A stretch of DNA of 64,000 nucleotides from a virus: IMG/VR virus record IMGVR_UViG_3300035670_000191, positions 1 to 64,000 of that record; one strand, 5' to 3'. The position numbers and the translations under genes are program-made. The notes under the pieces are model-generated. The model was not told the DNA's origin, did no database searches, and was given only the letters and a program-made list of their open reading frames with translations. Below are positions 1-64,000 of the stretch, piece by piece; the first letter of the stretch is position 1, and every line of letters begins with the position of its first letter.

Positions 1-143
1 CGCACGCACGCGCACCCGCACGCACGCGCACCCGCACGCACGCGCACCCGCACGCACGCGCACCCGCACGCACGCGCACCCGCACGCACGCGCACCCGCA
101 CGCACGCGCACCCGCACGCACGCGCACCCGCACGCACGCGCAC
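1..143. repeat. 16-bp tandem repeat array, about 9 copies
   Basis: The unit CGCACGCACGCGCACC repeats head to tail from base 1, almost without change, until base 143. Within each unit pyrimidine and purine alternate strictly except for one CCC break, so the array could adopt left-handed Z-DNA. It lies exactly at the window edge, so the copy number is a minimum. No spacers are present. It could be a terminal repeat of the element, an origin-associated repeat or the point where an assembly broke; the sequence does not decide. Confidence 0.95.
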
Positions 144-344
144 GCTATAAAGTCTACACAAGTTCAAACCCGAACCACCTTCAACTTACTTTAACCTCAA
201 CTCCAAAAAACTTTAACTTACTTCAACTTCCCCACGCGCACGGGTTAACCAATCCTGTTCGCCGGAAAAATTGAACCGAAACAAAACCTATACAAGCCAA
301 AAAACCGACCGACTGGAATCACGTGGTGTGATAGCACAGGGTAT
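144..344. other. gene-free leader next to the tandem repeat
   Basis: No coding frame is credible here. Bases 150-240 are T/C/A-rich with repeated words of the type ACTTTAACTTA and CTTCAACTT, and 229-241 carries a short CACGCGCACGGG echo of the tandem array. Nothing else stands out before the terminator hairpin. Confidence 0.6.
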
Positions 345-376
345 GAAAAAGCCCGAAGTCTGGGGAACTTCGGGCT
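345..376 (-). terminator. Rho-independent terminator of the leftward early operon
   Basis: On the minus strand AGCCCGAAGT pairs with ACTTCGGGCT around a short loop and is followed by TTTTT. It sits 25 bases beyond the stop of the last leftward gene, as expected for the end of the 3403-401 operon. Confidence 0.85.
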
Positions 377-400
377 GGAGGGGTGGAATGTTATGGGAAG

Positions 401-556
401 TTACGGGTAAGTTGGCCAGTCGTTAGCCGACTCCCATTCTTCTATTTGGTACAAGTCGGACTCTTCTAAGTCAAACTCTGCCTTGGGGATAGTTTCCCCA
501 ATTTCCAAAACTTCCAAGACTTCCAGTCTGCCATAGTCTGTTGCTGCTTCGTTCAT
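401..556 (-). CDS. small acidic protein, unknown function (51 aa)
   Basis: This frame starts at ATG 556 after an AAAGG ribosome-binding site seven bases upstream and encodes 51 residues beginning MNEAATDYGRLEVLEVLE. About a quarter of the residues are Asp or Glu, with no membrane segment and no recognised domain. It is the last gene of the leftward early operon, 40 bases after its neighbour and just before the terminator. Small acidic early phage proteins are often inhibitors or DNA mimics, but that is only analogy here. Confidence 0.6.
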   Translation of the reverse strand: MNEAATDYGRLEVLEVLEIGETIPKAEFDLEESDLYQIEEWESANDWPTYP

Positions 557-596
557 GGTATGCCTTTGTAAGTTTGGGCGTCCCTGCCCTTGAAAG

Positions 597-866
597 TTAC
601 TCCAAGATTGCTTTGCGTAGCAGTCTCAGTTCGTCTGGCTCTGATTGCCCGGGAACATACCGGCAACCTTTTTCGTAAACTTTCATCCTGCCAGCCACGG
701 CAGGATAGTTTAAGACTTGAGATTGCAGGTGGATATATCTTATTCTCCCCTGTAACCTTTCTTTTGTCGCTTGTCGGCACCTTGCCGCCACTAGGCGGAA
801 CAAACTTTTTTGTTGTTCTTCCGACAGTGGGATAGAATCCCTCACATGGTCAAGTAAACTTATCAT
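597..866 (-). CDS. hypothetical basic early protein (89 aa)
   Basis: The start ATG at 866 overlaps the stop of the upstream gene in an ATGA arrangement, and GGAGAAATGA supplies the ribosome-binding site, so the two are translationally coupled. The product is rich in Arg, Lys, Leu and Gln (SEEQQKSLFRLVAARCRQ) and looks helical and basic. I recognise no family. A nucleic-acid-binding role is possible but unsupported. Confidence 0.65.
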   Translation of the reverse strand: MISLLDHVRDSIPLSEEQQKSLFRLVAARCRQATKERLQGRIRYIHLQSQVLNYPAVAGRMKVYEKGCRYVPGQSEPDELRLLRKAILE

Positions 867-1453
867 TTCATTTCTCCGTATGTTTCTGATTCAAGGCTGG
901 TTTTGAGTTCATCTTTCATTGCCATTATCACAGAAATGGCTTTCTGCTTTAATCCCTGTGGAAGAATCCACATCCTTTGCTCTGTCAGTTCCCTGCCCTT
1001 TAGGAAACATGAAAAATGATTGACATCTTGGAGATACCACTCGCCTTTGTGCCTTACCCAATCTAGGGATGCTTCAACAATGTATTCATCCACGGGTATA
1101 ACTACCTGCGACGTTTCATAGTCTTCATACTCACATTCGACTACAAAGTAAGCGTAGCAACCCTCCCAGTCACCCTCTTCCCCTGGAACTTCTAAGTCTG
1201 GGAAAGCCACTGTATCTAAGTTCTTTCCCTGAAAGAGAGAGTCCACTGACCTCTTGTAAGCGTCAATGTCAAACCCCCCTATGAATCTTTCATCCTCCCA
1301 CAGGTGGCCGTGGGCATAATATCCCTTCAAGTCATCTTTAAGTTGCCCCAAGGTCATTGCCCCGTCAACGGCACAACTTACAAACGGCAGGTGATGACCG
1401 CCGAAGTAGTCTGGCAGACAACAATCACAGTAACTTATTGTATATTCACTCAT
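863..1453 (-). CDS. hypothetical early protein (196 aa)
   Basis: ATG at 1453 follows GAGGTG at good spacing. The N-terminus has a Cys-rich stretch (YCDCCLPDYFGGHH) that could hold a metal, and the middle is strongly acidic and aromatic (WEGCYAYFVVECEYEDYE). No signal peptide or membrane segment is seen and no family is recognised. It lies between two small unknown genes in the early leftward operon and is preceded by two adjacent hairpins (1493-1531 and 1532-1549) in a 99-base intercistronic gap. Confidence 0.7.
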   Translation of the reverse strand: MSEYTISYCDCCLPDYFGGHHLPFVSCAVDGAMTLGQLKDDLKGYYAHGHLWEDERFIGGFDIDAYKRSVDSLFQGKNLDTVAFPDLEVPGEEGDWEGCYAYFVVECEYEDYETSQVVIPVDEYIVEASLDWVRHKGEWYLQDVNHFSCFLKGRELTEQRMWILPQGLKQKAISVIMAMKDELKTSLESETYGEMK

Positions 1454-1492
1454 CTTTCACCTCATGTTTTTGTTAAACGATAGACCCACTGG

Positions 1493-1531
1493 CTATCCCA
1501 AAGTCACCTTGTAAAAGAAACTTTGGGATAG
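1493..1531 (-). promoter_or_regulatory. perfect 12-bp intercistronic hairpin
   Basis: CTATCCCAAAGT at 1493-1504 is exactly complementary to ACTTTGGGATAG at 1520-1531, with a 15-base loop. It directly abuts the AAGGAC hairpin at 1532-1549, in the gap between the 87-residue gene and the 196-residue gene of the leftward operon. There is no T-run after it on either strand, so it is more likely a processing or stability element than a classical terminator. Confidence 0.7.
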
Positions 1532-1549
1532 TTGCACGTCCTTGTGCAA
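1532..1549 (-). promoter_or_regulatory. AAGGAC-loop hairpin, CsrA/RsmA-type site (copy A)
   Basis: On the minus strand TTGCAC-AAGGAC-GTGCAA forms a six-base-pair stem closing the hexaloop AAGGAC. The core ACAAGGACGU fits the consensus (A/U)CANGGANG(U/A) known for CsrA/RsmA-family proteins, which bind GGA exposed in a hairpin loop. It lies three bases beyond the stop of the upstream gene (1553-1816) and about 80 bases before the next start. Three more copies occur in the window. Confidence 0.6.
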
Positions 1550-1552
1550 TGA

Positions 1553-1816
1553 TTATGGATACTCTTCACCGTATGCGGAGGGTAGAACCTCACCACAGGA
1601 ACAACATAGTTCATGCTTCTCCCATAAAACATCTATCCCAACGCACCCTTTTGAGATATTCTCAATCAGCAGTAACTTGTTATGTCGGGATTTTAGACAA
1701 TCCCAACAAACCAACCCGTCCCAATCAAAGATATACAACGGATAGCCCCCCGGCCAGGCATACTTTTCTTCTGCTTTGATTGTTTTAAGGAGTTGCTTTA
1801 CACTTGTAAATATCAT
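1553..1816 (-). CDS. hypothetical Cys-containing early protein (87 aa)
   Basis: ATG at 1816 follows GAGGTGAAAG. The sequence has two CxxC-like elements (CWDC near residue 38 and CCSCGE near residue 71), which suggests one structural zinc or metal site, and a hydrophobic/aromatic N-terminal half (YPLYIFDWDGLVCWDC). I recognise no family. It sits in the leftward early operon downstream of the helicase, and hairpins flank it on both sides. Confidence 0.65.
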   Translation of the reverse strand: MIFTSVKQLLKTIKAEEKYAWPGGYPLYIFDWDGLVCWDCLKSRHNKLLLIENISKGCVGIDVLWEKHELCCSCGEVLPSAYGEEYP

Positions 1817-1841
1817 CTTTCACCTCTTCGGTTGTTACACA

Positions 1842-1893
1842 ATGACCAACTTCGGTCATCCAGGAACATACTCTTAGAATATGCTCTTGGATG
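1842..1893 (-). promoter_or_regulatory. two hairpins in the leader of the 87-aa gene
   Basis: ATGACC-AACTTC-GGTCAT (1842-1859) and the larger CATCCA...TGGATG stem with an inner CATA...TATG (1857-1893) overlap slightly, so they may be alternative folds. They lie between the helicase stop and the start at 1816, beside the AAGGAC hairpin at 1897-1910. Alternative folding close to a start codon is compatible with translational control. Confidence 0.45.
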
Positions 1894-1896
1894 ATG

Positions 1897-1910
1897 CCAC
1901 GTCCTTGTGG
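1897..1910 (-). promoter_or_regulatory. AAGGAC-loop hairpin, CsrA/RsmA-type site (copy B)
   Basis: The minus strand reads CCAC-AAGGAC-GTGG, a four-pair stem with the same hexaloop as the other copies. It lies 11 bases beyond the helicase stop codon at 1922, in the sense orientation of the leftward transcript. Confidence 0.55.
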
Positions 1911-1921
1911 AATCCAGAGAT

Positions 1922-3403
1922 TTACTTCTGGTTATTCAGGTCATACAATCTCTTGTACTCCCCCAGCAACTCTAAGAATGCTTCCATATTCTTAGAGTAT
2001 GTTAGGTTCTCTTTAGCTCTTGTCATAGCCACGTACAAGAGTTGCAGACTTTGGCTTTCCACTAGGTAGTTATACTTTTGAGCATCGCTCATGTTATCCC
2101 AACCTGAGTGAGATGATGTTTCTGGAAGAAAATCATCTGTTAGATGTACATTCTTCCACTCTAATCCCTTAGACTTATGCCCTGTTGCGATGACGATTGT
2201 TGCCTTATCTTCACTTGTTACCAAACAACTTTTGATCTTTAGGATAGTTGAGTGGATTGGTGTACATTTTTTTGTAATCCTTACATACTTTTGTATTTCC
2301 CCATCCGTGGATTCTTCAACTTCTTTCCAAGAATGAAAGGAAGACATCTGTCTATCAGGATACTTTATCTTCGGTTGTCTCCCGGCTACCCAAGCCGACC
2401 ATAGTTCCGAAAGATGATACATCTTTTTGAATGTATCCTTCATATCGGCATGGCAAAAGATACTCTCTCCATCATTTGCCCCGGCTATGAGAATGTCCAT
2501 CATTGTCGCGTTGTTTCTGACAAGATATGTTCGTTGGTCAAACGAACCAACTCCATCATAGTCTTTCCCCCTACCTAGGACTTTCTTTCCAAATGTTTCT
2601 AAGATTAGGTTTGCCTTACTTGCCACAATTGGCCCGAACCTGAATGATTCTGATAGTTGGCAGCTTTTCCAATCTTTAGGAATGTTGCTAAAGAAGTTCT
2701 TTGCCCCTCTAAACCCGTAAATACTCTGACATTCATCGCCAACTGCGATAAGTTGAGCCTTCTGCGACAAGAAGACCCCAAGACACACTGGGTTAGTGTC
2801 CTGGGCTTCATCTAACATAACTCTTGGATAACCTAAGTTAGGCTTACTTAAAGCCCACAACTTTAAGTAAACATCATGAGTGGAAAACAGTGCAATCTTA
2901 GGATTAGACAGGTTCTCCCACAAGGTCTTGGCATCCTTTCCGAAACATTGGTGTTCCAGAGGAACTTCATGTTCCACGTATTGTTCCAACGTGGTGGCGT
3001 TTGAATTACAAAACCCTTTAACAATGTCCACCGCAAAGGCCAGCATCTTGTTAGCTGTTCCTTCATCCTCTGGTAGAGACTCTTTTAGGATATCCCTTAC
3101 AAGCGATGAGTCATAGAATGTAATTATTAGGCTGTCCTTACCTTTCCTGAATTGACTCCCAAACTTCGCAAAGGCCAAAGCATGTATTGTCTTGCAGGTT
3201 ACATGGTTCGGAAACTTGGTTGAGGCTTCTTCGGCAATACTCTTGTTAAAAGATATGTAAAGTGTATTCACCGAGTCCTGCCCGGCAATCATCTGCAATG
3301 TTGAAGTCTTACCTGTCCCGGCAAGTGCCTGAATGGCGATGTTTTTCTTGGATGCAACTGCATCTAAGATAGCCTGCTGCTCAGAAGTCGGTTTAAGTTT
3401 CAT
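1922..3403 (-). CDS. UvrD/PcrA-like superfamily 1 DNA helicase
   Basis: The 493-residue product carries the SF1A helicase motifs in order: Walker A ALAGTGKTST near residues 26-35, motif II LDEAQD near residue 200, GDECQSIYGFRGA (motif III), then GHKSKGLEWKNVHL (motif V) and LLYVAMTRAKENL (motif VI). It is shorter than bacterial UvrD (about 720 residues), as is common for phage versions. The expected role is ATP-driven 3'-5' unwinding in phage replication or recombination. ATG at 3403 follows AGGTGATAAC. It is the first gene of the leftward operon, directly under the promoter at 3534-3561, and so is an early gene. A second helicase of a different type (Dda-like) is encoded on the other strand at 4.9 kb. 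Confidence 0.9.
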   Translation of the reverse strand: MKLKPTSEQQAILDAVASKKNIAIQALAGTGKTSTLQMIAGQDSVNTLYISFNKSIAEEASTKFPNHVTCKTIHALAFAKFGSQFRKGKDSLIITFYDSSLVRDILKESLPEDEGTANKMLAFAVDIVKGFCNSNATTLEQYVEHEVPLEHQCFGKDAKTLWENLSNPKIALFSTHDVYLKLWALSKPNLGYPRVMLDEAQDTNPVCLGVFLSQKAQLIAVGDECQSIYGFRGAKNFFSNIPKDWKSCQLSESFRFGPIVASKANLILETFGKKVLGRGKDYDGVGSFDQRTYLVRNNATMMDILIAGANDGESIFCHADMKDTFKKMYHLSELWSAWVAGRQPKIKYPDRQMSSFHSWKEVEESTDGEIQKYVRITKKCTPIHSTILKIKSCLVTSEDKATIVIATGHKSKGLEWKNVHLTDDFLPETSSHSGWDNMSDAQKYNYLVESQSLQLLYVAMTRAKENLTYSKNMEAFLELLGEYKRLYDLNNQK

Positions 3404-3833
3404 GTTATCACCTAGGATGTTGTAAGTTCACTTTCTCACCTTGCCAAACTTCAGGCAAGGTTATGGCCAGCTTGCCACAAGTTCCGGCAAGTTCCAGGCA
3501 TGACCTGGGCCAGCAATCCGGCTGGCAACCATTATTATAAAGGGTGACTTGACGGTGTCAAGGCCCAGGCGGAATTATTCCAGTCTGGCAGCTGTACGCC
3601 ACGTGCATATAATATAATAAGGTATTGCATAATCCATGCCACGCCGACCGCAAAAAAAAATTAAAAAAACCGCTTGACGCGCCGCATATTATTATTTTAT
3701 TATAACCACCACAGCCAGGGCAGGCCGTTTTAAGCCAAAAAGCCTAAAGCCAAAAAAGCAAAAGGCCAAAATCTTTCCAGGACTTTCCCTTATAACAGTG
3801 TGGTTCGCCATAAAACTTTTCCAAAGGTCAAAC
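3404..3833. other. divergent early control region
   Basis: This 430-base stretch separates the leftward operon from the rightward replication genes and contains no gene. Besides the leftward promoter at 3534-3561, there is a rightward promoter-like TTGACG at 3674 followed by an AT-rich -10 zone (ATTATTATTTTATTATAA). The half nearest the helicase is rich in words such as AGGCAAG and TTCCGGCAAG that resemble the 22-24 kb gene-free region. A repressor acting here would control both arms. Confidence 0.65.
3534..3561 (-). promoter_or_regulatory. near-perfect sigma70 promoter for the leftward operon
   Basis: Read on the minus strand, TTGACA is followed after 16 bases by TATAAT, both perfect consensus hexamers. 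The -35 hexamer is part of an inverted repeat, TTGAC-GGT-GTCAA (3549-3561), which would make a compact operator overlapping the promoter. It lies about 130 bases upstream of the helicase start, leaving a long leader. Confidence 0.8.
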
Positions 3834-4184
3834 ATGAAAGACTCAAATTCCCTGTCGTTCGACGAAAGAATGAAGCTATGCTGGAACTTGCCCCAAGAAA
3901 TCCAAGATGCTGTCTATGCAGAGATAGATAAACAAAGGGCCGAAGCGGCTGCCCATGAAGCAGACTACGTTGCCGCGCAAAGACAGATGGAGATTGTTGA
4001 GGAGCAAAACTACTTTGCAGAAGAATTGCTGGACAACATAAGTCTTCTTCTTCAAGAGACAGAGGTGGATATGTTCAACACTCGAAAGTCAGCACAAGCA
4101 GTAGCTTTGATAAAGTCTATTCGGGACGCCATGCAAACATCGTCTTTTGAAAAAGGTCGCAACAAACCCACAACCAAGAGGTAG
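3834..4184 (+). CDS. hypothetical coiled-coil early protein (116 aa)
   Basis: I place the start at ATG 3834, preceded by AAAGG, rather than at the GTG 36 bases upstream. The product is strongly helical, with a Glu/Ala/Gln-rich central stretch (AAHEADYVAAQRQMEIVEEQ) likely to form a coiled coil and a basic C-terminus. No family is recognised. It is the first rightward gene after the divergent control region, with the next gene six bases downstream. Confidence 0.6.
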   Translation: MKDSNSLSFDERMKLCWNLPQEIQDAVYAEIDKQRAEAAAHEADYVAAQRQMEIVEEQNYFAEELLDNISLLLQETEVDMFNTRKSAQAVALIKSIRDAMQTSSFEKGRNKPTTKR

Positions 4185-4189
4185 TAACA

Positions 4190-4594
4190 ATGTCAACGAT
4201 ACTTATAGCAATCCGCAAGACGGAAACCGGACAAACAAACCGCATATACCTGTCCCATCATTGGTTCGACGACTTAAGCCTTCGGTGGAAGTTTGGCCAA
4301 CTCTACCAGACCACGGATGGTTCATGCGCCCGGACATTAAACTTAAACATCACAGTCCCGGAGTTCGTAGAACTTATACGCCAGGAAATATGGGCGGGAG
4401 TGTCACACCTAACTGTCAAAGACCCGATCAAGTTCATGACAGACCTTGCAGACTTAATGGCCTTCGACAGAGCAATCGACGTATACAGACGCCGACCCGA
4501 ACTTGAGGATGATGCAGCTATGCCAGAATGGCTGTCAAGCGACTTCAAGATTCTACTTGACTCCCTCTGGGTGTCTATTGGCGGCGACAATTAA
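4190..4594 (+). CDS. hypothetical early protein (134 aa)
   Basis: The frame begins six bases after the previous stop, with AGAGGTAG as ribosome-binding site. The product is mixed alpha/beta with an acidic C-terminal half; no motif or family is recognised. Frames on the other strand and in frame +1 here have no ribosome-binding site. It is in tandem with its neighbours and presumably co-transcribed. Confidence 0.6.
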   Translation: MSTILIAIRKTETGQTNRIYLSHHWFDDLSLRWKFGQLYQTTDGSCARTLNLNITVPEFVELIRQEIWAGVSHLTVKDPIKFMTDLADLMAFDRAIDVYRRRPELEDDAAMPEWLSSDFKILLDSLWVSIGGDN

Positions 4595-4626
4595 CAACAT
4601 AACAACGTAACAACGTGAGGTGAAAC

Positions 4627-4875
4627 ATGTTTAACAATCATTCAGAATACATGCAATACATTGCGACAGAGATGGATGTTGAGGAAAGAAACAGGAACAG
4701 TGGATTCAAGGATGAGTATGAGATACGGGGATTCCTTGACAGGGCAATGTACCTACGATTTTTAACCCACGCATATCCTGCTGAAAGCGTTTACGAACTC
4801 TCTAATAAACTTGGAAGTCAACACGACTTCGGCGAACTAATAACCCAGTTGAAAAAGCTGAAAAACAACTCGTAA
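4627..4875 (+). CDS. hypothetical early protein (82 aa)
   Basis: ATG 4627 is preceded by GTGAGGTGAAAC, the same type of strong GAGGTG signal used by the leftward early genes. The product is small, charged and helical and has no recognisable family. It is followed 11 bases after its stop by the AAGGAC hairpin at 4887-4902, then by the helicase gene. Confidence 0.6.
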   Translation: MFNNHSEYMQYIATEMDVEERNRNSGFKDEYEIRGFLDRAMYLRFLTHAYPAESVYELSNKLGSQHDFGELITQLKKLKNNS

Positions 4876-4886
4876 CCACCGCCTTT

Positions 4887-4902
4887 GGCGCAAGGACGCG
4901 CC
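4887..4902 (+). promoter_or_regulatory. AAGGAC-loop hairpin, CsrA/RsmA-like site (copy D)
   Basis: GGCGC-AAGGAC-GCGCC forms a five-pair GC stem with the same hexaloop as the three minus-strand copies, here in the sense of the rightward transcript and 11 bases after a stop codon. Its core GCAAGGACGC fits the CsrA consensus less well than the other copies. The downstream helicase start at 4926 has no clear Shine-Dalgarno sequence, so the element may influence its translation. Confidence 0.5.
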
Positions 4903-4925
4903 TAACCCACGTCCATAAACCCCTT

Positions 4926-6296
4926 ATGCTAAACACCGACCAACAAAAAGCCCTAACATTTCTTCGGGCATGGTGGACAAGTCCTGAGATGTTTGCCGTA
5001 TTGACTGGCCCCGGTGGGGTCGGTAAGACATACATCTTGGAAGCCTTCATTCAAGAAGTTTCGAGCAAAGACACCGTAAGCCCCTTGTTCCTGGCCCCAA
5101 CGCATGAAGCCCTTTTACAACTTAGGCAACGTATAAGCGGTGACTACCCCTTCAAAACTATACATTCCTCTCTTGGGATTGTTCCAACAGGGGAGAAAGA
5201 AGTTAGTTTCTCAAAGCTCTCGGGCAAGCTCCCAGATATATGGGAACAGGTTAACCTGTGCATTGTTGACGAAGCGTCAATGATTCCAGAGGACATCCTC
5301 AACCTACTTATGTCAACTAAGGTCAAGACCCTGTTCGTCGGCCATGAGTCACAACTTCCACCTGTAGTGCCGTCACGTCACCGGAATGACCCTTGTATAA
5401 GTCCGGTTTTTGCCCAAACCCCGGAATCTTCTCGCCCACAATCGCGGTTTGGGTGGGACTCCGTGGCGAACATTCCAAAGGTTGCGCTAACTATTCCGAT
5501 GCGAAACTCCGGGGACTTATGGGCTTACACACAACAAGTTGAGGCAAGTCTCGCAAACCCGGCCCAAACTGATATAAAGTCAGTTTTCGACTGCACAAAA
5601 GGTGTTTTCAACCGTTACATTCGCTCAACCGAGGGCCAGGACTCTATCCGTGCTGGCGACACCAAAGTTATTCTATGGTCGAATAAGGGCGTGGCGGCCT
5701 ATAACGATATTATTCGCCAGGAACTTTTCGGTGAGAAAGCCTTACTCTCTCGGTTTTTGCCCGGTGACAAGATTCTGTTAACAGAACCCTTGTTCCAGCC
5801 GAGTCTGGCAGACTATACAGAAGCCAGGCTCTCACGGCTTAACAAAGCCCAAACAGACTACTACTTTAGTAATGCACAGGCAACAATCCTTGGATTCTAT
5901 CCAAAGACCCTTGTTTTCAACAAAGCCTTTTCACTTGACGTAACAGTTGCAAAGGTTGCTTTCGTAGACTCCGAAGCTACCATTGTTATTCCGAACAATC
6001 CCATGCAAATGGCGGCACTTGCAGCATATTTGGAACACGTAGCTTGGAACGCCCCCACACCGTCTGATAAGAAGCGGGCCTATGAACGTCGCCGTTTTAT
6101 CCTATCGTGTTTTGCCAGCGTACTGCACGCTTATGCAGTAACAACTCACCGTGTCCAGGGCAAGACCATCGACACCGTATTTGTGATGCTGGCTGACATC
6201 CGCCGGAATCCAAACCCCATTGAGACAAAAAAGTGCTGGTATACAGCGGTTAGCCGCGCAAAAAGGCAACTTTTCGTATACAAAGGGGTTGCATAG
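4926..6296 (+). CDS. Dda/RecD-like SF1B DNA helicase
   Basis: The 456-residue product has Walker A GPGGVGKTY near residues 28-36, Walker B VDEAS near residue 117, the helicase motif V/VI region THRVQGKTIDTVFV and a terminal YTAVSRAKRQLFV. These and the overall size match the T4 Dda and phage RecD2/Pif1-type 5'-3' helicases. The probable role is replication-fork restart or displacement of bound proteins during phage DNA synthesis. The start context (AACCCCTT ATG) lacks a good ribosome-binding site, unlike its neighbours, and a hairpin lies 24 bases upstream. Confidence 0.88.
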   Translation: MLNTDQQKALTFLRAWWTSPEMFAVLTGPGGVGKTYILEAFIQEVSSKDTVSPLFLAPTHEALLQLRQRISGDYPFKTIHSSLGIVPTGEKEVSFSKLSGKLPDIWEQVNLCIVDEASMIPEDILNLLMSTKVKTLFVGHESQLPPVVPSRHRNDPCISPVFAQTPESSRPQSRFGWDSVANIPKVALTIPMRNSGDLWAYTQQVEASLANPAQTDIKSVFDCTKGVFNRYIRSTEGQDSIRAGDTKVILWSNKGVAAYNDIIRQELFGEKALLSRFLPGDKILLTEPLFQPSLADYTEARLSRLNKAQTDYYFSNAQATILGFYPKTLVFNKAFSLDVTVAKVAFVDSEATIVIPNNPMQMAALAAYLEHVAWNAPTPSDKKRAYERRRFILSCFASVLHAYAVTTHRVQGKTIDTVFVMLADIRRNPNPIETKKCWYTAVSRAKRQLFVYKGVA

Positions 6297-6449
6297 CGCA
6301 ATTCAGCGTGTTAAACTACTATCCATGCAGTCCAGAACGGACGGCATCCGGCCCCGGTCAACCGCCCCCACCCCAGGTAACAACATGAAGCATCAACCCA
6401 CAACACGTTACGCACTACGTTACTACAACTTTCCCGGAGAAACCATTAT

Positions 6450-6854
6450 ATGCTTGAAACAGAAACCCCAACCCCTGTTTACGATTCAGGGTATACTGAC
6501 GAACGTAAGCATGAACTTGAAGTTGCTTACAAGAAACTTGAACGACGTGTTGCACGTGGTGAGGGAGAAGTTACACGGACAGAGTTTCGTAATGTCGTTG
6601 TTCCTTATATGCGCTGCAAGCGTGTATCTGACTTTCTTCTGAAAGAACCTAAGCCAAAGCCTGTCAAACCACCCCGGGTCAAAAAGCCCAAGAAACTCAC
6701 AAAGAAACGTCTGAAAGAGATACTTCCGGGAATAATGGAGAAGCTGGCAACCGGACAACCGCTGGATGCCGAAGAAATCCAAGCAAAAGAACAGTTTGGA
6801 TTGGCTTTGCCGGAGGCAGACACGGACACGGACACGGACACGGACTTACTATAA
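6450..6854 (+). CDS. hypothetical basic protein with Asp-Thr repeat tail (134 aa)
   Basis: ATG 6450 follows GGAGAAACC. The N-terminal half is charged and helical; the middle is a Lys/Pro-rich linker (KEPKPKPVKPPRVKKPKK), suggesting DNA or RNA contact; the tail reads DTDTDTDLL, encoded by a tandem ACGGAC hexanucleotide repeat that could expand or contract by slippage. An acidic tail after a basic linker recalls ssDNA-binding proteins, but no fold is recognised. It lies between the helicase and thyX. Confidence 0.6.
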   Translation: MLETETPTPVYDSGYTDERKHELEVAYKKLERRVARGEGEVTRTEFRNVVVPYMRCKRVSDFLLKEPKPKPVKPPRVKKPKKLTKKRLKEILPGIMEKLATGQPLDAEEIQAKEQFGLALPEADTDTDTDTDLL

Positions 6855-6899
6855 GCCGCAACACCCAAAGCACACTTTGCAACCCACTGAAACACTAAC

Positions 6900-7766
6900 A
6901 TGACAAACACATACACCGCAGAAATCATCGCAGACTCGCTGTCTGAACATGGCGCAAGAATAACTACACTTAAGTGCCGTTACCCCCTGTTTATCCATGC
7001 TGAACTTCTGACTCACAGGATGTTTTCCAGAAACTCAGCTTCTAGTCGGGCAATCCCAACAACGTCCTTACTCTATGACGTGGAGTCAAACCCTGTTATC
7101 CCTGAAGTCCTGTTCAAGAACTGTATCGGGATGCAGGGAATGGAAGTTTTGGATGACTCTATCAAAGAGATAATTGCCACAGGACTTGTCAAACACTTAT
7201 CCCGGACACTTAAACTTGTCAAAGGTCTGCAAGACTATGGCCTGCACAAACAATCAGCTAACAGATACTTAGCCCCTTTCCAGCACATTGATACACTTCT
7301 AACTGCAACAGATTGGACAAACTTCCTAAGTCTGCGCCTTGCCCCTGATGCTCAACCTGAAATGCAGATGCTTGCCAGGGCTATCAAAGAAGCCCTCGAC
7401 ACGTCCACCCCAGTAAGACTTAAACAAGGCGAATGGCACTTGCCTTTTGCAAAAGACTTGCCTCCGATGGACTTATCCCGGCTTAAAGATATTTGTGTCG
7501 GAAGGTGTGCCAGGGTAACTTATGGAACAGGGACAGGACACTACACCCCAGAACAGGATGCTAGTCTTGCGAAAAGATTGGCCTCAGCAGGACATGCTTC
7601 ACCTTTTGAACACATTGCCAGACCCTTTACCGGAAGTGAATGGCAGTTAGCCCGGGATATACAGACACTTGCCAGACATTCCCCGCATGGACTAATGTTT
7701 AACAATCCAATGTATAGTAGGAATTTGTTTGGATGGGTTTCTTATAGAAGAGAGATGGGGCTATGA
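6900..7766 (+). CDS. thyX: ThyX-type flavin-dependent thymidylate synthase
   Basis: ThyX converts dUMP to dTMP using FAD, NADPH and methylene-tetrahydrofolate, supplying thymidine for phage DNA. The 288-residue product has THRMFSRNSASSRA at residues 38-51, a variant of the ThyX motif RHRxxSxNxxSxR lacking its first Arg. It also has FLSLRLAPDAQPEM, matching the family's dUMP/FAD-binding helix, and GHASPFEH, another ThyX hallmark. The length is close to other phage ThyX proteins. MazG and the DNA polymerase are encoded further along the same strand. The missing first Arg occurs in a subset of phage ThyX sequences as far as I recall, so I still expect an active enzyme. Confidence 0.88.
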   Translation: MTNTYTAEIIADSLSEHGARITTLKCRYPLFIHAELLTHRMFSRNSASSRAIPTTSLLYDVESNPVIPEVLFKNCIGMQGMEVLDDSIKEIIATGLVKHLSRTLKLVKGLQDYGLHKQSANRYLAPFQHIDTLLTATDWTNFLSLRLAPDAQPEMQMLARAIKEALDTSTPVRLKQGEWHLPFAKDLPPMDLSRLKDICVGRCARVTYGTGTGHYTPEQDASLAKRLASAGHASPFEHIARPFTGSEWQLARDIQTLARHSPHGLMFNNPMYSRNLFGWVSYRREMGL

Positions 7767-7859
7767 TTGTCAGCCATGCCGGTGGCCCTCAGCCAACAGA
7801 AATACTTGGCTTAGTGTAGCATTCAAATAGTAAGACTTAGACATCAAGAGGTAACAACA

Positions 7860-8162
7860 ATGGCAAAAGTAATAACACTTTACGCTGCGGCACGGGATAA
7901 GCGCAAATTCACCGAAGGGGAAGCACGGAGCCTCCTATACATACTCGGAAAGTATTGCAGTGCCGACATAAAAAACAAACTTAAGGCAGCTTTTGAGGCT
8001 ATGCCAACCGAGCCAACTATAAGAAAAGCCTTAACAACTATGGACGAGTCAAACAGCCTTAAACTTTACGAAACAGATGCTTTTTATGAACCCGAAAACT
8101 CGTACAAAGATGAAATCCGCAAGATTCGCCAAGCATTCCTAACGCCCCGGAGCCAAAAATGA
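7860..8162 (+). CDS. hypothetical protein (100 aa)
   Basis: ATG 7860 follows AGAGGTAACAACA. The product is helical and charged with no recognised motif. Its stop overlaps the start of the nuclease gene in an ATGA arrangement, so the two are translationally coupled and may act together. Confidence 0.6.
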   Translation: MAKVITLYAAARDKRKFTEGEARSLLYILGKYCSADIKNKLKAAFEAMPTEPTIRKALTTMDESNSLKLYETDAFYEPENSYKDEIRKIRQAFLTPRSQK

Positions 8163-9178
8163 CACTACAAACCCTATTCCCCTTCCACTTCTCCCCATCC
8201 ACTATGTCAGACCTTTGGTCATGCGAGTTCGCTTTCTACCGTAAGCACATCCAAAAACTCAGACCAATGGCCCAAACTGACAGTAACTTGTATGCAGGGG
8301 GGTTGTTTGCCTCAGCTTGTGAAATCACGCGCAAGGCTTTCTTCAACGATAAGGTTCCAGAAGATACGGCTATCCAACTTGGCAAAACCCACATTCTGGA
8401 AGCAGATTCAACCGAAGATGACTTGAAGTCTAACGAACGCCTTGCATACGTCTTTGAGAAATACTTTCAACACTACCCGGTTGACAAAGACCTTACACCT
8501 TGTGAACTGGAAGATGGGACATACGCCATCGAGTATTACTTCGACCTAGGCTTGGGGATTCCACATCCTGACTTTCCAGACAAGGAACTGTCATTTGTTG
8601 GGCGGCTGGACTTTTTGGGTGAACGACGCGAGAGTGGCAAGACCGTCAGATACGTTGTGGACGATAAAACAACCAAAGCTGTGCGTCGTATTACTGGGAC
8701 AAAAATCCCGGACGTGGCCACAGAGGAAAAAATAGAGTCTACCCGTGGTCAGTTCATGGCGTACATATACGCGGCCCGTGCAATCGGCGTCAAGGGCATA
8801 AACAAGGCACTGATTCGCCGGGTTCCGATCCTGGCAACGTATGAAAAGCCTTACGAAATCCCACTAACGTATACAGACCACGCCCTAGAATCATGGTTTA
8901 CGTCCACCACTGATAAAATCATGGACGTACTGGAGCGGTATAAATGGCTAAAAGCCAACGGTGAAGAAAATGCGATAAAAGCGTTCCGGCCTGTTTACAA
9001 TGACGCCTGCAATAGCTATAATCGCCCCTGTACATACAAAGTAGGCTGCCTTCACCGAGAGGGCGAAGAAATCCTGGCACAAACATGTGAACAGACTGTG
9101 CATACTAAGGTTGGGGATACTTGGGTAAACCTGCCCCTAAAACAAGTTCTGAAAGACCTAAGAGGCACTCCGACGTAA
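8159..9178 (+). CDS. PD-(D/E)XK nuclease, Cas4/RecB-like with probable Fe-S cluster
   Basis: The 339-residue product has the PD-(D/E)XK exonuclease core: an acidic strand with FVGRLDFLGE, the catalytic VDDKTTKA (D...K), and a following QFMAYIYAARAIG helix typical of RecB-family nucleases. A Cys near the N-terminus (WSCEFAFYRK) combined with a C-terminal CNSYNRPCTYKVGC cluster matches the four-cysteine Fe-S staple of Cas4 and AddB. Such phage nucleases process DNA ends for recombination-dependent replication; the Sak4-like ATPase and SSB encoded 1-3 kb downstream are natural partners. A Cas4 role in spacer acquisition is unlikely because no CRISPR genes are present. Confidence 0.82.
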   Translation: MTLQTLFPFHFSPSTMSDLWSCEFAFYRKHIQKLRPMAQTDSNLYAGGLFASACEITRKAFFNDKVPEDTAIQLGKTHILEADSTEDDLKSNERLAYVFEKYFQHYPVDKDLTPCELEDGTYAIEYYFDLGLGIPHPDFPDKELSFVGRLDFLGERRESGKTVRYVVDDKTTKAVRRITGTKIPDVATEEKIESTRGQFMAYIYAARAIGVKGINKALIRRVPILATYEKPYEIPLTYTDHALESWFTSTTDKIMDVLERYKWLKANGEENAIKAFRPVYNDACNSYNRPCTYKVGCLHREGEEILAQTCEQTVHTKVGDTWVNLPLKQVLKDLRGTPT

Positions 9179-9196
9179 CAAGTTACTACCTCCCTT

Positions 9197-9220
9197 GGGG
9201 ACATGGATGTTCCTCTTTTT
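9197..9220 (+). terminator. probable Rho-independent terminator
   Basis: GGGGACA (9197-9203) pairs with TGTTCCT (9208-9214), including two G-T pairs, around a four-base loop, followed by CTTTTT. It is 18 bases after the nuclease stop. The stem is modest, so partial termination is more likely than full. Confidence 0.5.
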
Positions 9221-9278
9221 ACAAGGATGCAAGCAGCGCATAGCGCATCCCCCCAAACACAAACACAAAGGTTAAACT

Positions 9279-9935
9279 ATGAACGCAAACACAACATTCC
9301 ACATCCCCTGCACGTATCGCGCCCTCCGTGAGTTTTTGAAACTCAGCAAGGACAGCGCAAGGCTCAAACTTGTAGTTACAAAGAAATACTGCATACTTGC
9401 CTCAAGTCCGATAATTATACGGATTCCGCATGAGAAGCCCCTAGCCCTCAAGGCTGCATTTGAGATAGACTTCGACGATACGAATAATAAGGTTGTTTTT
9501 GACACCATAAAAACTCTCCAGGCAAGACTTGCAAAAGAGTTTATAGGTTTTAGATACTTGGACGACACAACTTCTCCCAAACTGTTAGTTGACACAAACC
9601 CGGATGTTGCCTTCGACACAAGAAGTGTAGGGGTCTATCAACAGGGCAAGGATTGGTACACCCATACAGCAGACTCATACATTGAAAGTGCAAATGGTAA
9701 CAAAGCTGCACCCGGGATGTTCGAGACATACGCTTACAACTGGGAGTATCTGGCTTTTGTCGTGGACTTATACTCTGAAATTAACGCCCCAGTCCAACGA
9801 CATAAAGCTATCACACCAAGAGACTTCATATACACAACAACACAATTCCCTGGGACTAAAGCCCAAAGTCTTATAATGACAACCAAAGGTTCGCATGAAC
9901 CTTACGAAGCAATCATTGCGCCTGTTACGCTGTAA
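9279..9935 (+). CDS. hypothetical protein, possibly sliding-clamp-like (218 aa)
   Basis: ATG 9279 follows AAAGG. I do not recognise the family with confidence. The pattern of alternating beta strands, a helix before the last third (YLAFVVDLYSEI), and an ending MTTKGSHEPYEAIIAPVTL resembles the final domain of bacterial beta clamps, which end in V(L/M)MP(M/V)RL-type sequences. Its place between recombination nuclease and polymerase genes would suit a processivity factor. At 218 residues it is shorter than DnaN (about 370) and closer to two-domain clamps such as T4 gp45. This is an inference from shape, not a family match. Confidence 0.55.
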   Translation: MNANTTFHIPCTYRALREFLKLSKDSARLKLVVTKKYCILASSPIIIRIPHEKPLALKAAFEIDFDDTNNKVVFDTIKTLQARLAKEFIGFRYLDDTTSPKLLVDTNPDVAFDTRSVGVYQQGKDWYTHTADSYIESANGNKAAPGMFETYAYNWEYLAFVVDLYSEINAPVQRHKAITPRDFIYTTTQFPGTKAQSLIMTTKGSHEPYEAIIAPVTL

Positions 9936-9975
9936 ACCCTGTTACGCTGCAACCACATACTAAGAGACAAACACC

Positions 9976-10302
9976 ATGAAAATTATTCTGACAAATGCTT
10001 TCTCCCTCAACATGCTTGAAGATAACTGTCAGTTGGACGTATTCACGCTCAACATCGAACAAGTCAAACTTATACTTGAGCAAATTCCTTGGGAGTCAGC
10101 CATTGGACACGCTGACACGGCTGCCATGGTCGGGAACCTGCTCGGAATCGACATTCCCTGTAACCGTGTTAATATAACAATGGAGAGAGGGAATCCCATC
10201 ATTGTCGCACAATATGTTGGCCCCCGTCTTCCGGAAGGAACAACGGTACTCCCAGAAGGCAGCAGCATAGTTTTCAAAAGAGTAGAGAAGTTCTACGCCT
10301 AA
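9976..10302 (+). CDS. DUF1874 / AcrIII-1-type viral ring nuclease (anti-type III CRISPR)
   Basis: The 108-residue product matches the DUF1874 family (STIV B116, SIRV1 gp29, YddF): LTNAFSLNML at the N-terminus, then SAIGHADTAAMVGNLLGI, then IPCNRVNITMERGNPIIVAQ and RLPEG. The known members with this signature (AcrIII-1) degrade cyclic tetra-adenylate, the second messenger of type III CRISPR systems, and so block the abortive response. The residues that matter in SIRV1 gp29 (His47, Arg85, Glu88) correspond to His45, Arg84 and Glu87 here, all conserved. It acts in the cytoplasm early in infection. It stands alone among replication genes with its own AGAG ribosome-binding site and is followed by a hairpin at 10310-10334. 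Confidence 0.85.
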   Translation: MKIILTNAFSLNMLEDNCQLDVFTLNIEQVKLILEQIPWESAIGHADTAAMVGNLLGIDIPCNRVNITMERGNPIIVAQYVGPRLPEGTTVLPEGSSIVFKRVEKFYA

Positions 10303-10309
10303 CCCTATT

Positions 10310-10334
10310 GCCTACCTTTCTTTGAAGGGTAGGC
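10310..10334 (+). terminator. hairpin after the ring nuclease gene, weak terminator
   Basis: GCCTACC (10310-10316) pairs exactly with GGTAGGC (10328-10334) across an 11-base loop, eight bases after the ring nuclease stop. Only TTCCC follows instead of a T-run, so it may protect the 3' end of the mRNA more than terminate. Confidence 0.5.
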
Positions 10335-10358
10335 TTCCCTGCAACCCTTGGTGCATCC

Positions 10359-11240
10359 ATGAACAAACAACTTAAAGAACAAACCCCTGACATCCCGGAT
10401 TCCTCCGTTAAGAAAATAATTCTGTATGGTGCGGGTGGTACGGGTAAGTCCACGTCCATAGCAACAACCTTGATTGACGCTCCGGCAAACCGCAGAATAG
10501 TTTATCTGATGACAGAACGGAATGCTGTTAGTGGCCTAGAATATGGTTTGCAGAAACATGGGATAACCCCAACGCCTGGACAAATAGTCTATGTGTTTCC
10601 CCAAGAAAAAAAGAAGGCTTTTGTAGACTTGGAGCGGGCTTTTGCCTTGTACGAACAAACAAGCAAAACCGAAGCCCTCAAAGGTCAGTCTGCAACAACT
10701 CAAGGCAAGGAGAACTACGGCTACATCAACAAGATTCTCAAAACACTCGCAAAATTCACTGGCCAAGACTTTGCCACCGGAGAAACAATCGAAATCGGCA
10801 ACGTAGGGGACTTGACTTCGTCGGATATACTTGTCATTGACGGATTGTCGCCGATTGGCAACGAAATATGGAACAGCATGGTAGGGGATAAGCTTGCTAT
10901 AAGTATGACAGACTATCGCCCTCCCCAACGCTCAATGTATCTTCTGTTTGCCGCTATTGCAAAACTCGATTGCCATGTTATACTGCTCGCCCATGAGAAA
11001 GAAGTCTTGAATGATTCAGGTACACTTGACTGCCTCAGAGTCAATACCTGGGTTGGCAATAGTAACTATGAGACGCTCATGGGCCTCTGGACAGATGTTG
11101 TCTATGCGTATAAGCAGGGCAATGCCTTTAAGTGGGCAGGCCAGCGTCCCAAAACATATACTATTGCACGCAACATCCCTGCGAAAGATAACCTTGAACC
11201 TTCTTTTCACACTCACGGAGTATTTTCTACGAAACAGTGA
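10359..11240 (+). CDS. Sak4-like RecA-fold ATPase (recombinase/annealing)
   Basis: The 293-residue product has Walker A GAGGTGKST at residues 24-32, Walker B SDILVIDGLSPIG near residue 155 and a later VILLAHEKE (sensor-like strand), the arrangement of phage AAA_24/Sak4 single-strand annealing ATPases, which are reduced RecA-like enzymes. Such proteins usually work with an SSB encoded next door, and a candidate SSB lies 360 bases downstream. With the Cas4/RecB-like nuclease at 8.2 kb this makes a plausible recombination module. The start at ATG 10359 has only a weak ribosome-binding site (TTGGTG). Confidence 0.8.
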   Translation: MNKQLKEQTPDIPDSSVKKIILYGAGGTGKSTSIATTLIDAPANRRIVYLMTERNAVSGLEYGLQKHGITPTPGQIVYVFPQEKKKAFVDLERAFALYEQTSKTEALKGQSATTQGKENYGYINKILKTLAKFTGQDFATGETIEIGNVGDLTSSDILVIDGLSPIGNEIWNSMVGDKLAISMTDYRPPQRSMYLLFAAIAKLDCHVILLAHEKEVLNDSGTLDCLRVNTWVGNSNYETLMGLWTDVVYAYKQGNAFKWAGQRPKTYTIARNIPAKDNLEPSFHTHGVFSTKQ

Positions 11241-11300
11241 TGCCAAAGCACTTACGCACTCACACAAACCTACAACCCTAACCCAAACCGAGAAACAACA

Positions 11301-11564
11301 ATGTTCAAAATCTTTCCCATCAAAAATAAGCCCTTGCTGCCAAAGACTTCTGACCAAGACTTCGCAGACGGTTTGTCAGAGACTTTCCTCTTTTACTTCG
11401 TAGATTCTGCGGAAGACTACGAAGCAACAGCCGACTTCTTATACGCATCACAAGATGATTCACCTGCCTTTATCCAGGGCAGCCGCAAAGCACTAGAATT
11501 TATACGGGAGGCGCGAGCAAACGCTAAAAAAGTTACAGACATCAAAACCACACTTTCACTTTAA
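11301..11564 (+). CDS. hypothetical protein (87 aa)
   Basis: ATG 11301 follows GAGAAACAACA. The product is acidic in the middle with a basic C-terminus (FIREARANAKKVTD) and no recognisable motif. It lies between the Sak4-like ATPase and the probable SSB, a common place for small recombination accessory proteins, but no function can be assigned. Confidence 0.55.
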   Translation: MFKIFPIKNKPLLPKTSDQDFADGLSETFLFYFVDSAEDYEATADFLYASQDDSPAFIQGSRKALEFIREARANAKKVTDIKTTLSL

Positions 11565-11600
11565 CACACTTCAACACAACACAACCAAAGGTACATTACA

Positions 11601-12269
11601 ATGGGTAGATTTTCAGTTTCAATCGAAGAAATGTCAGATAAGGTCGAGATTCTTGACCCGGGTATTTATGCTGCCGAAATAACTGACATCGGCGGTCAAA
11701 CCCGCGACGGGGACTTCTACATCAAGATTGACGAAGAACGGAAATGGAACAGTAAGCTCAAAGCTATGGCATCCACTGGCCAAAAGACTATCCAAGGTGG
11801 TTTCACGTACAAGGTTGTGCTGCTTTCTGAAAAAGCCAAGGCCCAACTTCTTGTTGACGAACCCCAGTTGGTTTGCTTCTTGAACTTACGCTTTGACGAG
11901 AAGTATCGCCTTTCTACAAAGCAAAACATTCCGCTGACCCAGATCATCCGTCTGTTCGACCTAGACTTAACCTCCCTGCTTGAAGAAGCCGAGTCGTCGA
12001 TTGACTGGGATGAAGTCCACGTCCCGGAAGAATATGAAGACTTGCCGGATGCTCAAGCAATGTGGGAATCTGTGGTGTTTCACCGTGAGTTCCTGAATGT
12101 TTTGGGCGTGGCTTTGAAGGGCCAAAGGGTACGGGTTAAAGTAACCCACCGCCCGAACCGCCAGAATAAGTCTGTCATGGAACACGGCATCGACACTGGC
12201 GCACCAAGCCAGCCATTCTGCGGACTATTGGCTTATGCAGACGGCTGTGAGGATGACTTGCAGGAATAA
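11601..12269 (+). CDS. probable single-stranded DNA-binding protein
   Basis: The 222-residue product has an N-terminal beta-rich segment (LDPGIYAAEITDIGGQTRDG) typical of phage DUF669-like OB-fold SSBs, a central acidic helical insertion (EEAESSIDWDEVHVPEEYED), a second beta segment (GQRVRVKVTHRPNRQNKS) and an acidic tail ending EDDLQE. An acidic C-terminal tail that recruits partner enzymes is characteristic of SSBs. Its position directly after a Sak4-like ATPase and before the polymerase is the usual one. I infer the function from this combination; no single diagnostic motif exists. ATG 11601 follows AAAGG. Confidence 0.6.
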   Translation: MGRFSVSIEEMSDKVEILDPGIYAAEITDIGGQTRDGDFYIKIDEERKWNSKLKAMASTGQKTIQGGFTYKVVLLSEKAKAQLLVDEPQLVCFLNLRFDEKYRLSTKQNIPLTQIIRLFDLDLTSLLEEAESSIDWDEVHVPEEYEDLPDAQAMWESVVFHREFLNVLGVALKGQRVRVKVTHRPNRQNKSVMEHGIDTGAPSQPFCGLLAYADGCEDDLQE

Positions 12270-12297
12270 TTTTGTAGGGCTTTTGGCCTGACTTACG

Positions 12298-12324
12298 GGG
12301 AGGGGATTAGTCTCCTCCCTTTTT
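12298..12324 (+). terminator. Rho-independent terminator after the SSB gene
   Basis: GGGAGGGGA (12298-12306) pairs with TCTCCTCCC (12311-12319) with one mismatch and a four-base loop, followed by TTTTT. It separates the recombination genes from the DNA polymerase. Confidence 0.75.
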
Positions 12325-12349
12325 CGTATCCAAACCTGTGGTTAACAAC

Positions 12350-14920
12350 ATGCTTAAACGTCCAGCATTCCCAAAACACAAACCCGTTGTTGTTGTCAAC
12401 GACATTCCTGTAAAGCGAGAAATACTCTCCGGGGACAAGTTTAGTGAACCAAGTAACCTCTCCCTCCTAACCTCCCTCCGCACTGGCAAAGTAAGTGCAA
12501 AGTCTTCTGCGACACCTACACAAGGTTGCTATCCAATAAACTCCCTTGACATCCATACGACTTATGTTGACATGACATACTGGGGGGATATAGACCACAA
12601 TACTGATTGGTGTCAAGAGTTGTCGGCAAAACCCGTAGAAGGCTGGATTCTGCACGAACATACAAGGGTCTGGTGCAGTCCACGTTTACACGCACAAATA
12701 ACAGCCTTGGTCGCCGAAATTGAAGCCGTCAAGCCCCTTATGGTTATAGTCACCGGGAAATGGGGCTTGTTTTGGTTGTCAGGCTTAGTTCGGTTAAGTG
12801 AAACTGCAAACAGCGGGGCGAAACAGAAACCTCTCGGGGCTTTGGCCAAGTATCGAGCAAGCATTTTATGGCTTGCAGGCAACCCGAGTATCCTACTCTA
12901 CCCCATGTACCATACAGTGAATGTTCACGGTATGCCTCAAGCAGCAACAATCATAGAGTTTGACCTCCGACGTGCAGGTGACATCTTACACAATTTGCAG
13001 AAGCGCGGCCCTTCTTTCTATAAGAAACCCCCGGTTGATGTTGTCCTTGGTACAACACTCCCAGTAGTTCGTGACTTCATAAAGCGAGAAATCCTCCCTG
13101 CGCTTGACACTGCTCCCACACTTGTGTCTGTTGACATCGAAACTATGTTTCACTCGGTGATTGACTGCATAGGTTTGGCCATAACCCCAACACGTGGAAT
13201 CTGTGTACCGTTTGCCCATCTTGGCAATCCTGTCTACTGGACACCTGAAGCCGAAATAGAAGTTTGGGACTTGATTCGCAGTGTGTTGCTTCATAAGAAC
13301 TGTCGGGCATTCGGCCAGAACTTCACTTATGATACGGCGTATCTAGATAAACTCTATCTTCTCCCTGTTAGAATTGCCCATGATACAATGGTGATGCACC
13401 ATGCGCTGTATAACACTATGCCGAAAGACTTGGCTTTTTTGGCCAGCCGCTATTGCCAGCACTACACATACTGGAAGGATGAGATAACTGCGACGGCTGT
13501 AAGCCCTGAATCACGTTGGACATACAATGTCAAGGACATTCTGTATACATACGAAGTCCTCAAAGAACTACAGGACATTCTTGAAGATGCTGCTGGCCCC
13601 AAAGAAGTCTATGACTTCACAGTCAACAGTCTGCTGCCCGAAGTTGTTAAGACAATGAACCGTGGTGTGTCTGTTGACGTAAGGCGTAAGGAAGACTTGC
13701 GGGACTTCTTCTCAAAACTTGCAGACAGTATCTTTGCAGATATTCAAAGCACGCTCGGGTTTGAGATAAACCTCAACTCTGTTGCTCAGAAGAAGAAACT
13801 CTTTGTAGACTTTTTCGGCATGACCCTGCAAGTCAAGAAGCGGAAAGACGGAAGTATGGCTGAAACAACAGATGCAAAGGCCATGCTCGAGTATATGGAA
13901 ACGTATCCTATGTTTCGTCCGTTTCTTGCCCTCATTCTTGAGTATGTTGCAATAACCAAGTTTACAAACACGTTTCTTGGGATGGGAGTAGATGGGGATA
14001 ACCGTGTCCGGACACAATACAGAGTATCTGGTACGGCAACAGGACGGCTGGCTTCTACTAAAAGTCTGTTTGGAAGTGGCGCAAACCTACAAAATATCCC
14101 TACTGGGGGTAAAATCGACCTACAATACGCCGTAGAATTAGTTGAAGACCACAATGCTATCGAAGACATTGTAACATATACTCAAGAGGGGGCTATTGCG
14201 CTCCCAAACATCAAGAGTATCTTTCTCTGTGACCCTGGATATGAGATAATGGATTGCGACCTCGGTGGTGCAGACGCCCAGATTGTTGCTGCGGAGTCGG
14301 AGTGCAAATGGCTCATAGAATTCTTTGCAAACCCCAAAGGTAAGTTGTATGCCTACATTGCATCCCAACACTTACAACGGGAGATTACATCCGACAGTCC
14401 GGAGTATAAGATATACAAGAGTGTCTGTCACGGAACAAACTACAAGCTCGGCATCGACAAGTTGTCCAAGATGCTTGGAATAAGTCTTGACAACGCAAAA
14501 GCCCTCCAAGCTTTCTATTTCTCGCTGTGCCCAGAAATCCCCAAGTGGCACGCCCACCTGGCCACCACCATAGCTCGCCGTGGCTACCTGGAAAATAAGT
14601 TTGGTCGCCGTGGCTGGTTCCTGGATAAGAACGACCCTAATTTGCTCAACAAGGCGTGTGCGTTCCTGCCCCAGTCTACGGTAGCGGATGTTATAAACCG
14701 GGCCTGGATTCGCATTGCAAGCACGCTCCCGGATATACAGGTGTTGATGCAAGTGCATGACTCGCTTGTGCTTCAATACCCCTTGCAAAAGGCCGCCGAA
14801 TACCGTAGAATAATCCCCGAACTGATGAGGATTCCCATCCCGTATAAACCGGTGCTTGTGATTCCGTCTGATTCAAAAATATCCGATACTTCGTATGGCG
14901 AAATGAGGAAAAACAAATGA
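12350..14920 (+). CDS. polA: family A DNA polymerase with 3'-5' exonuclease and UDG-like N-terminal domain
   Basis: The main replicative polymerase of this phage. Residues about 260-430 carry the 3'-5' proofreading exonuclease: VDIET (Exo I), FGQNFTYDTAYLD (Exo II) and YNVKDILYTYEV (Exo III). The polymerase domain has the family A signatures SGTATGRLAS, motif A DCDLGGADAQIV near residue 635, motif B KSVCHGTNYKLG near 690 and motif C QVHDSLV near 802. Residues about 65-210 precede the exonuclease and resemble a uracil-DNA-glycosylase-like fold (VIVTGKWGLFWLSG and LLYPMYHTVNVHGM, comparable to the strand and TxHP-type motifs of family 4/5 UDGs). No 5'-3' exonuclease is fused. I use ATG 12350; an in-frame GTG lies 12 bases upstream. 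Its stop overlaps the next start. Confidence 0.92.
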   Translation: MLKRPAFPKHKPVVVVNDIPVKREILSGDKFSEPSNLSLLTSLRTGKVSAKSSATPTQGCYPINSLDIHTTYVDMTYWGDIDHNTDWCQELSAKPVEGWILHEHTRVWCSPRLHAQITALVAEIEAVKPLMVIVTGKWGLFWLSGLVRLSETANSGAKQKPLGALAKYRASILWLAGNPSILLYPMYHTVNVHGMPQAATIIEFDLRRAGDILHNLQKRGPSFYKKPPVDVVLGTTLPVVRDFIKREILPALDTAPTLVSVDIETMFHSVIDCIGLAITPTRGICVPFAHLGNPVYWTPEAEIEVWDLIRSVLLHKNCRAFGQNFTYDTAYLDKLYLLPVRIAHDTMVMHHALYNTMPKDLAFLASRYCQHYTYWKDEITATAVSPESRWTYNVKDILYTYEVLKELQDILEDAAGPKEVYDFTVNSLLPEVVKTMNRGVSVDVRRKEDLRDFFSKLADSIFADIQSTLGFEINLNSVAQKKKLFVDFFGMTLQVKKRKDGSMAETTDAKAMLEYMETYPMFRPFLALILEYVAITKFTNTFLGMGVDGDNRVRTQYRVSGTATGRLASTKSLFGSGANLQNIPTGGKIDLQYAVELVEDHNAIEDIVTYTQEGAIALPNIKSIFLCDPGYEIMDCDLGGADAQIVAAESECKWLIEFFANPKGKLYAYIASQHLQREITSDSPEYKIYKSVCHGTNYKLGIDKLSKMLGISLDNAKALQAFYFSLCPEIPKWHAHLATTIARRGYLENKFGRRGWFLDKNDPNLLNKACAFLPQSTVADVINRAWIRIASTLPDIQVLMQVHDSLVLQYPLQKAAEYRRIIPELMRIPIPYKPVLVIPSDSKISDTSYGEMRKNK

Positions 14921-15330
14921 GAAAGATTGAATTGGCGGCCAAGGAGGCAAGCCTAGTTGACATCACAAGTATGTCAGTTGACGTTTTCATGGAAACCCTA
15001 TGGTTCATGCACTCGTCCGATACAAGTTTCTCCCAGGCAACACTTCTCATAGATGACTTCCTGGTCACGCTTGAGTTTAACTGTAGGGCAAAACCCTACC
15101 CGTGCTTGCGCCTGCACAACATAAGTTTGCCAGAAGATATGCGTAGCCAAGGATTGTTTACAATGTTCATTAGCAAACTTGAATGTTTGTGTGACTTGAT
15201 GCCCTTGACACTTGAAGTGTCGTTTTGTCTAAACCCTGCTTTGTTCAACTACTTTCTAAAGAGGAATTACAATGTCACCAATGAAGACTCAGCCCACCTC
15301 CAACGATTCCCCACAGGTTTTCCGGTGTGA
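14917..15330 (+). CDS. possible GNAT-like acetyltransferase (137 aa)
   Basis: The start overlaps the polymerase stop (ATGA). The central segment LPEDMRSQGLFTMFISKLE resembles the acetyl-CoA-binding loop and helix of GNAT enzymes (RGxGLxxxFL), and LNPALFNYFLKRNY resembles the family's final helix, in which a neighbouring residue is replaced before FxxxxGF. The usual Q/RxxGxG/A is only partly present (RSQGLF), so activity is uncertain. Phage homologues of unknown substrate are common. Confidence 0.55.
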   Translation: MRKIELAAKEASLVDITSMSVDVFMETLWFMHSSDTSFSQATLLIDDFLVTLEFNCRAKPYPCLRLHNISLPEDMRSQGLFTMFISKLECLCDLMPLTLEVSFCLNPALFNYFLKRNYNVTNEDSAHLQRFPTGFPV

Positions 15331-15499
15331 ACCCCTTGCGACACTTGGCCTTGCAATAGTAGTTGTTGCTGCCCTGACCATTGTCATAGTAGTAGGGATG
15401 CGAAATGCAACAGAACGGGCTTTCGCCGCACAGGGATTGCAACAATGTGTTGTAGAAAGGGTTGTTGTGTGGCAGAAAGAATGTTTTAAGTATGAATGA
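15272..15499 (+). CDS. small single-pass membrane protein (75 aa)
   Basis: ATG 15272 has GAGG ten bases upstream and lies inside the 3' end of the preceding gene. Residues about 25-42 form one strongly hydrophobic segment (LGLAIVVVAALTIVIVVG) followed by a positively charged side, predicting an inner-membrane protein with a cytoplasmic or periplasmic tail containing two cysteines. Lysis accessory, superinfection exclusion or a simple anchor are all possible; nothing decides. The next gene starts inside its 3' end. Confidence 0.6.
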   Translation: MSPMKTQPTSNDSPQVFRCEPLATLGLAIVVVAALTIVIVVGMRNATERAFAAQGLQQCVVERVVVWQKECFKYE

Positions 15500-16121
15500 G
15501 AGGGCAAGCCTTCGGATTCTAGTTGCTTGTGAAGAATCCCAAGTTGTTACAGTAGCTTTGCGTGCCCGTGGCCATGAAGCGTATTCCTGTGATATACTTC
15601 CTCCGTCGGGGGGGCATCCAGAATGGCACATTCAGCAAGATGTTACGGAACTTCTACGTTCCCCACGTGAATGGGATATGTGTATTGCTTTCCCACCGTG
15701 TACACATCTTGCTGTAAGTGGCTCACGGCACTTTGCTGCCAAACAAGCAGATGGTAGGCAAGCAGCCGGTATAGACTTTTTCATGCAATTTGTGCATTCC
15801 CCTGTGCCTCTTAAGGCCATAGAAAACCCAGTGGGAATCATGTCTACTTTGTACAGAAGACCTGACCAGATAATCCAGCCGTGGATGTTTGGGTATCCTA
15901 CAACCAAGGCTACTTGTTTATGGTTGTTCAACCTCCCTAAACTTGTTCCGACAAACATAGTTTCTAAGGGTGAAAATGTCACACTTGGAAGCGGAAAAAA
16001 GATGGCGAGATGGCACTATGATCTGAGTTGTCTTAAACAGTCCGAAAGAGCCAAAGCTAGAAGCAAAACTTTTCAAGGTATTGCAGACGCTATGGCAACA
16101 CAATGGTCACCCCTTTTATAG
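15492..16121 (+). CDS. DNA cytosine methyltransferase-like protein
   Basis: I start at ATG 15492, giving 209 residues. It begins with a Rossmann-type strand (LRILVACEESQVVT), followed by AYSCDILP, then FPPCTHLAVSG, containing the Pro-Cys catalytic motif of C5-cytosine methyltransferases, and later KAIENPVGIM (ENP motif). The protein is about half the size of classical Dcm enzymes and lacks a clear target-recognition domain; this short form is frequent in phages and is often annotated as a cytosine methyltransferase, but its real substrate is unsettled. Protection of phage DNA from host nucleases is the likely role. Confidence 0.68.
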   Translation: MNERASLRILVACEESQVVTVALRARGHEAYSCDILPPSGGHPEWHIQQDVTELLRSPREWDMCIAFPPCTHLAVSGSRHFAAKQADGRQAAGIDFFMQFVHSPVPLKAIENPVGIMSTLYRRPDQIIQPWMFGYPTTKATCLWLFNLPKLVPTNIVSKGENVTLGSGKKMARWHYDLSCLKQSERAKARSKTFQGIADAMATQWSPLL

Positions 16122-16459
16122 CCACAACTATGCGCGAACCAGAAGAATCTTACGAACCAACATGCCTTGCAGACCCCGTTGAACTTTATGAAGTATTTAA
16201 GCGAACAACAGAAGACTGGCACCCTTCTTATGTTGCTGGCAACCGCCACCTTGTAAAAGTCCAGCTTTACAAGCCTGTCACTGAACCTGGGGATGTTCCT
16301 CGGTGGATTATAAATGTTTGGGGTGCAGATGACTTTGGAATGACTGCGGTATTCTACCGGTATACACGGGATGAAGCCTATAGTAAGTTCCTCTACATTC
16401 TGATGCAAGACAATATAACCCGCCGCTTTCTTGAATCACTTGGCTTTACTGTTGCTTAA
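16103..16459 (+). CDS. hypothetical protein (118 aa)
   Basis: Two starts are possible: ATG 16103, inside the previous gene, or ATG 16130 (MREPEESYEP), which would give 109 residues. The product has a beta-rich centre (RHLVKVQLYKPV, RWIINVWGADDFGMT) and a final helix; no family is recognised. It lies between methyltransferase-like and MazG genes. Confidence 0.55.
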   Translation: MVTPFIATTMREPEESYEPTCLADPVELYEVFKRTTEDWHPSYVAGNRHLVKVQLYKPVTEPGDVPRWIINVWGADDFGMTAVFYRYTRDEAYSKFLYILMQDNITRRFLESLGFTVA

Positions 16460-16467
16460 CCCGGGAA

Positions 16468-16486
16468 GGGAGGGACAAGTCCTCCC
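16468..16486 (+). terminator. short GC hairpin after the 118-aa gene
   Basis: GGGAGG (16468-16473) pairs with CCTCCC (16481-16486) over a seven-base loop, just after the stop at 16459. There is no T-run, so it may only be an attenuating or protective hairpin. Confidence 0.35.
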
Positions 16487-16513
16487 AACCCACTTACACT
16501 CTGAGAAACCACA

Positions 16514-16870
16514 ATGACTGCTCCAAACATGAACTTAACAACTTATCAAAACCTTGCAATGCGTACCGCGAAGGAACTTCCCTTCACTGAAGCGATGTGC
16601 CATGCTGCTCTTGGACTTTCTTCTGAAGCTGGTGAATATGCTACGGCTGTGAAGGCAACCATAGTTTACGGGCGTCCTTTGGATGAGGCAAATATCTTTG
16701 AAGAACTTGGAGATGTGCTTTGGTTTGTTGCGTATGCTGCTGCAACGCATGGGTACAATCTGGAAGATGTTGCACTGAACAACATCCGGAAACTACAAAA
16801 GCGATTCCCGGAACGGTATTCTGACACTTGTGCTAATGCACGTGCAGACAAAACTGAGGGTCAAGTATGA
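16514..16870 (+). CDS. mazG: MazG-like nucleotide pyrophosphohydrolase
   Basis: The 118-residue product matches phage MazG/MazG-like all-alpha NTP pyrophosphohydrolases: LGLSSEAGEYATAVK (the ExxE metal-binding helix) and FEELGDVLWFVAYAA (second acidic helix, EELGD). These enzymes hydrolyse (d)NTPs to monophosphates, adjusting nucleotide pools or lowering ppGpp during infection. ATG 16514 follows TGAGAAACCACA. The stop overlaps the next start. Confidence 0.85.
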   Translation: MTAPNMNLTTYQNLAMRTAKELPFTEAMCHAALGLSSEAGEYATAVKATIVYGRPLDEANIFEELGDVLWFVAYAAATHGYNLEDVALNNIRKLQKRFPERYSDTCANARADKTEGQV

Positions 16871-17349
16871 ACAACATGAGCCAGGCTTCGTCCACGGGCC
16901 AAACTTCGTCCACGGGCCACATTCCCTTTAACTTCCAACGAGAACTTGACAGTCTCGGGGCTATGTCAGCCGAAGCCCTCAAAGACCGCGTTACTACACT
17001 CGAACGCGACAGACTTATAATGGACAGCCAGCTAACCGGGTATGAAGAAGGCGTAGACTCTAAGTCAGCCGTTTGGTACAAGCAGGCAAAATATGTTTAC
17101 CGGGCTAAGGGCTTGTTGATTGAAGCCGCTAACCGGGAGATTAAGAAACGGAATGAAAGCTCCCAAGTTGGGAAGTTCGTAGCACTTCTCGCCGAGATGC
17201 GCGTGTTTCATAAAGTTGCCGAACGTCAGAACGGGGAGACTGGTGTCTTTGTGTGTTTTGGTGAAGGGAAAGATGTTGTGCTTACGTTTGTCAATGGACG
17301 TTATACAAATGCCCTGTTCCCGATGCCCATTCCGCGTGAAACTCTGTAG
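16867..17349 (+). CDS. hypothetical protein with coiled-coil segment (160 aa)
   Basis: ATG 16867 overlaps the mazG stop. The N-terminus contains a direct repeat SSTGQTSSTGH, encoded by tandem TCGTCCACGGGCCA copies. The middle is helical (ALKDRVTTLERDRLIMDSQL), suggesting a coiled coil, and the C-terminal third is beta-rich. I recognise no family. Coupling to mazG suggests related timing only. Confidence 0.55.
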   Translation: MNNMSQASSTGQTSSTGHIPFNFQRELDSLGAMSAEALKDRVTTLERDRLIMDSQLTGYEEGVDSKSAVWYKQAKYVYRAKGLLIEAANREIKKRNESSQVGKFVALLAEMRVFHKVAERQNGETGVFVCFGEGKDVVLTFVNGRYTNALFPMPIPRETL

Positions 17350-17357
17350 GTGTTTAT

Positions 17358-18260
17358 ATGAATCCGCAAAAAGCCCGGCACCTGTATGTTGAAGAGCAGA
17401 AGAAGAAGCCCAACATCAACCATACTTACTTTGTGACTGAGAAACTGGACGGATGGTATACTTATCTGGATGTTGTCGGCACAGATGTTGGGAGTTTCAG
17501 AAGCCGAACTCACAGAGTTATTCCGGCCCTGCTTCCTCATCACGCCGAAGCCCGTAGCCTACTACGAAATGCCCTGCCCTTGTTTCAAGACTTCGGAGTT
17601 TATAGTTGTAGGGTTTTGTGTGAGACTGTTGTCCCAGATATGGACTTCCATACAGCCAATGGCCTGTTGAACAGGACGGCGAACTTTGCTGAGATAAGCC
17701 CAGTGTTCCATATACATGATGTTGTTCCAAGGACAGCAGAAGGGGCTTGCCCTGGATGGAGTGCCGAAAAGCGATCCCGTTTTGTAGGGATTCTTGGGAG
17801 AATTATCCAGACTATGCACTATGATTCTTTTCGCACTGTTCCGATCCTTGCTGTATCTTCTAAGAAGGATGAGTGGCTTGCAGAGTTCCGTAAAGTAGTT
17901 GATGCCGGTGGTGAAGGAGTTGTGTTGAAGCGGGTTGATGCGGATTACGCCCCCGGTGTCAGGAACTCTTCGCTCATGAAGATTAAACTTGAAGAGTCTT
18001 TTGACCTGTTGTGTGAAGAAGTCGTAGACACCGTGGGGGAAAAGGGGAATCCTAATAAGAATCTTCGGCTTGTTGATGCAGCCGGAACAAAAGTAGAAGT
18101 TAGGCTTGGGGCAGACAAAGACCTTGAGACTATAACAGAAACTTCACCCGTTGGCCATGTCATAGAGATAAAGTGTATGACAAAGTTGGTCAGTGGTGGA
18201 TACCGTGAGCCTCGGTTTAAGGCTTTTCGTTGGGATAAAAGCCCGACAGATATTGACTAG
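17358..18260 (+). CDS. ATP-dependent DNA ligase
   Basis: The 300-residue product carries the nucleotidyltransferase motifs of ATP-dependent DNA ligases: motif I TEKLDGWY with the adenylated Lys at residue 29, motif III within FGVYSCRVLCETVV, motif IV GEGVVLKR and motif V SLMKIKL. The C-terminal part (FDLLCEEVVDTVGEKGNPN onwards) is the OB domain. This compact form resembles T7-like and Chlorella virus ligases. It seals nicks during replication and recombination. The start has AGGTG nine bases upstream. Confidence 0.88.
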   Translation: MNPQKARHLYVEEQKKKPNINHTYFVTEKLDGWYTYLDVVGTDVGSFRSRTHRVIPALLPHHAEARSLLRNALPLFQDFGVYSCRVLCETVVPDMDFHTANGLLNRTANFAEISPVFHIHDVVPRTAEGACPGWSAEKRSRFVGILGRIIQTMHYDSFRTVPILAVSSKKDEWLAEFRKVVDAGGEGVVLKRVDADYAPGVRNSSLMKIKLEESFDLLCEEVVDTVGEKGNPNKNLRLVDAAGTKVEVRLGADKDLETITETSPVGHVIEIKCMTKLVSGGYREPRFKAFRWDKSPTDID

Positions 18261-18279
18261 AAACTACGGAGTACAGAGT

Positions 18280-18576
18280 ATGAACAAAGTGCAAACAGAA
18301 GCCGTTATTCGCGGAATGTTAGAAGAAAGGGGAAGTCGGTATGGGGACTTTTCAGATGTTGCTGGATGTAGTCAGGGCTTGAAGGCTGTTATGATACAAA
18401 CCCCTCATTGGTTTGACTTATCAGATGTTCAGAGAGAGGCTCTTGAGGCCGTTGCTGCCAAAATAAGTAGGATTCTGAGTGGGGATTTTGAGTATAGGGA
18501 TTCTTGGCAAGATATGGTCGGGTATGTTACACTCGTGCTTGACAGACTTCCTGACCGTGACAACGGTAATTCTTAA
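18280..18576 (+). CDS. DUF6378-like phage protein (98 aa)
   Basis: I start at ATG 18280 (MNKVQTEAVIRGML), which has CGGAG upstream, rather than at an upstream in-frame codon inside the ligase gene. The sequence RGSRYGDFSDVAGCSQGLK, followed by LSDVQREALEAVAAKISRILSG and SWQDMVGYVTLVLD, matches a widespread small phage family annotated as DUF6378, of unknown function, often found near nucleotide-metabolism genes. All-helical and cytoplasmic. Confidence 0.65.
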   Translation: MNKVQTEAVIRGMLEERGSRYGDFSDVAGCSQGLKAVMIQTPHWFDLSDVQREALEAVAAKISRILSGDFEYRDSWQDMVGYVTLVLDRLPDRDNGNS

Positions 18577-18624
18577 GGCCCGGCCTAGGCGGCATTTGCC
18601 AATCTGACTTTGCGGAGTTATCCC

Positions 18625-19014
18625 ATGAAAGCTATAGTTTTCCTCGTGCTTCTTACAACTACTCAGTATGTTGGGTCAAAACCCCTGTCTCCGGTTGAAC
18701 AAGATTGTTTAGCCAGGTCACTCTATCATGAAGGTAGAAGTTTGGGGGCTAGGGATTGGCGAAGGATGTCGAATGTTGTGTTGAACAGAGCAGTGGCGAG
18801 ACGGAAAAACCGTCGGAAGGTGTTTGGTGCAAGAAGTGGAAACGTGTGTGATGTTGTTAAGTCAAGTGAGTTTACTACTCGGAGTCGTCTTCTTAGCCGA
18901 ATCCGTGAGCCGAAGATTTATGAGAAGATACGGCAGTTTGCTAAGTCTGTTAAGGGGCCGACAGGGCATGAGTTGTTCTTTTCGTCAACGAGAGGGAGGA
19001 TGCACTACAAGTAA
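18625..19014 (+). CDS. SleB-like cell wall hydrolase with signal peptide
   Basis: The correct start is probably ATG 18625 (MKAIVFLVLLTTTQ) with GCGGAG seven bases upstream; a TTG 15 bases earlier is less likely. Residues 1-20 look like a Sec signal or signal-arrest segment. The mature part begins CLARSLYHEGRSLG, the Hydrolase_2 (SleB/CwlJ) catalytic Glu motif (LxxxIYxEARG), then the NVVLNRAV helix. At 129 residues it is near the minimal domain. It would act on peptidoglycan in the periplasm, in lysis or in wall remodelling. A separate M15 endolysin is encoded at 36 kb, so the phage has at least two lytic enzymes. Confidence 0.75.
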   Translation: MKAIVFLVLLTTTQYVGSKPLSPVEQDCLARSLYHEGRSLGARDWRRMSNVVLNRAVARRKNRRKVFGARSGNVCDVVKSSEFTTRSRLLSRIREPKIYEKIRQFAKSVKGPTGHELFFSSTRGRMHYK

Positions 19015-19077
19015 GCCAGGGCTTGAAGCTCATGAGAGGCACTTGAGCAAAAAAGTGTGATTTTTTCAAGGAAACTG

Positions 19078-19095
19078 TTGTGCATGGACGCACAA
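19078..19095 (+). promoter_or_regulatory. palindromic operator-like site TTGTGC-N6-GCACAA
   Basis: The perfect inverted repeat TTGTGC-ATGGAC-GCACAA lies 78 bases upstream of the 274-residue gene; its left half is also a reasonable -35 hexamer, with TAAACT 18 bases later as a weak -10. This suggests a regulated promoter for that gene. Confidence 0.45.
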
Positions 19096-19172
19096 ACATG
19101 GTAAACTACCCCTATCTTTTGGAGATGTTCTCCGAAGACCCTAATCCTAGTTTTTGACCCAAGAGGTGAGTT

Positions 19173-19997
19173 ATGAGTGATATTGAACCCGTTGAAGTGG
19201 CCGAAGCCACTGGCCGCCCTGTTGTGATGCAAGATGGTAGTACTGTTGTGTTTGGCGACCGCGCTAACCGTAAGTCTGTTATGGACTTGGACTCGAACAG
19301 TATTACGTTCTATATTGCAACGGGTGAGATTATCCGGCAAGAGTTTGTTGGACTTCAGGCGTTCGATGGACTGGAGAATCTGAGCGTGTTTTTCCGCAGA
19401 ATTATCCTGGATGGGATTCGTGCGAAGGTTAATAGTCAGGTTGGGGCTACTCCGCTTGTGAGCGAGGAGTTCATGGAAATTGAAGTAGATGGTCAAAAGG
19501 TGAAGAAGCCCACCGGTGGTTTTGTTCACAGTCTGGCAAAGTCTATTCAGGATTCGTTGGCTGAGATTGCAAGCGGTGTTTATACGAATCGGGCCATGTT
19601 GGCTTCTTCGTCACGGCGTAGTTATAGGTCGCTGACTACTGAGCAAGAGGCTTATGCTCTGACTGCAATCCACGTGGCTTCTATTTTTGCTGCAAAGCAA
19701 GGGACTGTGGAATGGACTGTGGATGGCCTGCATATTCCGAACGTAACTGCTGATGTTCGTGCCGCATGGGCCGCTTTGCCGAAGGAACAACAAGCTGTTG
19801 TCAAAAAGAGCGTTCCGTTCAAGAAGTTTAAGGCTGACCTGGTGTTTGCGCGTAAGGGTTTTACTGTTGAGTCTCAGGCTGTTGCAACCCCTGTGGGCCT
19901 TGTAGCAGTTCCGGACGCCGGACAGTGGGATGTTACTGCTATGGAACCGGAACCGGAAGCTGACACCGAGGCTGATGCCCTGCCGTTGGCCGCGTAA
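19173..19997 (+). CDS. hypothetical protein with acidic tail (274 aa)
   Basis: ATG 19173 follows AGAGGTGAGTT, one of the strongest ribosome-binding sites in the window. The product is mainly helical, with Ala-rich helices in the second half, a short basic stretch (KKSVPFKKFKADLVF) and an acidic tail (MEPEPEADTEADALPLAA). I recognise no family. Its own likely promoter and strong translation signal suggest high expression; a DNA-binding structural or regulatory role is a guess. Confidence 0.6.
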   Translation: MSDIEPVEVAEATGRPVVMQDGSTVVFGDRANRKSVMDLDSNSITFYIATGEIIRQEFVGLQAFDGLENLSVFFRRIILDGIRAKVNSQVGATPLVSEEFMEIEVDGQKVKKPTGGFVHSLAKSIQDSLAEIASGVYTNRAMLASSSRRSYRSLTTEQEAYALTAIHVASIFAAKQGTVEWTVDGLHIPNVTADVRAAWAALPKEQQAVVKKSVPFKKFKADLVFARKGFTVESQAVATPVGLVAVPDAGQWDVTAMEPEPEADTEADALPLAA

Positions 19998-20040
19998 GGT
20001 TAAGGGCACGGATGCCCTAGCCCCTAGCAAGGTACCTCTA

Positions 20041-20140
20041 CAAAGTTGACTTGTAGTCGGGATTTTGGAAACTGGCTTTTTCCCCGGAGCAACTTTTTTC
20101 AAATTGACTTGTAGGGTGGGTTATTATAAGGGGCGAAGAG
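20041..20140 (+). promoter_or_regulatory. repeated TTGACTTGTAG promoter-like elements
   Basis: TTGACTTGTAG occurs at about 20046 and again at about 20105. The second copy is followed 15 bases later by TATAAG, giving a plausible sigma70 promoter for the methyltransferase genes. The duplication suggests tandem promoters or a repeated activator site. Confidence 0.5.
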
Positions 20141-20183
20141 GACACCGGCAAAAGGGGAAATACTAAGCCCCAGTGCCGGTGTC
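20141..20183 (+). promoter_or_regulatory. long leader hairpin before the methyltransferase genes
   Basis: GACACCGGCA (20141-20150) is exactly complementary to TGCCGGTGTC (20174-20183), with an inner GGGG/CCCC stem. It lies between the promoter and a terminator-like hairpin at 20198-20229, an arrangement that resembles an attenuation leader. Confidence 0.55.
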
Positions 20184-20197
20184 TTGTAGGTGTGGTG

Positions 20198-20229
20198 AAA
20201 AGGCGGGGCTTTAGGGTCTCGCCTTTTTT
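20198..20229 (+). terminator. terminator-like hairpin upstream of the methyltransferase gene
   Basis: AAAGGCG (20199-20205) pairs with CGCCTTT (20220-20226) and is followed by a T-run. It ends about 34 bases before the methyltransferase ATG at 20263, so it would act as an intrinsic terminator or attenuator in the leader and not as the end of the previous gene alone. Confidence 0.6.
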
Positions 20230-20262
20230 GTGTTTAGCCTTTGCTTTGGTGTTGGAGTTTGT

Positions 20263-21066
20263 ATGCGTTATCGGTTGTATCAAGGGGATTGCGCCAAAGT
20301 TATGGCTTCATTCCCGCCGGGGTCTGTTGACCTTGTTGTTACAAGTCCACCGTATGATGGGCTTAGGGCATACGAAGGGTATACGTTTGACTTCCCAAAG
20401 ATTGCTGAAGAACTTTGGAGAGTTGTTACTGAAGGTGGTATTGTTGTTTGGGTTATTGGAGATGCTACTGTTAATGGAAGTGAGACAGGAACGTCTTTTA
20501 GACAAGTGTTAAAGTTTATGGATGTTGGATTCCGGCTGCATGATACTATGATATGGAATAAGGGGAGTTTTACGGCTGTTGGTGCTTTGAAAACACGCTA
20601 TGGGCCTGTATTCGAGTATATGTTTGTACTGGCAAAGGGTAAGCCTAGAGTGTTTAATCCGATAAAGGATAGGAGGAATAAGCAAGCGGGAAAAACATCC
20701 AACGGACGGCTTCGACTCCCCGACGGTTCCATGAGGCTAAGAAGTAACCCAGACTATGTTATACCGGAATATGGGCAAAGATTTAACGTCTGGGATATAC
20801 ATCCGGTGAAGACCAACCGAGCCGACGACCATCCTGCCCCTTTTCCAGAAGCACTTGCAAATGACCATATTGTTTCTTGGTCGAATCCGGGAGACATAAT
20901 ACTTGACCCGTTCGCCGGAAGCGGAACAACATTGTTAGCGGCTTTGACAAACGGGCGGCAAGCCATTGGAATTGAAACTTCGGAAAAGTATTGTGGTATG
21001 ATACGTGAGAGGCTGGCAAGACGTGGATTTCTTCCGGGCGGAAGTATTGTTGCTGTTGAAGGCTAA
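20263..21066 (+). CDS. DNA methyltransferase (N4-cytosine/N6-adenine, beta class)
   Basis: I start at ATG 20263 (MRYRLYQGDCAKVM), which has TTGGAG upstream, instead of the GTG 33 bases earlier inside the terminator tail. The 267-residue product has motif IV TSPPYDG at residues 28-34 and motif I DPFAGSGTT near residue 215, the beta-class order. With SPPY, the N4-cytosine group is most likely, but N6-adenine is not excluded. It would modify phage DNA against host restriction. It forms a unit with the tiny membrane peptide and a second methyltransferase downstream. Confidence 0.87.
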   Translation: MRYRLYQGDCAKVMASFPPGSVDLVVTSPPYDGLRAYEGYTFDFPKIAEELWRVVTEGGIVVWVIGDATVNGSETGTSFRQVLKFMDVGFRLHDTMIWNKGSFTAVGALKTRYGPVFEYMFVLAKGKPRVFNPIKDRRNKQAGKTSNGRLRLPDGSMRLRSNPDYVIPEYGQRFNVWDIHPVKTNRADDHPAPFPEALANDHIVSWSNPGDIILDPFAGSGTTLLAALTNGRQAIGIETSEKYCGMIRERLARRGFLPGGSIVAVEG

Positions 21067-21112
21067 GGCAAGCCGCAAATTTATGAAAAGTGTTCTTCTG
21101 TGAGGTGATGTT

Positions 21113-21193
21113 ATGGTGTTGTTAGATGTTTTTTGGATATGTGTTACTGCTTTGGTCACGTTCTCACTGCTCTCGGCGGTTGTAGATGATTAG
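21113..21193 (+). CDS. 26-residue hydrophobic micropeptide between methyltransferase genes
   Basis: ATG 21113 follows GTGAGGTGATGTT, a strong ribosome-binding site. The frame encodes 26 residues, mostly one membrane span (WICVTALVTFSLLSAVV), ending DD. Its last codons overlap the ATG of the next gene (ATGATTAG), so translation coupling is likely. The strong start signal and overlap support a real micropeptide. Function unknown; it may serve mainly to couple translation. Confidence 0.55.
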   Translation: MVLLDVFWICVTALVTFSLLSAVVDD

Positions 21194-21947
21194 GGAGTCA
21201 AGCCACGGTAGACTTATACTTGGTAACTGTCTTGACGTGCTACCCACACTCCGTGATACGTCCGCCGGGATGGTTTTGTGTGATATGCCGTATGGGACGA
21301 CAGCTTGTAAGTGGGATGTTGTTATTCCTCTTGCGCCAATGTGGCGGGAAGTTATGAGGGTTGTGAAGCCAGGCGGTGCAATCGTGCTGACAGCCACACA
21401 ACCTTTTTCAAGTGTACTTGTTATGAGTCAGCCGGACTTGTTTAAGTATGCTTGGTATTGGTGTAAGAATTTTAAGACCGGACATTTGAATGCTAAGAAG
21501 CAGCCAATGAGGAGCGTGGAAGATATACTTGTGTTTTGCGATGGGCAGACAGTGTATAATCCGCAAGGGGTTGTGCCGCATGGTAAGGTGAAAGACCGGG
21601 GAGTCGGGGCCACGACAAACCGGCCTTGTGGTAGTGTGTCTTTGCAAACCCACACCGGCTATCCACACCAGCAGTTGTTCTTTGACCGTGACTTACCCTC
21701 TGTTCATCCTACGCAAAAGCCTGTTGCACTCTTTGAGTATCTTGTAAGGACTTACACCAATCCCGGTGATACAGTAGTTGACTTTTGTTCTGGGAGCGGA
21801 ACTACTGCTTTGGCGTGCATTGCTTCTGGGCGGAACTATGTTTGTGTTGAGAAAGACCCAGGGTTTTATGAAGTAGGGGTTACGCGGGTGGGTGAGGCTG
21901 AAGCCATGCAAGCCCTGTGCCAACCGAGCGAATCTCACGCGCCGTGA
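21186..21947 (+). CDS. DNA adenine methyltransferase (Dam/M.EcoP15-type beta class)
   Basis: The 253-residue product has motif IV CDMPYGT at residues 32-38 and motif I VDFCSGSGTTALACIA near residue 197, followed by VCVEKDP. DMPY is the signature of N6-adenine methyltransferases, and the motif order is again beta class. The region HPTQKPVALFEYLVR is typical of such enzymes. The differing catalytic motifs of this and the preceding enzyme suggest two distinct target specificities. No matching restriction endonuclease is present. After its stop begins the 2.2-kb gene-free region. Confidence 0.87.
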   Translation: MIRESSHGRLILGNCLDVLPTLRDTSAGMVLCDMPYGTTACKWDVVIPLAPMWREVMRVVKPGGAIVLTATQPFSSVLVMSQPDLFKYAWYWCKNFKTGHLNAKKQPMRSVEDILVFCDGQTVYNPQGVVPHGKVKDRGVGATTNRPCGSVSLQTHTGYPHQQLFFDRDLPSVHPTQKPVALFEYLVRTYTNPGDTVVDFCSGSGTTALACIASGRNYVCVEKDPGFYEVGVTRVGEAEAMQALCQPSESHAP

Positions 21948-22327
21948 AAATTTGACAAGTGTGGTTGGGTGTGGTAGGAACGGGTTGACCGCTCTGCTTA
22001 CCACACTTTTGGCTGTTTGTCAAGAGCCTGTGCCGCCATGCACACTTCCGTCGGAATGTCAAGCCGGAAGCTGGCTGTTGACAAAGGGCTTTTGGTGTGG
22101 TAGGGCAGGCCAAGCACTTGACACACACCCCAACATGTGGTAAACCCCCCCCCCCCACCTGGCCCCCCCCCACAAAATCCATGCCACCCCTCCCTCCCTC
22201 CCCCCGGCACGGCCCTTGCACCGTCAAAATCCATGCCACCACGCCCGACCCGACCTGGCACGAACCTTGCAAGTTACCCCGCCACCGATCCGCCACCATA
22301 GTAAAGTTCTCGATCAACCTCGTTCTA

Positions 22328-22407
22328 ACTCCCAAAAAAGTCCAAAAAAGCACCAACTACCCCGGGGGCCGCCCACAGCCCCTATCACAAAGCGTGATAA
22401 CCAGCCC
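22328..22407. repeat. bent-DNA plus palindrome element, left copy
   Basis: Two A6 tracts exactly 10 bases apart (22334 and 22344) are followed by CCCACAGCC and the palindrome TATCAC-AAAGC-GTGATA (22383-22399). A diverged copy with the same order (A6, A6, CCCACAGCC, ATCAC-N5-GTGAT) is at 24973-25046 on the far side of rep. Helically phased A-tracts predict intrinsic bending. A binding site for a partition or copy-control protein is possible. Confidence 0.6.
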
Positions 22408-22487
22408 TGAAATTCCCCAGAAAATTCCGGGATAAAAACCCTGTAAACCGCATGGTTTTTCCGTGTGGGCAACAAGCGACGCCCAGT

Positions 22488-22546
22488 GTTGCGCCCACGC
22501 AACAATTACAACGGACTGTGATAGGGGGTTGTTGCGCGGACGCAAC
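22488..22546. promoter_or_regulatory. pair of palindromic sites GTTGCG-N4-CGCAAC
   Basis: GTTGCG-CCCA-CGCAAC (22488-22503) and GTTGCG-CGGA-CGCAAC (22531-22546) share identical arms and are 43 bases apart, about four helical turns, so bound dimers would lie on the same face of the DNA. No gene start is nearby, which suggests a maintenance or origin function and not a promoter operator. Confidence 0.55.
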
Positions 22547-23917
22547 AGCCAAGCCTTCGGCTCCGGTCTCCGACTTTGCATGGCCTGCTGCCCAAAGGTT
22601 TGCCCAAGTCCGGGTCTGCCTCGCCAAAGGTTTGCCAAAGTTTTGGTGGAAGGTTTGTCCGAGTCTGCGGCTCCCGGCTCCGGGTGTCAAGTTTCCGACA
22701 GGCCCGACAAGCAGGGCCATGGGACTGGTCAGTCCAGATCGCCCCACCCAAACATAAACTTGGACTAACTTCCAGGGCTTGGGAGACAAGAACTTAAGGC
22801 AAGCCCTGCAAGCCCTGCAAGCCCCAAGTTGAACTTAGTTGTTGCGGGCCAAGGGCCATGCCCATTCAACAAGTTGAAGTTGGGCCTGTGGCCAAGGGCC
22901 ATACCCAGTGTCAATTTTCCGACACTTGGACAAGTGGGGTTTGCCCGGCTGCCCGGCTGCCCGTGTTGCGTGTTTGCAACAAGTGGGCCGGGGCCGAGGG
23001 CTTTCCAAGTGGAACTTATTGTTGCCACAGATGTACCTGCCCACAAGTGGACTTCCAGTTTCACTTGTGGGGCTTGCCAAGTTGGCAACAAATTGACCCC
23101 AAGTTGAACTTCCATGAACTTCCATGAACTTCCAGTTGTTTGCCACAAGTGAAAAGTTAGCCAAGCCTGTTTGCAACAAGGGTGGGGGGGACTTCAATAA
23201 GTTGAACCCGGTTGAACCCGGTTGAACCCGGTTGAACGGCCAAGCCTGTTGGCTTCAATAAGTTTGGTTCCCGCCGGGCAAGCCCTGCCTGCAACAAGTT
23301 GAGTCAATGTTGGCTGTGCCATGCAACAAGTTTGGCTCCCGCCAGTGGAACAATGTTCATGCAACAAGTTAACCCGGTTAACCCTGTTAAACAATGTTTG
23401 CCAGTGGAATCCACTGGATTCAACAAGTTGAACACTGTTCATGGCTTCTTTCAGAAGTTGGGGGGGGGGGGCAATGGGCAGACTTTCAGAAGTGAAACTT
23501 ATGGGCCAAGGGCAAGGGCAAGCCTGGCCAATCCCGACCAAGCCTGCAACAAGTTGACCTTGTTGACCCCGGTTGACCCCGGTTGACCCGCCCCGTTCAG
23601 CCCTTGTTCAGGTTCATGCGACAGGTTGACAGGGTGACCTTGTGGCCATGCCCCGGTTGAACCCCGGTTGCCGACAAGCCCACAAGTGTCAGTTTCCCGA
23701 CAGATGGGCGGGGCAAGCCCGCTGGCTGAACAGACTGACTGTTGACAGGCCAAGCCAGGGGCAAGCCCAAAGGGATGGCAGGTGTCAAGTGGGCACAGGG
23801 CCAAGCACCGAGGCCAAGCCCTCACGCCCTCACGCTCACACAAGTCGCAGCCCACAGCCCACAGCCCGGATTGGCCGAAGGCCTGGCCACGGCCACTTTT
23901 TTGCGTGCGGGTGCATG

Positions 23918-23926
23918 TGTGGATTT
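23918..23926 (-). promoter_or_regulatory. weak DnaA-box-like sequence
   Basis: TGTGGATTT differs from the complement of the consensus DnaA box (TGTGGATAA) at two positions. It lies about 70 bases left of the iterons beside an AT-rich stretch, where iteron origins usually keep a DnaA box. A seven-of-nine match can occur by chance. Confidence 0.3.
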
Positions 23927-23991
23927 ATAGTTACCCTAGTTGTTCTAGTTCGGAGGCCGCCGACCCGCATTCTGCCTAGGGCCGAAGGCCA

Positions 23992-24057
23992 ATAGGTGGG
24001 ATAAAACAACCAGATAGGGGGGAAAATCCAACCACATAGGTGGGAAAAAACAACCAC
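23992..24057 (+). repeat. three 22-bp iterons, probable replication origin
   Basis: Three direct repeats of exactly 22 bases lie head to tail at 23992-24013, 24014-24035 and 24036-24057, consensus ATAGGTGGGAAAAAACAACC plus two bases. A degenerate fourth (AAAAGGGTGAA) follows at 24058. Tandem 22-bp iterons immediately upstream of the initiator gene are the standard arrangement of Rep_3/RepE/Pi-type theta plasmids; the initiator binds them to open the origin and to control copy number. Confidence 0.85.
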
Positions 24058-24124
24058 AAAAGGGTGAATGGCCCTTGCCCTGCTCACCCCTATCGGCTAG
24101 ACTGGGGCTTTTTGAGGCAGAGCC

Positions 24125-24961
24125 GTGATCGTGAAAAACGTCCCAAGCACCGACAGCAGAATGGTGTGCCCCTTGTTGGCGGGCAACACCCATGCAAGTT
24201 TGAGCAACATTTTGTTGAACGGAAGTTTCCCTTTTTCAAACACTGAGGCTCTTGCCATTCTTTTGTCACTTGGAGGGGTTAATTCAACTCCGACTGACAA
24301 CCCTGAAACAGATGCTTACAGGAAGTCAAGAGTTTATGCGTTCAGCACAAAAGACTATGCGGCTTTGAAAAACTTGGACGCAAGACAGACTTACAGGACT
24401 TTTCTGGCAGCAGCAGAGTCCATTTTCAAGAAACACTTTGTTGTTTTTCCGTCAAAGACAAATAGAGACAAAGTCTTGTGCCGTTGGGTTAGCGAAGTTC
24501 ATGCTTATGCAGATGCAGACAGGATTGGGTTTGTTTACAGTCCGACGGTTTACGACTTTATCTTTAACTTGACAGGGGATTTTACGCGGCTAAACACACT
24601 TGTGTCTTTGACCATTGAGGGAAAACACCCAAGAAGATTGTTTATGCTGCTGGAACAACAGCGGTTCAGGGGTCTTGTGGGGCAGGCAGGGTGGGGAATT
24701 GAGGAACTTTATGAGTGCTTTGGGGCAACGGAGGCGGCCAGGGAAGCGAAGGTGTTTTTCAAGGACATTTTCAATCCGTCAGTTGCGGCTTTGAAGGAAG
24801 TTGGGTATCTGGATGAGTGCGAAGTTCGGAAGGTTAAGGCTGGTCGGAACATTTCGGGAGTTGAGTTGGACTTTGTTTTGGCGTCGCAGGAGAAGTTTGC
24901 CGAAGTTTACAGGGCAGACTTGGAGCATCTTGCGAAACTGAAGGCAAGGTGGGGAAGCTAA
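24125..24961 (+). CDS. rep: Rep_3-family plasmid replication initiator
   Basis: The 278-residue product follows the two-winged-helix layout of Rep_3 (Initiator Rep) proteins. Features: FVYSPTVYDFIFNLTGDFTRLNTL at the end of the first domain (the f.pev...l..l...f...l signature), LFMLLEQQRFRG, then GIEELYECFGATEA, FKDIFNPSVAALKEVGYLDE (the family's xFKxxVLxPAIxEIN-type helix) and GRNISGVELDFVL. It starts at GTG 24125 with GAGG at good spacing. The iterons end 67 bases upstream, so Rep probably autoregulates its own promoter. Such an initiator implies circular, plasmid-like replication with the host polymerase, alongside the phage's own polymerase. Confidence 0.85.
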   Translation: MIVKNVPSTDSRMVCPLLAGNTHASLSNILLNGSFPFSNTEALAILLSLGGVNSTPTDNPETDAYRKSRVYAFSTKDYAALKNLDARQTYRTFLAAAESIFKKHFVVFPSKTNRDKVLCRWVSEVHAYADADRIGFVYSPTVYDFIFNLTGDFTRLNTLVSLTIEGKHPRRLFMLLEQQRFRGLVGQAGWGIEELYECFGATEAAREAKVFFKDIFNPSVAALKEVGYLDECEVRKVKAGRNISGVELDFVLASQEKFAEVYRADLEHLAKLKARWGS

Positions 24962-25692
24962 CAGCCCCACTCCCGCCTCAAAAAAGCGTCAAAAAACCGA
25001 CACTAGGCCACCCACAGCCAAAATCACATTCCGTGATACCCAGCAAAGGGCCGGCAAAGGGACTGTTCAACCTTAGACAAAGCCAGAGGGCGGACAAACT
25101 TGTCCAAAGTTCTTGGCGAACAGACAGAGCTATACTCAGGTTGTGACAGAGCATCATGGCTAAAGTTCCATGAAATCACCGATAGACGACAGTCTACCAC
25201 AGATTGCCGCCGGGGGGACACGTTTAGGCAACAAACTGGGAGGGGAGTGTCAAAAAAGTGACACCCAGTGAGGGCGGGGCCGGGCCGGGGCCAAGGACGG
25301 ACGGGGCAAACCCGTGAAGTGGGAAGCGTGACAGACGGACGGGGCAAGCCGGGGGGACAAGCCCCAAAGTCCAACTTAGTCAAAGATTGTGGCGTGGCGA
25401 GGCCCAACTTAGTCCAAGTTCGTGCCGAAAGAATGGTAGACTTAGTTTGGGGCGAGCCGGGGCAGGCCAGGGTGTACAGGTTTTGTATGGGGGGGGGCTA
25501 GCCCTGGGCGGTTGTGTGGATTTTGGCCAAGTGTCAAGATTTTGACGGTGGGGGGGGGGGGTGTCGGTGTCCGGGTGTGGGCGGTGGGGTTAGGGTGTTG
25601 ACGGGGAGGAGGGGGTGTGGTAGAGTGTGTGGGAAGGGGGGGGTGGCCCTCGCCCCAAACAGCAATTCCAAGCACCACCTGGCGAGAGTATC
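24962..25692. other. gene-free region downstream of rep
   Basis: 730 bases without a credible gene. It contains the right copy of the bent-DNA/palindrome element (24973-25046), G9 at 25489-25497, G12 at 25550-25561 and G8 at 25636-25643, and a 13-bp sequence GATTTTGACGGTG (25538-25550) that is the exact reverse complement of 22219-22231 on the other side of rep. The G-rich tail runs almost to the next start. Confidence 0.6.
24973..25046. repeat. bent-DNA plus palindrome element, right copy
   Basis: A6 tracts at 24980 and 24991 are followed by CCCACAGCC and ATCAC-ATTCC-GTGAT (about 25023-25037), the same order as in the left copy at 22328-22407, in direct orientation about 2.64 kb away. Together they bracket the iterons and rep. 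Confidence 0.6.
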
Positions 25693-26028
25693 ATGACAGA
25701 CAAATTATACAGCGAGTTTTCTGAAGTCCTAGAAGAAGTTTTCCTGGAGAGGGAGAAAGTCCCCTTTGAAAAGTCTTCCGTCAATCCTTCTCATGTATGT
25801 GTAGCTGAAAGATTTTACAAGGAGGGGTTGAAAGCAGCCGCCATACAGCTAGGGTATAGCCGGTCTGACTTCTATTTTGCGTGGAAGGTAGCACAAGTAG
25901 CAATGTACGAACATAGACAAATGTACAGTTTGCTACTAGACAGTGACCGGGCAGACACTATAGCCTACTTTTATGACATTCCGTCATGGAACATGGTTAA
26001 AGCAATGATGGATATTTTTACAGAGTAA
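25693..26028 (+). CDS. hypothetical helical protein (111 aa)
   Basis: The start ATG 25693 (MTDKLYSEFSEVLEEVF) is preceded by GGCGAGAG; frames extending further left run into the G-rich tract. The product is all-helical and acidic with many aromatic residues (YSRSDFYFAWKVAQVAMYEH). It is the first gene of an AT-rich rightward cassette that includes three DUF1566 genes. It is not a recognisable DGR accessory protein (Avd is a basic four-helix bundle of similar size), so I give no function. Confidence 0.6.
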   Translation: MTDKLYSEFSEVLEEVFLEREKVPFEKSSVNPSHVCVAERFYKEGLKAAAIQLGYSRSDFYFAWKVAQVAMYEHRQMYSLLLDSDRADTIAYFYDIPSWNMVKAMMDIFTE

Positions 26029-26057
26029 CAGAAAGTGGAGTGAGAGCGGTGCAAAGC

Positions 26058-26423
26058 ATGAGATACGAAACAGTGACAGAAACGGAAGTATTAGACCGAA
26101 AGACAGGTTTAATATGGATGAAAGACCCTAAGATTGACCTAAATTTTGAACAAGCTAAACAATATGCAGAGAGAATTTCTACTATAAATGGAAAATTTTG
26201 GAGAATCCCTACAATAGAGGAATTAGTTAGCTTAGTGGACTATACATTATGCACACCTAACACACCGGCATCAACATTCCCTAATATGTTACAAAATATC
26301 TATTGGTCGTTTTCAAACTATTGGGGTGAGGTTGATAGAGTCTGGGTCGTAAATTTCTACGATGGTAAGATAATGGATTATGGCCTTGGTGATAATGTTG
26401 CATTAGTTCTCCTAGTTCGGTAA
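26058..26423 (+). CDS. DUF1566 (C-type-lectin-fold) paralogue 1
   Basis: I choose ATG 26058 because all three paralogues begin MRY(E/V). The 121-residue product has the DUF1566/Lcl pattern: TEVLDRKTGLIWMKD, then an acidic helix (FEQAKQYAERIS), WRIPTIEELVSLVD, YWSFSNYW and a final VWVVNFYDGKIM with VLLVR. This fold presents a surface loop region at its C-terminus and is a known scaffold for DGR diversification. Here that region is AT-rich, with no NNC/NNT codon pattern, so it looks undiversified. No signal peptide, so it may be a virion or cytoplasmic protein. Confidence 0.72.
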   Translation: MRYETVTETEVLDRKTGLIWMKDPKIDLNFEQAKQYAERISTINGKFWRIPTIEELVSLVDYTLCTPNTPASTFPNMLQNIYWSFSNYWGEVDRVWVVNFYDGKIMDYGLGDNVALVLLVR

Positions 26424-26450
26424 TAAATTATGAATGTCGAGGTGCAGAGC

Positions 26451-26831
26451 ATGAGATACGTTGAAGTTTCAGAAATACACGACACGCAAACAGGGCTAAT
26501 TTGGCAAAAAGTATGTCAAGGCTCATTCACTATAGAAGAAGCCATAGCCTATGTTAAGTCTTTTAACAAAAGCACAGGCATGGAATGGAGAATTCCCACA
26601 ATCGAGGAACTGAATAGGTTGGTTGACAGAAGCCAATTTGACCCGGCAACTAAATTCCCAGACAGCCCTAGTGGACTTTTCTGGTCATCTACAAAGTATC
26701 TTGGGAGGCCAGAAAGGGTATTCACCAATGAAAACAGCCATAGTTATTGGTATATTAACTTCACTAATGGGGAGGTAAGTTTCAACTTAGGGGATTCTGA
26801 GTATTACCTAAGGTTAGTCCGTGATAAGTAA
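26451..26831 (+). CDS. DUF1566 (C-type-lectin-fold) paralogue 2
   Basis: The start ATG 26451 (MRYVEVSEIHDTQTGLIW) has GAGGTG eight bases upstream; an in-frame ATG at 26430 is less likely. The 126-residue product repeats the pattern of its neighbour: TGLIWQK, acidic helix, WRIPTIEELNRLVDRSQFDPA, FWSSTKYLG, WYINFTNGEVSF and LRLVRDK. The leader before the ATG resembles that of paralogue 1, supporting tandem duplication. A short insertion (RVFTNENSHSY) precedes the last strand. No DGR codon signature. Confidence 0.72.
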   Translation: MRYVEVSEIHDTQTGLIWQKVCQGSFTIEEAIAYVKSFNKSTGMEWRIPTIEELNRLVDRSQFDPATKFPDSPSGLFWSSTKYLGRPERVFTNENSHSYWYINFTNGEVSFNLGDSEYYLRLVRDK

Positions 26832-26861
26832 TGCGGTTAAACAGAAACATAAGGCAGAAGC

Positions 26862-27260
26862 ATGAGTAAGTTAAAACAAATTGGTAGGGTAAAAGGTAAG
26901 GATTCCGCTAGCGATTCCATTGTATACTTGGAAAAACACGCTAAGAGCAATGGGAAACTGTATTACGGTTTAGTTGTTGCAGAGACACCTGACGGAGTGA
27001 TTAAGCCATATTTAATGGACGACATTATCGCGTCATTTGACCTAGATGCACCGCTTATTGGAATGGAGGTTACTGTAGATAACCCACTTGAGTTTATTCA
27101 AAGTTGGCGAGACGTTTATAACTTAGAAAGCGTTATAAAGATGTACCGGAGAAACAACCCAAGCTCCTCTACGTTGCCGTTGTTACAAGCCGACCTGCTA
27201 GAGGCTTTAGATAAAATATGGTCTGAATTGACTAATTTGAAATACCGGAGAAGAATATGA
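26862..27260 (+). CDS. hypothetical protein coupled to the variable DUF1566 gene (132 aa)
   Basis: ATG 26862 has GGCAGAAGC upstream. The product begins with a basic stretch (SKLKQIGRVKGK), has a beta-rich middle and ends in helices and YRRR. No family is recognised. Its stop overlaps the start of the variable lectin-fold gene (ATGA), so the two are translated together; a chaperone or partner of that protein is a reasonable but untested idea. Confidence 0.6.
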   Translation: MSKLKQIGRVKGKDSASDSIVYLEKHAKSNGKLYYGLVVAETPDGVIKPYLMDDIIASFDLDAPLIGMEVTVDNPLEFIQSWRDVYNLESVIKMYRRNNPSSSTLPLLQADLLEALDKIWSELTNLKYRRRI

Positions 27261-27625
27261 GATACGTTGAAAAAGCAGAATCAGAAATCCTTGATACCAA
27301 AACCAATTTGGTTTGGCAAAGGTCATACGAGACCATGACATTTGATGAGGCTCACGCTTATGCAAAGCGTGTTTCAGATGTTACAGGGCAACAATGGAGG
27401 GTGCCGACACTGGATGAATTGACGAGTCTGATTGACAGATCAACAAGAAACCCCGCGTCGGCATTTCCTGGTATGCCTCCGGTATGGTTTTGGTCGTCGT
27501 CGCCGTACGTCGGCTATACCAGTTGCGTCTGGGGTGTCAATTTCGGCGATGGCAGTGTCTACGGCAGCGGCAGCCGTGGCTACGGCTACGGCGCGGTTCG
27601 GTTGGTTCGTGATGCAATACCCTAA
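27257..27625 (+). CDS. DUF1566 lectin-fold protein with DGR-type variable C-terminus
   Basis: The 122-residue product aligns with its two upstream paralogues (MRYVEKAESEILDTKTNLVWQ, WRVPTLDELTSLIDRS, FWSSSPY) but its C-terminal surface differs: residues 84-112 are dominated by Gly, Tyr and Ser, with nearly every codon of the form NNC or NNT. This is the fingerprint of adenine-directed mutagenesis of AAC/AAT template codons by a diversity-generating retroelement, followed by the conserved AVRLVR end. Such proteins bind variable ligands, typically host receptors. Local GC content in the variable part is much higher than in the rest of the cassette. It is the last gene of the rightward cassette, ending 84 bases before a bidirectional terminator. 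Confidence 0.85.
   Translation: MRYVEKAESEILDTKTNLVWQRSYETMTFDEAHAYAKRVSDVTGQQWRVPTLDELTSLIDRSTRNPASAFPGMPPVWFWSSSPYVGYTSCVWGVNFGDGSVYGSGSRGYGYGAVRLVRDAIP
27488..27610 (+). other. DGR variable region VR1
   Basis: From the TTTTGGTCGTCGTCGCCG lead-in to the GCGGTTCGGTTGGTTCGT end, the codons at residues 84-112 read mostly NNC/NNT (TAC, GTC, GGC, TAT, ACC, AGT, TGC and so on). Related DUF1566 targets have Asn codons at many of these sites in the template. The G/C-rich end is where an IMH element would be expected. No template repeat matching it was found in this window. Confidence 0.78.
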
Positions 27626-27708
27626 AGCCCCACATACCCCGCAATAAGTATTCAAGCCCTGGGTGAGATACCCACGGGAATACCCACGGGAATACCTTTC
27701 TGACAAAG

Positions 27709-27754
27709 TTAAGGCCAGCCAATAATACCATGTAAGTATTACTGCTGGCCTTAA
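27709..27754. terminator. bidirectional terminator between convergent genes
   Basis: TTAAGGCCAGC (27709-27719) is complementary to GCTGGCCTTAA (27744-27754), with an inner imperfect AATAATAC/GTATTACT extension. T and A residues flank it on both sides, so it can stop transcripts from either direction. Just upstream is a tandem duplication of TACCCACGGGAA (about 27669-27693). Confidence 0.8.
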
Positions 27755-27761
27755 TCAATCC

Positions 27762-28172
27762 TCACAGGCCAAATTTAGCCTTCTCCGCCCTTCCCCAAGC
27801 CCGGATACCCTCCACATAGGCATTGTAGATATTAAACTCATCCGAAGGCGCAGTCCGAATAAGTTTAATCTCATCATACAAAGCGTATCGTTCTGCAATC
27901 TTTTCCCTAACTCGTGCATTCACCAGAGCAACATGCGGGCTACTAGCCGAAAGTGCTTCCTTAAGTTCCGGAGTCAGCGTCACAGTTTCAATAGTAATCT
28001 GGCTTGGTTGTTCGGGCAATACAAGATTATCAGGTATACTTACATACATATATTCGTCAAGTTTTCCAAGAAATGTGGGGAAAGGCCCGTCCATTTCAGT
28101 CGAAGGCGTGTATAGTAAGTTGTAGGTAGTATACTCATCCGATACCGGTATGTATTTAACTATAGAAGGCAT
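27762..28172 (-). CDS. putative tail fibre assembly protein (136 aa)
   Basis: The last gene of the leftward late operon, 58 bases downstream of the variable fibre-tip gene. The product has a beta-rich N-terminus and a helical, charged C-terminal half ending GIRAWGRAEKAKFGL. Position directly after a receptor-binding fibre gene is the usual place for a fibre assembly chaperone; the sequence itself gives no diagnostic motif. The start at 28172 has GAGGACAACC upstream. Confidence 0.5.
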   Translation of the reverse strand: MPSIVKYIPVSDEYTTYNLLYTPSTEMDGPFPTFLGKLDEYMYVSIPDNLVLPEQPSQITIETVTLTPELKEALSASSPHVALVNARVREKIAERYALYDEIKLIRTAPSDEFNIYNAYVEGIRAWGRAEKAKFGL

Positions 28173-28230
28173 TGGTTGTCCTCATTGTGTTAGATTGTGG
28201 TAGTTTTGGGCTATCGCTCCAACACTATTT

Positions 28231-29601
28231 TTACAGGTAAAGGCCGGAGCGGCCGCCCACAGTGTCGTTCGAGTACGACCCTACGTGGCCGAGATAAAAC
28301 GCCCAAGCCCCGGCACCCGGCCCATGGCCCCAGTAGCCGCCGGAGATCGGGCACAGGCCGATCGGTTTGTAATCCCCTATCCCGTCTAATCCGAAATGAT
28401 TAGACCCGGCCCCAGATGCCCCGTCGACCTGCGGTATGCCCATTCCGGTCAATCGCCAGTTTGGGGTGGTGCGGTCGCTGCTGGCAGCAAATACGCCGTT
28501 GGCGGCATTTCCAAACCGCAGGGACTGGTTTGTTCCGGTCAATGCTCCAGTATCCGTTCCGTATGTGTGGCTGTAAAATACGTCGCTGTTGTACGTAAAT
28601 GCCGTGTCGGCAGTAATATCCCGACAGGCAACCGCTTCCTTTAGTAAATACAGCAGTGTGCCGTCTGACGTAATCCCCGGGGTTACTTCCCACATATTTC
28701 CGTTTAAGTCAGCTACCCCACAATTCTGACCGTTATGCGTAGTTTTGGCAAACGGCGTTCCACTGCCAGTTTTGCCGCAGTTGGGGTATCCGTCAGATGT
28801 ATATTGCACGTTAGTATCGTCAATATCCAGCAGGGCGTTATTATTGTTCCCCTTGGGAAAGTTACTGAAACCGCTCGCGTTATACCACGCACACGTTGTG
28901 TTACTCGTCACCGCCTGTGCGTGTGCCTGTGCTAGCAATGCCAGTGCCGCATATTGATGCCTGAATACAGGGAAAAACTGGGCGCCGTAATACCCGCCCC
29001 GAGTTTTACTCGCAGCAAATGCTCCGTCGTATCGGTTCTGCGCGGAGGTCATCCCGGTCAGGTTGCCCCAGGGGTTATGATCTGCGTGACTTGACAATGG
29101 ATTTCCATTTTTAATTGAACTAGCCCGGCCTGCATTATTGGCCCACTGGTATTTATCGACAAAAAATCCGGGTTTTGACACTCCGCCGTCAATAAACCCC
29201 CGGTGCAAAGCATATCCTGCCGCATTTGCATCTGTTTCCGAAGCAAACGTAAAATCGCCAGCAATATCTATGGCATTAGCCCCATATACCGAGTATCTTG
29301 GACTACCAGAATTGCCAATTCTATAATAGAATCGGGGTATCCAAGCCATGATACTCCCGTCTGTATACATATAATTTCCCCAGTTATCGTGTACTGGGTC
29401 ATACGTCCCTACCATCGTCGCAAAGTCTGTCGGAACATCCAGTGGATATGGTGCAATACCAAACCCATAACTCCCGGCAATACCTATGTCACTTGCACCG
29501 TGCATATACTGGGGGTGTATCGTGTCCCCCCGTTGTAACTCGCTTATTTGCCAAGTCCCGTCTGGTTTTTGAAAAAACTTTAATGGTACTATGTTAGTCA
29601 T
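28231..29601 (-). CDS. tail fibre tip protein with FGE-type lectin fold and DGR variable C-terminus
   Basis: The 456-residue product has a short N-terminal region (MTNIVPLKFF) and then a domain of the formylglycine-generating-enzyme/C-type-lectin type common in phage DGR targets: MAWIPRFYYR, FFVDKYQWAN, GVADLNGNMWEVTPG and a final GGYWGHGPGAGAWAFYLGHV...GRSGLYL. The terminal 38 residues match the canonical DGR scaffold GGxWxxGxxAGxWxxxLxxxxSxSxxxVGxRSxL, with variable positions encoded by codons that are one or two substitutions from AAC/AAT. It is the most distal leftward fibre gene and the likely receptor-binding protein. It is followed by a candidate assembly protein. Confidence 0.87.
   Translation of the reverse strand: MTNIVPLKFFQKPDGTWQISELQRGDTIHPQYMHGASDIGIAGSYGFGIAPYPLDVPTDFATMVGTYDPVHDNWGNYMYTDGSIMAWIPRFYYRIGNSGSPRYSVYGANAIDIAGDFTFASETDANAAGYALHRGFIDGGVSKPGFFVDKYQWANNAGRASSIKNGNPLSSHADHNPWGNLTGMTSAQNRYDGAFAASKTRGGYYGAQFFPVFRHQYAALALLAQAHAQAVTSNTTCAWYNASGFSNFPKGNNNNALLDIDDTNVQYTSDGYPNCGKTGSGTPFAKTTHNGQNCGVADLNGNMWEVTPGITSDGTLLYLLKEAVACRDITADTAFTYNSDVFYSHTYGTDTGALTGTNQSLRFGNAANGVFAASSDRTTPNWRLTGMGIPQVDGASGAGSNHFGLDGIGDYKPIGLCPISGGYWGHGPGAGAWAFYLGHVGSYSNDTVGGRSGLYL
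28234..28350 (-). other. DGR variable region VR2
   Basis: On the minus strand the last 38 codons of the fibre-tip gene alternate conserved scaffold codons (TGG, GCT TGG, CTC, TCG, GTG, CGC TCC) with NNC/NNT or other codons explained by changes at template adenines (TAC, GGC, CAT, GGT, TAT, CAC, GAC, ACT). The region is GC-rich compared with the rest of the gene. No matching template repeat was found in the window. Confidence 0.8.
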
Positions 29602-29610
29602 ACATCACCT

Positions 29611-31023
29611 TTACACTAATGGAATGTTAATACTTGAACCGTCAGCCATTTGGCCAGTCAAAGCATAAGTAGGTAGGGTTTGCCAAGTCTTATCCCCACG
29701 ATAATACTGCAAATTCGTACCTGCTGCAATAGTACCTTCTTTTGCATCAAGTGCAGTCTGCATAGCAGTAGACACTGGCTTACTTGCATCACTTGTGTTA
29801 TCCACATTAGCTAAACCAACGTCACTCTTACTTAGAGTAACCTCCCCCGTCTTACCCGCTACACTCGTAACAGTATTAACCTGCGCTCCAAGGGCAATTC
29901 CAGCCAACTTATCCTTCTCAACTAGCGTGAAATCTTCACTTGACAGTCCCTTGCCAGCAATCTTATCAACCTTTTTGTCAAGTTCCGCTTGTGTAGCAGA
30001 GCTAACAGGCTTACTTGCATCACTTGTATTGTCAACATTGGCTAGGCCAACATCTGCCTTCACAAGAGTAACATCACCGGTTTTAGCCGCCACACTTGTA
30101 ACTACGTTAACCTGTGCCCCTTCGGCAATTCCAGCTAACTTAGTTTTCTCAGCCGTGCTGTAGTCTTCTGTAGACAGACCTTTCCCTGCAACCTTATCTA
30201 CTTTCCCTTCCAGCCCCGTGGTCACACTACCGGAAAGCGTAGTAATTGCTCCGTCAAGCGAACCATCTGCCGCTTGAAAAGCAGTTACAATCTCACTCAA
30301 CGAATTCAGTGCCGTTGCATCAACATTTGACAGAATACTATCAATCTGTCCTTGCAAAGCAGCATCGCCTGCAACCCGGTTACTTGCCTCCGTTGCAATA
30401 CTCGTCGTCAGGGTCGCTTCAGCAGATTGCGCTCTAGTAACCTCGCTGGCAAGATTGCTTGTAAGCGTAGTATCAGCATTCGCACGTAGCGTAGCTTCAT
30501 TCGCAATCACCATAGTCATCACGGCTTCGGTCGGAAGATAAATTCCATTTACCCTCACGCCTCCGCTGTCCAGCATAACTTCTTCATTCGCTCCGACAAT
30601 CAAACCTGTCGTTCGAATCTGCGGAACATCAAGTTTCTCTGGGGCAACTACAATTACAGTCCCAAGGGTAGGGGCGGTGAAGTTAAGCGTAAATGTGTTG
30701 AGATTTATATCTGTCTTATTAACAGACAAGATATTACCATTCTCATCCTTGACTTGAAACCACAAGTTCTGTGAGTTCAAGTAATGGTTTACCGTCCAGG
30801 TTTGTGCAGCCAATCCCTGCGAGTGTATGTAACTTGCCGTTGCCGTTGCATACGGGTACCAAGTTTCAAGATTCCCGACAAGAATGTAAACGTACATACA
30901 GTTATTCTTCATAACCATAGTACCAAGGCGGGGGTTTAGGGGAAATTCAGTAACTTGACTTACAAGGGCTAGGTTCCCGTGTAAGTCTAAGTCTCCAAGA
31001 TGATTAACAGTATGCTGTGACAT
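29611..31023 (-). CDS. tail fibre protein with tandem repeats
   Basis: The 470-residue product has an N-terminal attachment-like region, a middle made of coiled-coil heptads (NEATLRANADTTLTSNLASE), and two long repeats containing VTSVAAKTGDVTLVKADVGL / VTSVAGKTGEVTLSKSDVGL followed by ANVDNTSDASKPVS. These GLxNVDNTSDxxKPVS repeats are common in phage tail fibre shafts. The C-terminus (YYRGDKTWQTLPTYALT) is a shaft-end type sequence. It probably forms the shaft to which the variable tip encoded directly downstream is joined. Leftward late operon. Confidence 0.8.
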   Translation of the reverse strand: MSQHTVNHLGDLDLHGNLALVSQVTEFPLNPRLGTMVMKNNCMYVYILVGNLETWYPYATATASYIHSQGLAAQTWTVNHYLNSQNLWFQVKDENGNILSVNKTDINLNTFTLNFTAPTLGTVIVVAPEKLDVPQIRTTGLIVGANEEVMLDSGGVRVNGIYLPTEAVMTMVIANEATLRANADTTLTSNLASEVTRAQSAEATLTTSIATEASNRVAGDAALQGQIDSILSNVDATALNSLSEIVTAFQAADGSLDGAITTLSGSVTTGLEGKVDKVAGKGLSTEDYSTAEKTKLAGIAEGAQVNVVTSVAAKTGDVTLVKADVGLANVDNTSDASKPVSSATQAELDKKVDKIAGKGLSSEDFTLVEKDKLAGIALGAQVNTVTSVAGKTGEVTLSKSDVGLANVDNTSDASKPVSTAMQTALDAKEGTIAAGTNLQYYRGDKTWQTLPTYALTGQMADGSSINIPLV

Positions 31024-31038
31024 ATTTTACCTGCTTGA

Positions 31039-31452
31039 CTAGCCAGAATTGTGCGTGATATTAGCCATAACAAGACAAGAACCTGCTGTTGGCCGAAGAA
31101 ACTGCAAAACAAGTCTTTCAGGCGACACGACTGATTGGCTACAATCTACTGGCACACCCTCCATATCCTTAACTTGCACCCAACAATCAGTAGCCCCAAG
31201 GCCATGTTCGACAGTCCACTGACTTGCAGCCTCCGTTTGCATGTGAACATAATTCACAGGTATTCGCCCGAATGGACACCAAGCAACGAAGTCTGACTGC
31301 GGATTAACCTTAACATAGCCCCAAAACACTCCGTCTTTTACAACAAATAATCCTGGCGGAGGATTAGGCGGGAAACTATCTACTTGTGCGAATATCAGCG
31401 ATGCAACTTCTATATCCGCCAGAATCCGAACATCATCGTCAGAACTAGACAT
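31039..31452 (-). CDS. hypothetical tail/fibre-associated protein (137 aa)
   Basis: The likely start is ATG 31452 (MSSSDDDVRILADIE); upstream in-frame codons lie inside the preceding gene. The product has a beta-rich fold (GLFVVKDGVFWGYVKV, WTVEHGLGATDCWVQVKDMEG). The segment WTVEHxLxxxxCWVQVKDxxG also occurs, diverged, in the neighbouring fibre (WTVNHYLNSQNLWFQVKDENG), so the two share a domain. A small fibre-base or connector protein is likely. Confidence 0.6.
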   Translation of the reverse strand: MSSSDDDVRILADIEVASLIFAQVDSFPPNPPPGLFVVKDGVFWGYVKVNPQSDFVAWCPFGRIPVNYVHMQTEAASQWTVEHGLGATDCWVQVKDMEGVPVDCSQSVVSPERLVLQFLRPTAGSCLVMANITHNSG

Positions 31453-31456
31453 GGGT

Positions 31457-31651
31457 TTAGGTGCTTGTGGGATGTGACAGGCTCTCAGGGTCAGGCGCAC
31501 CAACGAAAACAACGTCCCCGTTTATGGCCTGCACCATCAAGTCCAGTAGAAAGTATTGTTCGGACAAAAAAGGGAGGGTTATGGGCGAGTTTTGGATGTT
31601 GAAGCGTAACCTCTTAATCCATCCAACAGCTTGACTTGTCTGAATGCTCAC
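31457..31651 (-). CDS. hypothetical protein (64 aa)
   Basis: Starts at ATG 31651, overlapping the stop of the gene upstream, and ends just before the next start. Short beta-rich sequence (RLRFNIQNSPITLPFLSEQY) ending GAPDPESLSHPTST. No family. Tight packing with both neighbours supports a real gene. Confidence 0.5.
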   Translation of the reverse strand: MSIQTSQAVGWIKRLRFNIQNSPITLPFLSEQYFLLDLMVQAINGDVVFVGAPDPESLSHPTST

Positions 31652-31866
31652 CCAAGCCCTTCCATTCTTGCCAAAACTTCAAGTCGTTCGTAGTATCGCT
31701 TCAGAAAAGCAACATTACTCTTGAATGTATCTGCGTCTTGTTGGGACATGAAGTCTGTTATTCCAGCAAGTGTTTCCAAGTCACCTAGAGCCTCAATCAA
31801 TAAGTCCCTAACAACCCGAACACTTGTGATTCCTGAAATATCAACAGACTTCAGTCCCTCGGCCAT
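31648..31866 (-). CDS. hypothetical helical protein (72 aa)
   Basis: Encodes a small helical protein (VRVVRDLLIEALGDLETLAGI...SNVAFLKRYYERLEVLARM). The next gene starts in its last codons. Located between fibre genes; small structural or chaperone role possible. Confidence 0.55.
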   Translation of the reverse strand: MAEGLKSVDISGITSVRVVRDLLIEALGDLETLAGITDFMSQQDADTFKSNVAFLKRYYERLEVLARMEGLG

Positions 31867-31877
31867 GCTGACGGGCC

Positions 31878-33125
31878 TTAGATGTTAGCCATGCTGGTAA
31901 CAGACAGGCGAACATTAGCAGCACTCGACAGATAAACATCCATCGAGTTAGCATCAGTTGCCTTCACGGAAACAATGTCATTCCGCCAAGAACCATCAGC
32001 ACGCTGTACCCACACGGTAAAGTCTACAAACTGGCTGTTCAGATTGTGGGTAACGGTGTGTTGAGTAGCAGCAGAAGCCGAAGCGAACGTGAAACGGCGA
32101 GCATTGTAGTCACTCCGAATAGCCGTATCAGCAGCAGTACGAGCAGCAACTTCTGCATCAATGTTTGACTGCAAAGTAGTATCAGCAGTCGAACGAGCAG
32201 AAGACTCACTAGTAAGGTCAGACTTCAGAGAGTTGATAGACCCGACGATAGTCCCTTTTTCAGAAGTAGTAAGAGTGGTCAGGTCACCAATCTTACCATT
32301 TACCTGACTTTCAACCGTGGTAACGCGAGTATCAAGAGCAGTGTCGGCAGCAGCACGAGTTACAAGTTCGGTTGCCAGACCGCTTTCCAGAGTTGATACA
32401 CGGGCTTTGAAAGCAGTGTCAACGTCTACAACAAAGCCAGTATCGGTAGAACCGGTTACGCTAATGTAATCCGTGGTACCGGCAACAGCACTATCCGTGT
32501 TGTCAATCTTATCAACGCCAGCAGCGGAGTTGAAAACAAGGCCATCATTCAGGTTGGCATAAAACGGAGTACCGGCTGCACCTACCTTAAAGTAACCAGC
32601 AGTTGCTACTTTGTAGTAATCGCCGGTGGCTTTTTGGGCCAGCGTTTCCATGTCAAGGGCATTGGCGGCATCTGCGCCACCATTGACAGTACCAACATAT
32701 TCAAAGACGTTACCAAGGGCATCAATCCGTTGTCCCAAAGCAACTTCGGCAGCCGTTGCACGGGAAACTTCCGTTGCCAGATTAGAAGTCAGGGTAGCTT
32801 CGGCAGCGGTGGCACGAGTAACTTCAGCGGCAAGATTGGTGGTCAGCGTCGCTTCAGCAGCAGTTGCGCGAGCAATCTCGGCATTCAGAGCAGCAGTAAC
32901 AGTTGCAATGTCAGCAGCCAGGGCTTCAGCAGTTGCAAAAGTACGAACAACTACTGCACCGGTTGCGTCCAGAGTAGAGTGCTTCCAAACTTTGTCGGTG
33001 GTGTTATACCAAGCGCGGCCAGCAGCAACCGGAACCGGATCAGAAGCCAACTGCTCTACATGGAAGTTTTCAATGTAAGCATTGGCAGCAAGAGTAATAC
33101 CGTGATAAATAGGAAAGTCAGCCAT
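31878..33125 (-). CDS. tail fibre/stalk protein with coiled-coil repeats
   Basis: The 415-residue product starts with a globular attachment region (FPIYHGITLAANAYIENFHVE), continues with three consecutive repeats of the form EI/VTRATAAEATLTTNLAAE typical of trimeric coiled-coil fibres, a globular insert (residues about 150-230), a second heptad region, and a C-terminal TQHTVTHNLNSQFVDFTVWVQ domain. That last segment echoes the WTVxHxLNSQ domain in the two neighbouring genes, pointing to a shared fold. ATG 33125 lies just after the stop of the next upstream gene. Confidence 0.8.
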   Translation of the reverse strand: MADFPIYHGITLAANAYIENFHVEQLASDPVPVAAGRAWYNTTDKVWKHSTLDATGAVVVRTFATAEALAADIATVTAALNAEIARATAAEATLTTNLAAEVTRATAAEATLTSNLATEVSRATAAEVALGQRIDALGNVFEYVGTVNGGADAANALDMETLAQKATGDYYKVATAGYFKVGAAGTPFYANLNDGLVFNSAAGVDKIDNTDSAVAGTTDYISVTGSTDTGFVVDVDTAFKARVSTLESGLATELVTRAAADTALDTRVTTVESQVNGKIGDLTTLTTSEKGTIVGSINSLKSDLTSESSARSTADTTLQSNIDAEVAARTAADTAIRSDYNARRFTFASASAATQHTVTHNLNSQFVDFTVWVQRADGSWRNDIVSVKATDANSMDVYLSSAANVRLSVTSMANI

Positions 33126-33126
33126 C

Positions 33127-33342
33127 TTAAGACCTCAAGAATTTTTTAAGTGAGAGAAGTTCAAAATCCACTCCCCTGCAACAACTATTGCTGTGCCGGA
33201 CTCGCCACTCAGATTCAGATAAGTCTGTCTCGAACCAAAAACACCCACTCTTGTATTCTGTGAATACCGCCCCGTGATACTTCATGTATGCCGCAAGATG
33301 TAGGTCTTTGACCCGTATAAGCATAGCCTCAGTATATTTCAT
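33127..33342 (-). CDS. DUF5659-like small protein (71 aa)
   Basis: The start is probably ATG 33342 (MKYTEAMLIRVKDLHLAAYM), overlapping the end of the upstream gene. The pattern of a TKDLxLAAYL-like helix, a short hydrophobic strand (GAVFTEYKSGCFWFET) and a final LLSLKKFLR helix resembles DUF5659, a family of small proteins of unknown function often encoded near phage structural genes. It lies just before the stalk gene. Confidence 0.6.
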   Translation of the reverse strand: MKYTEAMLIRVKDLHLAAYMKYHGAVFTEYKSGCFWFETDLSESEWRVRHSNSCCRGVDFELLSLKKFLRS

Positions 33343-33589
33343 TTGTGCGTCCAATACCAAACACGACATCGGCATATCCTGCGGTTGGGTAAGTGAATGA
33401 TAGAATTAACTCATTTGCAGTCAATGTGTGACTTGGTATTTGTCTGCGGCCCTGTAAGTCGAAGACTTGATAGTTTAAGAAGTTTGTCCCTCTATTGTGG
33501 GATATTGTCCAAGTCTTTTGAGGAAGCGGAAAATGGTAACGAGTATTCCCACCGAGGCTTGCTGTAATTGTGCGCTTAATTATACTCAT
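33329..33589 (-). CDS. hypothetical tail-associated protein (86 aa)
   Basis: Contains the segment TWTISHNRGTNFLNYQVFDLQG, which again resembles the WT(V/I)xHNLxxxxxxxQVxDxxG element of the nearby fibre genes, so this gene may be a stand-alone copy of that beta-sandwich domain. The start at 33589 is next to the stop of the upstream gene. Confidence 0.6.
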   Translation of the reverse strand: MSIIKRTITASLGGNTRYHFPLPQKTWTISHNRGTNFLNYQVFDLQGRRQIPSHTLTANELILSFTYPTAGYADVVFGIGRTNEIY

Positions 33590-33597
33590 GCACTGCC

Positions 33598-33969
33598 TCA
33601 GTATATCTCTGTCACTTTAGCTGCCCCGTCGGCAATGTCCCATATACAGGACAGGGGGCCAGTATAGGAGAATGTTTCCCACAACAATGTGTCGCCTGGA
33701 TAAAGCAAGAATGTATATTCTGCCGGGCTTGCTTGCAGGGCAAACGCTAACCGCATAACCCCAAATTGCGTATCGTTCAACACAACAAATGTTCGTCTCG
33801 CGTCATTTGCAGGAAGCAACAGCACAGACGCCGTTGTAGCCGCGACACTTGTGATTGTCGCATTTGGACACTTTACATCAAGTCCATTAAGATTAAGTGT
33901 CGAATCTGTGAAGTTTAGATTAGTCCCTGTTGGAACATCCGTTGAAGTATATGTTGGTGGGAACGACAT
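33598..33969 (-). CDS. hypothetical tail protein (123 aa)
   Basis: A beta-rich product (ATITSVAATTASVLLLPANDARRTFVVLNDTQ...ALQASPAEYTFLLYPGDTLLW) of the type often seen in small phage tail or head decoration proteins. No named family. Leftward late operon, closely packed on both sides. Confidence 0.6.
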   Translation of the reverse strand: MSFPPTYTSTDVPTGTNLNFTDSTLNLNGLDVKCPNATITSVAATTASVLLLPANDARRTFVVLNDTQFGVMRLAFALQASPAEYTFLLYPGDTLLWETFSYTGPLSCIWDIADGAAKVTEIY

Positions 33970-33980
33970 ACTTCACACAA

Positions 33981-34220
33981 TCAACCGGCATACATTTCCG
34001 TGTCGCGTGCATCTGCTTTCCCTTTCCCAATGTGCAGACCATAGACAAATGCCTTATTCACAAGGGCTTGGATTTTCTCTCGGAACTCGGCTTCTGTTTG
34101 CGCAAGTGCTGCATCTTGAGCCGGAACAGTAGGATAGGAGGCAAGTGCTGCCATCTTAACCATGTCAAAGATTGGTTTGAAATCGTCATGTTCGACTTCA
34201 ACAATATGTTTAACCTGCAT
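33981..34220 (-). CDS. hypothetical helical protein (79 aa)
   Basis: Encodes a small, mostly helical acidic protein (VEVEHDDFKPIFDMVKMAALASY...EAEFREKIQALVNKAFVYG). It starts one base after the upstream stop. Unknown function; co-transcribed with structural genes. Confidence 0.55.
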   Translation of the reverse strand: MQVKHIVEVEHDDFKPIFDMVKMAALASYPTVPAQDAALAQTEAEFREKIQALVNKAFVYGLHIGKGKADARDTEMYAG

Positions 34221-34637
34221 CTATCTCTCCACTGAATTTGTTTGTGTCGCGGGGACTGCGGGCGCAGACTCTTTGAAGAATTGCATAAACGCCTTAACAG
34301 CACTTCGGCCATTATCTGTTAGAATGAACCTGGCCATCATATCACTAGCCTGCGAATGTCTGTTTTCCTGCGCTAACCATTGTTGTTCGTCATTTGATAA
34401 AACTGAACCTATGGCAAACATAAGGTAGTCTTTCCCAGGAGCCTTGTCTACCACAGGTTCAGAAGTTGACTTTTGTGCCAGAGCAACAAGCTCTGCTTTC
34501 ACGACTTCTCGGATTGTATCACGTAGGGCGTCTGGTGTCAAACTTGGCTGAACCTGTGCGGGGGTCACGACAGGGTTCGTCCGAATCTGACTTTGCAACG
34601 CCATTAGTTGTGCTTGGAGTTGGTCTAAGTTTGTCAT
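34221..34637 (-). CDS. hypothetical coiled-coil protein (138 aa)
   Basis: An N-terminal coiled coil (LDQLQAQLMALQSQI), a Pro/Thr-rich linker, a second helix (DALRDTIREVVKAELVALAQK) and a helical C-terminal half. No family. Together with the following small genes it forms a block of unknown structural or accessory proteins between endolysin and fibres. Confidence 0.55.
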   Translation of the reverse strand: MTNLDQLQAQLMALQSQIRTNPVVTPAQVQPSLTPDALRDTIREVVKAELVALAQKSTSEPVVDKAPGKDYLMFAIGSVLSNDEQQWLAQENRHSQASDMMARFILTDNGRSAVKAFMQFFKESAPAVPATQTNSVER

Positions 34638-34762
34638 CCGAGCGAGACTTCTTTGTATATGTTTTAGATTGAGGGGTGGAGTCTTGACCCTCTAGAAGAA
34701 CAAGACCGTTACGGGTTGTGGCTTTCCTGGTGTCAGGAGAAGTAGTAGCCTGCTCCTCTCCC

Positions 34763-35623
34763 CTACAGCACTCGCGTATTGGCAGCAGTTTGCTGGCCTG
34801 CTTGACCGGTCATCGTGCCCAAGTTTACAACACTTTGAGTATTGCGCTGAATCTCACCTACAAGTTGTTGCAACAACGTAGTTTGCAGAACTGCCTGCTG
34901 TTGTTGCTGCTGCTGTAGCTGGTTCTGGTTAATGTTGTTGGTAACATTCACCCCACCTGCATCAACAGCCGAACGAGTACGCAAGTCTGCAATTTGATTG
35001 TTCAACTCCGTGACGAGATTCGCCATAATCATTGCACGAGTTTTATCCCCGTCGGCAGATATTTCCCGCGTAACATTGTTGAAGCCCTGCAACATATTAG
35101 TGTTGAGAGCATTCATCTGAGACGAAAGGGCAGACTCAGACTCGTGAATCTCATTGACGATATTGCCACTTGTGGTAGCGATAGCCGTCTTAATTTCCCC
35201 TTGCCCCATCAGGTTGGCAATTTGTGCTTGCAACTGCTGGATGAGGATCGTCTGATTGCCTTGCGTAATACTAGCGTTAATGGCATTTTCAGCCGCGCTA
35301 ATAGAAGATATTACTTCTTGGGAGGAGTCCTGGATGTCCTTCAGAAGCAACATGCTGTTGTTGTTGGCCTGGTTAGCGTTTGCCAAAGCTGCTGAAACTG
35401 CGGCATCAATAGCAAGTTGTTGGGCATTCGGATCAATGACTCCGCCACCGTTCGGCCCCCAAAGATTACCTCCGTTTCGCAAAAGCGAGCCAAGAATAAG
35501 TCCGCCAATTAAACCATTGCTGTCCTGTCCACCAAACAAATTACCCATATTTGCACCTTTCAGAAGTGAGTCAAGAGTCATATCGCCTAAACCGGGAGTC
35601 GTTCCCGGACTTGCTTCAACCAT
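34763..35623 (-). CDS. putative virion protein, Gly-rich and coiled-coil (286 aa)
   Basis: The N-terminal 65 residues are Gly/Asn-rich (GLGDMTLDSLLKGANMGNLF...GNLWGPNGGG), followed by a long helical region (AQQLAIDAAVSAALANANQANNNS onwards) and a Gln tract (about 10 Gln) near residue 235 encoded by CAG/CAA repeats. Such glycine-rich plus coiled-coil proteins are common among phage structural or internal virion proteins. No family name can be given. A 125-base spacer without a gene separates it from the next leftward gene. Confidence 0.6.
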   Translation of the reverse strand: MVEASPGTTPGLGDMTLDSLLKGANMGNLFGGQDSNGLIGGLILGSLLRNGGNLWGPNGGGVIDPNAQQLAIDAAVSAALANANQANNNSMLLLKDIQDSSQEVISSISAAENAINASITQGNQTILIQQLQAQIANLMGQGEIKTAIATTSGNIVNEIHESESALSSQMNALNTNMLQGFNNVTREISADGDKTRAMIMANLVTELNNQIADLRTRSAVDAGGVNVTNNINQNQLQQQQQQQAVLQTTLLQQLVGEIQRNTQSVVNLGTMTGQAGQQTAANTRVL

Positions 35624-35653
35624 ATAGATACCTCTTAGGTTGTGGGAGAATCA

Positions 35654-35905
35654 TCACAAGACAATGTGAAGCCTATCCCCGGCTGCTCCAGTAACTCGCA
35701 CGTGCGTAACCGGGGATAAAATTGCTGCAACAAGAAGTGGTGCGAGTGTTACATCAGGTCTCACCGAAACAAAGTCTGCTCCACCGTTGGTAGAGACAAA
35801 TATGTTTCGGGAAGGCGACGAGGAGTTAAGGGTCACAGTCATTGGAACTGACGCACTCGGAAGATCGAGGGTTAGAGTCGGTGAATCCAATGTATATGAC
35901 ATCAT
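35654..35905 (-). CDS. hypothetical beta-rich protein (83 aa)
   Basis: Starts with ATGATG at 35905/35902. The sequence alternates Ser/Thr and hydrophobic residues (YTLDSPTLTLDLPSASVPMTVTL), predicting a small beta-sandwich. Located directly downstream of the endolysin. Unknown function. Confidence 0.55.
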   Translation of the reverse strand: MMSYTLDSPTLTLDLPSASVPMTVTLNSSSPSRNIFVSTNGGADFVSVRPDVTLAPLLVAAILSPVTHVRVTGAAGDRLHIVL

Positions 35906-35920
35906 GACGGAACTTGCCGG

Positions 35921-36367
35921 TTAGCGTTTGTTTATCTGCTGCACCAACGTCTCATACGAAAGTTGGAAGTGCATACCATCCGGGCTTTTCCACTCGCCAC
36001 CCCAGTCAAAACCTGCATCAGTGAAGCACTTAATAAGTTTTGCAGACATCTTTGAGGGCTTTCCCATACGATTCCATGCGGCATTTATATCTATGGCAAC
36101 ACCCCAGGAATGAAGGGAACGAGTAGTTGCGTTACGTTTGGGACGTATGTTGAAACATCCGTCCCAAGTGAGTAGTTCATTGACAAGTTCTTGTTGGATA
36201 ATTGAGGCAAATGCTTGCGAAAGGGGTTCTACCATGTATTTGCAGCAATAAAGCCGCTTTGGTATAACCCCTATCTCATACTCTGCTGGGACATCCCATA
36301 AGAGCATGTTGGCTTCCTTTTCGGGTCTGCCTAGAAGTTCGTTACAGTGTTTTGCGGTGAGAAGCAT
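35921..36367 (-). CDS. M15-type peptidoglycan L,D/D,D-peptidase (endolysin)
   Basis: I start at ATG 36367 (MLLTAKHCNELLGRPE), which has CGGAGA upstream, giving 148 residues. The motif SLHSWGVAIDINAAW at residues 84-98 (zinc ligands His86 and Asp93) and GMHF at 131-134 (His133), preceded by DWGGEW, is the Peptidase_M15 (VanY-like) signature used by phage endolysins such as T5 Lys. It cleaves peptide cross-links in the periplasm. It has no signal peptide, so it needs a holin; candidates are the small membrane proteins elsewhere in the window. Downstream of the tail tube gene in the late operon, preceded by an AAGGAC hairpin. Confidence 0.85.
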   Translation of the reverse strand: MLLTAKHCNELLGRPEKEANMLLWDVPAEYEIGVIPKRLYCCKYMVEPLSQAFASIIQQELVNELLTWDGCFNIRPKRNATTRSLHSWGVAIDINAAWNRMGKPSKMSAKLIKCFTDAGFDWGGEWKSPDGMHFQLSYETLVQQINKR

Positions 36368-36384
36368 TAGGAGTCTCCGGGAAC

Positions 36385-36398
36385 GCACGTCCTTGTGC
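36385..36398 (-). promoter_or_regulatory. AAGGAC-loop hairpin, CsrA/RsmA-type site (copy C)
   Basis: Minus strand GCAC-AAGGAC-GTGC, eight bases beyond the tail tube stop and 17 bases before the endolysin start, with the endolysin ribosome-binding site just downstream. The core ACAAGGACGU matches the CsrA/RsmA consensus. A protein bound here could control translation of the lysis enzyme. Confidence 0.55.
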
Positions 36399-36406
36399 AG
36401 ACAACA

Positions 36407-38092
36407 TTAAGTATACGACAGAGTCAGCAACGTCCCTAAACTTTCAGACGCAGATGCCGTGTTTCTGAAAGTAAGGTCACGTGCGGCATAAGAGGCAATC
36501 GTACTGTTAGTGATGTTGGTTAATTGAAGTCGATTGAACGTAAGCGCAGTCTTACTGTTTCCAGTCATGTAGGCTATTTTCAACTCATGCTCATTCTCAA
36601 GTTCTTGTTCCGGTACATAAGCCCCGGTCTTTTGGTCTTCCAAGATTGTGAATGTGACATCGGACGGGCTTGCTCCTTTTGACCAACTATCATAAGTGCT
36701 GACACGAAACCGGTTATACTCAAACCCGGTTAAATTAGGGGCGGCCAACTTGTCGAACACTACGTTAGAATCCGCGTCAATGTTGACAACAACTTCTTGG
36801 CTGTTTACGGTTTTATTTGGCCCTGTTTTCGGCTTCCACGTAAATGCGGGAGCCGTACTTCCTTTGTTTGGGTAGATTGGGGTTAATACCAAGCCACCAT
36901 CAGCATAATTTGCCGCAGGAGTGTTTGCCAAAACAGACTTTTGTACAATGTCCCAATTCCCAAACGTACCGGAGACACTTACAGTGTCCGTTCTCGCTTC
37001 TCCGTCTCCGGAAGCAAGGGTCGCCTCTAGGTCAAATAACTTTTTGACTTCAGCCGCAGTCATTTTCGGGGTTATTTTGGCTAGAACGGGATAGAGGGAT
37101 ACCCGACTCAACAAGTAGAGAGTTGAGGCAAAAGTAATGGTCAATCCCCCGAAAGTAATTATGTCTTCGGCAGCGGGGGCCGTCGCTGTAGGGACAGACA
37201 ACTCATAGGCTTTTGCTCCCCGTAGTCTCAAAGCGCAATTAGTGATGTTTGCAGCCGAAACAGTACCGGTAATGGTCTCTTTCTGCTTTTGAAGTTTTGT
37301 CGTGTCTGCAATAACTTTCTTCTTATCTGCAACGCCGCCATAATTCCCAAAGAAGTTCCACTTCAGTCTGGGCTTAGTCCCGATAACCATATCAAAGTCA
37401 ATCGTTCCACGGGCATTAGTCAGTGTGTAGACTTTGTGATTGACGGCCATATCTTCTGATGACCTACGTATTTCCAGGGTCATGTAGGCATCAGTATTTT
37501 CAATGTTTGAAAACTGCACTTGTTTGTTAGACGTTGTAGCCTTAAACCCGCAAGTTTCAAACCATTCCTTTGCGATGATGTCGTTATCTGTGGGAACGCC
37601 AGTAACTTCGCCAAGAACAGGCAAGAATGTCTCAAAGTCTACTTTAGCCGTCCAGTCTGTGATAACAGTAGTTTCCGCACGGTCAAGATGACTTCCTGCA
37701 TACTGGAAGGCTTCTGAACTGATTTCAGACGAACTAAAGTTCAGATTTAGCACGGCCAAGCAATTCCGGGGGCCAAGACCTACTGAGTAATTTTTTCCGG
37801 TTATAGCAGTTGCAAGGGGTTCGACAAGAGTAGCAGCCGTGTCAGACGTAACTGACGCAATTTGCCCAACCATACTCCCGTCTCCTTGATACAAGTAGGC
37901 ACCTGGGGTTAATTGTCCGGCATTCTGTACCCCTTCCTTGCTGTTCTTGAAATAAGTTCCGGTTCCGGTAACTGCCGTTCCAGTCACAGAAATAGTGCCG
38001 TGAGACTGCACTCCCGTAATAATTACAGGGATATTTTCCCCTTTTTGCAATACCCCAAAGATGGCGATTGCACGTTCATGAAACTTTGCCAT
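36407..38092 (-). CDS. probable major tail tube protein (gpV-like, enlarged)
   Basis: I start at ATG 38092 (MAKFHERAIAIFGVLQ) with GAGG at good spacing; a TTG 12 bases upstream is unlikely. The 561-residue product is beta-rich throughout with many Thr/Ser/Gly-rich strands and ends in FRNTASASESLGTLLTLSYT. Position between the terminator/completion genes and the endolysin suggests the tail tube, although at 561 residues it is more than twice the size of lambda gpV (246), so it would carry extra surface domains. No helper motif confirms it, so I rate the name as likely and not certain. Confidence 0.6.
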   Translation of the reverse strand: MAKFHERAIAIFGVLQKGENIPVIITGVQSHGTISVTGTAVTGTGTYFKNSKEGVQNAGQLTPGAYLYQGDGSMVGQIASVTSDTAATLVEPLATAITGKNYSVGLGPRNCLAVLNLNFSSSEISSEAFQYAGSHLDRAETTVITDWTAKVDFETFLPVLGEVTGVPTDNDIIAKEWFETCGFKATTSNKQVQFSNIENTDAYMTLEIRRSSEDMAVNHKVYTLTNARGTIDFDMVIGTKPRLKWNFFGNYGGVADKKKVIADTTKLQKQKETITGTVSAANITNCALRLRGAKAYELSVPTATAPAAEDIITFGGLTITFASTLYLLSRVSLYPVLAKITPKMTAAEVKKLFDLEATLASGDGEARTDTVSVSGTFGNWDIVQKSVLANTPAANYADGGLVLTPIYPNKGSTAPAFTWKPKTGPNKTVNSQEVVVNIDADSNVVFDKLAAPNLTGFEYNRFRVSTYDSWSKGASPSDVTFTILEDQKTGAYVPEQELENEHELKIAYMTGNSKTALTFNRLQLTNITNSTIASYAARDLTFRNTASASESLGTLLTLSYT

Positions 38093-38109
38093 ATCAAACC
38101 TCAATCTGT

Positions 38110-38529
38110 TTAAGAAACTCTTGGCATCACCAATCCAACTACTTCACTCCACCAAACCTTCTTGTTTGTCTCCGCTTTACAAACCGCCTCGATAAAGGTC
38201 AATGACGAATAGTTAGAATCACCTTCAAAGGGACTCCACCCGGTATACGCCTTACGTATGTTACTCCGAGTTTCTGCCCAGTTATCCCTCAAGCAAACAT
38301 AGTTTATCTCAGACACAAGGAGTTCTTGGTTCTCCAATTCCATGTATCCGTTTGCAAAAAGATTACCCTTATCCTGAAGTTGGATTCCAAGATGCCCAAC
38401 ATACAGACGGGGAAGTGCCTCTGTTGTGTTAATCAAGTCTACCTGTTTTCCAGGCGACACACTCACAACATACATTGTCTCGGAAGCCAGCCGGGCTACC
38501 AATACACTTTCATTATACACTTGTAACAT
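38110..38529 (-). CDS. probable tail terminator or completion protein (gpU-like)
   Basis: The start is ATG 38529 (MLQVYNESVLVARL), in the tail of the upstream gene, whose stop it overlaps. The 139-residue product has an alpha/beta pattern (SVLVARLASETMYVVSVSPGK... SLTFIEAVCKAE) and sits in the lambda U position, directly before the tube gene. Identification is by size and gene order. Confidence 0.5.
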   Translation of the reverse strand: MLQVYNESVLVARLASETMYVVSVSPGKQVDLINTTEALPRLYVGHLGIQLQDKGNLFANGYMELENQELLVSEINYVCLRDNWAETRSNIRKAYTGWSPFEGDSNYSSLTFIEAVCKAETNKKVWWSEVVGLVMPRVS

Positions 38530-38842
38530 CCTCAAGGGTTGTTATAACATCCAGCCATCCAGCAAGGGAGTTCTGTACAGAGTTTACAGAGAATGTGTAC
38601 CTTCGTCCCCTACTTTCGTACCAAAACTCAGTTCCGGGGGCCAAACCCACGGCTGTTTCAGCCTTAAATATGACGCGAATAGTCTGCTTCTCGACTTCGT
38701 AAAGTGCGCTGTCTTCCACAGCCGCCACAGCCGTATACAGAAACCCCTTCAACACCCCTGTCGGAGCCGCAAATGTAAACTCGTCACCGAGGGCTTCAAG
38801 CAACACATCCCTATCTTCTAATTCATGGATACTGGCCGTCAT
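38513..38842 (-). CDS. probable head-tail attachment protein (gpFII-like)
   Basis: The 109-residue product (lambda FII is 117) has the beta-rich C-terminal half GTEFWYESRGRRYTFSVNSVQNSLAGW, consistent with FII-type head-tail joining proteins, and a helical N-terminal segment. It overlaps both neighbours by a few bases. Function assigned from size, pattern and order. Confidence 0.6.
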   Translation of the reverse strand: MTASIHELEDRDVLLEALGDEFTFAAPTGVLKGFLYTAVAAVEDSALYEVEKQTIRVIFKAETAVGLAPGTEFWYESRGRRYTFSVNSVQNSLAGWLDVITTLEDVTSV

Positions 38843-39513
38843 TTCATAGCCTCTGCAAGTGCAATTTTTTCAATACGCTGAACGGCATTAGCCAGTGCAT
38901 ATTGCAACGGCAATCCGGGTTGTCTCCAACACCATGCAGCCATGTCTGCCAGACTAGGCCCGAAGATAAGTTTAAGTGGGTAGGGGTCGCGGGTTAACCG
39001 GACAAACATTTGGTCAGGATAGCCCTCACGCCGGTACAAGATATTCCCTTCTTTGTCCCGTGGGGTGAATCCACCGAATCCCTTTTTATTCCGCCAATTT
39101 GCCCCATATACTTTTTGCTGCCCGACTTCTGTCAGAATCCCTGCTAAATGTACCCAACCTTGTCGGCGTTTCTTCTGCCGCAAATTGCCCCAATAGTAGG
39201 ATATGGGGAACAGGGTTATATTCCGGGGCTTATGTTCGTATAGAAACCCACGGGTTATAACCCTTTTAGCCATAGTTCGGTAGTTAGACGTGCGATATGT
39301 CTTATACACATCCCCAAGTTTATGCTTGTCACCGAACGTCTGCTTGACTTGTTCCCGTAAAGCAAAATGGATTTCACGCTCAGAAATAGCAATAGACTTT
39401 GCTATTTCCAAGTCCAACTTACTCCGGTTGGCCAGATGCAACACTTTACGGATGTTGTCAATCTGGCCTTGAAAATCCCTATCCTTCCGTGTGTACGGAG
39501 TAAATTGAGCCAA
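38839..39513 (-). CDS. probable minor tail protein Z-like (224 aa)
   Basis: A basic, helical protein (SKLDLEIAKSIAISEREIHFALREQVKQTF) in the position of lambda gene Z, a tail-completion protein of 192 residues. Contains a basic stretch (WGNLRQKKRRQGWVHLAG) and a hydrophobic C-terminus. No diagnostic motif, but gene order and size agree with gpZ. Confidence 0.55.
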   Translation of the reverse strand: MAQFTPYTRKDRDFQGQIDNIRKVLHLANRSKLDLEIAKSIAISEREIHFALREQVKQTFGDKHKLGDVYKTYRTSNYRTMAKRVITRGFLYEHKPRNITLFPISYYWGNLRQKKRRQGWVHLAGILTEVGQQKVYGANWRNKKGFGGFTPRDKEGNILYRREGYPDQMFVRLTRDPYPLKLIFGPSLADMAAWCWRQPGLPLQYALANAVQRIEKIALAEAMK

Positions 39514-39527
39514 TGCCCGCCCCTAAA

Positions 39528-40730
39528 CTACTTAACCTTCCAAGTCACGAAGCCATTGATGTTCAAATTCCCCATCACAAACGAGGAATGGAACTCCCAT
39601 TCTTCTTGGCCGGTTTTAGGATTCATCCAGTAGTTCATCCAACGGGGCATAGCCATCCAGTTTGCTTTCGGGTGCATTATACGTCCGTGGATTTTTACAA
39701 AACCACTAGACGGAATAACATTCACCCAGCCTTCTCCGATATAACGCTTACGTTCACCGGTGTTGCGGTCATGGTAAACTGCCTTATAAGTATAGATAGG
39801 CAGAATCCGACCATTACCAAAGTTAATGGTACGTTGGAAGTGCAGACTATCAACAGTGTCCAGACGCGGCAAAATGTCACGCTGAATCTGCAACAGAGTC
39901 AGGGTTTCAGTGTTTGCCGCTTCTTTGAAATGCGTCTCAATGTCAAAGTTAAACATCTCATACGCATCTTGCGACATGTGAATAGCAGTTGCTCTGTCCC
40001 ATTCATCAGCCGTCTGCACCATTTTCAACACATCCTTGTACGGGGTAGCGGTGCCAGCAGTAATGTTGGTTTTGTTCCAAGTCTTCTCACCAGCAGTATA
40101 CGGTGCAGACGTGGGAACAACCGGAAGTACTACTTGGGCAGAGTTCCACGGAGCCGTGACCGGATTGGTCGTCAGATTGACAGACGGAATAAGGTCTTGG
40201 GCAAAGACAGCAGCAGTAGTACCAACAGTGCGACCGAAGTCATATACATACAGCGGGTACTTCTCGGAGACCGCCCCATACCCGCCGTACAGCATAATTT
40301 CAGCAGCAACTTTCTCAAACAGATTTTCGAACCTCTGCTCTACCTGTGCTGCTTTCAGATTCCACCGCAGGGCTTTGTTAGCCAAGATATTAGGCTGACC
40401 AAACTGCTCACCCAACTGGCGAGAGTTTAACTCCTCAAAGCCGTCGGATACGAATCCTTCTTTGGCGTATGAGAAACTCAGTTCCTTATGGCCAAAAGTC
40501 GGCAACATTACCGGATCAACGTCTGCATTCGGAAGTGCAAACATACCCATGACATTCCGGGTTGCAAACTGTTGGTCAAAGTTTACGGTCTCGCGGTCAG
40601 TCGTTGACGGGGCCGGATAAAAAGATTGCAGCCAATTCGGGCGTTTGGGTTGCCCATCATTAAGAGCCTTCAGCACCCCGGACAGAATCTTCTGCGAAGT
40701 ATACGGGTCAGCAAAAATCATCTCACTCAT
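39528..40730 (-). CDS. major capsid protein (gpE-like)
   Basis: The 400-residue product follows the lambda gpE family (HK97 fold): TVNFDQQFATRNVMGMF, LPTFGHKELSFSYAKEGF near residue 70, EELNSRQLGEQFGQPN and HMSQDAYEMFNFDIETHF in the second half. It is longer than lambda gpE (341). It forms the icosahedral shell after scaffold removal by the gpC-type protease. Gene order portal, protease, gpD, gpE matches lambda. The start at 40730 has AACAATG context with weak AGG upstream. Confidence 0.88.
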   Translation of the reverse strand: MSEMIFADPYTSQKILSGVLKALNDGQPKRPNWLQSFYPAPSTTDRETVNFDQQFATRNVMGMFALPNADVDPVMLPTFGHKELSFSYAKEGFVSDGFEELNSRQLGEQFGQPNILANKALRWNLKAAQVEQRFENLFEKVAAEIMLYGGYGAVSEKYPLYVYDFGRTVGTTAAVFAQDLIPSVNLTTNPVTAPWNSAQVVLPVVPTSAPYTAGEKTWNKTNITAGTATPYKDVLKMVQTADEWDRATAIHMSQDAYEMFNFDIETHFKEAANTETLTLLQIQRDILPRLDTVDSLHFQRTINFGNGRILPIYTYKAVYHDRNTGERKRYIGEGWVNVIPSSGFVKIHGRIMHPKANWMAMPRWMNYWMNPKTGQEEWEFHSSFVMGNLNINGFVTWKVK

Positions 40731-40740
40731 TGTTAAATCC

Positions 40741-41211
40741 TCAGTACATTTCGCCAGGTTTCAGGATGCCCAACTGTTCAAAGTGGGTGTTTTCGACAAA
40801 CTTACGTTTCAGCAAGTCAGTGTTGGCTCCGGTGTCGTAAGCAGTACAAGCCACTTCGGTACCGTCGGCTTTAACAATCTTGTCCGTAGCAACATCCACC
40901 TTCCAAACAAGTGCCGAGGCATAGAACGACGCATGAGTATAAACTGTTGCGTCCACATCAGCAGCCGAAGCATCAACATCCATCAACAGCACACCGGTGA
41001 TTTCTTGTCGGGGTGCCGTGGGGTCGGTTTCTACTCCGGGGTGTGCGATTGCTTTACCGGTAGCATCACTTGCCACAAACGAATGCTTCTTCAGCACTTG
41101 GCCCGACTTGACCGTTACGGTCTTAGTATAAGTTGGGATTGCGCGAAAGAACGTGCCCTGATAGTTTGCTTTGTCGGCATAAGCCCGAAACCCGCCATTA
41201 TAGTCTGCCAT
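40741..41211 (-). CDS. capsid decoration protein (gpD-like)
   Basis: The true start is probably ATG 41211 (MADYNGGFRAYADKANY), which has TTGGAGG upstream, giving 156 residues. The sequence VTVKSGQVLKKHSFVASDATGKAIAHPG and ITGVLLMDVDASAADVDATVYTHA matches lambda-type HDPD decoration proteins, which bind the three-fold axes of the expanded capsid. Longer than lambda gpD (110). Confidence 0.85.
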   Translation of the reverse strand: MADYNGGFRAYADKANYQGTFFRAIPTYTKTVTVKSGQVLKKHSFVASDATGKAIAHPGVETDPTAPRQEITGVLLMDVDASAADVDATVYTHASFYASALVWKVDVATDKIVKADGTEVACTAYDTGANTDLLKRKFVENTHFEQLGILKPGEMY

Positions 41212-41232
41212 TGTAACCTCCAACGGTCAAAG

Positions 41233-41613
41233 TTATTGGGTCAGGGATGCGAGTGCCGCATTGCCCTGCATAATAGATTCAAACGGACTCATGGCTTTTG
41301 CAGGCGCACTGTCCATACGTTCCGAAGCCGTAGGCTGTACAGCAGAAGCAACAGGCGTCGGATTCGACATTTGCATAACTTCTTTGACAGTTTCAAACAT
41401 GGCAACAACAGCCGATGCGTCCGTTCCGGCACTAATTTGTTTCATGGCAATGTCAGCAGACATACCAAAGACTTTTGCCGATTCCAGAATTTCATTGCAC
41501 CGGTTACGTTCAGCCGCTACTGCTTTTGCAACAGCCCCACTTGCTTCAAGTTTAACTTTTTCAAGGTCACTTGCCAGCAGTGCATTCTTTTCGATTGCTT
41601 CTTCAAGCGTCAT
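41233..41613 (-). CDS. internal-start scaffold protein (Nu3-like)
   Basis: In the frame of the protease gene, ATG 41613 is preceded by AAAAAGGTG about seven bases upstream, as good as many start sites in this genome. The product would be a helical protein starting MTLEEAIEKN, like the lambda Nu3 scaffold encoded within gene C. It is predicted from the sequence and from the lambda precedent. Confidence 0.6.
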   Translation of the reverse strand: MTLEEAIEKNALLASDLEKVKLEASGAVAKAVAAERNRCNEILESAKVFGMSADIAMKQISAGTDASAVVAMFETVKEVMQMSNPTPVASAVQPTASERMDSAPAKAMSPFESIMQGNAALASLTQ

Positions 41614-42513
41614 AATTACACCTTTTTCAGACATACTGTATATGGAGGATGGAATGTGGAAAGAGTTAGTGTAGGGATACCCTTCCACAACTCCGGTTTT
41701 AATTATTTCTTCCAGGGTTATATCGTAAGAGTCTATTACTTTGTCGATTAACCCGAGGGATAATGCTTCTGTGCCTAGAACCGTTTGACCATTCAGCGTG
41801 TTGATTGTTTCTTCTGACAGGCTTTCTCGTTGTTTCGTCAACAACCCGATCATAAGACTGTCAATTTCCATGACTCTGTCAAAAACTGACAACTCCAACT
41901 TACTCGTAAGGGGTTCGTGAGGGTTGCCGAGAGCCTTGTCTTCCCGGCTCCTGATAACTTTCCAATCGTAGCCGTCCATCTTATCCTTAGCTACTTGTGA
42001 AAAGAGTGCTGACAACACCCCAATAGAACCAATCTCTGATGAGTTTGTGGCAATAATATACTGGGTTGCGGATGCCAAAACATAGCCAGCCGAACAACAT
42101 GGCCCGTCAACAAGAGCCAGGGTCTTAACCCCATATTGCTTTGGCAACGACGTTATGAACTCGGCCAACCCAAAACATCCATTAACCTCTCCTCCATAAG
42201 TTGCCATTGAGAACACGAGGGTTGTTGCTCGTGCTTCAATCATATTCTTGACAGAATTTGCAATCCCTTCATACGATGTATATCCGCTGTCCCCTGCTCC
42301 GGCTTTTGCCACAAGACTTCCATGTACTTTCACAACCCCTACGTTGTTTCGCACATACGAAGATGACCCGGCGGTGTCCGCAGAGTCAAAGAACTTTGAG
42401 GGTTTCTCCCCTGCAAGAAGTTTCAACGTGACATTGCTTGTTATGATGTCAAGTTTACTTTCTGCAATGAGAAGCGGTGTGTTATACAGCCGACTTAGGA
42501 TACGTTCATACAT
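41233..42513 (-). CDS. prohead protease (S49/ClpP type, gpC-like) with fused scaffold domain
   Basis: Residues 1 to about 290 are the lambda gpC/S49 serine protease: VGVVKVHGSLVAKAG, TLVFSMATYGGEVNGC and the active-site DGPCCSAGYVLAS, with a second catalytic region (DWKVIRSREDKALG). The C-terminal about 126 residues (MTLEEAIEKNALLASDLEKVKLE onwards) are helical, like the lambda Nu3 scaffold that is produced from an internal start. ATG 41613 (MTLEEAIEK) has AAAAAGGTG upstream, so an internal scaffold product of about 126 residues is likely. Leftward late operon between portal and gpD. Confidence 0.87.
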   Translation of the reverse strand: MYERILSRLYNTPLLIAESKLDIITSNVTLKLLAGEKPSKFFDSADTAGSSSYVRNNVGVVKVHGSLVAKAGAGDSGYTSYEGIANSVKNMIEARATTLVFSMATYGGEVNGCFGLAEFITSLPKQYGVKTLALVDGPCCSAGYVLASATQYIIATNSSEIGSIGVLSALFSQVAKDKMDGYDWKVIRSREDKALGNPHEPLTSKLELSVFDRVMEIDSLMIGLLTKQRESLSEETINTLNGQTVLGTEALSLGLIDKVIDSYDITLEEIIKTGVVEGYPYTNSFHIPSSIYSMSEKGVIMTLEEAIEKNALLASDLEKVKLEASGAVAKAVAAERNRCNEILESAKVFGMSADIAMKQISAGTDASAVVAMFETVKEVMQMSNPTPVASAVQPTASERMDSAPAKAMSPFESIMQGNAALASLTQ

Positions 42514-42575
42514 GGTAGTGGTCAGGCAGAAGGCTCATGCTCAGATTGTCTCACAAAGGTTTGGATTTTGTCAAG

Positions 42576-44042
42576 TCAAAGTGACGTTGATTTTGCATTT
42601 GCCTCAACATTTGTAGCCTGGTTGGTGGATTGGGGCATTGCAGCAAAGTCAATCCCAAACTGTTTCAGTTCCTCCCGCCTGCGACAATCTTCAACAATTT
42701 CTTCAAAAGTGGTGTGTCTTTCCTGAAGTTTGCTTTCCAGGGTTGCCATACCATACTGGATTTCGAGAAGGTCGGCTTGTGCATCCTTCAATTCATCTAC
42801 GCCGTATTGACGCGGCATCTGATACGTCGGTTCCGCAGAGCCAACATTCTTATACCGGCTTGCGAGGGCTTTGAAATACTTTGTCAGCGGGGCAAGTCCC
42901 ATTGCAATAGTTTGGGTTTGGTGAACATGCTCCATCCGAACCCTAAGTTCTATTGTGATTGCCCGCAGCGTTGAGAAGTCAATGCCGGACGTATCTCCGG
43001 TGAGTTGGTGGTAGGGAACTTTGACTGCATTGGCAATTCGACGTAGTTCTGTTTCGCAGAGTTTGACAAAGTTGGCTCCAATGTCAGCCCCTTGATGAAA
43101 CACTATATCTTCGTTCTTGTTTAGATACTGGACGTTTGTTCCTTGAGACTTGAACACAAGTTTATCCTTCTCCTCTTTGTCCTTGACATACGTCGGCACA
43201 CCTACAGGAACAGGGTTGAGGGGATTGGTGTTTTTGACAATCCAGCTTATAGCTTGGGATGCTTTCTGCCTTGCAACAGTGGCATCCATAAGTTCATCCA
43301 ACTCGTAGAGGGGGATTAAGACCGAAGCCAGGAACGGAATGCCTATGAATTGTGCTGGAATGTCACGTTGGAATATGTGTAGGATTTCGTCCGCAGGGAT
43401 TTCAGTAACACTCATGCCCACAAGCGGGGGACTCCCCACTTTGTACCACATATCTTCGTATATGTTGTCCCGGAAGAAGTAAGACACTGGCCGCTTGTCC
43501 ACAAAACCAATCCCATGTCTAATCATTTGGGGCTTGGTCGGAGTGTCGCCAAAATACCCCAAGTGGTGAAGTTCTGAGCGAATTGGCTCAAGTTTCAGCG
43601 GAACAGTAGAGGGGTTCCCTTTTCGGCGTATGTGCAAACGGGTAAAAGCATTACCTGTGGAGAATATGGACGAATGCCATAAGTTCTGCACATTTTCAAG
43701 TGTCCCGATACCATCCAGACAAGGGTTTGCGGCGAACTCGTCCCACATATCCTGCATCCTAAGATGATTCCTGCCTTTCGCATCCTTCCAAACAACTTTG
43801 ACTGCCCCCAGATTCGTGACGTATTTGTCAAGGGCCGTTCGAGCATAGCCATTGTTGCGAATAGCATGGGCGGATCGCATTTGCAGCAGCAACAACTCCC
43901 GTGATGCAATTTGGTCAGGCGAACCATTGACAAGATTGTTTCTATCCTCTCGATAGCGTTTGGCCGCACCCTCAAAAGCCGGGGAACTCAATTCACCATA
44001 CAAGAAGCTATACGGAGTAACGGGAGTTGATTCTGTTGTCAT
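42576..44042 (-). CDS. portal protein (gpB-like)
   Basis: The 488-residue product matches the lambda portal family: YREDRNNLVNGSPDQIASRELLLLQ near the start, GNAFTRLHIRRKGNPSTVP, QRDIPAQFIGIPFLASVLIP, QASQAISWIVKNTNP and FSTLRAITIELRVRMEHVHQTQ. It forms the dodecameric ring at the head vertex through which DNA is packaged. Order with gpW and terminase upstream and gpC downstream matches lambda. Confidence 0.88.
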   Translation of the reverse strand: MTTESTPVTPYSFLYGELSSPAFEGAAKRYREDRNNLVNGSPDQIASRELLLLQMRSAHAIRNNGYARTALDKYVTNLGAVKVVWKDAKGRNHLRMQDMWDEFAANPCLDGIGTLENVQNLWHSSIFSTGNAFTRLHIRRKGNPSTVPLKLEPIRSELHHLGYFGDTPTKPQMIRHGIGFVDKRPVSYFFRDNIYEDMWYKVGSPPLVGMSVTEIPADEILHIFQRDIPAQFIGIPFLASVLIPLYELDELMDATVARQKASQAISWIVKNTNPLNPVPVGVPTYVKDKEEKDKLVFKSQGTNVQYLNKNEDIVFHQGADIGANFVKLCETELRRIANAVKVPYHQLTGDTSGIDFSTLRAITIELRVRMEHVHQTQTIAMGLAPLTKYFKALASRYKNVGSAEPTYQMPRQYGVDELKDAQADLLEIQYGMATLESKLQERHTTFEEIVEDCRRREELKQFGIDFAAMPQSTNQATNVEANAKSTSL

Positions 44043-44060
44043 GTGTATATCCTGTGAATG

Positions 44061-44336
44061 TCACGAACCCAACTTACCAACAACAAGTGGCACAGACGCC
44101 CCATGTCTGTAGACCGGTGTTGATAGTTCGATGCTTTGTATCTGTTGGAGAATCTCGTCCCGGTGTTGTTTGAGCGCGACAAGTGTCACTTCCCCATATC
44201 TGTAGCGACGTGAGAAACTACCATTCCCAACAACCAATTCGAGAATCTGTTTCCCGGCTATAAGATTGCTGATGGCCGTGTTGACCGTCGTTAACTGGGT
44301 TTGCAGTTCGGCGAGTGTAAGTGTCCCGGTTGACAT
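44061..44336 (-). CDS. gpW-like head-tail joining protein
   Basis: A 91-residue product with a two-helix plus beta hairpin pattern: LTLAELQTQLTTVNTAISNLIAGKQ, then RRYRYGEVTLVALKQHRDEILQQI, matching lambda gpW (68 residues), which completes the head before tail addition. It lies between terminase and portal exactly as in lambda. Confidence 0.82.
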   Translation of the reverse strand: MSTGTLTLAELQTQLTTVNTAISNLIAGKQILELVVGNGSFSRRYRYGEVTLVALKQHRDEILQQIQSIELSTPVYRHGASVPLVVGKLGS

Positions 44337-44344
44337 ATTGGCCT

Positions 44345-46366
44345 CTATGAGTAGTAATAGCGTTCTAGACTTTCCCAGTGTTCATTTGTATAGTGCCGGA
44401 TACCAGCAGCAAAACTCGCGTGCAATGCCAGTTTCTCACAGTCCATTGCCTCCTTACGTTTGCCAGGTATAAGTTTGTAGACTTCACGTACGTTTCCGTA
44501 ACGGTCTTCATCAAAGATTTTACGACACGACGTACATTGTTCTTCATACTGTCCATAGGATTGGTAGTTAAACCAATGGATGTCAGTCTTATAGTCGTTG
44601 GGTCTTTCTCTTGCCAACTTTGACAAGTAGATACGTCGCAAAACTTCACTTTGGGCTTTATGTGCCCCTACTTGGTAAACGGCAATACCAATACGTTCAT
44701 ACAGGGTCTTTCTGACTTGTGATGTTGAACCTATGTCGAGTCCTGCCGGTTCCTTGTATATGTCGTCGTCTGAAAAGCGAAGTTCACGAACACCACGTGC
44801 AGCCATAACACCCTGGTTATGTCTCTGCATCTCACAAATCCAACGATATGTTACTTCTGTTGCATACGCTGTATCTACGCTAACATACGAAGGATAGATT
44901 GTTTTGCCCGAAGCATGTGGTATTGCCCCAGTAACAACTTCACGCTCAAGTTCGGCCCAAACGTCCGAATCCGGATTCAACACATCGCCAAAGATTTCTT
45001 TCCATGTTATGAGCCAAGAATTACCGTTCCGGCCCCATCCCCTCTTAACAATAGCAAACCTGTTGTCCTGAACATCCACACCGACAGTAACAACAAGGGC
45101 TTCCATTGGACAAACATGCTCAGGATAGTTTAAGCGCAACCCTCGCATCTCCTCAGCTTCCATCATAACTTGGCCAGAAGCATAAGGCTCCCCGCGCTTG
45201 TTATTCATGTAAGACTTCATCAGAAGTTCCTTTCCAACCGCAAGTTCCTTTTTGGCTACGATTTCGGCCTTTGCCAATTCTACGAAGTTTGAGCCGTCGA
45301 ATGGGCTTAACATCTCCGAAAACGAGAACCCAAAAACTTCAGTTATCTGGGGTTTTAGCGGATGCCAGCCCTTCGAAAAGTTACCCGTGTGGTCGGTGAA
45401 ACCATGGGCCTTACCTGCAACAATGTTAGCATTCTTCTGGTCAAATGTCCACTCGACCGAGCAATGCGGACAAATGAACTTGGTGGTTGCCGGGTCATAC
45501 TTACCATATACTGTGTCAATGAACCGGGCCGGATACTCGTCATAACGTAAGTTTTCAAAACTTGACCCATCCATCGGCACAAGTTCATGGCAGGCATGGC
45601 ACTCTGCCTTGAACACAAGATAGTTGCTTTCGCGGATTGCCTTCTCAACCCGACTTAGGTCTTTGAACGTCGGTGTGCCCCCAAAGATAAACTTTCGGCG
45701 TGTCAATGGCACGAGTTTCTGACGTTCCTTAAGGTTGGCAAACGTGTCACCCTGTCCTGCTACTTCGTCCGGGGCATCGTCTGGTTCTTCAATCTCAATA
45801 TATTCAAGGTTGACAGACTTTTGGTTAACAATAGACCCTAGTGTTGCAAAGCGCAAATGTCCACCGGGGAAGTCATAGTCAAATATACTTTTGCGATTCT
45901 CTGCAATCCCAAAGTTCACCAAGCCATCCAGCACAGGACAGTTTTTCAGAAACTCTACCCACTTCTCCTTTGCAAATATCTTGGCAGCTGTACCTGTGGC
46001 AAACCCAACCAGCATTGTTGTTGGGTCAATATGGATGCGCTTTCCTCGGTAGTTGTTAATGGTTTCCGTCCATGCAATTCGGGCAGACTTCATGGCAACA
46101 ATCGTTGGGATGCCAGGGTTGTCGAGACAATCGTAAACATACTCCATGTAGGGCGTCAGGTCTGGGTTAAACCTACCTTCGCCGAACGAAGTCTCCTTTT
46201 TGGTAATAATTCTGTATTTGCGTGACCACTCCATTGTTGAGACATACGGGGCTTTGTGAAACAACCGGAGTAGTTGGCCAATGAAGCCACGCTCAGATAT
46301 GTTTGACAAGTCCCGTGGGATTTCAGGAGTTGGCCCCGGGTTCCCTCCTTCGCTTGCTTCAATCAT
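44345..46366 (-). CDS. terminase large subunit (gpA family)
   Basis: The 673-residue product (lambda gpA 641) has YVSTMEWSRKYRII near the start, the atypical Walker A of the gpA family VAMKSARIAWTETI, an acidic Walker B region (EYIEIEEPDDAPDEVAGQGD), and the nuclease core TVGVDVQDNRFAIVKRGWG with a later DTAYATEVTYRWI. It cuts concatemers and drives ATP-dependent packaging. The start overlaps the stop of the small subunit gene (ATGA). gpA-type terminases usually act at cos sites, so cohesive ends are expected, but I did not find cos. Confidence 0.92.
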   Translation of the reverse strand: MIEASEGGNPGPTPEIPRDLSNISERGFIGQLLRLFHKAPYVSTMEWSRKYRIITKKETSFGEGRFNPDLTPYMEYVYDCLDNPGIPTIVAMKSARIAWTETINNYRGKRIHIDPTTMLVGFATGTAAKIFAKEKWVEFLKNCPVLDGLVNFGIAENRKSIFDYDFPGGHLRFATLGSIVNQKSVNLEYIEIEEPDDAPDEVAGQGDTFANLKERQKLVPLTRRKFIFGGTPTFKDLSRVEKAIRESNYLVFKAECHACHELVPMDGSSFENLRYDEYPARFIDTVYGKYDPATTKFICPHCSVEWTFDQKNANIVAGKAHGFTDHTGNFSKGWHPLKPQITEVFGFSFSEMLSPFDGSNFVELAKAEIVAKKELAVGKELLMKSYMNNKRGEPYASGQVMMEAEEMRGLRLNYPEHVCPMEALVVTVGVDVQDNRFAIVKRGWGRNGNSWLITWKEIFGDVLNPDSDVWAELEREVVTGAIPHASGKTIYPSYVSVDTAYATEVTYRWICEMQRHNQGVMAARGVRELRFSDDDIYKEPAGLDIGSTSQVRKTLYERIGIAVYQVGAHKAQSEVLRRIYLSKLARERPNDYKTDIHWFNYQSYGQYEEQCTSCRKIFDEDRYGNVREVYKLIPGKRKEAMDCEKLALHASFAAGIRHYTNEHWESLERYYYS

Positions 46367-47445
46367 ACTGCCCCCACTGTAAAAGTAGGAACGAAGGGCA
46401 GCGTAGAAGATATTTCGTCTACCGGTGTGTCAAGCACATGCTGAATAAACTTCTTGGAATCTTCGTCTGCTTCTTCCATAATTGTATCGCCAAAATCTGC
46501 AAGATACCGCAAGGCTTCTTCTATTCGGGGGCGGGTAACCGGGAAGTCAAGGCTTAGTCCGACAAGTGTTTGCTTGATGAGCATTAGCAGCGGGGTATAG
46601 AGTTTGTACAATTCAGACTTAACCAAAAGTTCTTTTCGTTGCTCGGCAATGGAAAGCCATGCCTTTGTCTCATTCGCCCTGTCCGTTCTGAGTTTCTGCA
46701 TAATTTGCTTCTTCACCAAAGGGTGCATGGCGTCGTCCAGCACAAACTCCCCATCTTCTCCGTAGGAAACATCTAAGTTCTTACCAGGTCTGTACCTAGC
46801 CTTGTCTCTCGCGTTCAATGGAACCCCATCTCCTCCATCCCGAATCTTTTGTTCCAACGTAGCGATGCGGGCTTCATAAGTTTTGGCTTCAGACAAACGG
46901 GTTGCCTTACTTTCCCGCAAGTTCTCCGCCAGTCTCTCCATTTCCTCAAAGGCTCCTGCGAGTTTTGACTCAAATTCCCTAATGGTTGCATGGGCTTTTG
47001 TCACGGCATTTTCATCTGCGAGCAATGCACGTTCTTTGACTCTGGTGGCTTCAACATCAGCCTCGATAGCCTGCTTCCGGATTTCGGCATCGGTTTTGAT
47101 CCGTAGCTTTTCCTCTTGAAACAACCGTTCTTCTTCAATAGTTTTCAGCCGTGCCAGACGCTCCGTCTCTTCCTTAGCTACTTTTAAGTCTACAGACTTA
47201 ATCATAGATTGCCGATAGGCATACATAGCCTCCCTGTAAGTCATTTCTGTCAGGGGCTTTGTACCGTATCGGCCTTGCTGGAACTCTTGGTACAACCCTG
47301 ATATGTTCTGGCCCCACAAAGCAGCCAACATTGTCGGACTTACTTTATCCTCCATGTCTATGACAAATGTCGTAGGGGGAGTTACTGTATCTTCTGGGGA
47401 ACTTTGAGGGGTTTCAGTGTCTAATATGTTTGTCATGTCTGTCAT
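46363..47445 (-). CDS. probable terminase small subunit (coiled-coil extended)
   Basis: I start at ATG 47445 (MTDMTNILD) with GAGAG upstream, giving 360 residues. The N-terminal part (MEDKVSPTMLAALWGQNISGLYQEFQQGRYGTK) resembles the DNA-binding head of Nu1-type small subunits, followed by a long coiled coil (ETERLARLKTIEEERLFQEEKLRIK). It is longer than lambda Nu1 (181). Position directly upstream of, and coupled to, the large subunit makes it the DNA-recognition subunit. First gene of the leftward late operon. Confidence 0.72.
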   Translation of the reverse strand: MTDMTNILDTETPQSSPEDTVTPPTTFVIDMEDKVSPTMLAALWGQNISGLYQEFQQGRYGTKPLTEMTYREAMYAYRQSMIKSVDLKVAKEETERLARLKTIEEERLFQEEKLRIKTDAEIRKQAIEADVEATRVKERALLADENAVTKAHATIREFESKLAGAFEEMERLAENLRESKATRLSEAKTYEARIATLEQKIRDGGDGVPLNARDKARYRPGKNLDVSYGEDGEFVLDDAMHPLVKKQIMQKLRTDRANETKAWLSIAEQRKELLVKSELYKLYTPLLMLIKQTLVGLSLDFPVTRPRIEEALRYLADFGDTIMEEADEDSKKFIQHVLDTPVDEISSTLPFVPTFTVGAV

Positions 47446-47481
47446 ATTTGTCTCTCGTCTCACCACGTCATAACCTTTGGG

Positions 47482-47510
47482 TTGCCTTGAGCCGACACCC
47501 GTGCTATAAT
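47482..47510 (+). promoter_or_regulatory. sigma70-type promoter for the rightward tail operon
   Basis: TTGCCT (47482) and TATAAT (47505) are 17 bases apart, in the 127-base gap between the divergent terminase and tail operons. The first rightward gene starts about 60 bases after the -10. The counterpart for the leftward operon is not obvious in the same gap. Confidence 0.65.
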
Positions 47511-47572
47511 TCTACACAAGTCTGGCGGTAAATGCAACTGTCTTTGACCCGCAACATCTTTTGGAGTTCCTA

Positions 47573-47842
47573 ATGGAAGCAATATCACCCTGGCAACAAT
47601 TTGGTTTACCCGGCATGGTTATCGGGGCACTGTTCATAACCATTTGGATTATCGGTAAAGGCATAATCCTACGGCTTTTGGAGTTACAACAACAAGAGCG
47701 GGCAGAGTGGCGAGAAGCATTCACGGAAGCGATGGGAGAACACAATGAAGTGTTGCGTGAGTTGTCAAAAGCAGTTGGGGAGTTGAAGCAGACCCAGTGT
47801 CCGAAAGAACCCATTAACTATGTTCACATGAGGCGAGAATGA
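47573..47842 (+). CDS. small membrane protein with coiled coil (89 aa)
   Basis: I start at ATG 47573 (MEAISPWQQFGLPGM) because GGAG lies eight bases upstream; an in-frame TTG 12 bases earlier is unlikely. The N-terminal third has one hydrophobic span (GMVIGALFITIWIIGKGIIL), the rest is an acidic helix (LLELQQQERAEWREAFTEAM). This N-in membrane span plus coiled coil resembles small holin or tail-associated membrane proteins. First gene of the rightward tail operon; overlaps the next start. Confidence 0.6.
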   Translation: MEAISPWQQFGLPGMVIGALFITIWIIGKGIILRLLELQQQERAEWREAFTEAMGEHNEVLRELSKAVGELKQTQCPKEPINYVHMRRE

Positions 47843-48282
47843 AGAAGTTATATTTGAAACTTCAAAGCCCGGTTATTGAACTCAAAGTTCAGTGTCGGGA
47901 TGGCAGTGGTGCGAGTACGTCGTTTGTTGTAGGCTTCAATCGTCACGGAAAAACAGAAGCAGAAAACAGACTTAAAGCCTTCCAGGATATGTTTACTGAG
48001 GCTGTACAGACAGGTTTGCTTGACAAGTTTATCAAAGACGAGATTCTCTATGTTAAAGACATTGAGTTTGATGTCGAGGACACGGAAACTGGGGCTGTTA
48101 CCCATATACTTGTGAAAGATTCCAGGAAGGAAAAGAAGGGGGATGCGTGGGAAGACGCCGACGAGTGTTTGGAACTTCTGAAATCCCTGCTCTTTGACTC
48201 GAATCCTTATGCAACGGCCATATACGGAGCCTATCCAAAAGCCCTTGTTAACGTAGACTTGTCAAACGAATTGGGAAACTAA
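47839..48282 (+). CDS. tail assembly chaperone, short form (gpG-like)
   Basis: The 147-residue product is an acidic alpha/beta protein directly upstream of the tape measure gene, the position of lambda gene G. It coats the tape measure protein before tube assembly. Its 3' end carries the slippery heptamer GGGAAAC, and a second open frame follows in -1, giving the longer product described separately. Confidence 0.78.
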   Translation: MKKLYLKLQSPVIELKVQCRDGSGASTSFVVGFNRHGKTEAENRLKAFQDMFTEAVQTGLLDKFIKDEILYVKDIEFDVEDTETGAVTHILVKDSRKEKKGDAWEDADECLELLKSLLFDSNPYATAIYGAYPKALVNVDLSNELGN

Positions 48283-48689
48283 TAGAGGCAGGGGAGGCAC
48301 TTGCTTATTGCAGCCTCCCCGCACCACATGCAGAAGAACAACGTAAACAAGCAGAAGACGAAGAAGCCTTAGACGCCCTTTTCAGAAGTTATGGGGACGA
48401 CGGGGGCGGGCTGCCCCCAACCCCACAACCGACAGAACCCGACGAAATCGTAGAAGTACTACTGTTTGAGACAAACAAACCTATCTATGACCTGTATGTT
48501 ATACTCAGGCACTATTGCAACGCCGAGTATACCTTAGACTCTGCAATACTGTTGCGGCTAATTGACGAGTTCAAACTCCCGCTAACAGATACGCTTACCA
48601 AAATCCCCTATATCCATTCCGGGTATGTGAATAAGATGCAGGATTACCATAATGGCCAAAACCGAAAACTCTTTAGTAATCAACATTGA
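47839..48689 (+). CDS. tail assembly chaperone, frameshifted long form (gpGT-like)
   Basis: At 48273-48279 the sequence G-GGA-AAC lies just before the zero-frame TAA at 48280. A -1 slip continues in an open frame from 48279 to the TGA at 48687-48689, adding 136 residues beginning LIEAGEALAYCSLPAP and including a Pro-rich linker (GGGLPPTPQPTEPDE) and a helical tail (LYVILRHYCNAEY). Lambda uses the near-identical GGGAAAG heptamer to make gpGT, whose T domain links the chaperone to the tube protein. The extension overlaps the tape measure start by 38 bases. Confidence 0.85.
48273..48279 (+). promoter_or_regulatory. programmed -1 frameshift slippery site GGGAAAC
   Basis: The heptamer fits X-XXY-YYZ in the zero frame (TTG GGA AAC TAA). 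Both tRNAs can re-pair after a one-base backward slip to GGG and AAA. The stop codon follows immediately, which favours slipping. The downstream -1 frame is open for 136 codons. Confidence 0.85.
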
Positions 48690-51600
48690 GAGCAGACTTT
48701 CTGGGGAGGATACATACGCTCGGCTGTCAGAAAGGCTGAAGGCTCTTGGAGTTGAAGTTTCGAGGCTGAACTCTGTCCTAACTTTCAGTGAAGATACGTC
48801 AACAACGTATCGGCATAACATTGAAATGCTTGGGGAAGTTACAAGTAAGTCGGTCAAAGATATAAAGGCCGCAGTATCCGCAATCTTTGGTGACGTTGGT
48901 TGGGCACAAGATCAATTTAATCAAGCAAAAAACGCTTACACGGCCAATCTCCAGAAAAGTCATGACGAAATCCTAAGACTCACTCGCAGAGCCGCCCAAG
49001 AACGCACGCTTGCAGTAACTCAAGAAGGGGACTTGGAAGTCGCGGCTGTAAAAGCCAACAACAACATTCGCATTCTGCTCGAAGAAGCAACAAATGCGGC
49101 TTTGGAAAGGGAACGGCTGGCCCATAAGAATCGTTTGGCTGTGCTTATGGAACAAGCAGCGGTTACTGCAACCCCCGAAGCACTTGCAGCCGAAGTAGAA
49201 GCAGAAACCGCTTTGTTGCGTCAACGTGAAAAAGCAATAACCGAGACATACAAACACCACCTTGAACTTGTAAAAGACGAGGAGTCACTCAACAAGGAAC
49301 TTACGAACAACTGGGAAGATTCAATCGACCTTCAAGTTGCTGCAATGCGACATGGTGTTGACAGCATCAAGTATCTTGAAGTCAAGAAAAAGAAGGACAT
49401 CTTACAGATTGAACGGGAACTCGGGAAAGAACTTGTTGCTGCCCAACAAACACAAGCCCCGCAAGCAGCCGTCGAAGCAATAATAAACAAGTATCACCAA
49501 CAGATTGAAGCCGTACATTTGTTGGCTGAAGAACAGATTGCTGCCCTTAAACAAGTTCAACAAGAGGAAAAGGCGGCTGCCAACAGATTCCGCATAATCC
49601 AGAAGGAACGGGCCGATGACCAGATTACGGCTGTTAAAGAAGGGATGGCCGTTGTCAAACATGGACTAGACTCGGAGGTTGTTCAGAATCTTCACGCTGC
49701 CAATGAAATCCGGCGAATCCGTAGAGATTTAGCGCGAGACTTACGGGAACTGTCAGCACAGCCTGGCCCTGAAACTGAGAATCTTATAACGCAACGAATC
49801 TCCGAAGCTACGCGGGGGATTACATCTTGGGAAGCCGTGATTCTGCAAAACCAGCGGGAAGCTGAGGCTTTGCGGGCAGGCCATGCTCAAAGATTGGCTG
49901 AGATGGCAGAATATGGAAAGAAGTCGGACGAACAGCAGCAACAACTATACCGGCTTCGTGAAATCACTGAGCGTAAGGGTGAACAGTCAATCGAAGCCGC
50001 CCAAGCCCGTTACAAACTTCGCTTTGTACAAGTTGAGCAACGGATTGACACGCACAGAAACAAACTTAAGAAGTCTTATGAAGAAGGGGTTATTGACCTT
50101 CAGACTTTTATAAATCGTTATGACCGGCTGCAAAACATAGAACTTCGGGCCAAGGATGCAACACTTAGGGCTTTGGCACGTAGAAGGAGTGCTATTGCCG
50201 TGCAAAAAGAACAGGAAGCAGACTACAAGATTGTAGAAGAAGGTATCCGCAGCCGGGAGAAAACAGAACTTGCGCGGGCAAAGGCCCATGAACAGGCACA
50301 AACAGACGTTGCCCTGTATGCCGCAAAGCAACGCCTAGATACTTTTGATGCAGAATGGCGAGCCAAAGTTGCGGCAATGCGGTCTGGCTATGAGACTCAG
50401 AAAGCGGTAACGCTGAATGGGGAGACTTCGCTGCAAGCCCTTCAAGCAGCAGCCGCCGAAAAAGAGAAAAAGATACTTCTAGACTTGGAAAAAGCCAAGG
50501 CTGAAATCCGGCAGAAGTATTACAATGAGGGCTTGGGACAACCTGCAATGCGGGGCCAGACTACAAAAGCCGTTGGGAAAGCAACAAAAGCCCTTACAGA
50601 AGCATATGCCCCTGTCCAACAATACATGGATGAACAGCGGGTTATAGATTCTTTGTTGGCGGCTCACAAGAACTTAACGCGCTCTCGCCAGCAAGAACTA
50701 GAAGAACTTGCACGTTACAATGCCCTTGTCCAGAAGTATGGCCCTGAACACCGGCTTGTCCAAGTGGAACTTGTGAACAGGAAAGAGAAAGAGGCACGTC
50801 GGCGATACTCTAGCGACATGCTTCAAATTGAACAGGACATTCAAAACAAACTTATACGAACGGATGCAGAAGCAGCGGCAAAACGCCGGGCTATCGAGTC
50901 CCACTACTACGAAACGCTTAGAGGATTGGCTGCACAACGTGACATACTGTCCCCTACGAACAATGAGTTTCACCGGCTCAACAGAGGCTTTTCTGGTCTC
51001 CTGAAATATGTTTTTGAGACTTATGTTGCGTGGGGTGCTGTAAACAGAGTTGCAACGGCTTTCTCTACAACAATCCGCGACATTATCCCAGTTGGTATCG
51101 CCCTTGACAGTGTCCGAGCAACACTAACTGCTACTATGGGTTCGGCTGCCGGTGCAGAGGCCGCCATAAATGCTTTGAACAAAGAAGCGTCCCGTACAGG
51201 CAAAAACATAAGTGAACTACGTAAAAGTTTCACAACATTCCAAGCATCTACAAGTCTGGCAGGCATATCCACGGAACGCACGTGGACTATGTTTACGAAG
51301 TTGAATGCTGTAATGACGGCTCTGCATAAGTCTGCCGACGAAACTCAGCACGTCTATCTTGCGCTCTCACAGATTTTCAACAAGTCCAAAGTTCAATCAG
51401 AAGAACTTGTCAAACAGCTAGGTAACCTGTTGCCCGGTGCCTTCGCGGCATTTGCAGAAAGTATGGGCATACTTCCGTCAGAACTCTCAAAGAAGATGAA
51501 GGACGGGATGGTTTTTGCCCAGGAAACTATGGATGGCTTCATTGACTACATGCACAGGAAGTTTGCTCCCTCATTCGCTATTGCGGCAACAATGTTGAAT

Positions 51601-54600
51601 GCTGACATTGAGCGAATGAAGAATGAGTTGATTCTCCTGCAAGAAACCCTCTACAGACTAAGCGAAGATAAAATTCAAGATTTTGTGAGGGCAGTCACGG
51701 ATGGGATGCGCTCCTTCCGGGAGTTGGCATCCGAGGGTAAAACCCTGCGCTACATCATCGACGGATTACAAGTTGGAATGCACGGACTTGCAGGGTTGGG
51801 AGTTACTATTCTTGCGGTTAAGTTTGCCGAACTTGTCAAGCACATCATAGAAGCGCAAAAGTACTCAGGGGCACTGCTCGGTACGTTTAAGCAGTTTGCC
51901 TCAACCGTGTCGATTATTGGTGCAGCCTATGCAGCCCTCACGGAGTCCCTGCACCAATATAATCTTGAGCAAAGTTCGGCTGCCACTGGCACAAAAGATT
52001 TCTTCACAAACTTGCGTCGGGAGTTGAAAGAGACAAATGATGCAGGGAACATAATTATTCGGCTTGAAGAAGACCCGGATGTTAGGAAACTTGATGCTTT
52101 TATGCAGGGACTTGCCGAACGGTCAAAAGACGTCCAGACTTGGATAAAGTCAGCCTCCCAAGTAGAAGTTGACGCTTTGCGTGATGCTGCTCTAGCCGCC
52201 CAAGATGTTATAACCACTCAACACCGACGGGAAGTCAAGTCTATTGTAGACTCTATGCGGCCTTTGGCTGAAAAGCAACGAATGTTGAAAGCCCTGCACG
52301 AAGAATACACAACAGACCTACAAGATGTAAACACGGCCCTACAAGCCAACGTCAGAACTGAAAAAGGCTATAGCCTTGCGTCCGCAGCACTCAACAGACT
52401 TCTTGGGAAACAACGGGAAACGCTGCTTGATATTGCTGCCATCAAAATGCGGGACAAAACCGAAGAGGAAGCAACAAAGGCTGCTGAAACTCGCTACAAA
52501 CCCGACCCAACAACAACACTCAAACGCTCAGACGAACTGGAAGCCGAGGCAACAATACTTGGTGTTCAGGCCAAACGTATGACAGAAATGGGAGATGCTG
52601 CTGGCTACCTTAAGGTTAAACTTGGGGAGTTGGATGTGGCACGCCAGGCTGCTTCTGCTAAACTCGAAGAGAAGTTTAAGGCTGACATTGCCATTCAGCA
52701 AGAGAACATGAAGGCAATGGATGACTATGTTGAAGCCCAACGCAAAAAGGGAGTTGCAGAAAGCGTAATATGGAATAAGACTGACCTTGACCAAAAACAA
52801 CATATCCAAGAGCAAATGCTCCGGCTGTTCAAAGAACATGCAGCAGCCCAAGCGAAACTAGAATATGATTTCGGCGAAGAGACACGGAAGGCTCAAGACG
52901 ACATGCTGAAGATGCGGCTTGACGGTAGTAAGAAGACACTTGATGCTGTCAAAACAGACCTGCAAGAGAAACTTAGGCTTGCCAAAGACTATAAGCGTAA
53001 CGAAGAACAGATACTTCGTACCGAGATTGAGACAGCCGACAAAGAATTTGCGGCGGGAACACTTGGATTCACAGACTACTACGAGCGACTCGAAGAAGCA
53101 AACAAGCGCATAAACGCAATTCAGCAAGAACGACTCGCCCAACAACAATCCATAAACACTGCCCTTGAAGCGCAAAACAACATTCTTACAGAAGCCTCTG
53201 CTTCGTTTGACAAGATGATTGTTGCTGTTCGGCGGATGGAGTCTAGCCGGGTTGCCCCACTCCCCGGAACCGAAAACATAACTTCCCCAAAGGGCGCAAG
53301 AGGCACTATGCAAGTCACGCCGATTGCATGGAAAGAAGTTGTTGGGGATGTAAAGGGTTATGCAACCGCCACAGCAGTAGAACTTGACCGTGTTGGACAA
53401 GAGTATTTTGCAAAACAATTACGCCGGTTCAAAGACTTCCAAGTTGCAGTCATGGCTTATAATATGGGGGACACTCGCACAAGTGCCCTGTATAAACGCC
53501 TCGGCATTCAAGAAGGAACACTTGACCCAACAGCTTTGGCTCGTGTGAAAACAGACCCAAGTGTTCCGGAAGAAACCCGTGGGGCTATGGAACGGGCGCA
53601 AAACTACTTGTTGGAAGGCAACACGCTCCTGAAGCAACGCCAAGAAACAATCAGGAACATCAGCAATGAATTAAACATTCAGCAAAACATAGAGGAGACA
53701 ACCGAAGCAGGTAAGCAACGCCTACTGCAACTTGAGACAAAACGCTTAGGTGCGCTGGCAAAGTATACAGACCTTACGGAAAAGATGAAAGAACAGGCTG
53801 TTGCTTTGTCTGGCGCACAAGCAGAGTCTAGACTCATACGTTACGAACGGAGTACTGCGGAATGGCGGAAGATGAATCTGGACTTGCTTGCCAAAGGCAC
53901 AGCAGAACAGAAGCAAAAAGCCGCAATAGAAGAACAAGTGTATCAGACGGGCTTGGCCAATGCACGCCTTCTGACAACACTAGATACTTTGTCGGACAAA
54001 CAGGCGGGGAAACAGGTGGCTTATGAAAGCCAACTGCAACGCATCCAAACTTTACAATCACAAGGGTCACTGACAGAGTTAGAGGCCGCTATACAAACAG
54101 ATGCGATTGTTGCTAAACAAATTAAAGACCAAGAAGCCCTTATCGCAAAACTCAAAGAGAAACAAGCAGAAGCAGCCAAAGCAATCCCAGGTGGAATGAC
54201 CAATGTTGAAGTTACAACAGAGATTGGTAAGGCTCAAGCAACACTTGATAGTTTGCAGCTAAAAAGCACGGAGACTGCCATGGTTATGAAACAAGAGTTG
54301 ACTCAAGCCTTCCGCCAACCCTTTGAAGCCTTCATCCAAGGAACCTTGTCTGCCGGGGATGCAGCAAAGCAATTTGCCAGCAATGTCTTGCAATCTTTCC
54401 AAAGGATTCTTACTGACAAGATAACACAAAGTTTGGCTGATATGTTTATGTCTTCTGGAGCAGGTAAAGGGCTTATGGGGTTTGTTACAGGACTACTTAC
54501 TGGCTCTCCTACTCCTAGCGCAAAAGGTAACATAGTTCAAAACGGGAGTATAACCCCATTTGCTTCCGGCGGAATAGTAACATCCCCAACCCTATTCCCA

Positions 54601-54879
54601 CTTGCAAAAGGGACTGGACTTATGGGAGAGGCTGGGCCTGAAGCAATCATTCCCCTCAAGCGCAACCGGGAAGGCAAACTTGGGGTTGCAGGCGGACAAC
54701 AAACATCGTATAATACAGTGAACAACATCTCTGTAACCATAGAAAAGTATACGGGTAATGACAATCCTGAAACTACTGCTGCAAAAATCGCTGAAGCAAT
54801 ATCTAGGAAGATTGCAAAAGAGGAAATTGCATCTGCAAGTCGTAAAGGCGGACGGCTCGCCCCTGTAGGAGCATTCTAA
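48652..54879 (+). CDS. tape measure protein with embedded transglycosylase-like domain
   Basis: At 2075 residues this is the longest gene in the window. It is mainly coiled coil (residues 1 to about 800), then a phage tape-measure core (HKSADETQHVYLALSQIF, EELVKQLGNLLPGAFAAF near residues 890-930), hydrophobic stretches near 1035-1090, and around residues 1520-1660 a lytic-transglycosylase-like segment: MESSRVAPLPGTENI, SPKGARGTMQVTP and VAVMAYNMGD, where a Glu before SS is the expected catalytic residue. The C-terminus (FASGGIVTSPTLFPLAKGTGLMGEAGPEAIIPL) matches lambda gpH. Length sets tail length, here about 2.4 times lambda gpH (853). The SLT segment would open peptidoglycan during DNA injection. 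Confidence 0.9.
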   Translation: MAKTENSLVINIESRLSGEDTYARLSERLKALGVEVSRLNSVLTFSEDTSTTYRHNIEMLGEVTSKSVKDIKAAVSAIFGDVGWAQDQFNQAKNAYTANLQKSHDEILRLTRRAAQERTLAVTQEGDLEVAAVKANNNIRILLEEATNAALERERLAHKNRLAVLMEQAAVTATPEALAAEVEAETALLRQREKAITETYKHHLELVKDEESLNKELTNNWEDSIDLQVAAMRHGVDSIKYLEVKKKKDILQIERELGKELVAAQQTQAPQAAVEAIINKYHQQIEAVHLLAEEQIAALKQVQQEEKAAANRFRIIQKERADDQITAVKEGMAVVKHGLDSEVVQNLHAANEIRRIRRDLARDLRELSAQPGPETENLITQRISEATRGITSWEAVILQNQREAEALRAGHAQRLAEMAEYGKKSDEQQQQLYRLREITERKGEQSIEAAQARYKLRFVQVEQRIDTHRNKLKKSYEEGVIDLQTFINRYDRLQNIELRAKDATLRALARRRSAIAVQKEQEADYKIVEEGIRSREKTELARAKAHEQAQTDVALYAAKQRLDTFDAEWRAKVAAMRSGYETQKAVTLNGETSLQALQAAAAEKEKKILLDLEKAKAEIRQKYYNEGLGQPAMRGQTTKAVGKATKALTEAYAPVQQYMDEQRVIDSLLAAHKNLTRSRQQELEELARYNALVQKYGPEHRLVQVELVNRKEKEARRRYSSDMLQIEQDIQNKLIRTDAEAAAKRRAIESHYYETLRGLAAQRDILSPTNNEFHRLNRGFSGLLKYVFETYVAWGAVNRVATAFSTTIRDIIPVGIALDSVRATLTATMGSAAGAEAAINALNKEASRTGKNISELRKSFTTFQASTSLAGISTERTWTMFTKLNAVMTALHKSADETQHVYLALSQIFNKSKVQSEELVKQLGNLLPGAFAAFAESMGILPSELSKKMKDGMVFAQETMDGFIDYMHRKFAPSFAIAATMLNADIERMKNELILLQETLYRLSEDKIQDFVRAVTDGMRSFRELASEGKTLRYIIDGLQVGMHGLAGLGVTILAVKFAELVKHIIEAQKYSGALLGTFKQFASTVSIIGAAYAALTESLHQYNLEQSSAATGTKDFFTNLRRELKETNDAGNIIIRLEEDPDVRKLDAFMQGLAERSKDVQTWIKSASQVEVDALRDAALAAQDVITTQHRREVKSIVDSMRPLAEKQRMLKALHEEYTTDLQDVNTALQANVRTEKGYSLASAALNRLLGKQRETLLDIAAIKMRDKTEEEATKAAETRYKPDPTTTLKRSDELEAEATILGVQAKRMTEMGDAAGYLKVKLGELDVARQAASAKLEEKFKADIAIQQENMKAMDDYVEAQRKKGVAESVIWNKTDLDQKQHIQEQMLRLFKEHAAAQAKLEYDFGEETRKAQDDMLKMRLDGSKKTLDAVKTDLQEKLRLAKDYKRNEEQILRTEIETADKEFAAGTLGFTDYYERLEEANKRINAIQQERLAQQQSINTALEAQNNILTEASASFDKMIVAVRRMESSRVAPLPGTENITSPKGARGTMQVTPIAWKEVVGDVKGYATATAVELDRVGQEYFAKQLRRFKDFQVAVMAYNMGDTRTSALYKRLGIQEGTLDPTALARVKTDPSVPEETRGAMERAQNYLLEGNTLLKQRQETIRNISNELNIQQNIEETTEAGKQRLLQLETKRLGALAKYTDLTEKMKEQAVALSGAQAESRLIRYERSTAEWRKMNLDLLAKGTAEQKQKAAIEEQVYQTGLANARLLTTLDTLSDKQAGKQVAYESQLQRIQTLQSQGSLTELEAAIQTDAIVAKQIKDQEALIAKLKEKQAEAAKAIPGGMTNVEVTTEIGKAQATLDSLQLKSTETAMVMKQELTQAFRQPFEAFIQGTLSAGDAAKQFASNVLQSFQRILTDKITQSLADMFMSSGAGKGLMGFVTGLLTGSPTPSAKGNIVQNGSITPFASGGIVTSPTLFPLAKGTGLMGEAGPEAIIPLKRNREGKLGVAGGQQTSYNTVNNISVTIEKYTGNDNPETTAAKIAEAISRKIAKEEIASASRKGGRLAPVGAF

Positions 54880-55251
54880 ATGGCAAACTTCATAGCGTTA
54901 CCGCTTCCTGAAAAGATACTTGTTGATGCGTCAAAGACAACGACCTTTCGGACACTCCGTGCTTCTTTTGGTGACGGCTATAGTCAACGTGCCCCTGATG
55001 GCATAAATTCCAGAATTGATAGTTGGACTTTGCGATGGGGGGCTTTGACGCCTGCGGAACTACAAGTTGTTGAGGCCGCACTCGATTCTGTCGGGGGTTA
55101 TGGGGTTTTGCTCTGGACACCTATCGGGGAGACTGTGCAAAAGAAGTTTGTCAACACCAAAGCAACGTACTCACGGACAAGAGTCAATAGCAATGCCTAC
55201 ACGGTGAGCGTAACGCTCGACGAAGTTTTTGACATTCTACCGCCAGCGTAA
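54880..55251 (+). CDS. minor tail protein M-like
   Basis: The 123-residue product contains the gpM-family sequence TFRTLRASFGDGYSQRAPDGINSRIDSWTLRW and ends in a beta-rich VSVTLDEVFDILP. It begins right after the tape measure stop. In lambda, M belongs to the tail-tip complex. Gene order H-M-L-K-I-J is kept. Confidence 0.85.
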   Translation: MANFIALPLPEKILVDASKTTTFRTLRASFGDGYSQRAPDGINSRIDSWTLRWGALTPAELQVVEAALDSVGGYGVLLWTPIGETVQKKFVNTKATYSRTRVNSNAYTVSVTLDEVFDILPPA

Positions 55252-55263
55252 CAAGGATACTTT

Positions 55264-55761
55264 ATGGCTTCCGTCGAATCTCCCTTCATCGAATTATTTG
55301 AACTCCATATCCCTGCGGCCATTCCGCTTACTCCCGGCATATCCCGCGACTTCTACTTCTGTAATTCAGGGAATGTTACGTTCACTCGCGGCGGATTACC
55401 GCAAGACTATGTTGCCTTTCCAATAGCCATAAGCGGCATTGCCCAAACATCTAACGGTGCGCCACCACGGCCTAAACTTAGCCTGTCTACAGTTGACTCG
55501 CTGATTAGTCAATTAGCCTTTCTTTACTCCGACATCGTAGGAACAAAAGTAGTTTACATACGGACATTTAGTGAGTACCTCACTAGCGGGATTGGTTCCT
55601 ACCCACTAAACATGGAGATACTTGCTAAAACAAGTCATAATAAGAATGGCCTTGAATTTGAACTACGGTTTCCAACTGACAGAGAAACAGATTATCTTCC
55701 AAAGAAACAGATGCTTAGGAATGAATACCCTGGTATGGGGACAAATAAGAGGGCGATGTAA
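55264..55761 (+). CDS. minor tail protein L-like
   Basis: The 165-residue product matches the N-terminal three quarters of lambda gpL (FIELFELHI, RDFYFCNSGNVTF) and ends LPKKQMLRNEYPGMG. Lambda gpL (232 residues) continues with a Cys-rich Fe-S domain; that part is absent here, so this is a shortened L. ACAAGGA is upstream of ATG 55264. Confidence 0.72.
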   Translation: MASVESPFIELFELHIPAAIPLTPGISRDFYFCNSGNVTFTRGGLPQDYVAFPIAISGIAQTSNGAPPRPKLSLSTVDSLISQLAFLYSDIVGTKVVYIRTFSEYLTSGIGSYPLNMEILAKTSHNKNGLEFELRFPTDRETDYLPKKQMLRNEYPGMGTNKRAM

Positions 55762-55763
55762 CA

Positions 55764-56522
55764 ATGGTTGCAAGTAATGACTTCAAGAACTTGTCGGCTG
55801 AAACGTGGGAGCAAATAGCTGAACTAGCCCTGTCCCGCTTTCCAAAAGAACTATGCGGGGTACTGCATGGCGGTGAGTTTATAGAACTTGAGAATATCGC
55901 AGAAGAACCTGAAACATCCTTCAGGTTTGACCCTGCACAGTATGTTCACTATGAATCTTGCGACGCAATAATCCATAGCCATACGAAGAAACATAAGCGG
56001 GCTTATAGGCTAGACCTCCGCACTCCGTCACGTGCCGATAGAATTGGCCAGATTGAAAGTAACAAGCCTTGGGGAATAATTGCAACGGATGGAAACAGCG
56101 TTATGGAACCTATTTGGCTTCCAAGGACGCCGAACAATAGCTATTTGGGCCGCCCCTTTATATGGTTTATCAACGATTGCTACACCCTTGTACAAGACTA
56201 CTACTTACATGAGTTCGGCATCCGTCTGATAGACCATGCACTTGAGTTTGACTATATGCAGGGGCACCGTTTGCAAGACAAGGTATTTGAGAAATACATT
56301 AGTGCAGCGGGCTTCGTCGAACGGGATGTTGTAGGGGAACTTCGCAAAGGAGAGTTGCTGTTGTTGAATCATGCCGGTGTTGAACAGTCCCATCTAGGTA
56401 TTTATACAGGGGGTACTGTCTTGCATCAAGACATACTGTCTACAGTAGTTTCCATTGACAGAGTATACCACAAGATAAGTAGAGTGCTGACGCATCCTGC
56501 CGTTAAACTGGAGGCTGTATGA
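55764..56522 (+). CDS. tail tip protein K-like: JAB/MPN metalloprotease plus NlpC/P60 domain
   Basis: The 252-residue product has two peptidase-type domains. The first is a JAB/MPN (JAMM) domain with ELCGVLHGGEF, IIHSHTKK near residue 71 and RTPSRADRIGQIE, giving HxH and the downstream S-x-x-D arrangement. The second is an NlpC/P60 domain with FINDCYTLVQDYYL (Cys nucleophile) and LLLLNHAGVEQSHLGIYTG (His). In lambda gpK the same two domains act at the tail tip, probably during peptidoglycan crossing. The stop overlaps the next start. Confidence 0.87.
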   Translation: MVASNDFKNLSAETWEQIAELALSRFPKELCGVLHGGEFIELENIAEEPETSFRFDPAQYVHYESCDAIIHSHTKKHKRAYRLDLRTPSRADRIGQIESNKPWGIIATDGNSVMEPIWLPRTPNNSYLGRPFIWFINDCYTLVQDYYLHEFGIRLIDHALEFDYMQGHRLQDKVFEKYISAAGFVERDVVGELRKGELLLLNHAGVEQSHLGIYTGGTVLHQDILSTVVSIDRVYHKISRVLTHPAVKLEAV

Positions 56523-57139
56523 TAGTTATGCCTATGGGGAAATATGATGTTTTTCCAAAGAAAGAAATACCTGCAACCACGCTACGACAACTTCTTGCTG
56601 GACTTCGCAGGGAATATGGCCAACACTTTATACAATCTGTCCGTGGGCACGCAATACTGTTTAGCGGTGACACAAGCGTACCGCCCCTTGCACTTGTCGA
56701 GCATGGCTTTGACATTGATATAAGTGCTTATGGGTATCTTGGGATAGTGCCGGAAGTAACGGGGAATGAGCCATTTTCATTAACTGCTATTGCGGCAAAT
56801 ATAGTAGCCTACTCCGGAGTTGTTTCCGCATTCAGTTTATCTGCAAGTACAGCACTTTTTCTTGTTGATGCCGTTGTACTTGTCTTACAAGTAGGTCTTG
56901 CAATCGGCCTTGGTATGCTTGCCCAAGCAATATCACCAACGCCTACAACAAAAGATGCTAAACAAGCACAAAAGCGTGAGTCTAGCCTATGGAATGGTAA
57001 CCAAGCAACAAATATAGAAGGTAGTGTGCTACCAATGGTATTTGGTAGCCCTTTTTGTGGCGGCGGGGTTATGGTAGCCAATAGTCTTACGACAGAAGAC
57101 GTTTCACTTATCACGCCAACTACTCCTATACAGCCATGA
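56519..57139 (+). CDS. tail assembly protein I-like
   Basis: The 206-residue product has the lambda I layout: an N-terminal ubiquitin-like region, a central hydrophobic stretch (residues about 83-140, FSLSASTALFLVDAVVLVLQVGLAIGLGML) and a C-terminal SVLPMVFGSPFCGGGVMVANSL. gpI is required for tail-tip assembly. Both its start and its stop overlap neighbours. Confidence 0.83.
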   Translation: MIVMPMGKYDVFPKKEIPATTLRQLLAGLRREYGQHFIQSVRGHAILFSGDTSVPPLALVEHGFDIDISAYGYLGIVPEVTGNEPFSLTAIAANIVAYSGVVSAFSLSASTALFLVDAVVLVLQVGLAIGLGMLAQAISPTPTTKDAKQAQKRESSLWNGNQATNIEGSVLPMVFGSPFCGGGVMVANSLTTEDVSLITPTTPIQP

Positions 57140-59994
57140 CAAGTCCTTTCACGCACAAAAGCAACACCGGAACCGGGCTAACTATTTACGGTGAGGGTAA
57201 AGGTGGTAAAGGCGGTGGAAGTGCCCCGATTGAAGAAGATGATACTCTTGCAAGTAAACAAGTATTGCGTGTGCTGTATGCCGTTAGTAATGGGCCAATA
57301 CACTCCGTGCAAGAAGTTTACATAAATAGAGTTAAACTAGCACAAGATGCCGACGGGAAGTATAACATACCTGGGGTAATAACAGACTATCGTGACGGGG
57401 CTATTGTACAGGCCGTTATACGGGGGTTTTCAGCAGTAGAAGCGATTTCCGACATAGCGACACCCCTAAAGGTTCGGAAGTCCGGCAACCAGTATAGAAT
57501 AATACCTGTCCCTGCCTCCCGCGATAGACTTCGCATAACTATGGTGTTAGACAGCCTGCGGTTTGTAGATGAAGACGGTAACATTAGGAAGTATGAAGTT
57601 AGCTTTTCCTTTGCAACAGGGCTTAACAATACCTATAGCTCATTCGATATAGGTTCTAAGCAAACTGTTACCAAGTCAGGTAAATCCTCCGGGGCGTACG
57701 CATTCGATGTAATCGTTGAAAAGCCATTAGCAGCAGAACTTGTAACTACCCCTTGGTACGTCCTGGTTGAGCGTGTCACAGAAGATGATGACGACACTAT
57801 CACGAAACGAACAAAGTATTCGTCTGCAACGATTGCCGCCCTCACTGAAATAACAGACGTTAAACTCACATATCCTACTACTGCCCTTATAGGGATGACA
57901 TTTCTAAAGGCTAAACGATTAGGCGGGGCATTCCCTGACCTTATTTATAAAGTACGTGGGATACTTGTGCCTGTGCCGAGTGCAACCTATTATACCCCCG
58001 AAACAGGAGTATACTCTGGTATATGGAATCTGACAAGTTGGGCAAACATAGGCTACCCAAGTGCTAATCCTGCCTGGCAAATACTGTACTTGTTACGCGA
58101 TACTACTTTCGGGTTAGGTATTAGCGACAGCGATATAGACATTGGGGCATTCTATGCTTTTGCAAAGTATTGCGACGAAGCCATACCTATGTATGAGTTT
58201 ACCCTTAACGAGGCTACGGGCCAATGGACGTATAAGCAAACGGGTACAAGAAGACGCTATGAACTCCACAACCAGTTTAATGAAAGGGAACCGGCTATAC
58301 AAATGCTGGCCTATTTCTATAGTGCAGGTATAGCGCGTCCAACAATTAGTAAAGAGGGTTTACATTCTGTTGTTTGGGACAGGCCACGGCTTCCATCAAT
58401 ACTTGTGACGAATAACAATGTTGTTGACGGGGTGTTTACTTATGGGTCAAACTCACTCGATGAAAGGTATACTACTGTAACGGCCATATACAACGACATA
58501 AATGAAGTTGGGAAAACTACTACTGTAACTGTTCCGCTTACGCCTTCACAAGATTACTGGGAAGCCGAGGAAAGGATACTGGCAGCAAGATACGGGTACA
58601 AGTCCCTAGACTTACCCCTTATAGGCTGTTATAATCGTGACCAGGCGATAGTTAAAGCACGTTGGGCACTCTACAGGAACTCTATCCTAACGGAAACATT
58701 GGCATTTGCCGTGCTATTTGACGGATTGTCGTTTGAAATAGGGGATATTATACAAGTAATGGATGAGTTCCGCAACGCAAGTGCTATGCAGGGAAGGATA
58801 GAAATAGCAATGCCTGATAGCAAAGAACTTATGTTGGACAGGACGCTTACGTTTGTTGGCGGCACTACGTATACAATTCATTACTATTCTGCCTCATTTG
58901 GGCTAACCAGTAAGCAAATAGTGCCGTATAGCGCGGCTACTGATACCGCAAACGGGGTTATGCTTGCCTCATGGGTTCCGCCTATCCCGGAATCCCCATT
59001 TATAATAACATCGTCTGCAACCGCTGGTACGCTTTGGGAAATAGTAGGGCTTTCTGTCAGTGAAGACACACAACAAATAGCTGTTAGTTGTGTCGCGTAT
59101 AGCGATGCTCTCTACGGGTATCTATACCGCCCTGCTCGTATGGCAGCCAAACCCATCTATGAATCTGTTGCTGCAAGTTCCTACGCTTGCCCGCCTCCAG
59201 AATCCCTCGAAGTCATTATTGACGAAGATGACACGATAAATAAGAATATAACGCTGACTTGGGAATGGTTTAACTCGGAAGAAGAAAGGGACAAGTATAA
59301 GGCTATGAAAACTGCCGCCCTTAGTAATGCTGACATTACCCCGTATATCCCAAACCCTTATAGCCCTGAGTTTCAAGTATGGTATCGGCATGTATCAACC
59401 GGCGATACCTATACTAAACTTGAAAACATCGTCAATAGGTCAGTGGAAATACCAATGGCAAAAGAGGGTGAGTATGAGTTCAATGTATTTGCCATAAACG
59501 GTAAAGGTCTTGTGTCGAAAGCAGCAACATACGTTTACAACCATGTACTCCGTGATGTTGAGAGCATATCTTTTAATTTTGCAAACATAGCCCCTAATGC
59601 AAAAGGCATCCTACAGGGGCAGTTAATAGCAAAACGCTACGAAGTTGAACTTGTTAAGGTAAGTGCGCCTTGTAGGCTTAGGCTTTATAAAGAAGTTAAA
59701 CAAGACACGCAATATACGATACCGTCAAGTGAGCTAGACAGGTTGGCAAGTGAAGCAATTATACCTATTGCGGCGGTAACAAATAGCTACGCCCCTTTCC
59801 TAGACATTACACTTGAAGAAGGTGGGACGTATGACTTCGATGCTGTTAGGTCTAAAGCAATTCCAAAAGGGGCAAGCAGCACCATTTCCTACGACGCGCC
59901 ACTTTATAACAGAAAAACAACCGTAGTTGTCACTAACATTAGTGAAGTAGCTACAAGCATAGACGTAACTGTATGGTATAGGGTATTAGCATGA
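57136..59994 (+). CDS. tail tip attachment protein J-like (central host-contact protein)
   Basis: The 952-residue product (lambda gpJ 1132) starts GLTIYGEGKGGKGGG, then SKQVLRVLYAVSNGPIHSVQEVYI and the gp27/gp29-type baseplate hub domains, SWANIGYPSANPAWQILYLLRD, followed by fibronectin-type beta domains (EFQVWYRHVSTGDTYTKLE). The C-terminal domain ends ATSIDVTVWYRVLA and is shorter than in lambda, so primary receptor binding may have moved to the fibres. Start and stop overlap neighbours. Confidence 0.9.
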   Translation: MTSPFTHKSNTGTGLTIYGEGKGGKGGGSAPIEEDDTLASKQVLRVLYAVSNGPIHSVQEVYINRVKLAQDADGKYNIPGVITDYRDGAIVQAVIRGFSAVEAISDIATPLKVRKSGNQYRIIPVPASRDRLRITMVLDSLRFVDEDGNIRKYEVSFSFATGLNNTYSSFDIGSKQTVTKSGKSSGAYAFDVIVEKPLAAELVTTPWYVLVERVTEDDDDTITKRTKYSSATIAALTEITDVKLTYPTTALIGMTFLKAKRLGGAFPDLIYKVRGILVPVPSATYYTPETGVYSGIWNLTSWANIGYPSANPAWQILYLLRDTTFGLGISDSDIDIGAFYAFAKYCDEAIPMYEFTLNEATGQWTYKQTGTRRRYELHNQFNEREPAIQMLAYFYSAGIARPTISKEGLHSVVWDRPRLPSILVTNNNVVDGVFTYGSNSLDERYTTVTAIYNDINEVGKTTTVTVPLTPSQDYWEAEERILAARYGYKSLDLPLIGCYNRDQAIVKARWALYRNSILTETLAFAVLFDGLSFEIGDIIQVMDEFRNASAMQGRIEIAMPDSKELMLDRTLTFVGGTTYTIHYYSASFGLTSKQIVPYSAATDTANGVMLASWVPPIPESPFIITSSATAGTLWEIVGLSVSEDTQQIAVSCVAYSDALYGYLYRPARMAAKPIYESVAASSYACPPPESLEVIIDEDDTINKNITLTWEWFNSEEERDKYKAMKTAALSNADITPYIPNPYSPEFQVWYRHVSTGDTYTKLENIVNRSVEIPMAKEGEYEFNVFAINGKGLVSKAATYVYNHVLRDVESISFNFANIAPNAKGILQGQLIAKRYEVELVKVSAPCRLRLYKEVKQDTQYTIPSSELDRLASEAIIPIAAVTNSYAPFLDITLEEGGTYDFDAVRSKAIPKGASSTISYDAPLYNRKTTVVVTNISEVATSIDVTVWYRVLA

Positions 59995-62900
59995 CCGCAT
60001 CAATGACAGTGCCCAACCGTGGGCAAACACTTTCGTCAATTATATCTTCGGTTAAATCCGCGCTTGGGTCATCAGCCACGCTGGATGTTGGTATAGGTTC
60101 GAATGAAGTTCCATTAAATGCTTATCTTGGGGCACTTGCATACACAAATGCAGACGAATTAAGCCTAAGCTATTCGCAAATAACAGATGTTCCTGTTGAT
60201 TTCTCACCAGCAACAAGTGTGACTTCGGTCTCCCTTGGAACAGGGAATAAAACTTTTACCATTCAGGCGGCCCGCTCTCTAACTATTGGGATGAGCGTAA
60301 AAGTAGCCCTTACAAGTAACCCCTCTACATGGATGCACGGGGATGTAACGGCCTATAATCCGGTCACCGGAGTCTTGTCTGTAAATGTAAATATGTTTAA
60401 CGGACAAGGAACTTATGCAGCATGGACAATTAGTCTTTCTGCCCCACCAATGCCTCTGTTAGGACAACTCGCTTCTGGTGAGGAAATAGACATATCTGCC
60501 ACGCACGCACTTGCCATTGCCAGCACAACTGCAATACCAGTGGCAAATGCTACTGCTCCAGGCGGAATAAAGTTAGGGTTTTCCCAGACAGGACTACATT
60601 ATGCTGTTACATTAAATGAGGCTCTTCAAGCGTACGTGCATGTACCTTGGTCAGATACGACGTATAGTTTGTCCGCAGGTGTTGCTAAAGGGACTGTTGT
60701 TTTTACAGCGTCCGACGGGACTGCCCAAACCATAAGTATTCCGGGATTAGAAAGTGCTGCCTATACACGAGCAGATACATACGTTCAAAAGTGGGAGGCA
60801 GGGGCACTTGCTTACAGAAACACAATAGACTATAGTGAAGTTACAGGAACCCCTGTAATTCCAGTACAGGAAAAAGCTGACTGGGAACAGGTTGCAACTG
60901 ACCAACTGTCTTACATACAAAACAAACCGAAACTTGCAACAATAGCAACAAGCGGTAAATACACTGACTTGCTGGACAAGCCGGACTTGTCAGTTTATGC
61001 CGAAGAATGGAAACTAGGGGCACTTGCATACGAAAACGCCGACGACCTACAGATTGACTACGAACAAATAATAAATGTACCTGTTGACTTCTCTCCGGCA
61101 ACAAGCACAACTTCACTTACACTAGGCACTGGGGTTAAAACATTAACAATCCAGCAGGCACGCTCCCTAACTGTTGGAATGAGTGTTAAACTTGCACTTA
61201 CCAGTAGTCCTACTGTTTGGATGCACGGAGATGTCACTGCATATAATGCCACCACAGGCAGCCTTTCTGTAGATGTAAACATATACAATGGACAAGGTAC
61301 GCATTCTGGCTGGACAGTCAGCCTATCTGCTCCACCTATGCCGATACTTGGGTTGTTGGCATCCGGCGATGAAATAGATATATCCGCAACACGTGCGTTA
61401 GCTATTGCCAGCACAACTGCTATTCCAGTAGCGAATACTGTCGCTCCTGGTGGGATAAAAATAGGGTTTGCAGCAACAGGGGTACAATACGGTGTGCAAC
61501 TCGATGCGGAGTTGAAGGCTTATGTACAAGTCCCGTGGACAAATACGACGTATAGTTTTGCTTCCGGTACTACCGACGGCGCATTTACAGTAACGCCTTC
61601 TGGAGCCTCGCCTCTCTCAATCCAAATTGCAGGGCTTAAAAGTGCTGCCTATACCCTCAGCAGTGACTACGCTAAAGCAGAACATAGTCATGAAGTGTAT
61701 GTTGAAAAATGGGCATTAGGGGGACTCGCCTACAGAGATACCATTGACTATGCAGAAGTAAGTAATACTCCGGCACCACAGGTTAATGCAGATTGGAATA
61801 GCGTCGCTACGGATTCGCCTGCGAGAATACTTAACAAGCCTAGTCTAGCGACTATTGCCACAAGTGGGTTATATGCTGACTTGCAGGGCACACCTGACCT
61901 TAGCGTTTATGCTAAAAGATGGGAAATAGGGGCACTTGCTTACCGGGACAACATTGATTATAGTGAGATTAGCAACACCCCTACTATTCCGGCTGCACAA
62001 GTACAAAGTGATTGGAGTGCAGCAAGCACAGACGCCATCTCTTACATAAAAAACAAACCGATATTAGGAACTGCTGCAAGCCGTAACATAGGTACTACTT
62101 CAGGACAAATACCCGTACTAGATGCAAATGGTAAACTTGTAACAAGTATTCTTCCAGGAATGGCATTAACTAGCGTAACCCCAGTAGCTACTGTGGCGGC
62201 TATGAATGCTCTTACCGGAGTAGAAAGCGGTGATGTCGCAGTAGTAGCAGATGTACGAAAATCATACGTGTATAATGGAAGTGGCTGGACTGAGTTACTT
62301 ACGCCAACAGATGCAGTAACAAGTGTCGCAGGGAAAACGGGGGTTGTTACACTTACGAAAAGTGACGTAGGTCTGCATCTTGTAGATAATACAAGTGACG
62401 TTGGCAAGCCCTTAAGCACTGCTATGATTGCGGCTTTGTCTGCAAAACAAGATATTTGGGCTTTAGGAGCTTTAGCCTATCGTGACTGGATTGATTATGC
62501 GGAGTTAACGAACTCACCAACAAAACTTAGTTCGTTCACGAATGATAGTAGTTTTCTCACAGCGGCTACACTTACAACAGACGTTTTACCCAGTATTCCG
62601 CCGAGTAAACTACAAACACTGACAACTGATAAACTCCCGACAATTCCTGTAAGTAAACTTGCGACGCTTACAACGGACGTTATACCTAGCCTACCTACAA
62701 GTAAGGTAACAGGGTTAGGTACTGCGGCAACGAAAAACATTCCTGCAAGTGGGGACGCAGGGACAACTGAAGTAGTTTTAGGGAGCGATAGTAGGCTTGT
62801 GAAACCGGTGGATGTTAGTTGGGCATTCGGAGCAATGGCCTACCGAGATACTATAGAATACAGTGAGTTATCAGGCCAACCTACTATTCCAGCCGCCCAA

Positions 62901-64000
62901 GTACAAAGTGATTGGAATGCCACGAGTACAAGTGACCTGACGTATATTAAAAACAAGCCAACACTAGGTACTGCTGCAAGCAAAAACACGGGAACAGGTG
63001 GTGGTAATGTTCCCCTGTTGGACAGCCTTGGGAAACTTTCAAGCAGTGTTATACCTTTTGGCATTACCAGTAGTTCTGTTGCTTATGGGAACCATACACA
63101 TACTATCTATGCAGCTGTTGACCATACTCATACAGGGTATTTGTCTGCGGTTCCAACGGCAGCCGATACTGTTACAGGCGGAGTAAGGACAGGATATACT
63201 GAATCAGGAACTACTTATGCGGTTAAACTAGACGCTAATTCTAAAGCGTATGTAAATGTTCCTTTGGCAAGTCATTCTCATACAGAGTATTCTAGTACGT
63301 ACCATTCGCATAGCAGTTTTAGCAACGACTTACTTATAAATAGCCTGACTTGTGGTAGAGGTAACGGCAATAGTACGTCTAATGTTGCTTTTGGATATAA
63401 CTGTTTCAAAGCTAATTCAGGAACGCATAATATAGCTATAGGAAATGAAGCACTGAAAAATAACACAACGGGCACGCGAAATACCGCAGTTGGAAGCCAA
63501 ACTTTTGGCTCCCTAACAGCCACTAGTGACAATACCGGTATTGGTTACGGGGCACTTAACGGCACGACAGGGACGGAAAATACTTGCGTAGGGTCTTATG
63601 CAGGGTATCTTACAACTTCTGGTGGCTATAATACCGTTATTGGAAGTAAGGCTTTTTACACAAACACGGCTGGTTACGGCAATACCATTTTAGGCGCATC
63701 TGCTGGCAATGCGTTAACAAGTAATTTTAACGTAATACTAGGTTATAAAGCGGCAGAATTTTTAGGTGCATCAGATAATAATACTATAGTTGGGTATAAT
63801 ACCGCGCAGAACCTAGTTAATGGAACACAAAACACTGTAATTGGAAGTAGGATAAATACAGGTAATGTGTCAAACCACGTATTTATTGGTGATGGTGGGG
63901 GGAATATAAGGGCAAAACATGACGGCACTGATTGGATAATGAATGGTCGCGTGTATGCCACAGGGTTTTCTTTCAATTCGTCTAATATGCTGTTAGGAAG
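59991..64000 (+). CDS. long side-tail-fibre protein, incomplete at the window edge
   Basis: The frame opens at ATG 59991, overlapping the J stop, and stays open to the window edge, at least 1336 residues. The N-terminal region contains two copies of a domain starting PVDFSPATS and ending SLSAPPMP (about 60190-60450 and 61080-61340), alternating with IATS(G)-type shaft repeats and SDWxxxSTDxxxYIxNKP elements. Near 63080-63310 are HxH clusters (NHTHTIY, DHTHTGY, SHSHTEY, YHSHSS), known in fibres as metal-binding needle elements. The last part (IAIGNEALKNNTTGTRNTAVG) is a beta-roll of the YadA-head type. Host recognition is the expected role. Confidence 0.85.
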   Translation, partial: MTASMTVPNRGQTLSSIISSVKSALGSSATLDVGIGSNEVPLNAYLGALAYTNADELSLSYSQITDVPVDFSPATSVTSVSLGTGNKTFTIQAARSLTIGMSVKVALTSNPSTWMHGDVTAYNPVTGVLSVNVNMFNGQGTYAAWTISLSAPPMPLLGQLASGEEIDISATHALAIASTTAIPVANATAPGGIKLGFSQTGLHYAVTLNEALQAYVHVPWSDTTYSLSAGVAKGTVVFTASDGTAQTISIPGLESAAYTRADTYVQKWEAGALAYRNTIDYSEVTGTPVIPVQEKADWEQVATDQLSYIQNKPKLATIATSGKYTDLLDKPDLSVYAEEWKLGALAYENADDLQIDYEQIINVPVDFSPATSTTSLTLGTGVKTLTIQQARSLTVGMSVKLALTSSPTVWMHGDVTAYNATTGSLSVDVNIYNGQGTHSGWTVSLSAPPMPILGLLASGDEIDISATRALAIASTTAIPVANTVAPGGIKIGFAATGVQYGVQLDAELKAYVQVPWTNTTYSFASGTTDGAFTVTPSGASPLSIQIAGLKSAAYTLSSDYAKAEHSHEVYVEKWALGGLAYRDTIDYAEVSNTPAPQVNADWNSVATDSPARILNKPSLATIATSGLYADLQGTPDLSVYAKRWEIGALAYRDNIDYSEISNTPTIPAAQVQSDWSAASTDAISYIKNKPILGTAASRNIGTTSGQIPVLDANGKLVTSILPGMALTSVTPVATVAAMNALTGVESGDVAVVADVRKSYVYNGSGWTELLTPTDAVTSVAGKTGVVTLTKSDVGLHLVDNTSDVGKPLSTAMIAALSAKQDIWALGALAYRDWIDYAELTNSPTKLSSFTNDSSFLTAATLTTDVLPSIPPSKLQTLTTDKLPTIPVSKLATLTTDVIPSLPTSKVTGLGTAATKNIPASGDAGTTEVVLGSDSRLVKPVDVSWAFGAMAYRDTIEYSELSGQPTIPAAQVQSDWNATSTSDLTYIKNKPTLGTAASKNTGTGGGNVPLLDSLGKLSSSVIPFGITSSSVAYGNHTHTIYAAVDHTHTGYLSAVPTAADTVTGGVRTGYTESGTTYAVKLDANSKAYVNVPLASHSHTEYSSTYHSHSSFSNDLLINSLTCGRGNGNSTSNVAFGYNCFKANSGTHNIAIGNEALKNNTTGTRNTAVGSQTFGSLTATSDNTGIGYGALNGTTGTENTCVGSYAGYLTTSGGYNTVIGSKAFYTNTAGYGNTILGASAGNALTSNFNVILGYKAAEFLGASDNNTIVGYNTAQNLVNGTQNTVIGSRINTGNVSNHVFIGDGGGNIRAKHDGTDWIMNGRVYATGFSFNSSNMLLG

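Follow-up and report, generated by a model that had tools for sequence, protein, structure and literature searches.

DGR cassettes of the BPP-1-type phages comprise Mtd, Avd, a template (TR) and a reverse transcriptase (RT), and the phage loci related to the one described here share these parts, the order target–Avd–TR–RT, a C-type lectin target and a hairpin after the variable region (VR). The locus itself departs from this plan, as its target has no Avd, TR or RT beside it and none of the three turned up elsewhere. Isolates of Treponema denticola without a core DGR retain A-patterned VR targets with neither RT nor TR, which was explained by core losses (PMC4891356); those leftovers are bacterial and belong to several paralogues, whereas the present ones occur in phages whose relatives carry deletion intermediates. 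The partial DGRs of Nanoarchaeota that lack an RT consist of the target, VR and cis elements only, for which the authors offered a fossil or remote diversification (PMC4372165). These two origins were indistinguishable there, while the missing block could be placed by comparison here. TaqVP of Thermus aquaticus (5VF4), the best structural and profile match of our fibre protein, comes from a different organism and shares approximately 17% identity with it in the structural alignment. Known DUF1566 targets of DGRs (PMC4159848, PMC6642488) have the same domain type as the second target described below, with RT and TR known for them and none found for ours, and one published DGR combines two TRs with several DUF1566 targets (PMC6642488). 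Remote DGR targets have been described in cyanobacteria (PMC7517822), and such targets are overlooked by RT-based surveys according to one large survey (PMC8144416). The literature searched, mostly without subscription papers, contained no phage series of deletion intermediates.

The window analysed here is the 64,000-nucleotide stretch formed by bases 1–64000 of a 65,539-bp IMG/VR virus record, which is itself incomplete. A contig (G051) that is 99.996% identical to the record over 27,783 bp adds 2,530 bp at its right end, and a sister phage (G053) reaches further than the record; both are incomplete as well. The first 143 bases consist of 8.9 copies of a 16-bp tandem repeat, CGCACGCACGCGCACC, which is likely to be the point where assembly stopped. 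No relatives of P0001 or of the leftmost gene were confirmed in IMG/VR. A Rep3-type plasmid initiator is located at 24125–24961 (PF01051, E = 5e-13), and three iteron-like direct repeats of 22 bp lie in front of it (23992–24058); together with phage genes elsewhere, these suggest a phage-plasmid. The stretch 22140–23760 is rich in short, degenerate direct repeats, among them GTTGAACCCG, CAACAAGTT and GCAAGCCCT, and two adjacent N6/N4 DNA methylase genes lie at 20230–21066 and 21186–21947. The features relevant to the two variable regions are as follows.

26040 and 26430: the other two DUF1566 genes of the run
27257–27625, plus strand: third DUF1566/Lcl_C gene of the run, 122 aa, target carrying VR1 (Pfam PF07603, E = 1.5e-25)
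27488 to about 27600, plus strand: VR1, probable remote DGR variable region (substitution pattern against G053)
27711–27752: inverted repeat AAGGCCAGC...GCTGGCCTT between the convergent genes, visible in the sequence
27762–28172, minus strand: small gene, 136 aa, located behind the RT in relatives (homologues at constant distance)
28206–28222, minus strand: putative DGR target-site hairpin TTGGaGC-GATA-GCcCAA, 8 nt beyond the stop codon of the fibre gene (loop motif at the same place in many RT-positive relatives)
28231–29601, minus strand: tail-fibre-like DGR variable protein, 456 aa, predicted C-type lectin/FGE fold, target carrying VR2 (profile and AlphaFold2 model)
28242–28355, minus strand: VR2, probably orphaned variable region (gap-free alignment to the TRs of relatives)

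Both open reading frames with hypervariable C-terminal codon patterns were present where an earlier note had placed them, and its reading of the two regions as DGR variable regions on two scaffold types was borne out. Its position for VR2 held as a region, with the bounds 28234–28350 corrected to about 28242–28355 by the TRs of relatives. The bidirectional terminator that it had described was not called by a terminator scan, which leaves only the inverted repeat at 27711–27752, largely conserved in G053.

A profile built from 35 homologues of the fibre matched TaqVP (E = 4e-8). The AlphaFold2 model of the fibre (mean pLDDT of 84) also matched TaqVP (E = 2e-15) and more weakly Mtd (E = 2e-3 to 5e-2; PMC6328139), as would be expected of a C-type lectin-type variable protein, and the fibre presumably plays a receptor-binding role. 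VR2 lies near the 3′ end of this gene and aligned ungapped with the TRs of nine relatives, where the mismatches fell mostly on template A at codon positions 1 and 2 (p = 1e-2 to 1e-5). Against the TR of L005, for example, 16 of 26 A and 6 of 50 non-A positions were mismatched (p = 1e-5). On the strength of these alignments to the templates of homologous cassettes, VR2 is regarded as a genuine DGR variable region. No relative of the fibre was found in G053, in which L114 (2825–8800) holds other genes (glycosyltransferase-like and fibre-like); the tail-tip region appears to be mosaic, as other genes occupy the place of the fibre there.

The surroundings of VR2 were compared with 67 related loci, 50 of which are whole records that were screened for RT. 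The RT was detected in 30 of these 50 (29 above the curated cut-off), normally directly behind the target, and many relatives carry a TR behind the target with A-biased TR/VR mismatches. Gene order was constant, target–Avd–TR–RT–small gene, and the small gene lay approximately 1,648 bp (1,628–1,665 bp) behind the target where the cassette is present and 36–372 bp behind it where the cassette is absent. In the window, about 60 bp separate the fibre from the small gene, and the place normally taken by the Avd–TR–RT block is empty. The small gene gave no match in family searches and is, from its position, probably a tail-fibre assembly chaperone. Pieces of the cassette persist in several relatives: L009 retains an RT fragment beginning at the YVDD motif, L066 and L007 retain C-terminal pieces of the RT and L003 and L029 shorter RT tails, Avd is truncated in L019, and the N-terminus of Avd is joined in frame to the C-terminus of the RT in L052. 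The window, L004, L020 and L043 show a clean junction with no cassette pieces. In four RT-less loci of one clade (L008, L016, L032 and L034), neither RT or cassette nor the small gene was seen in the downstream DNA examined. RT-less relatives of 29–56 kb contained no RT or TR elsewhere in their records. When a FastTree phylogeny was calculated for 64 fibre homologues with the VR left out, the RT-less loci were scattered, and parsimony gave 11 losses with the cassette ancestral; the fibre of the window sits on a long branch with a node support of 0.956.

The hairpin behind VR2 was examined against the rule of Guo 2011, in which a hairpin with a GRNA loop lies 4–34 bp after the VR and the published stems are 7–10 bp and GC-rich. 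The hairpin agrees with this rule, and its stem of six pairs plus a bulge is on the weak side relative to the published ones. GCGATAGC occurs only twice in the record, one occurrence being this hairpin, and was found in 18 of 36 RT-positive loci, with related GATA- or GRNA-like loop motifs at the same place in others. The hairpin is missing in the clean-deletion relatives L004, L020 and L043 and in the remnant-bearing L029, so the VR2 site would be either young or still usable.

VR1 was compared with a single sister sequence, that of G053, whose three DUF1566 genes occupy the position seen in the record, and no template of VR1 entered the comparison. In VR1, 11 of 36 sites at positions 1 and 2 of NNY codons differed, against none of the 36 other sites (p = 4e-4), and three of the codons carried double changes. 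Third positions differed at 0 of 24 sites in VR1 and at 39 of 74 in the N-terminal part of the gene (p = 5e-7). Variation in VR1 was thus confined, against G053 only, to possible template-A positions. The first ten codons of VR1 are common to the record and G053 and the later codons differ, which would fit rewriting biased to the 3′ end. The VR1 scaffold is identical in both phages, while the N-terminal parts of their third DUF1566 genes are strongly different. Since the 3′ flank of VR1 also differs from G053 (6 of 67 positions, approximately 9%), the rewriting would postdate their split. This pattern favours a non-adjacent DGR that rewrote VR1 once the two phages had diverged, and VR1 behaves as a remote target because neither phage has a cassette near it. 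A weak hairpin, TGGGT-GAGAT-ACCCA, is located downstream of the VR1 gene, with none found in G053. The VR-type codon pattern was absent from the other two DUF1566 genes. DUF1566 was found in none of the named phages, and the plasmids gave one partial match, in Persicobacter.

Within the 65,539-bp record, no match was obtained by a profile search with RVT_1 or with the PHROG models of RT and of Avd. An ungapped scan of both strands of the record and the 2,530 bp added by G051 gave no A-specific template for VR1 or VR2, and no RT was found in these additional 2,530 bp. Hence, the record contained none of the parts of a complete DGR, namely a DGR-type RT, a TR differing from the VR only at template A, and Avd, in agreement with the earlier claim that the window holds no RT or template; no RT, TR or Avd was found in the approximately 68 kb of phage formed by the record and its extension, or in G053. 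A wider template search was made by exact pattern only in IMG/VR and GTDB genomes and matched nothing: strict patterns gave zero in IMG/VR, and the relaxed VR1 pattern gave zero in both collections. The relaxed VR2 pattern also gave zero, a result of little weight as the pattern is over-strict at two codons. VR1 and VR2 did not match each other and no one template fits both, so two templates are implied, as had been proposed. A raised third-position G+C was considered as a sign of a foreign template for both VRs and rejected, for RT-positive relatives show the same rise (mean of 0.21; approximately 0.28 here); no foreign template is needed because such a rise is normal for DGR targets.

We consider it probable that VR1 and VR2 are authentic DGR variable regions that have become separated from their machinery, the cassette of VR2 having been deleted in place and VR1 being a remote target. 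VR2 would once have been part of a phage cassette of the usual kind, fibre–Avd–TR–RT–small gene. We infer that the Avd–TR–RT block was formerly present in this lineage and was then deleted, with the fibre ORF, the small gene and the hairpin at the target site staying behind. VR2 would now form a receptor-binding tip of fixed sequence, unless an RT and a matching TR act on it from elsewhere. The locus could alternatively have been acquired without its cassette, as target plus small gene, since it retains no trace of Avd, TR or RT. The long branch of the fibre and the four RT-less relatives with neither cassette nor small gene also weigh against the deletion reading. For VR1, on its unrelated DUF1566 scaffold, a DGR encoded elsewhere would have done the rewriting, chiefly of the 3′ part and from a non-adjacent TR. 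The earlier note had left three origins for the RT, namely that it lies elsewhere, is supplied by another element or was lost. Comparison decides between them only in part, with the adjacent block missing at VR2 and VR1 resembling a remote target. As the record is incomplete, the RT could lie in its missing part. A complete DGR there, with RT, Avd and two TRs and with both VRs as active remote targets, is possible but somewhat doubtful. The G051 extension and the longer G053 leave room for it, the VR2 hairpin is kept here and absent in L004, L020, L043 and L029, VR1 was apparently rewritten after divergence from G053, and multi-TR DGRs are known, including the one with DUF1566 targets (PMC6642488). 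It is countered by the phage DNA already covered, by the empty normal site of VR2 and by the RT-less relatives that lack RT and TR throughout.

It appears unlikely that the phage keeps two unrelated, still active DGR targets served in trans by an enzyme and templates that come from the host or from a remote segment of its own genome, with targets spreading independently of cassettes. More narrowly, it seems distinctly improbable that the RT and templates reside in the bacterial host, or in some other element, and act on the phage in trans. The identical VR1 scaffold beside strongly differing N-terminal parts would suit such a source, and the Rep3-type initiator and its iteron-like repeats may point to a plasmid-like existence inside the host. 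However, the two phages differ by only about 9% in the 3′ flank of VR1, so the identical scaffold is explained by a history that they share as phages, and the template patterns were empty (strict in IMG/VR; relaxed for VR1 in IMG/VR and GTDB genomes). A DGR-free alternative, in which the exposed loops of a receptor-binding protein are under ordinary positive selection, would accord with the lack of a template for either VR in the record, but it deserves very little credence, as the VR1 changes are restricted to NNY positions 1 and 2 with their double changes in single codons, RT-positive homologues carry A-biased TR/VR pairs, the hairpin is kept, and the fold is that of DGR variable proteins.

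Cassette loss beside the fibre, about 11 times in related viruses, would mean that a DGR target can persist after the machinery behind its sequence is gone, and targets such as VR1 and VR2 are missed by RT-based surveys. As the loci range from an intact cassette to a clean deletion, the decay of the cassette can be tested directly. If cassette shedding is recurrent in phages and the diversified tip is kept, diversification would be a phase that a deletion can end, and receptor-binding proteins shaped by DGRs would be more numerous than estimated.
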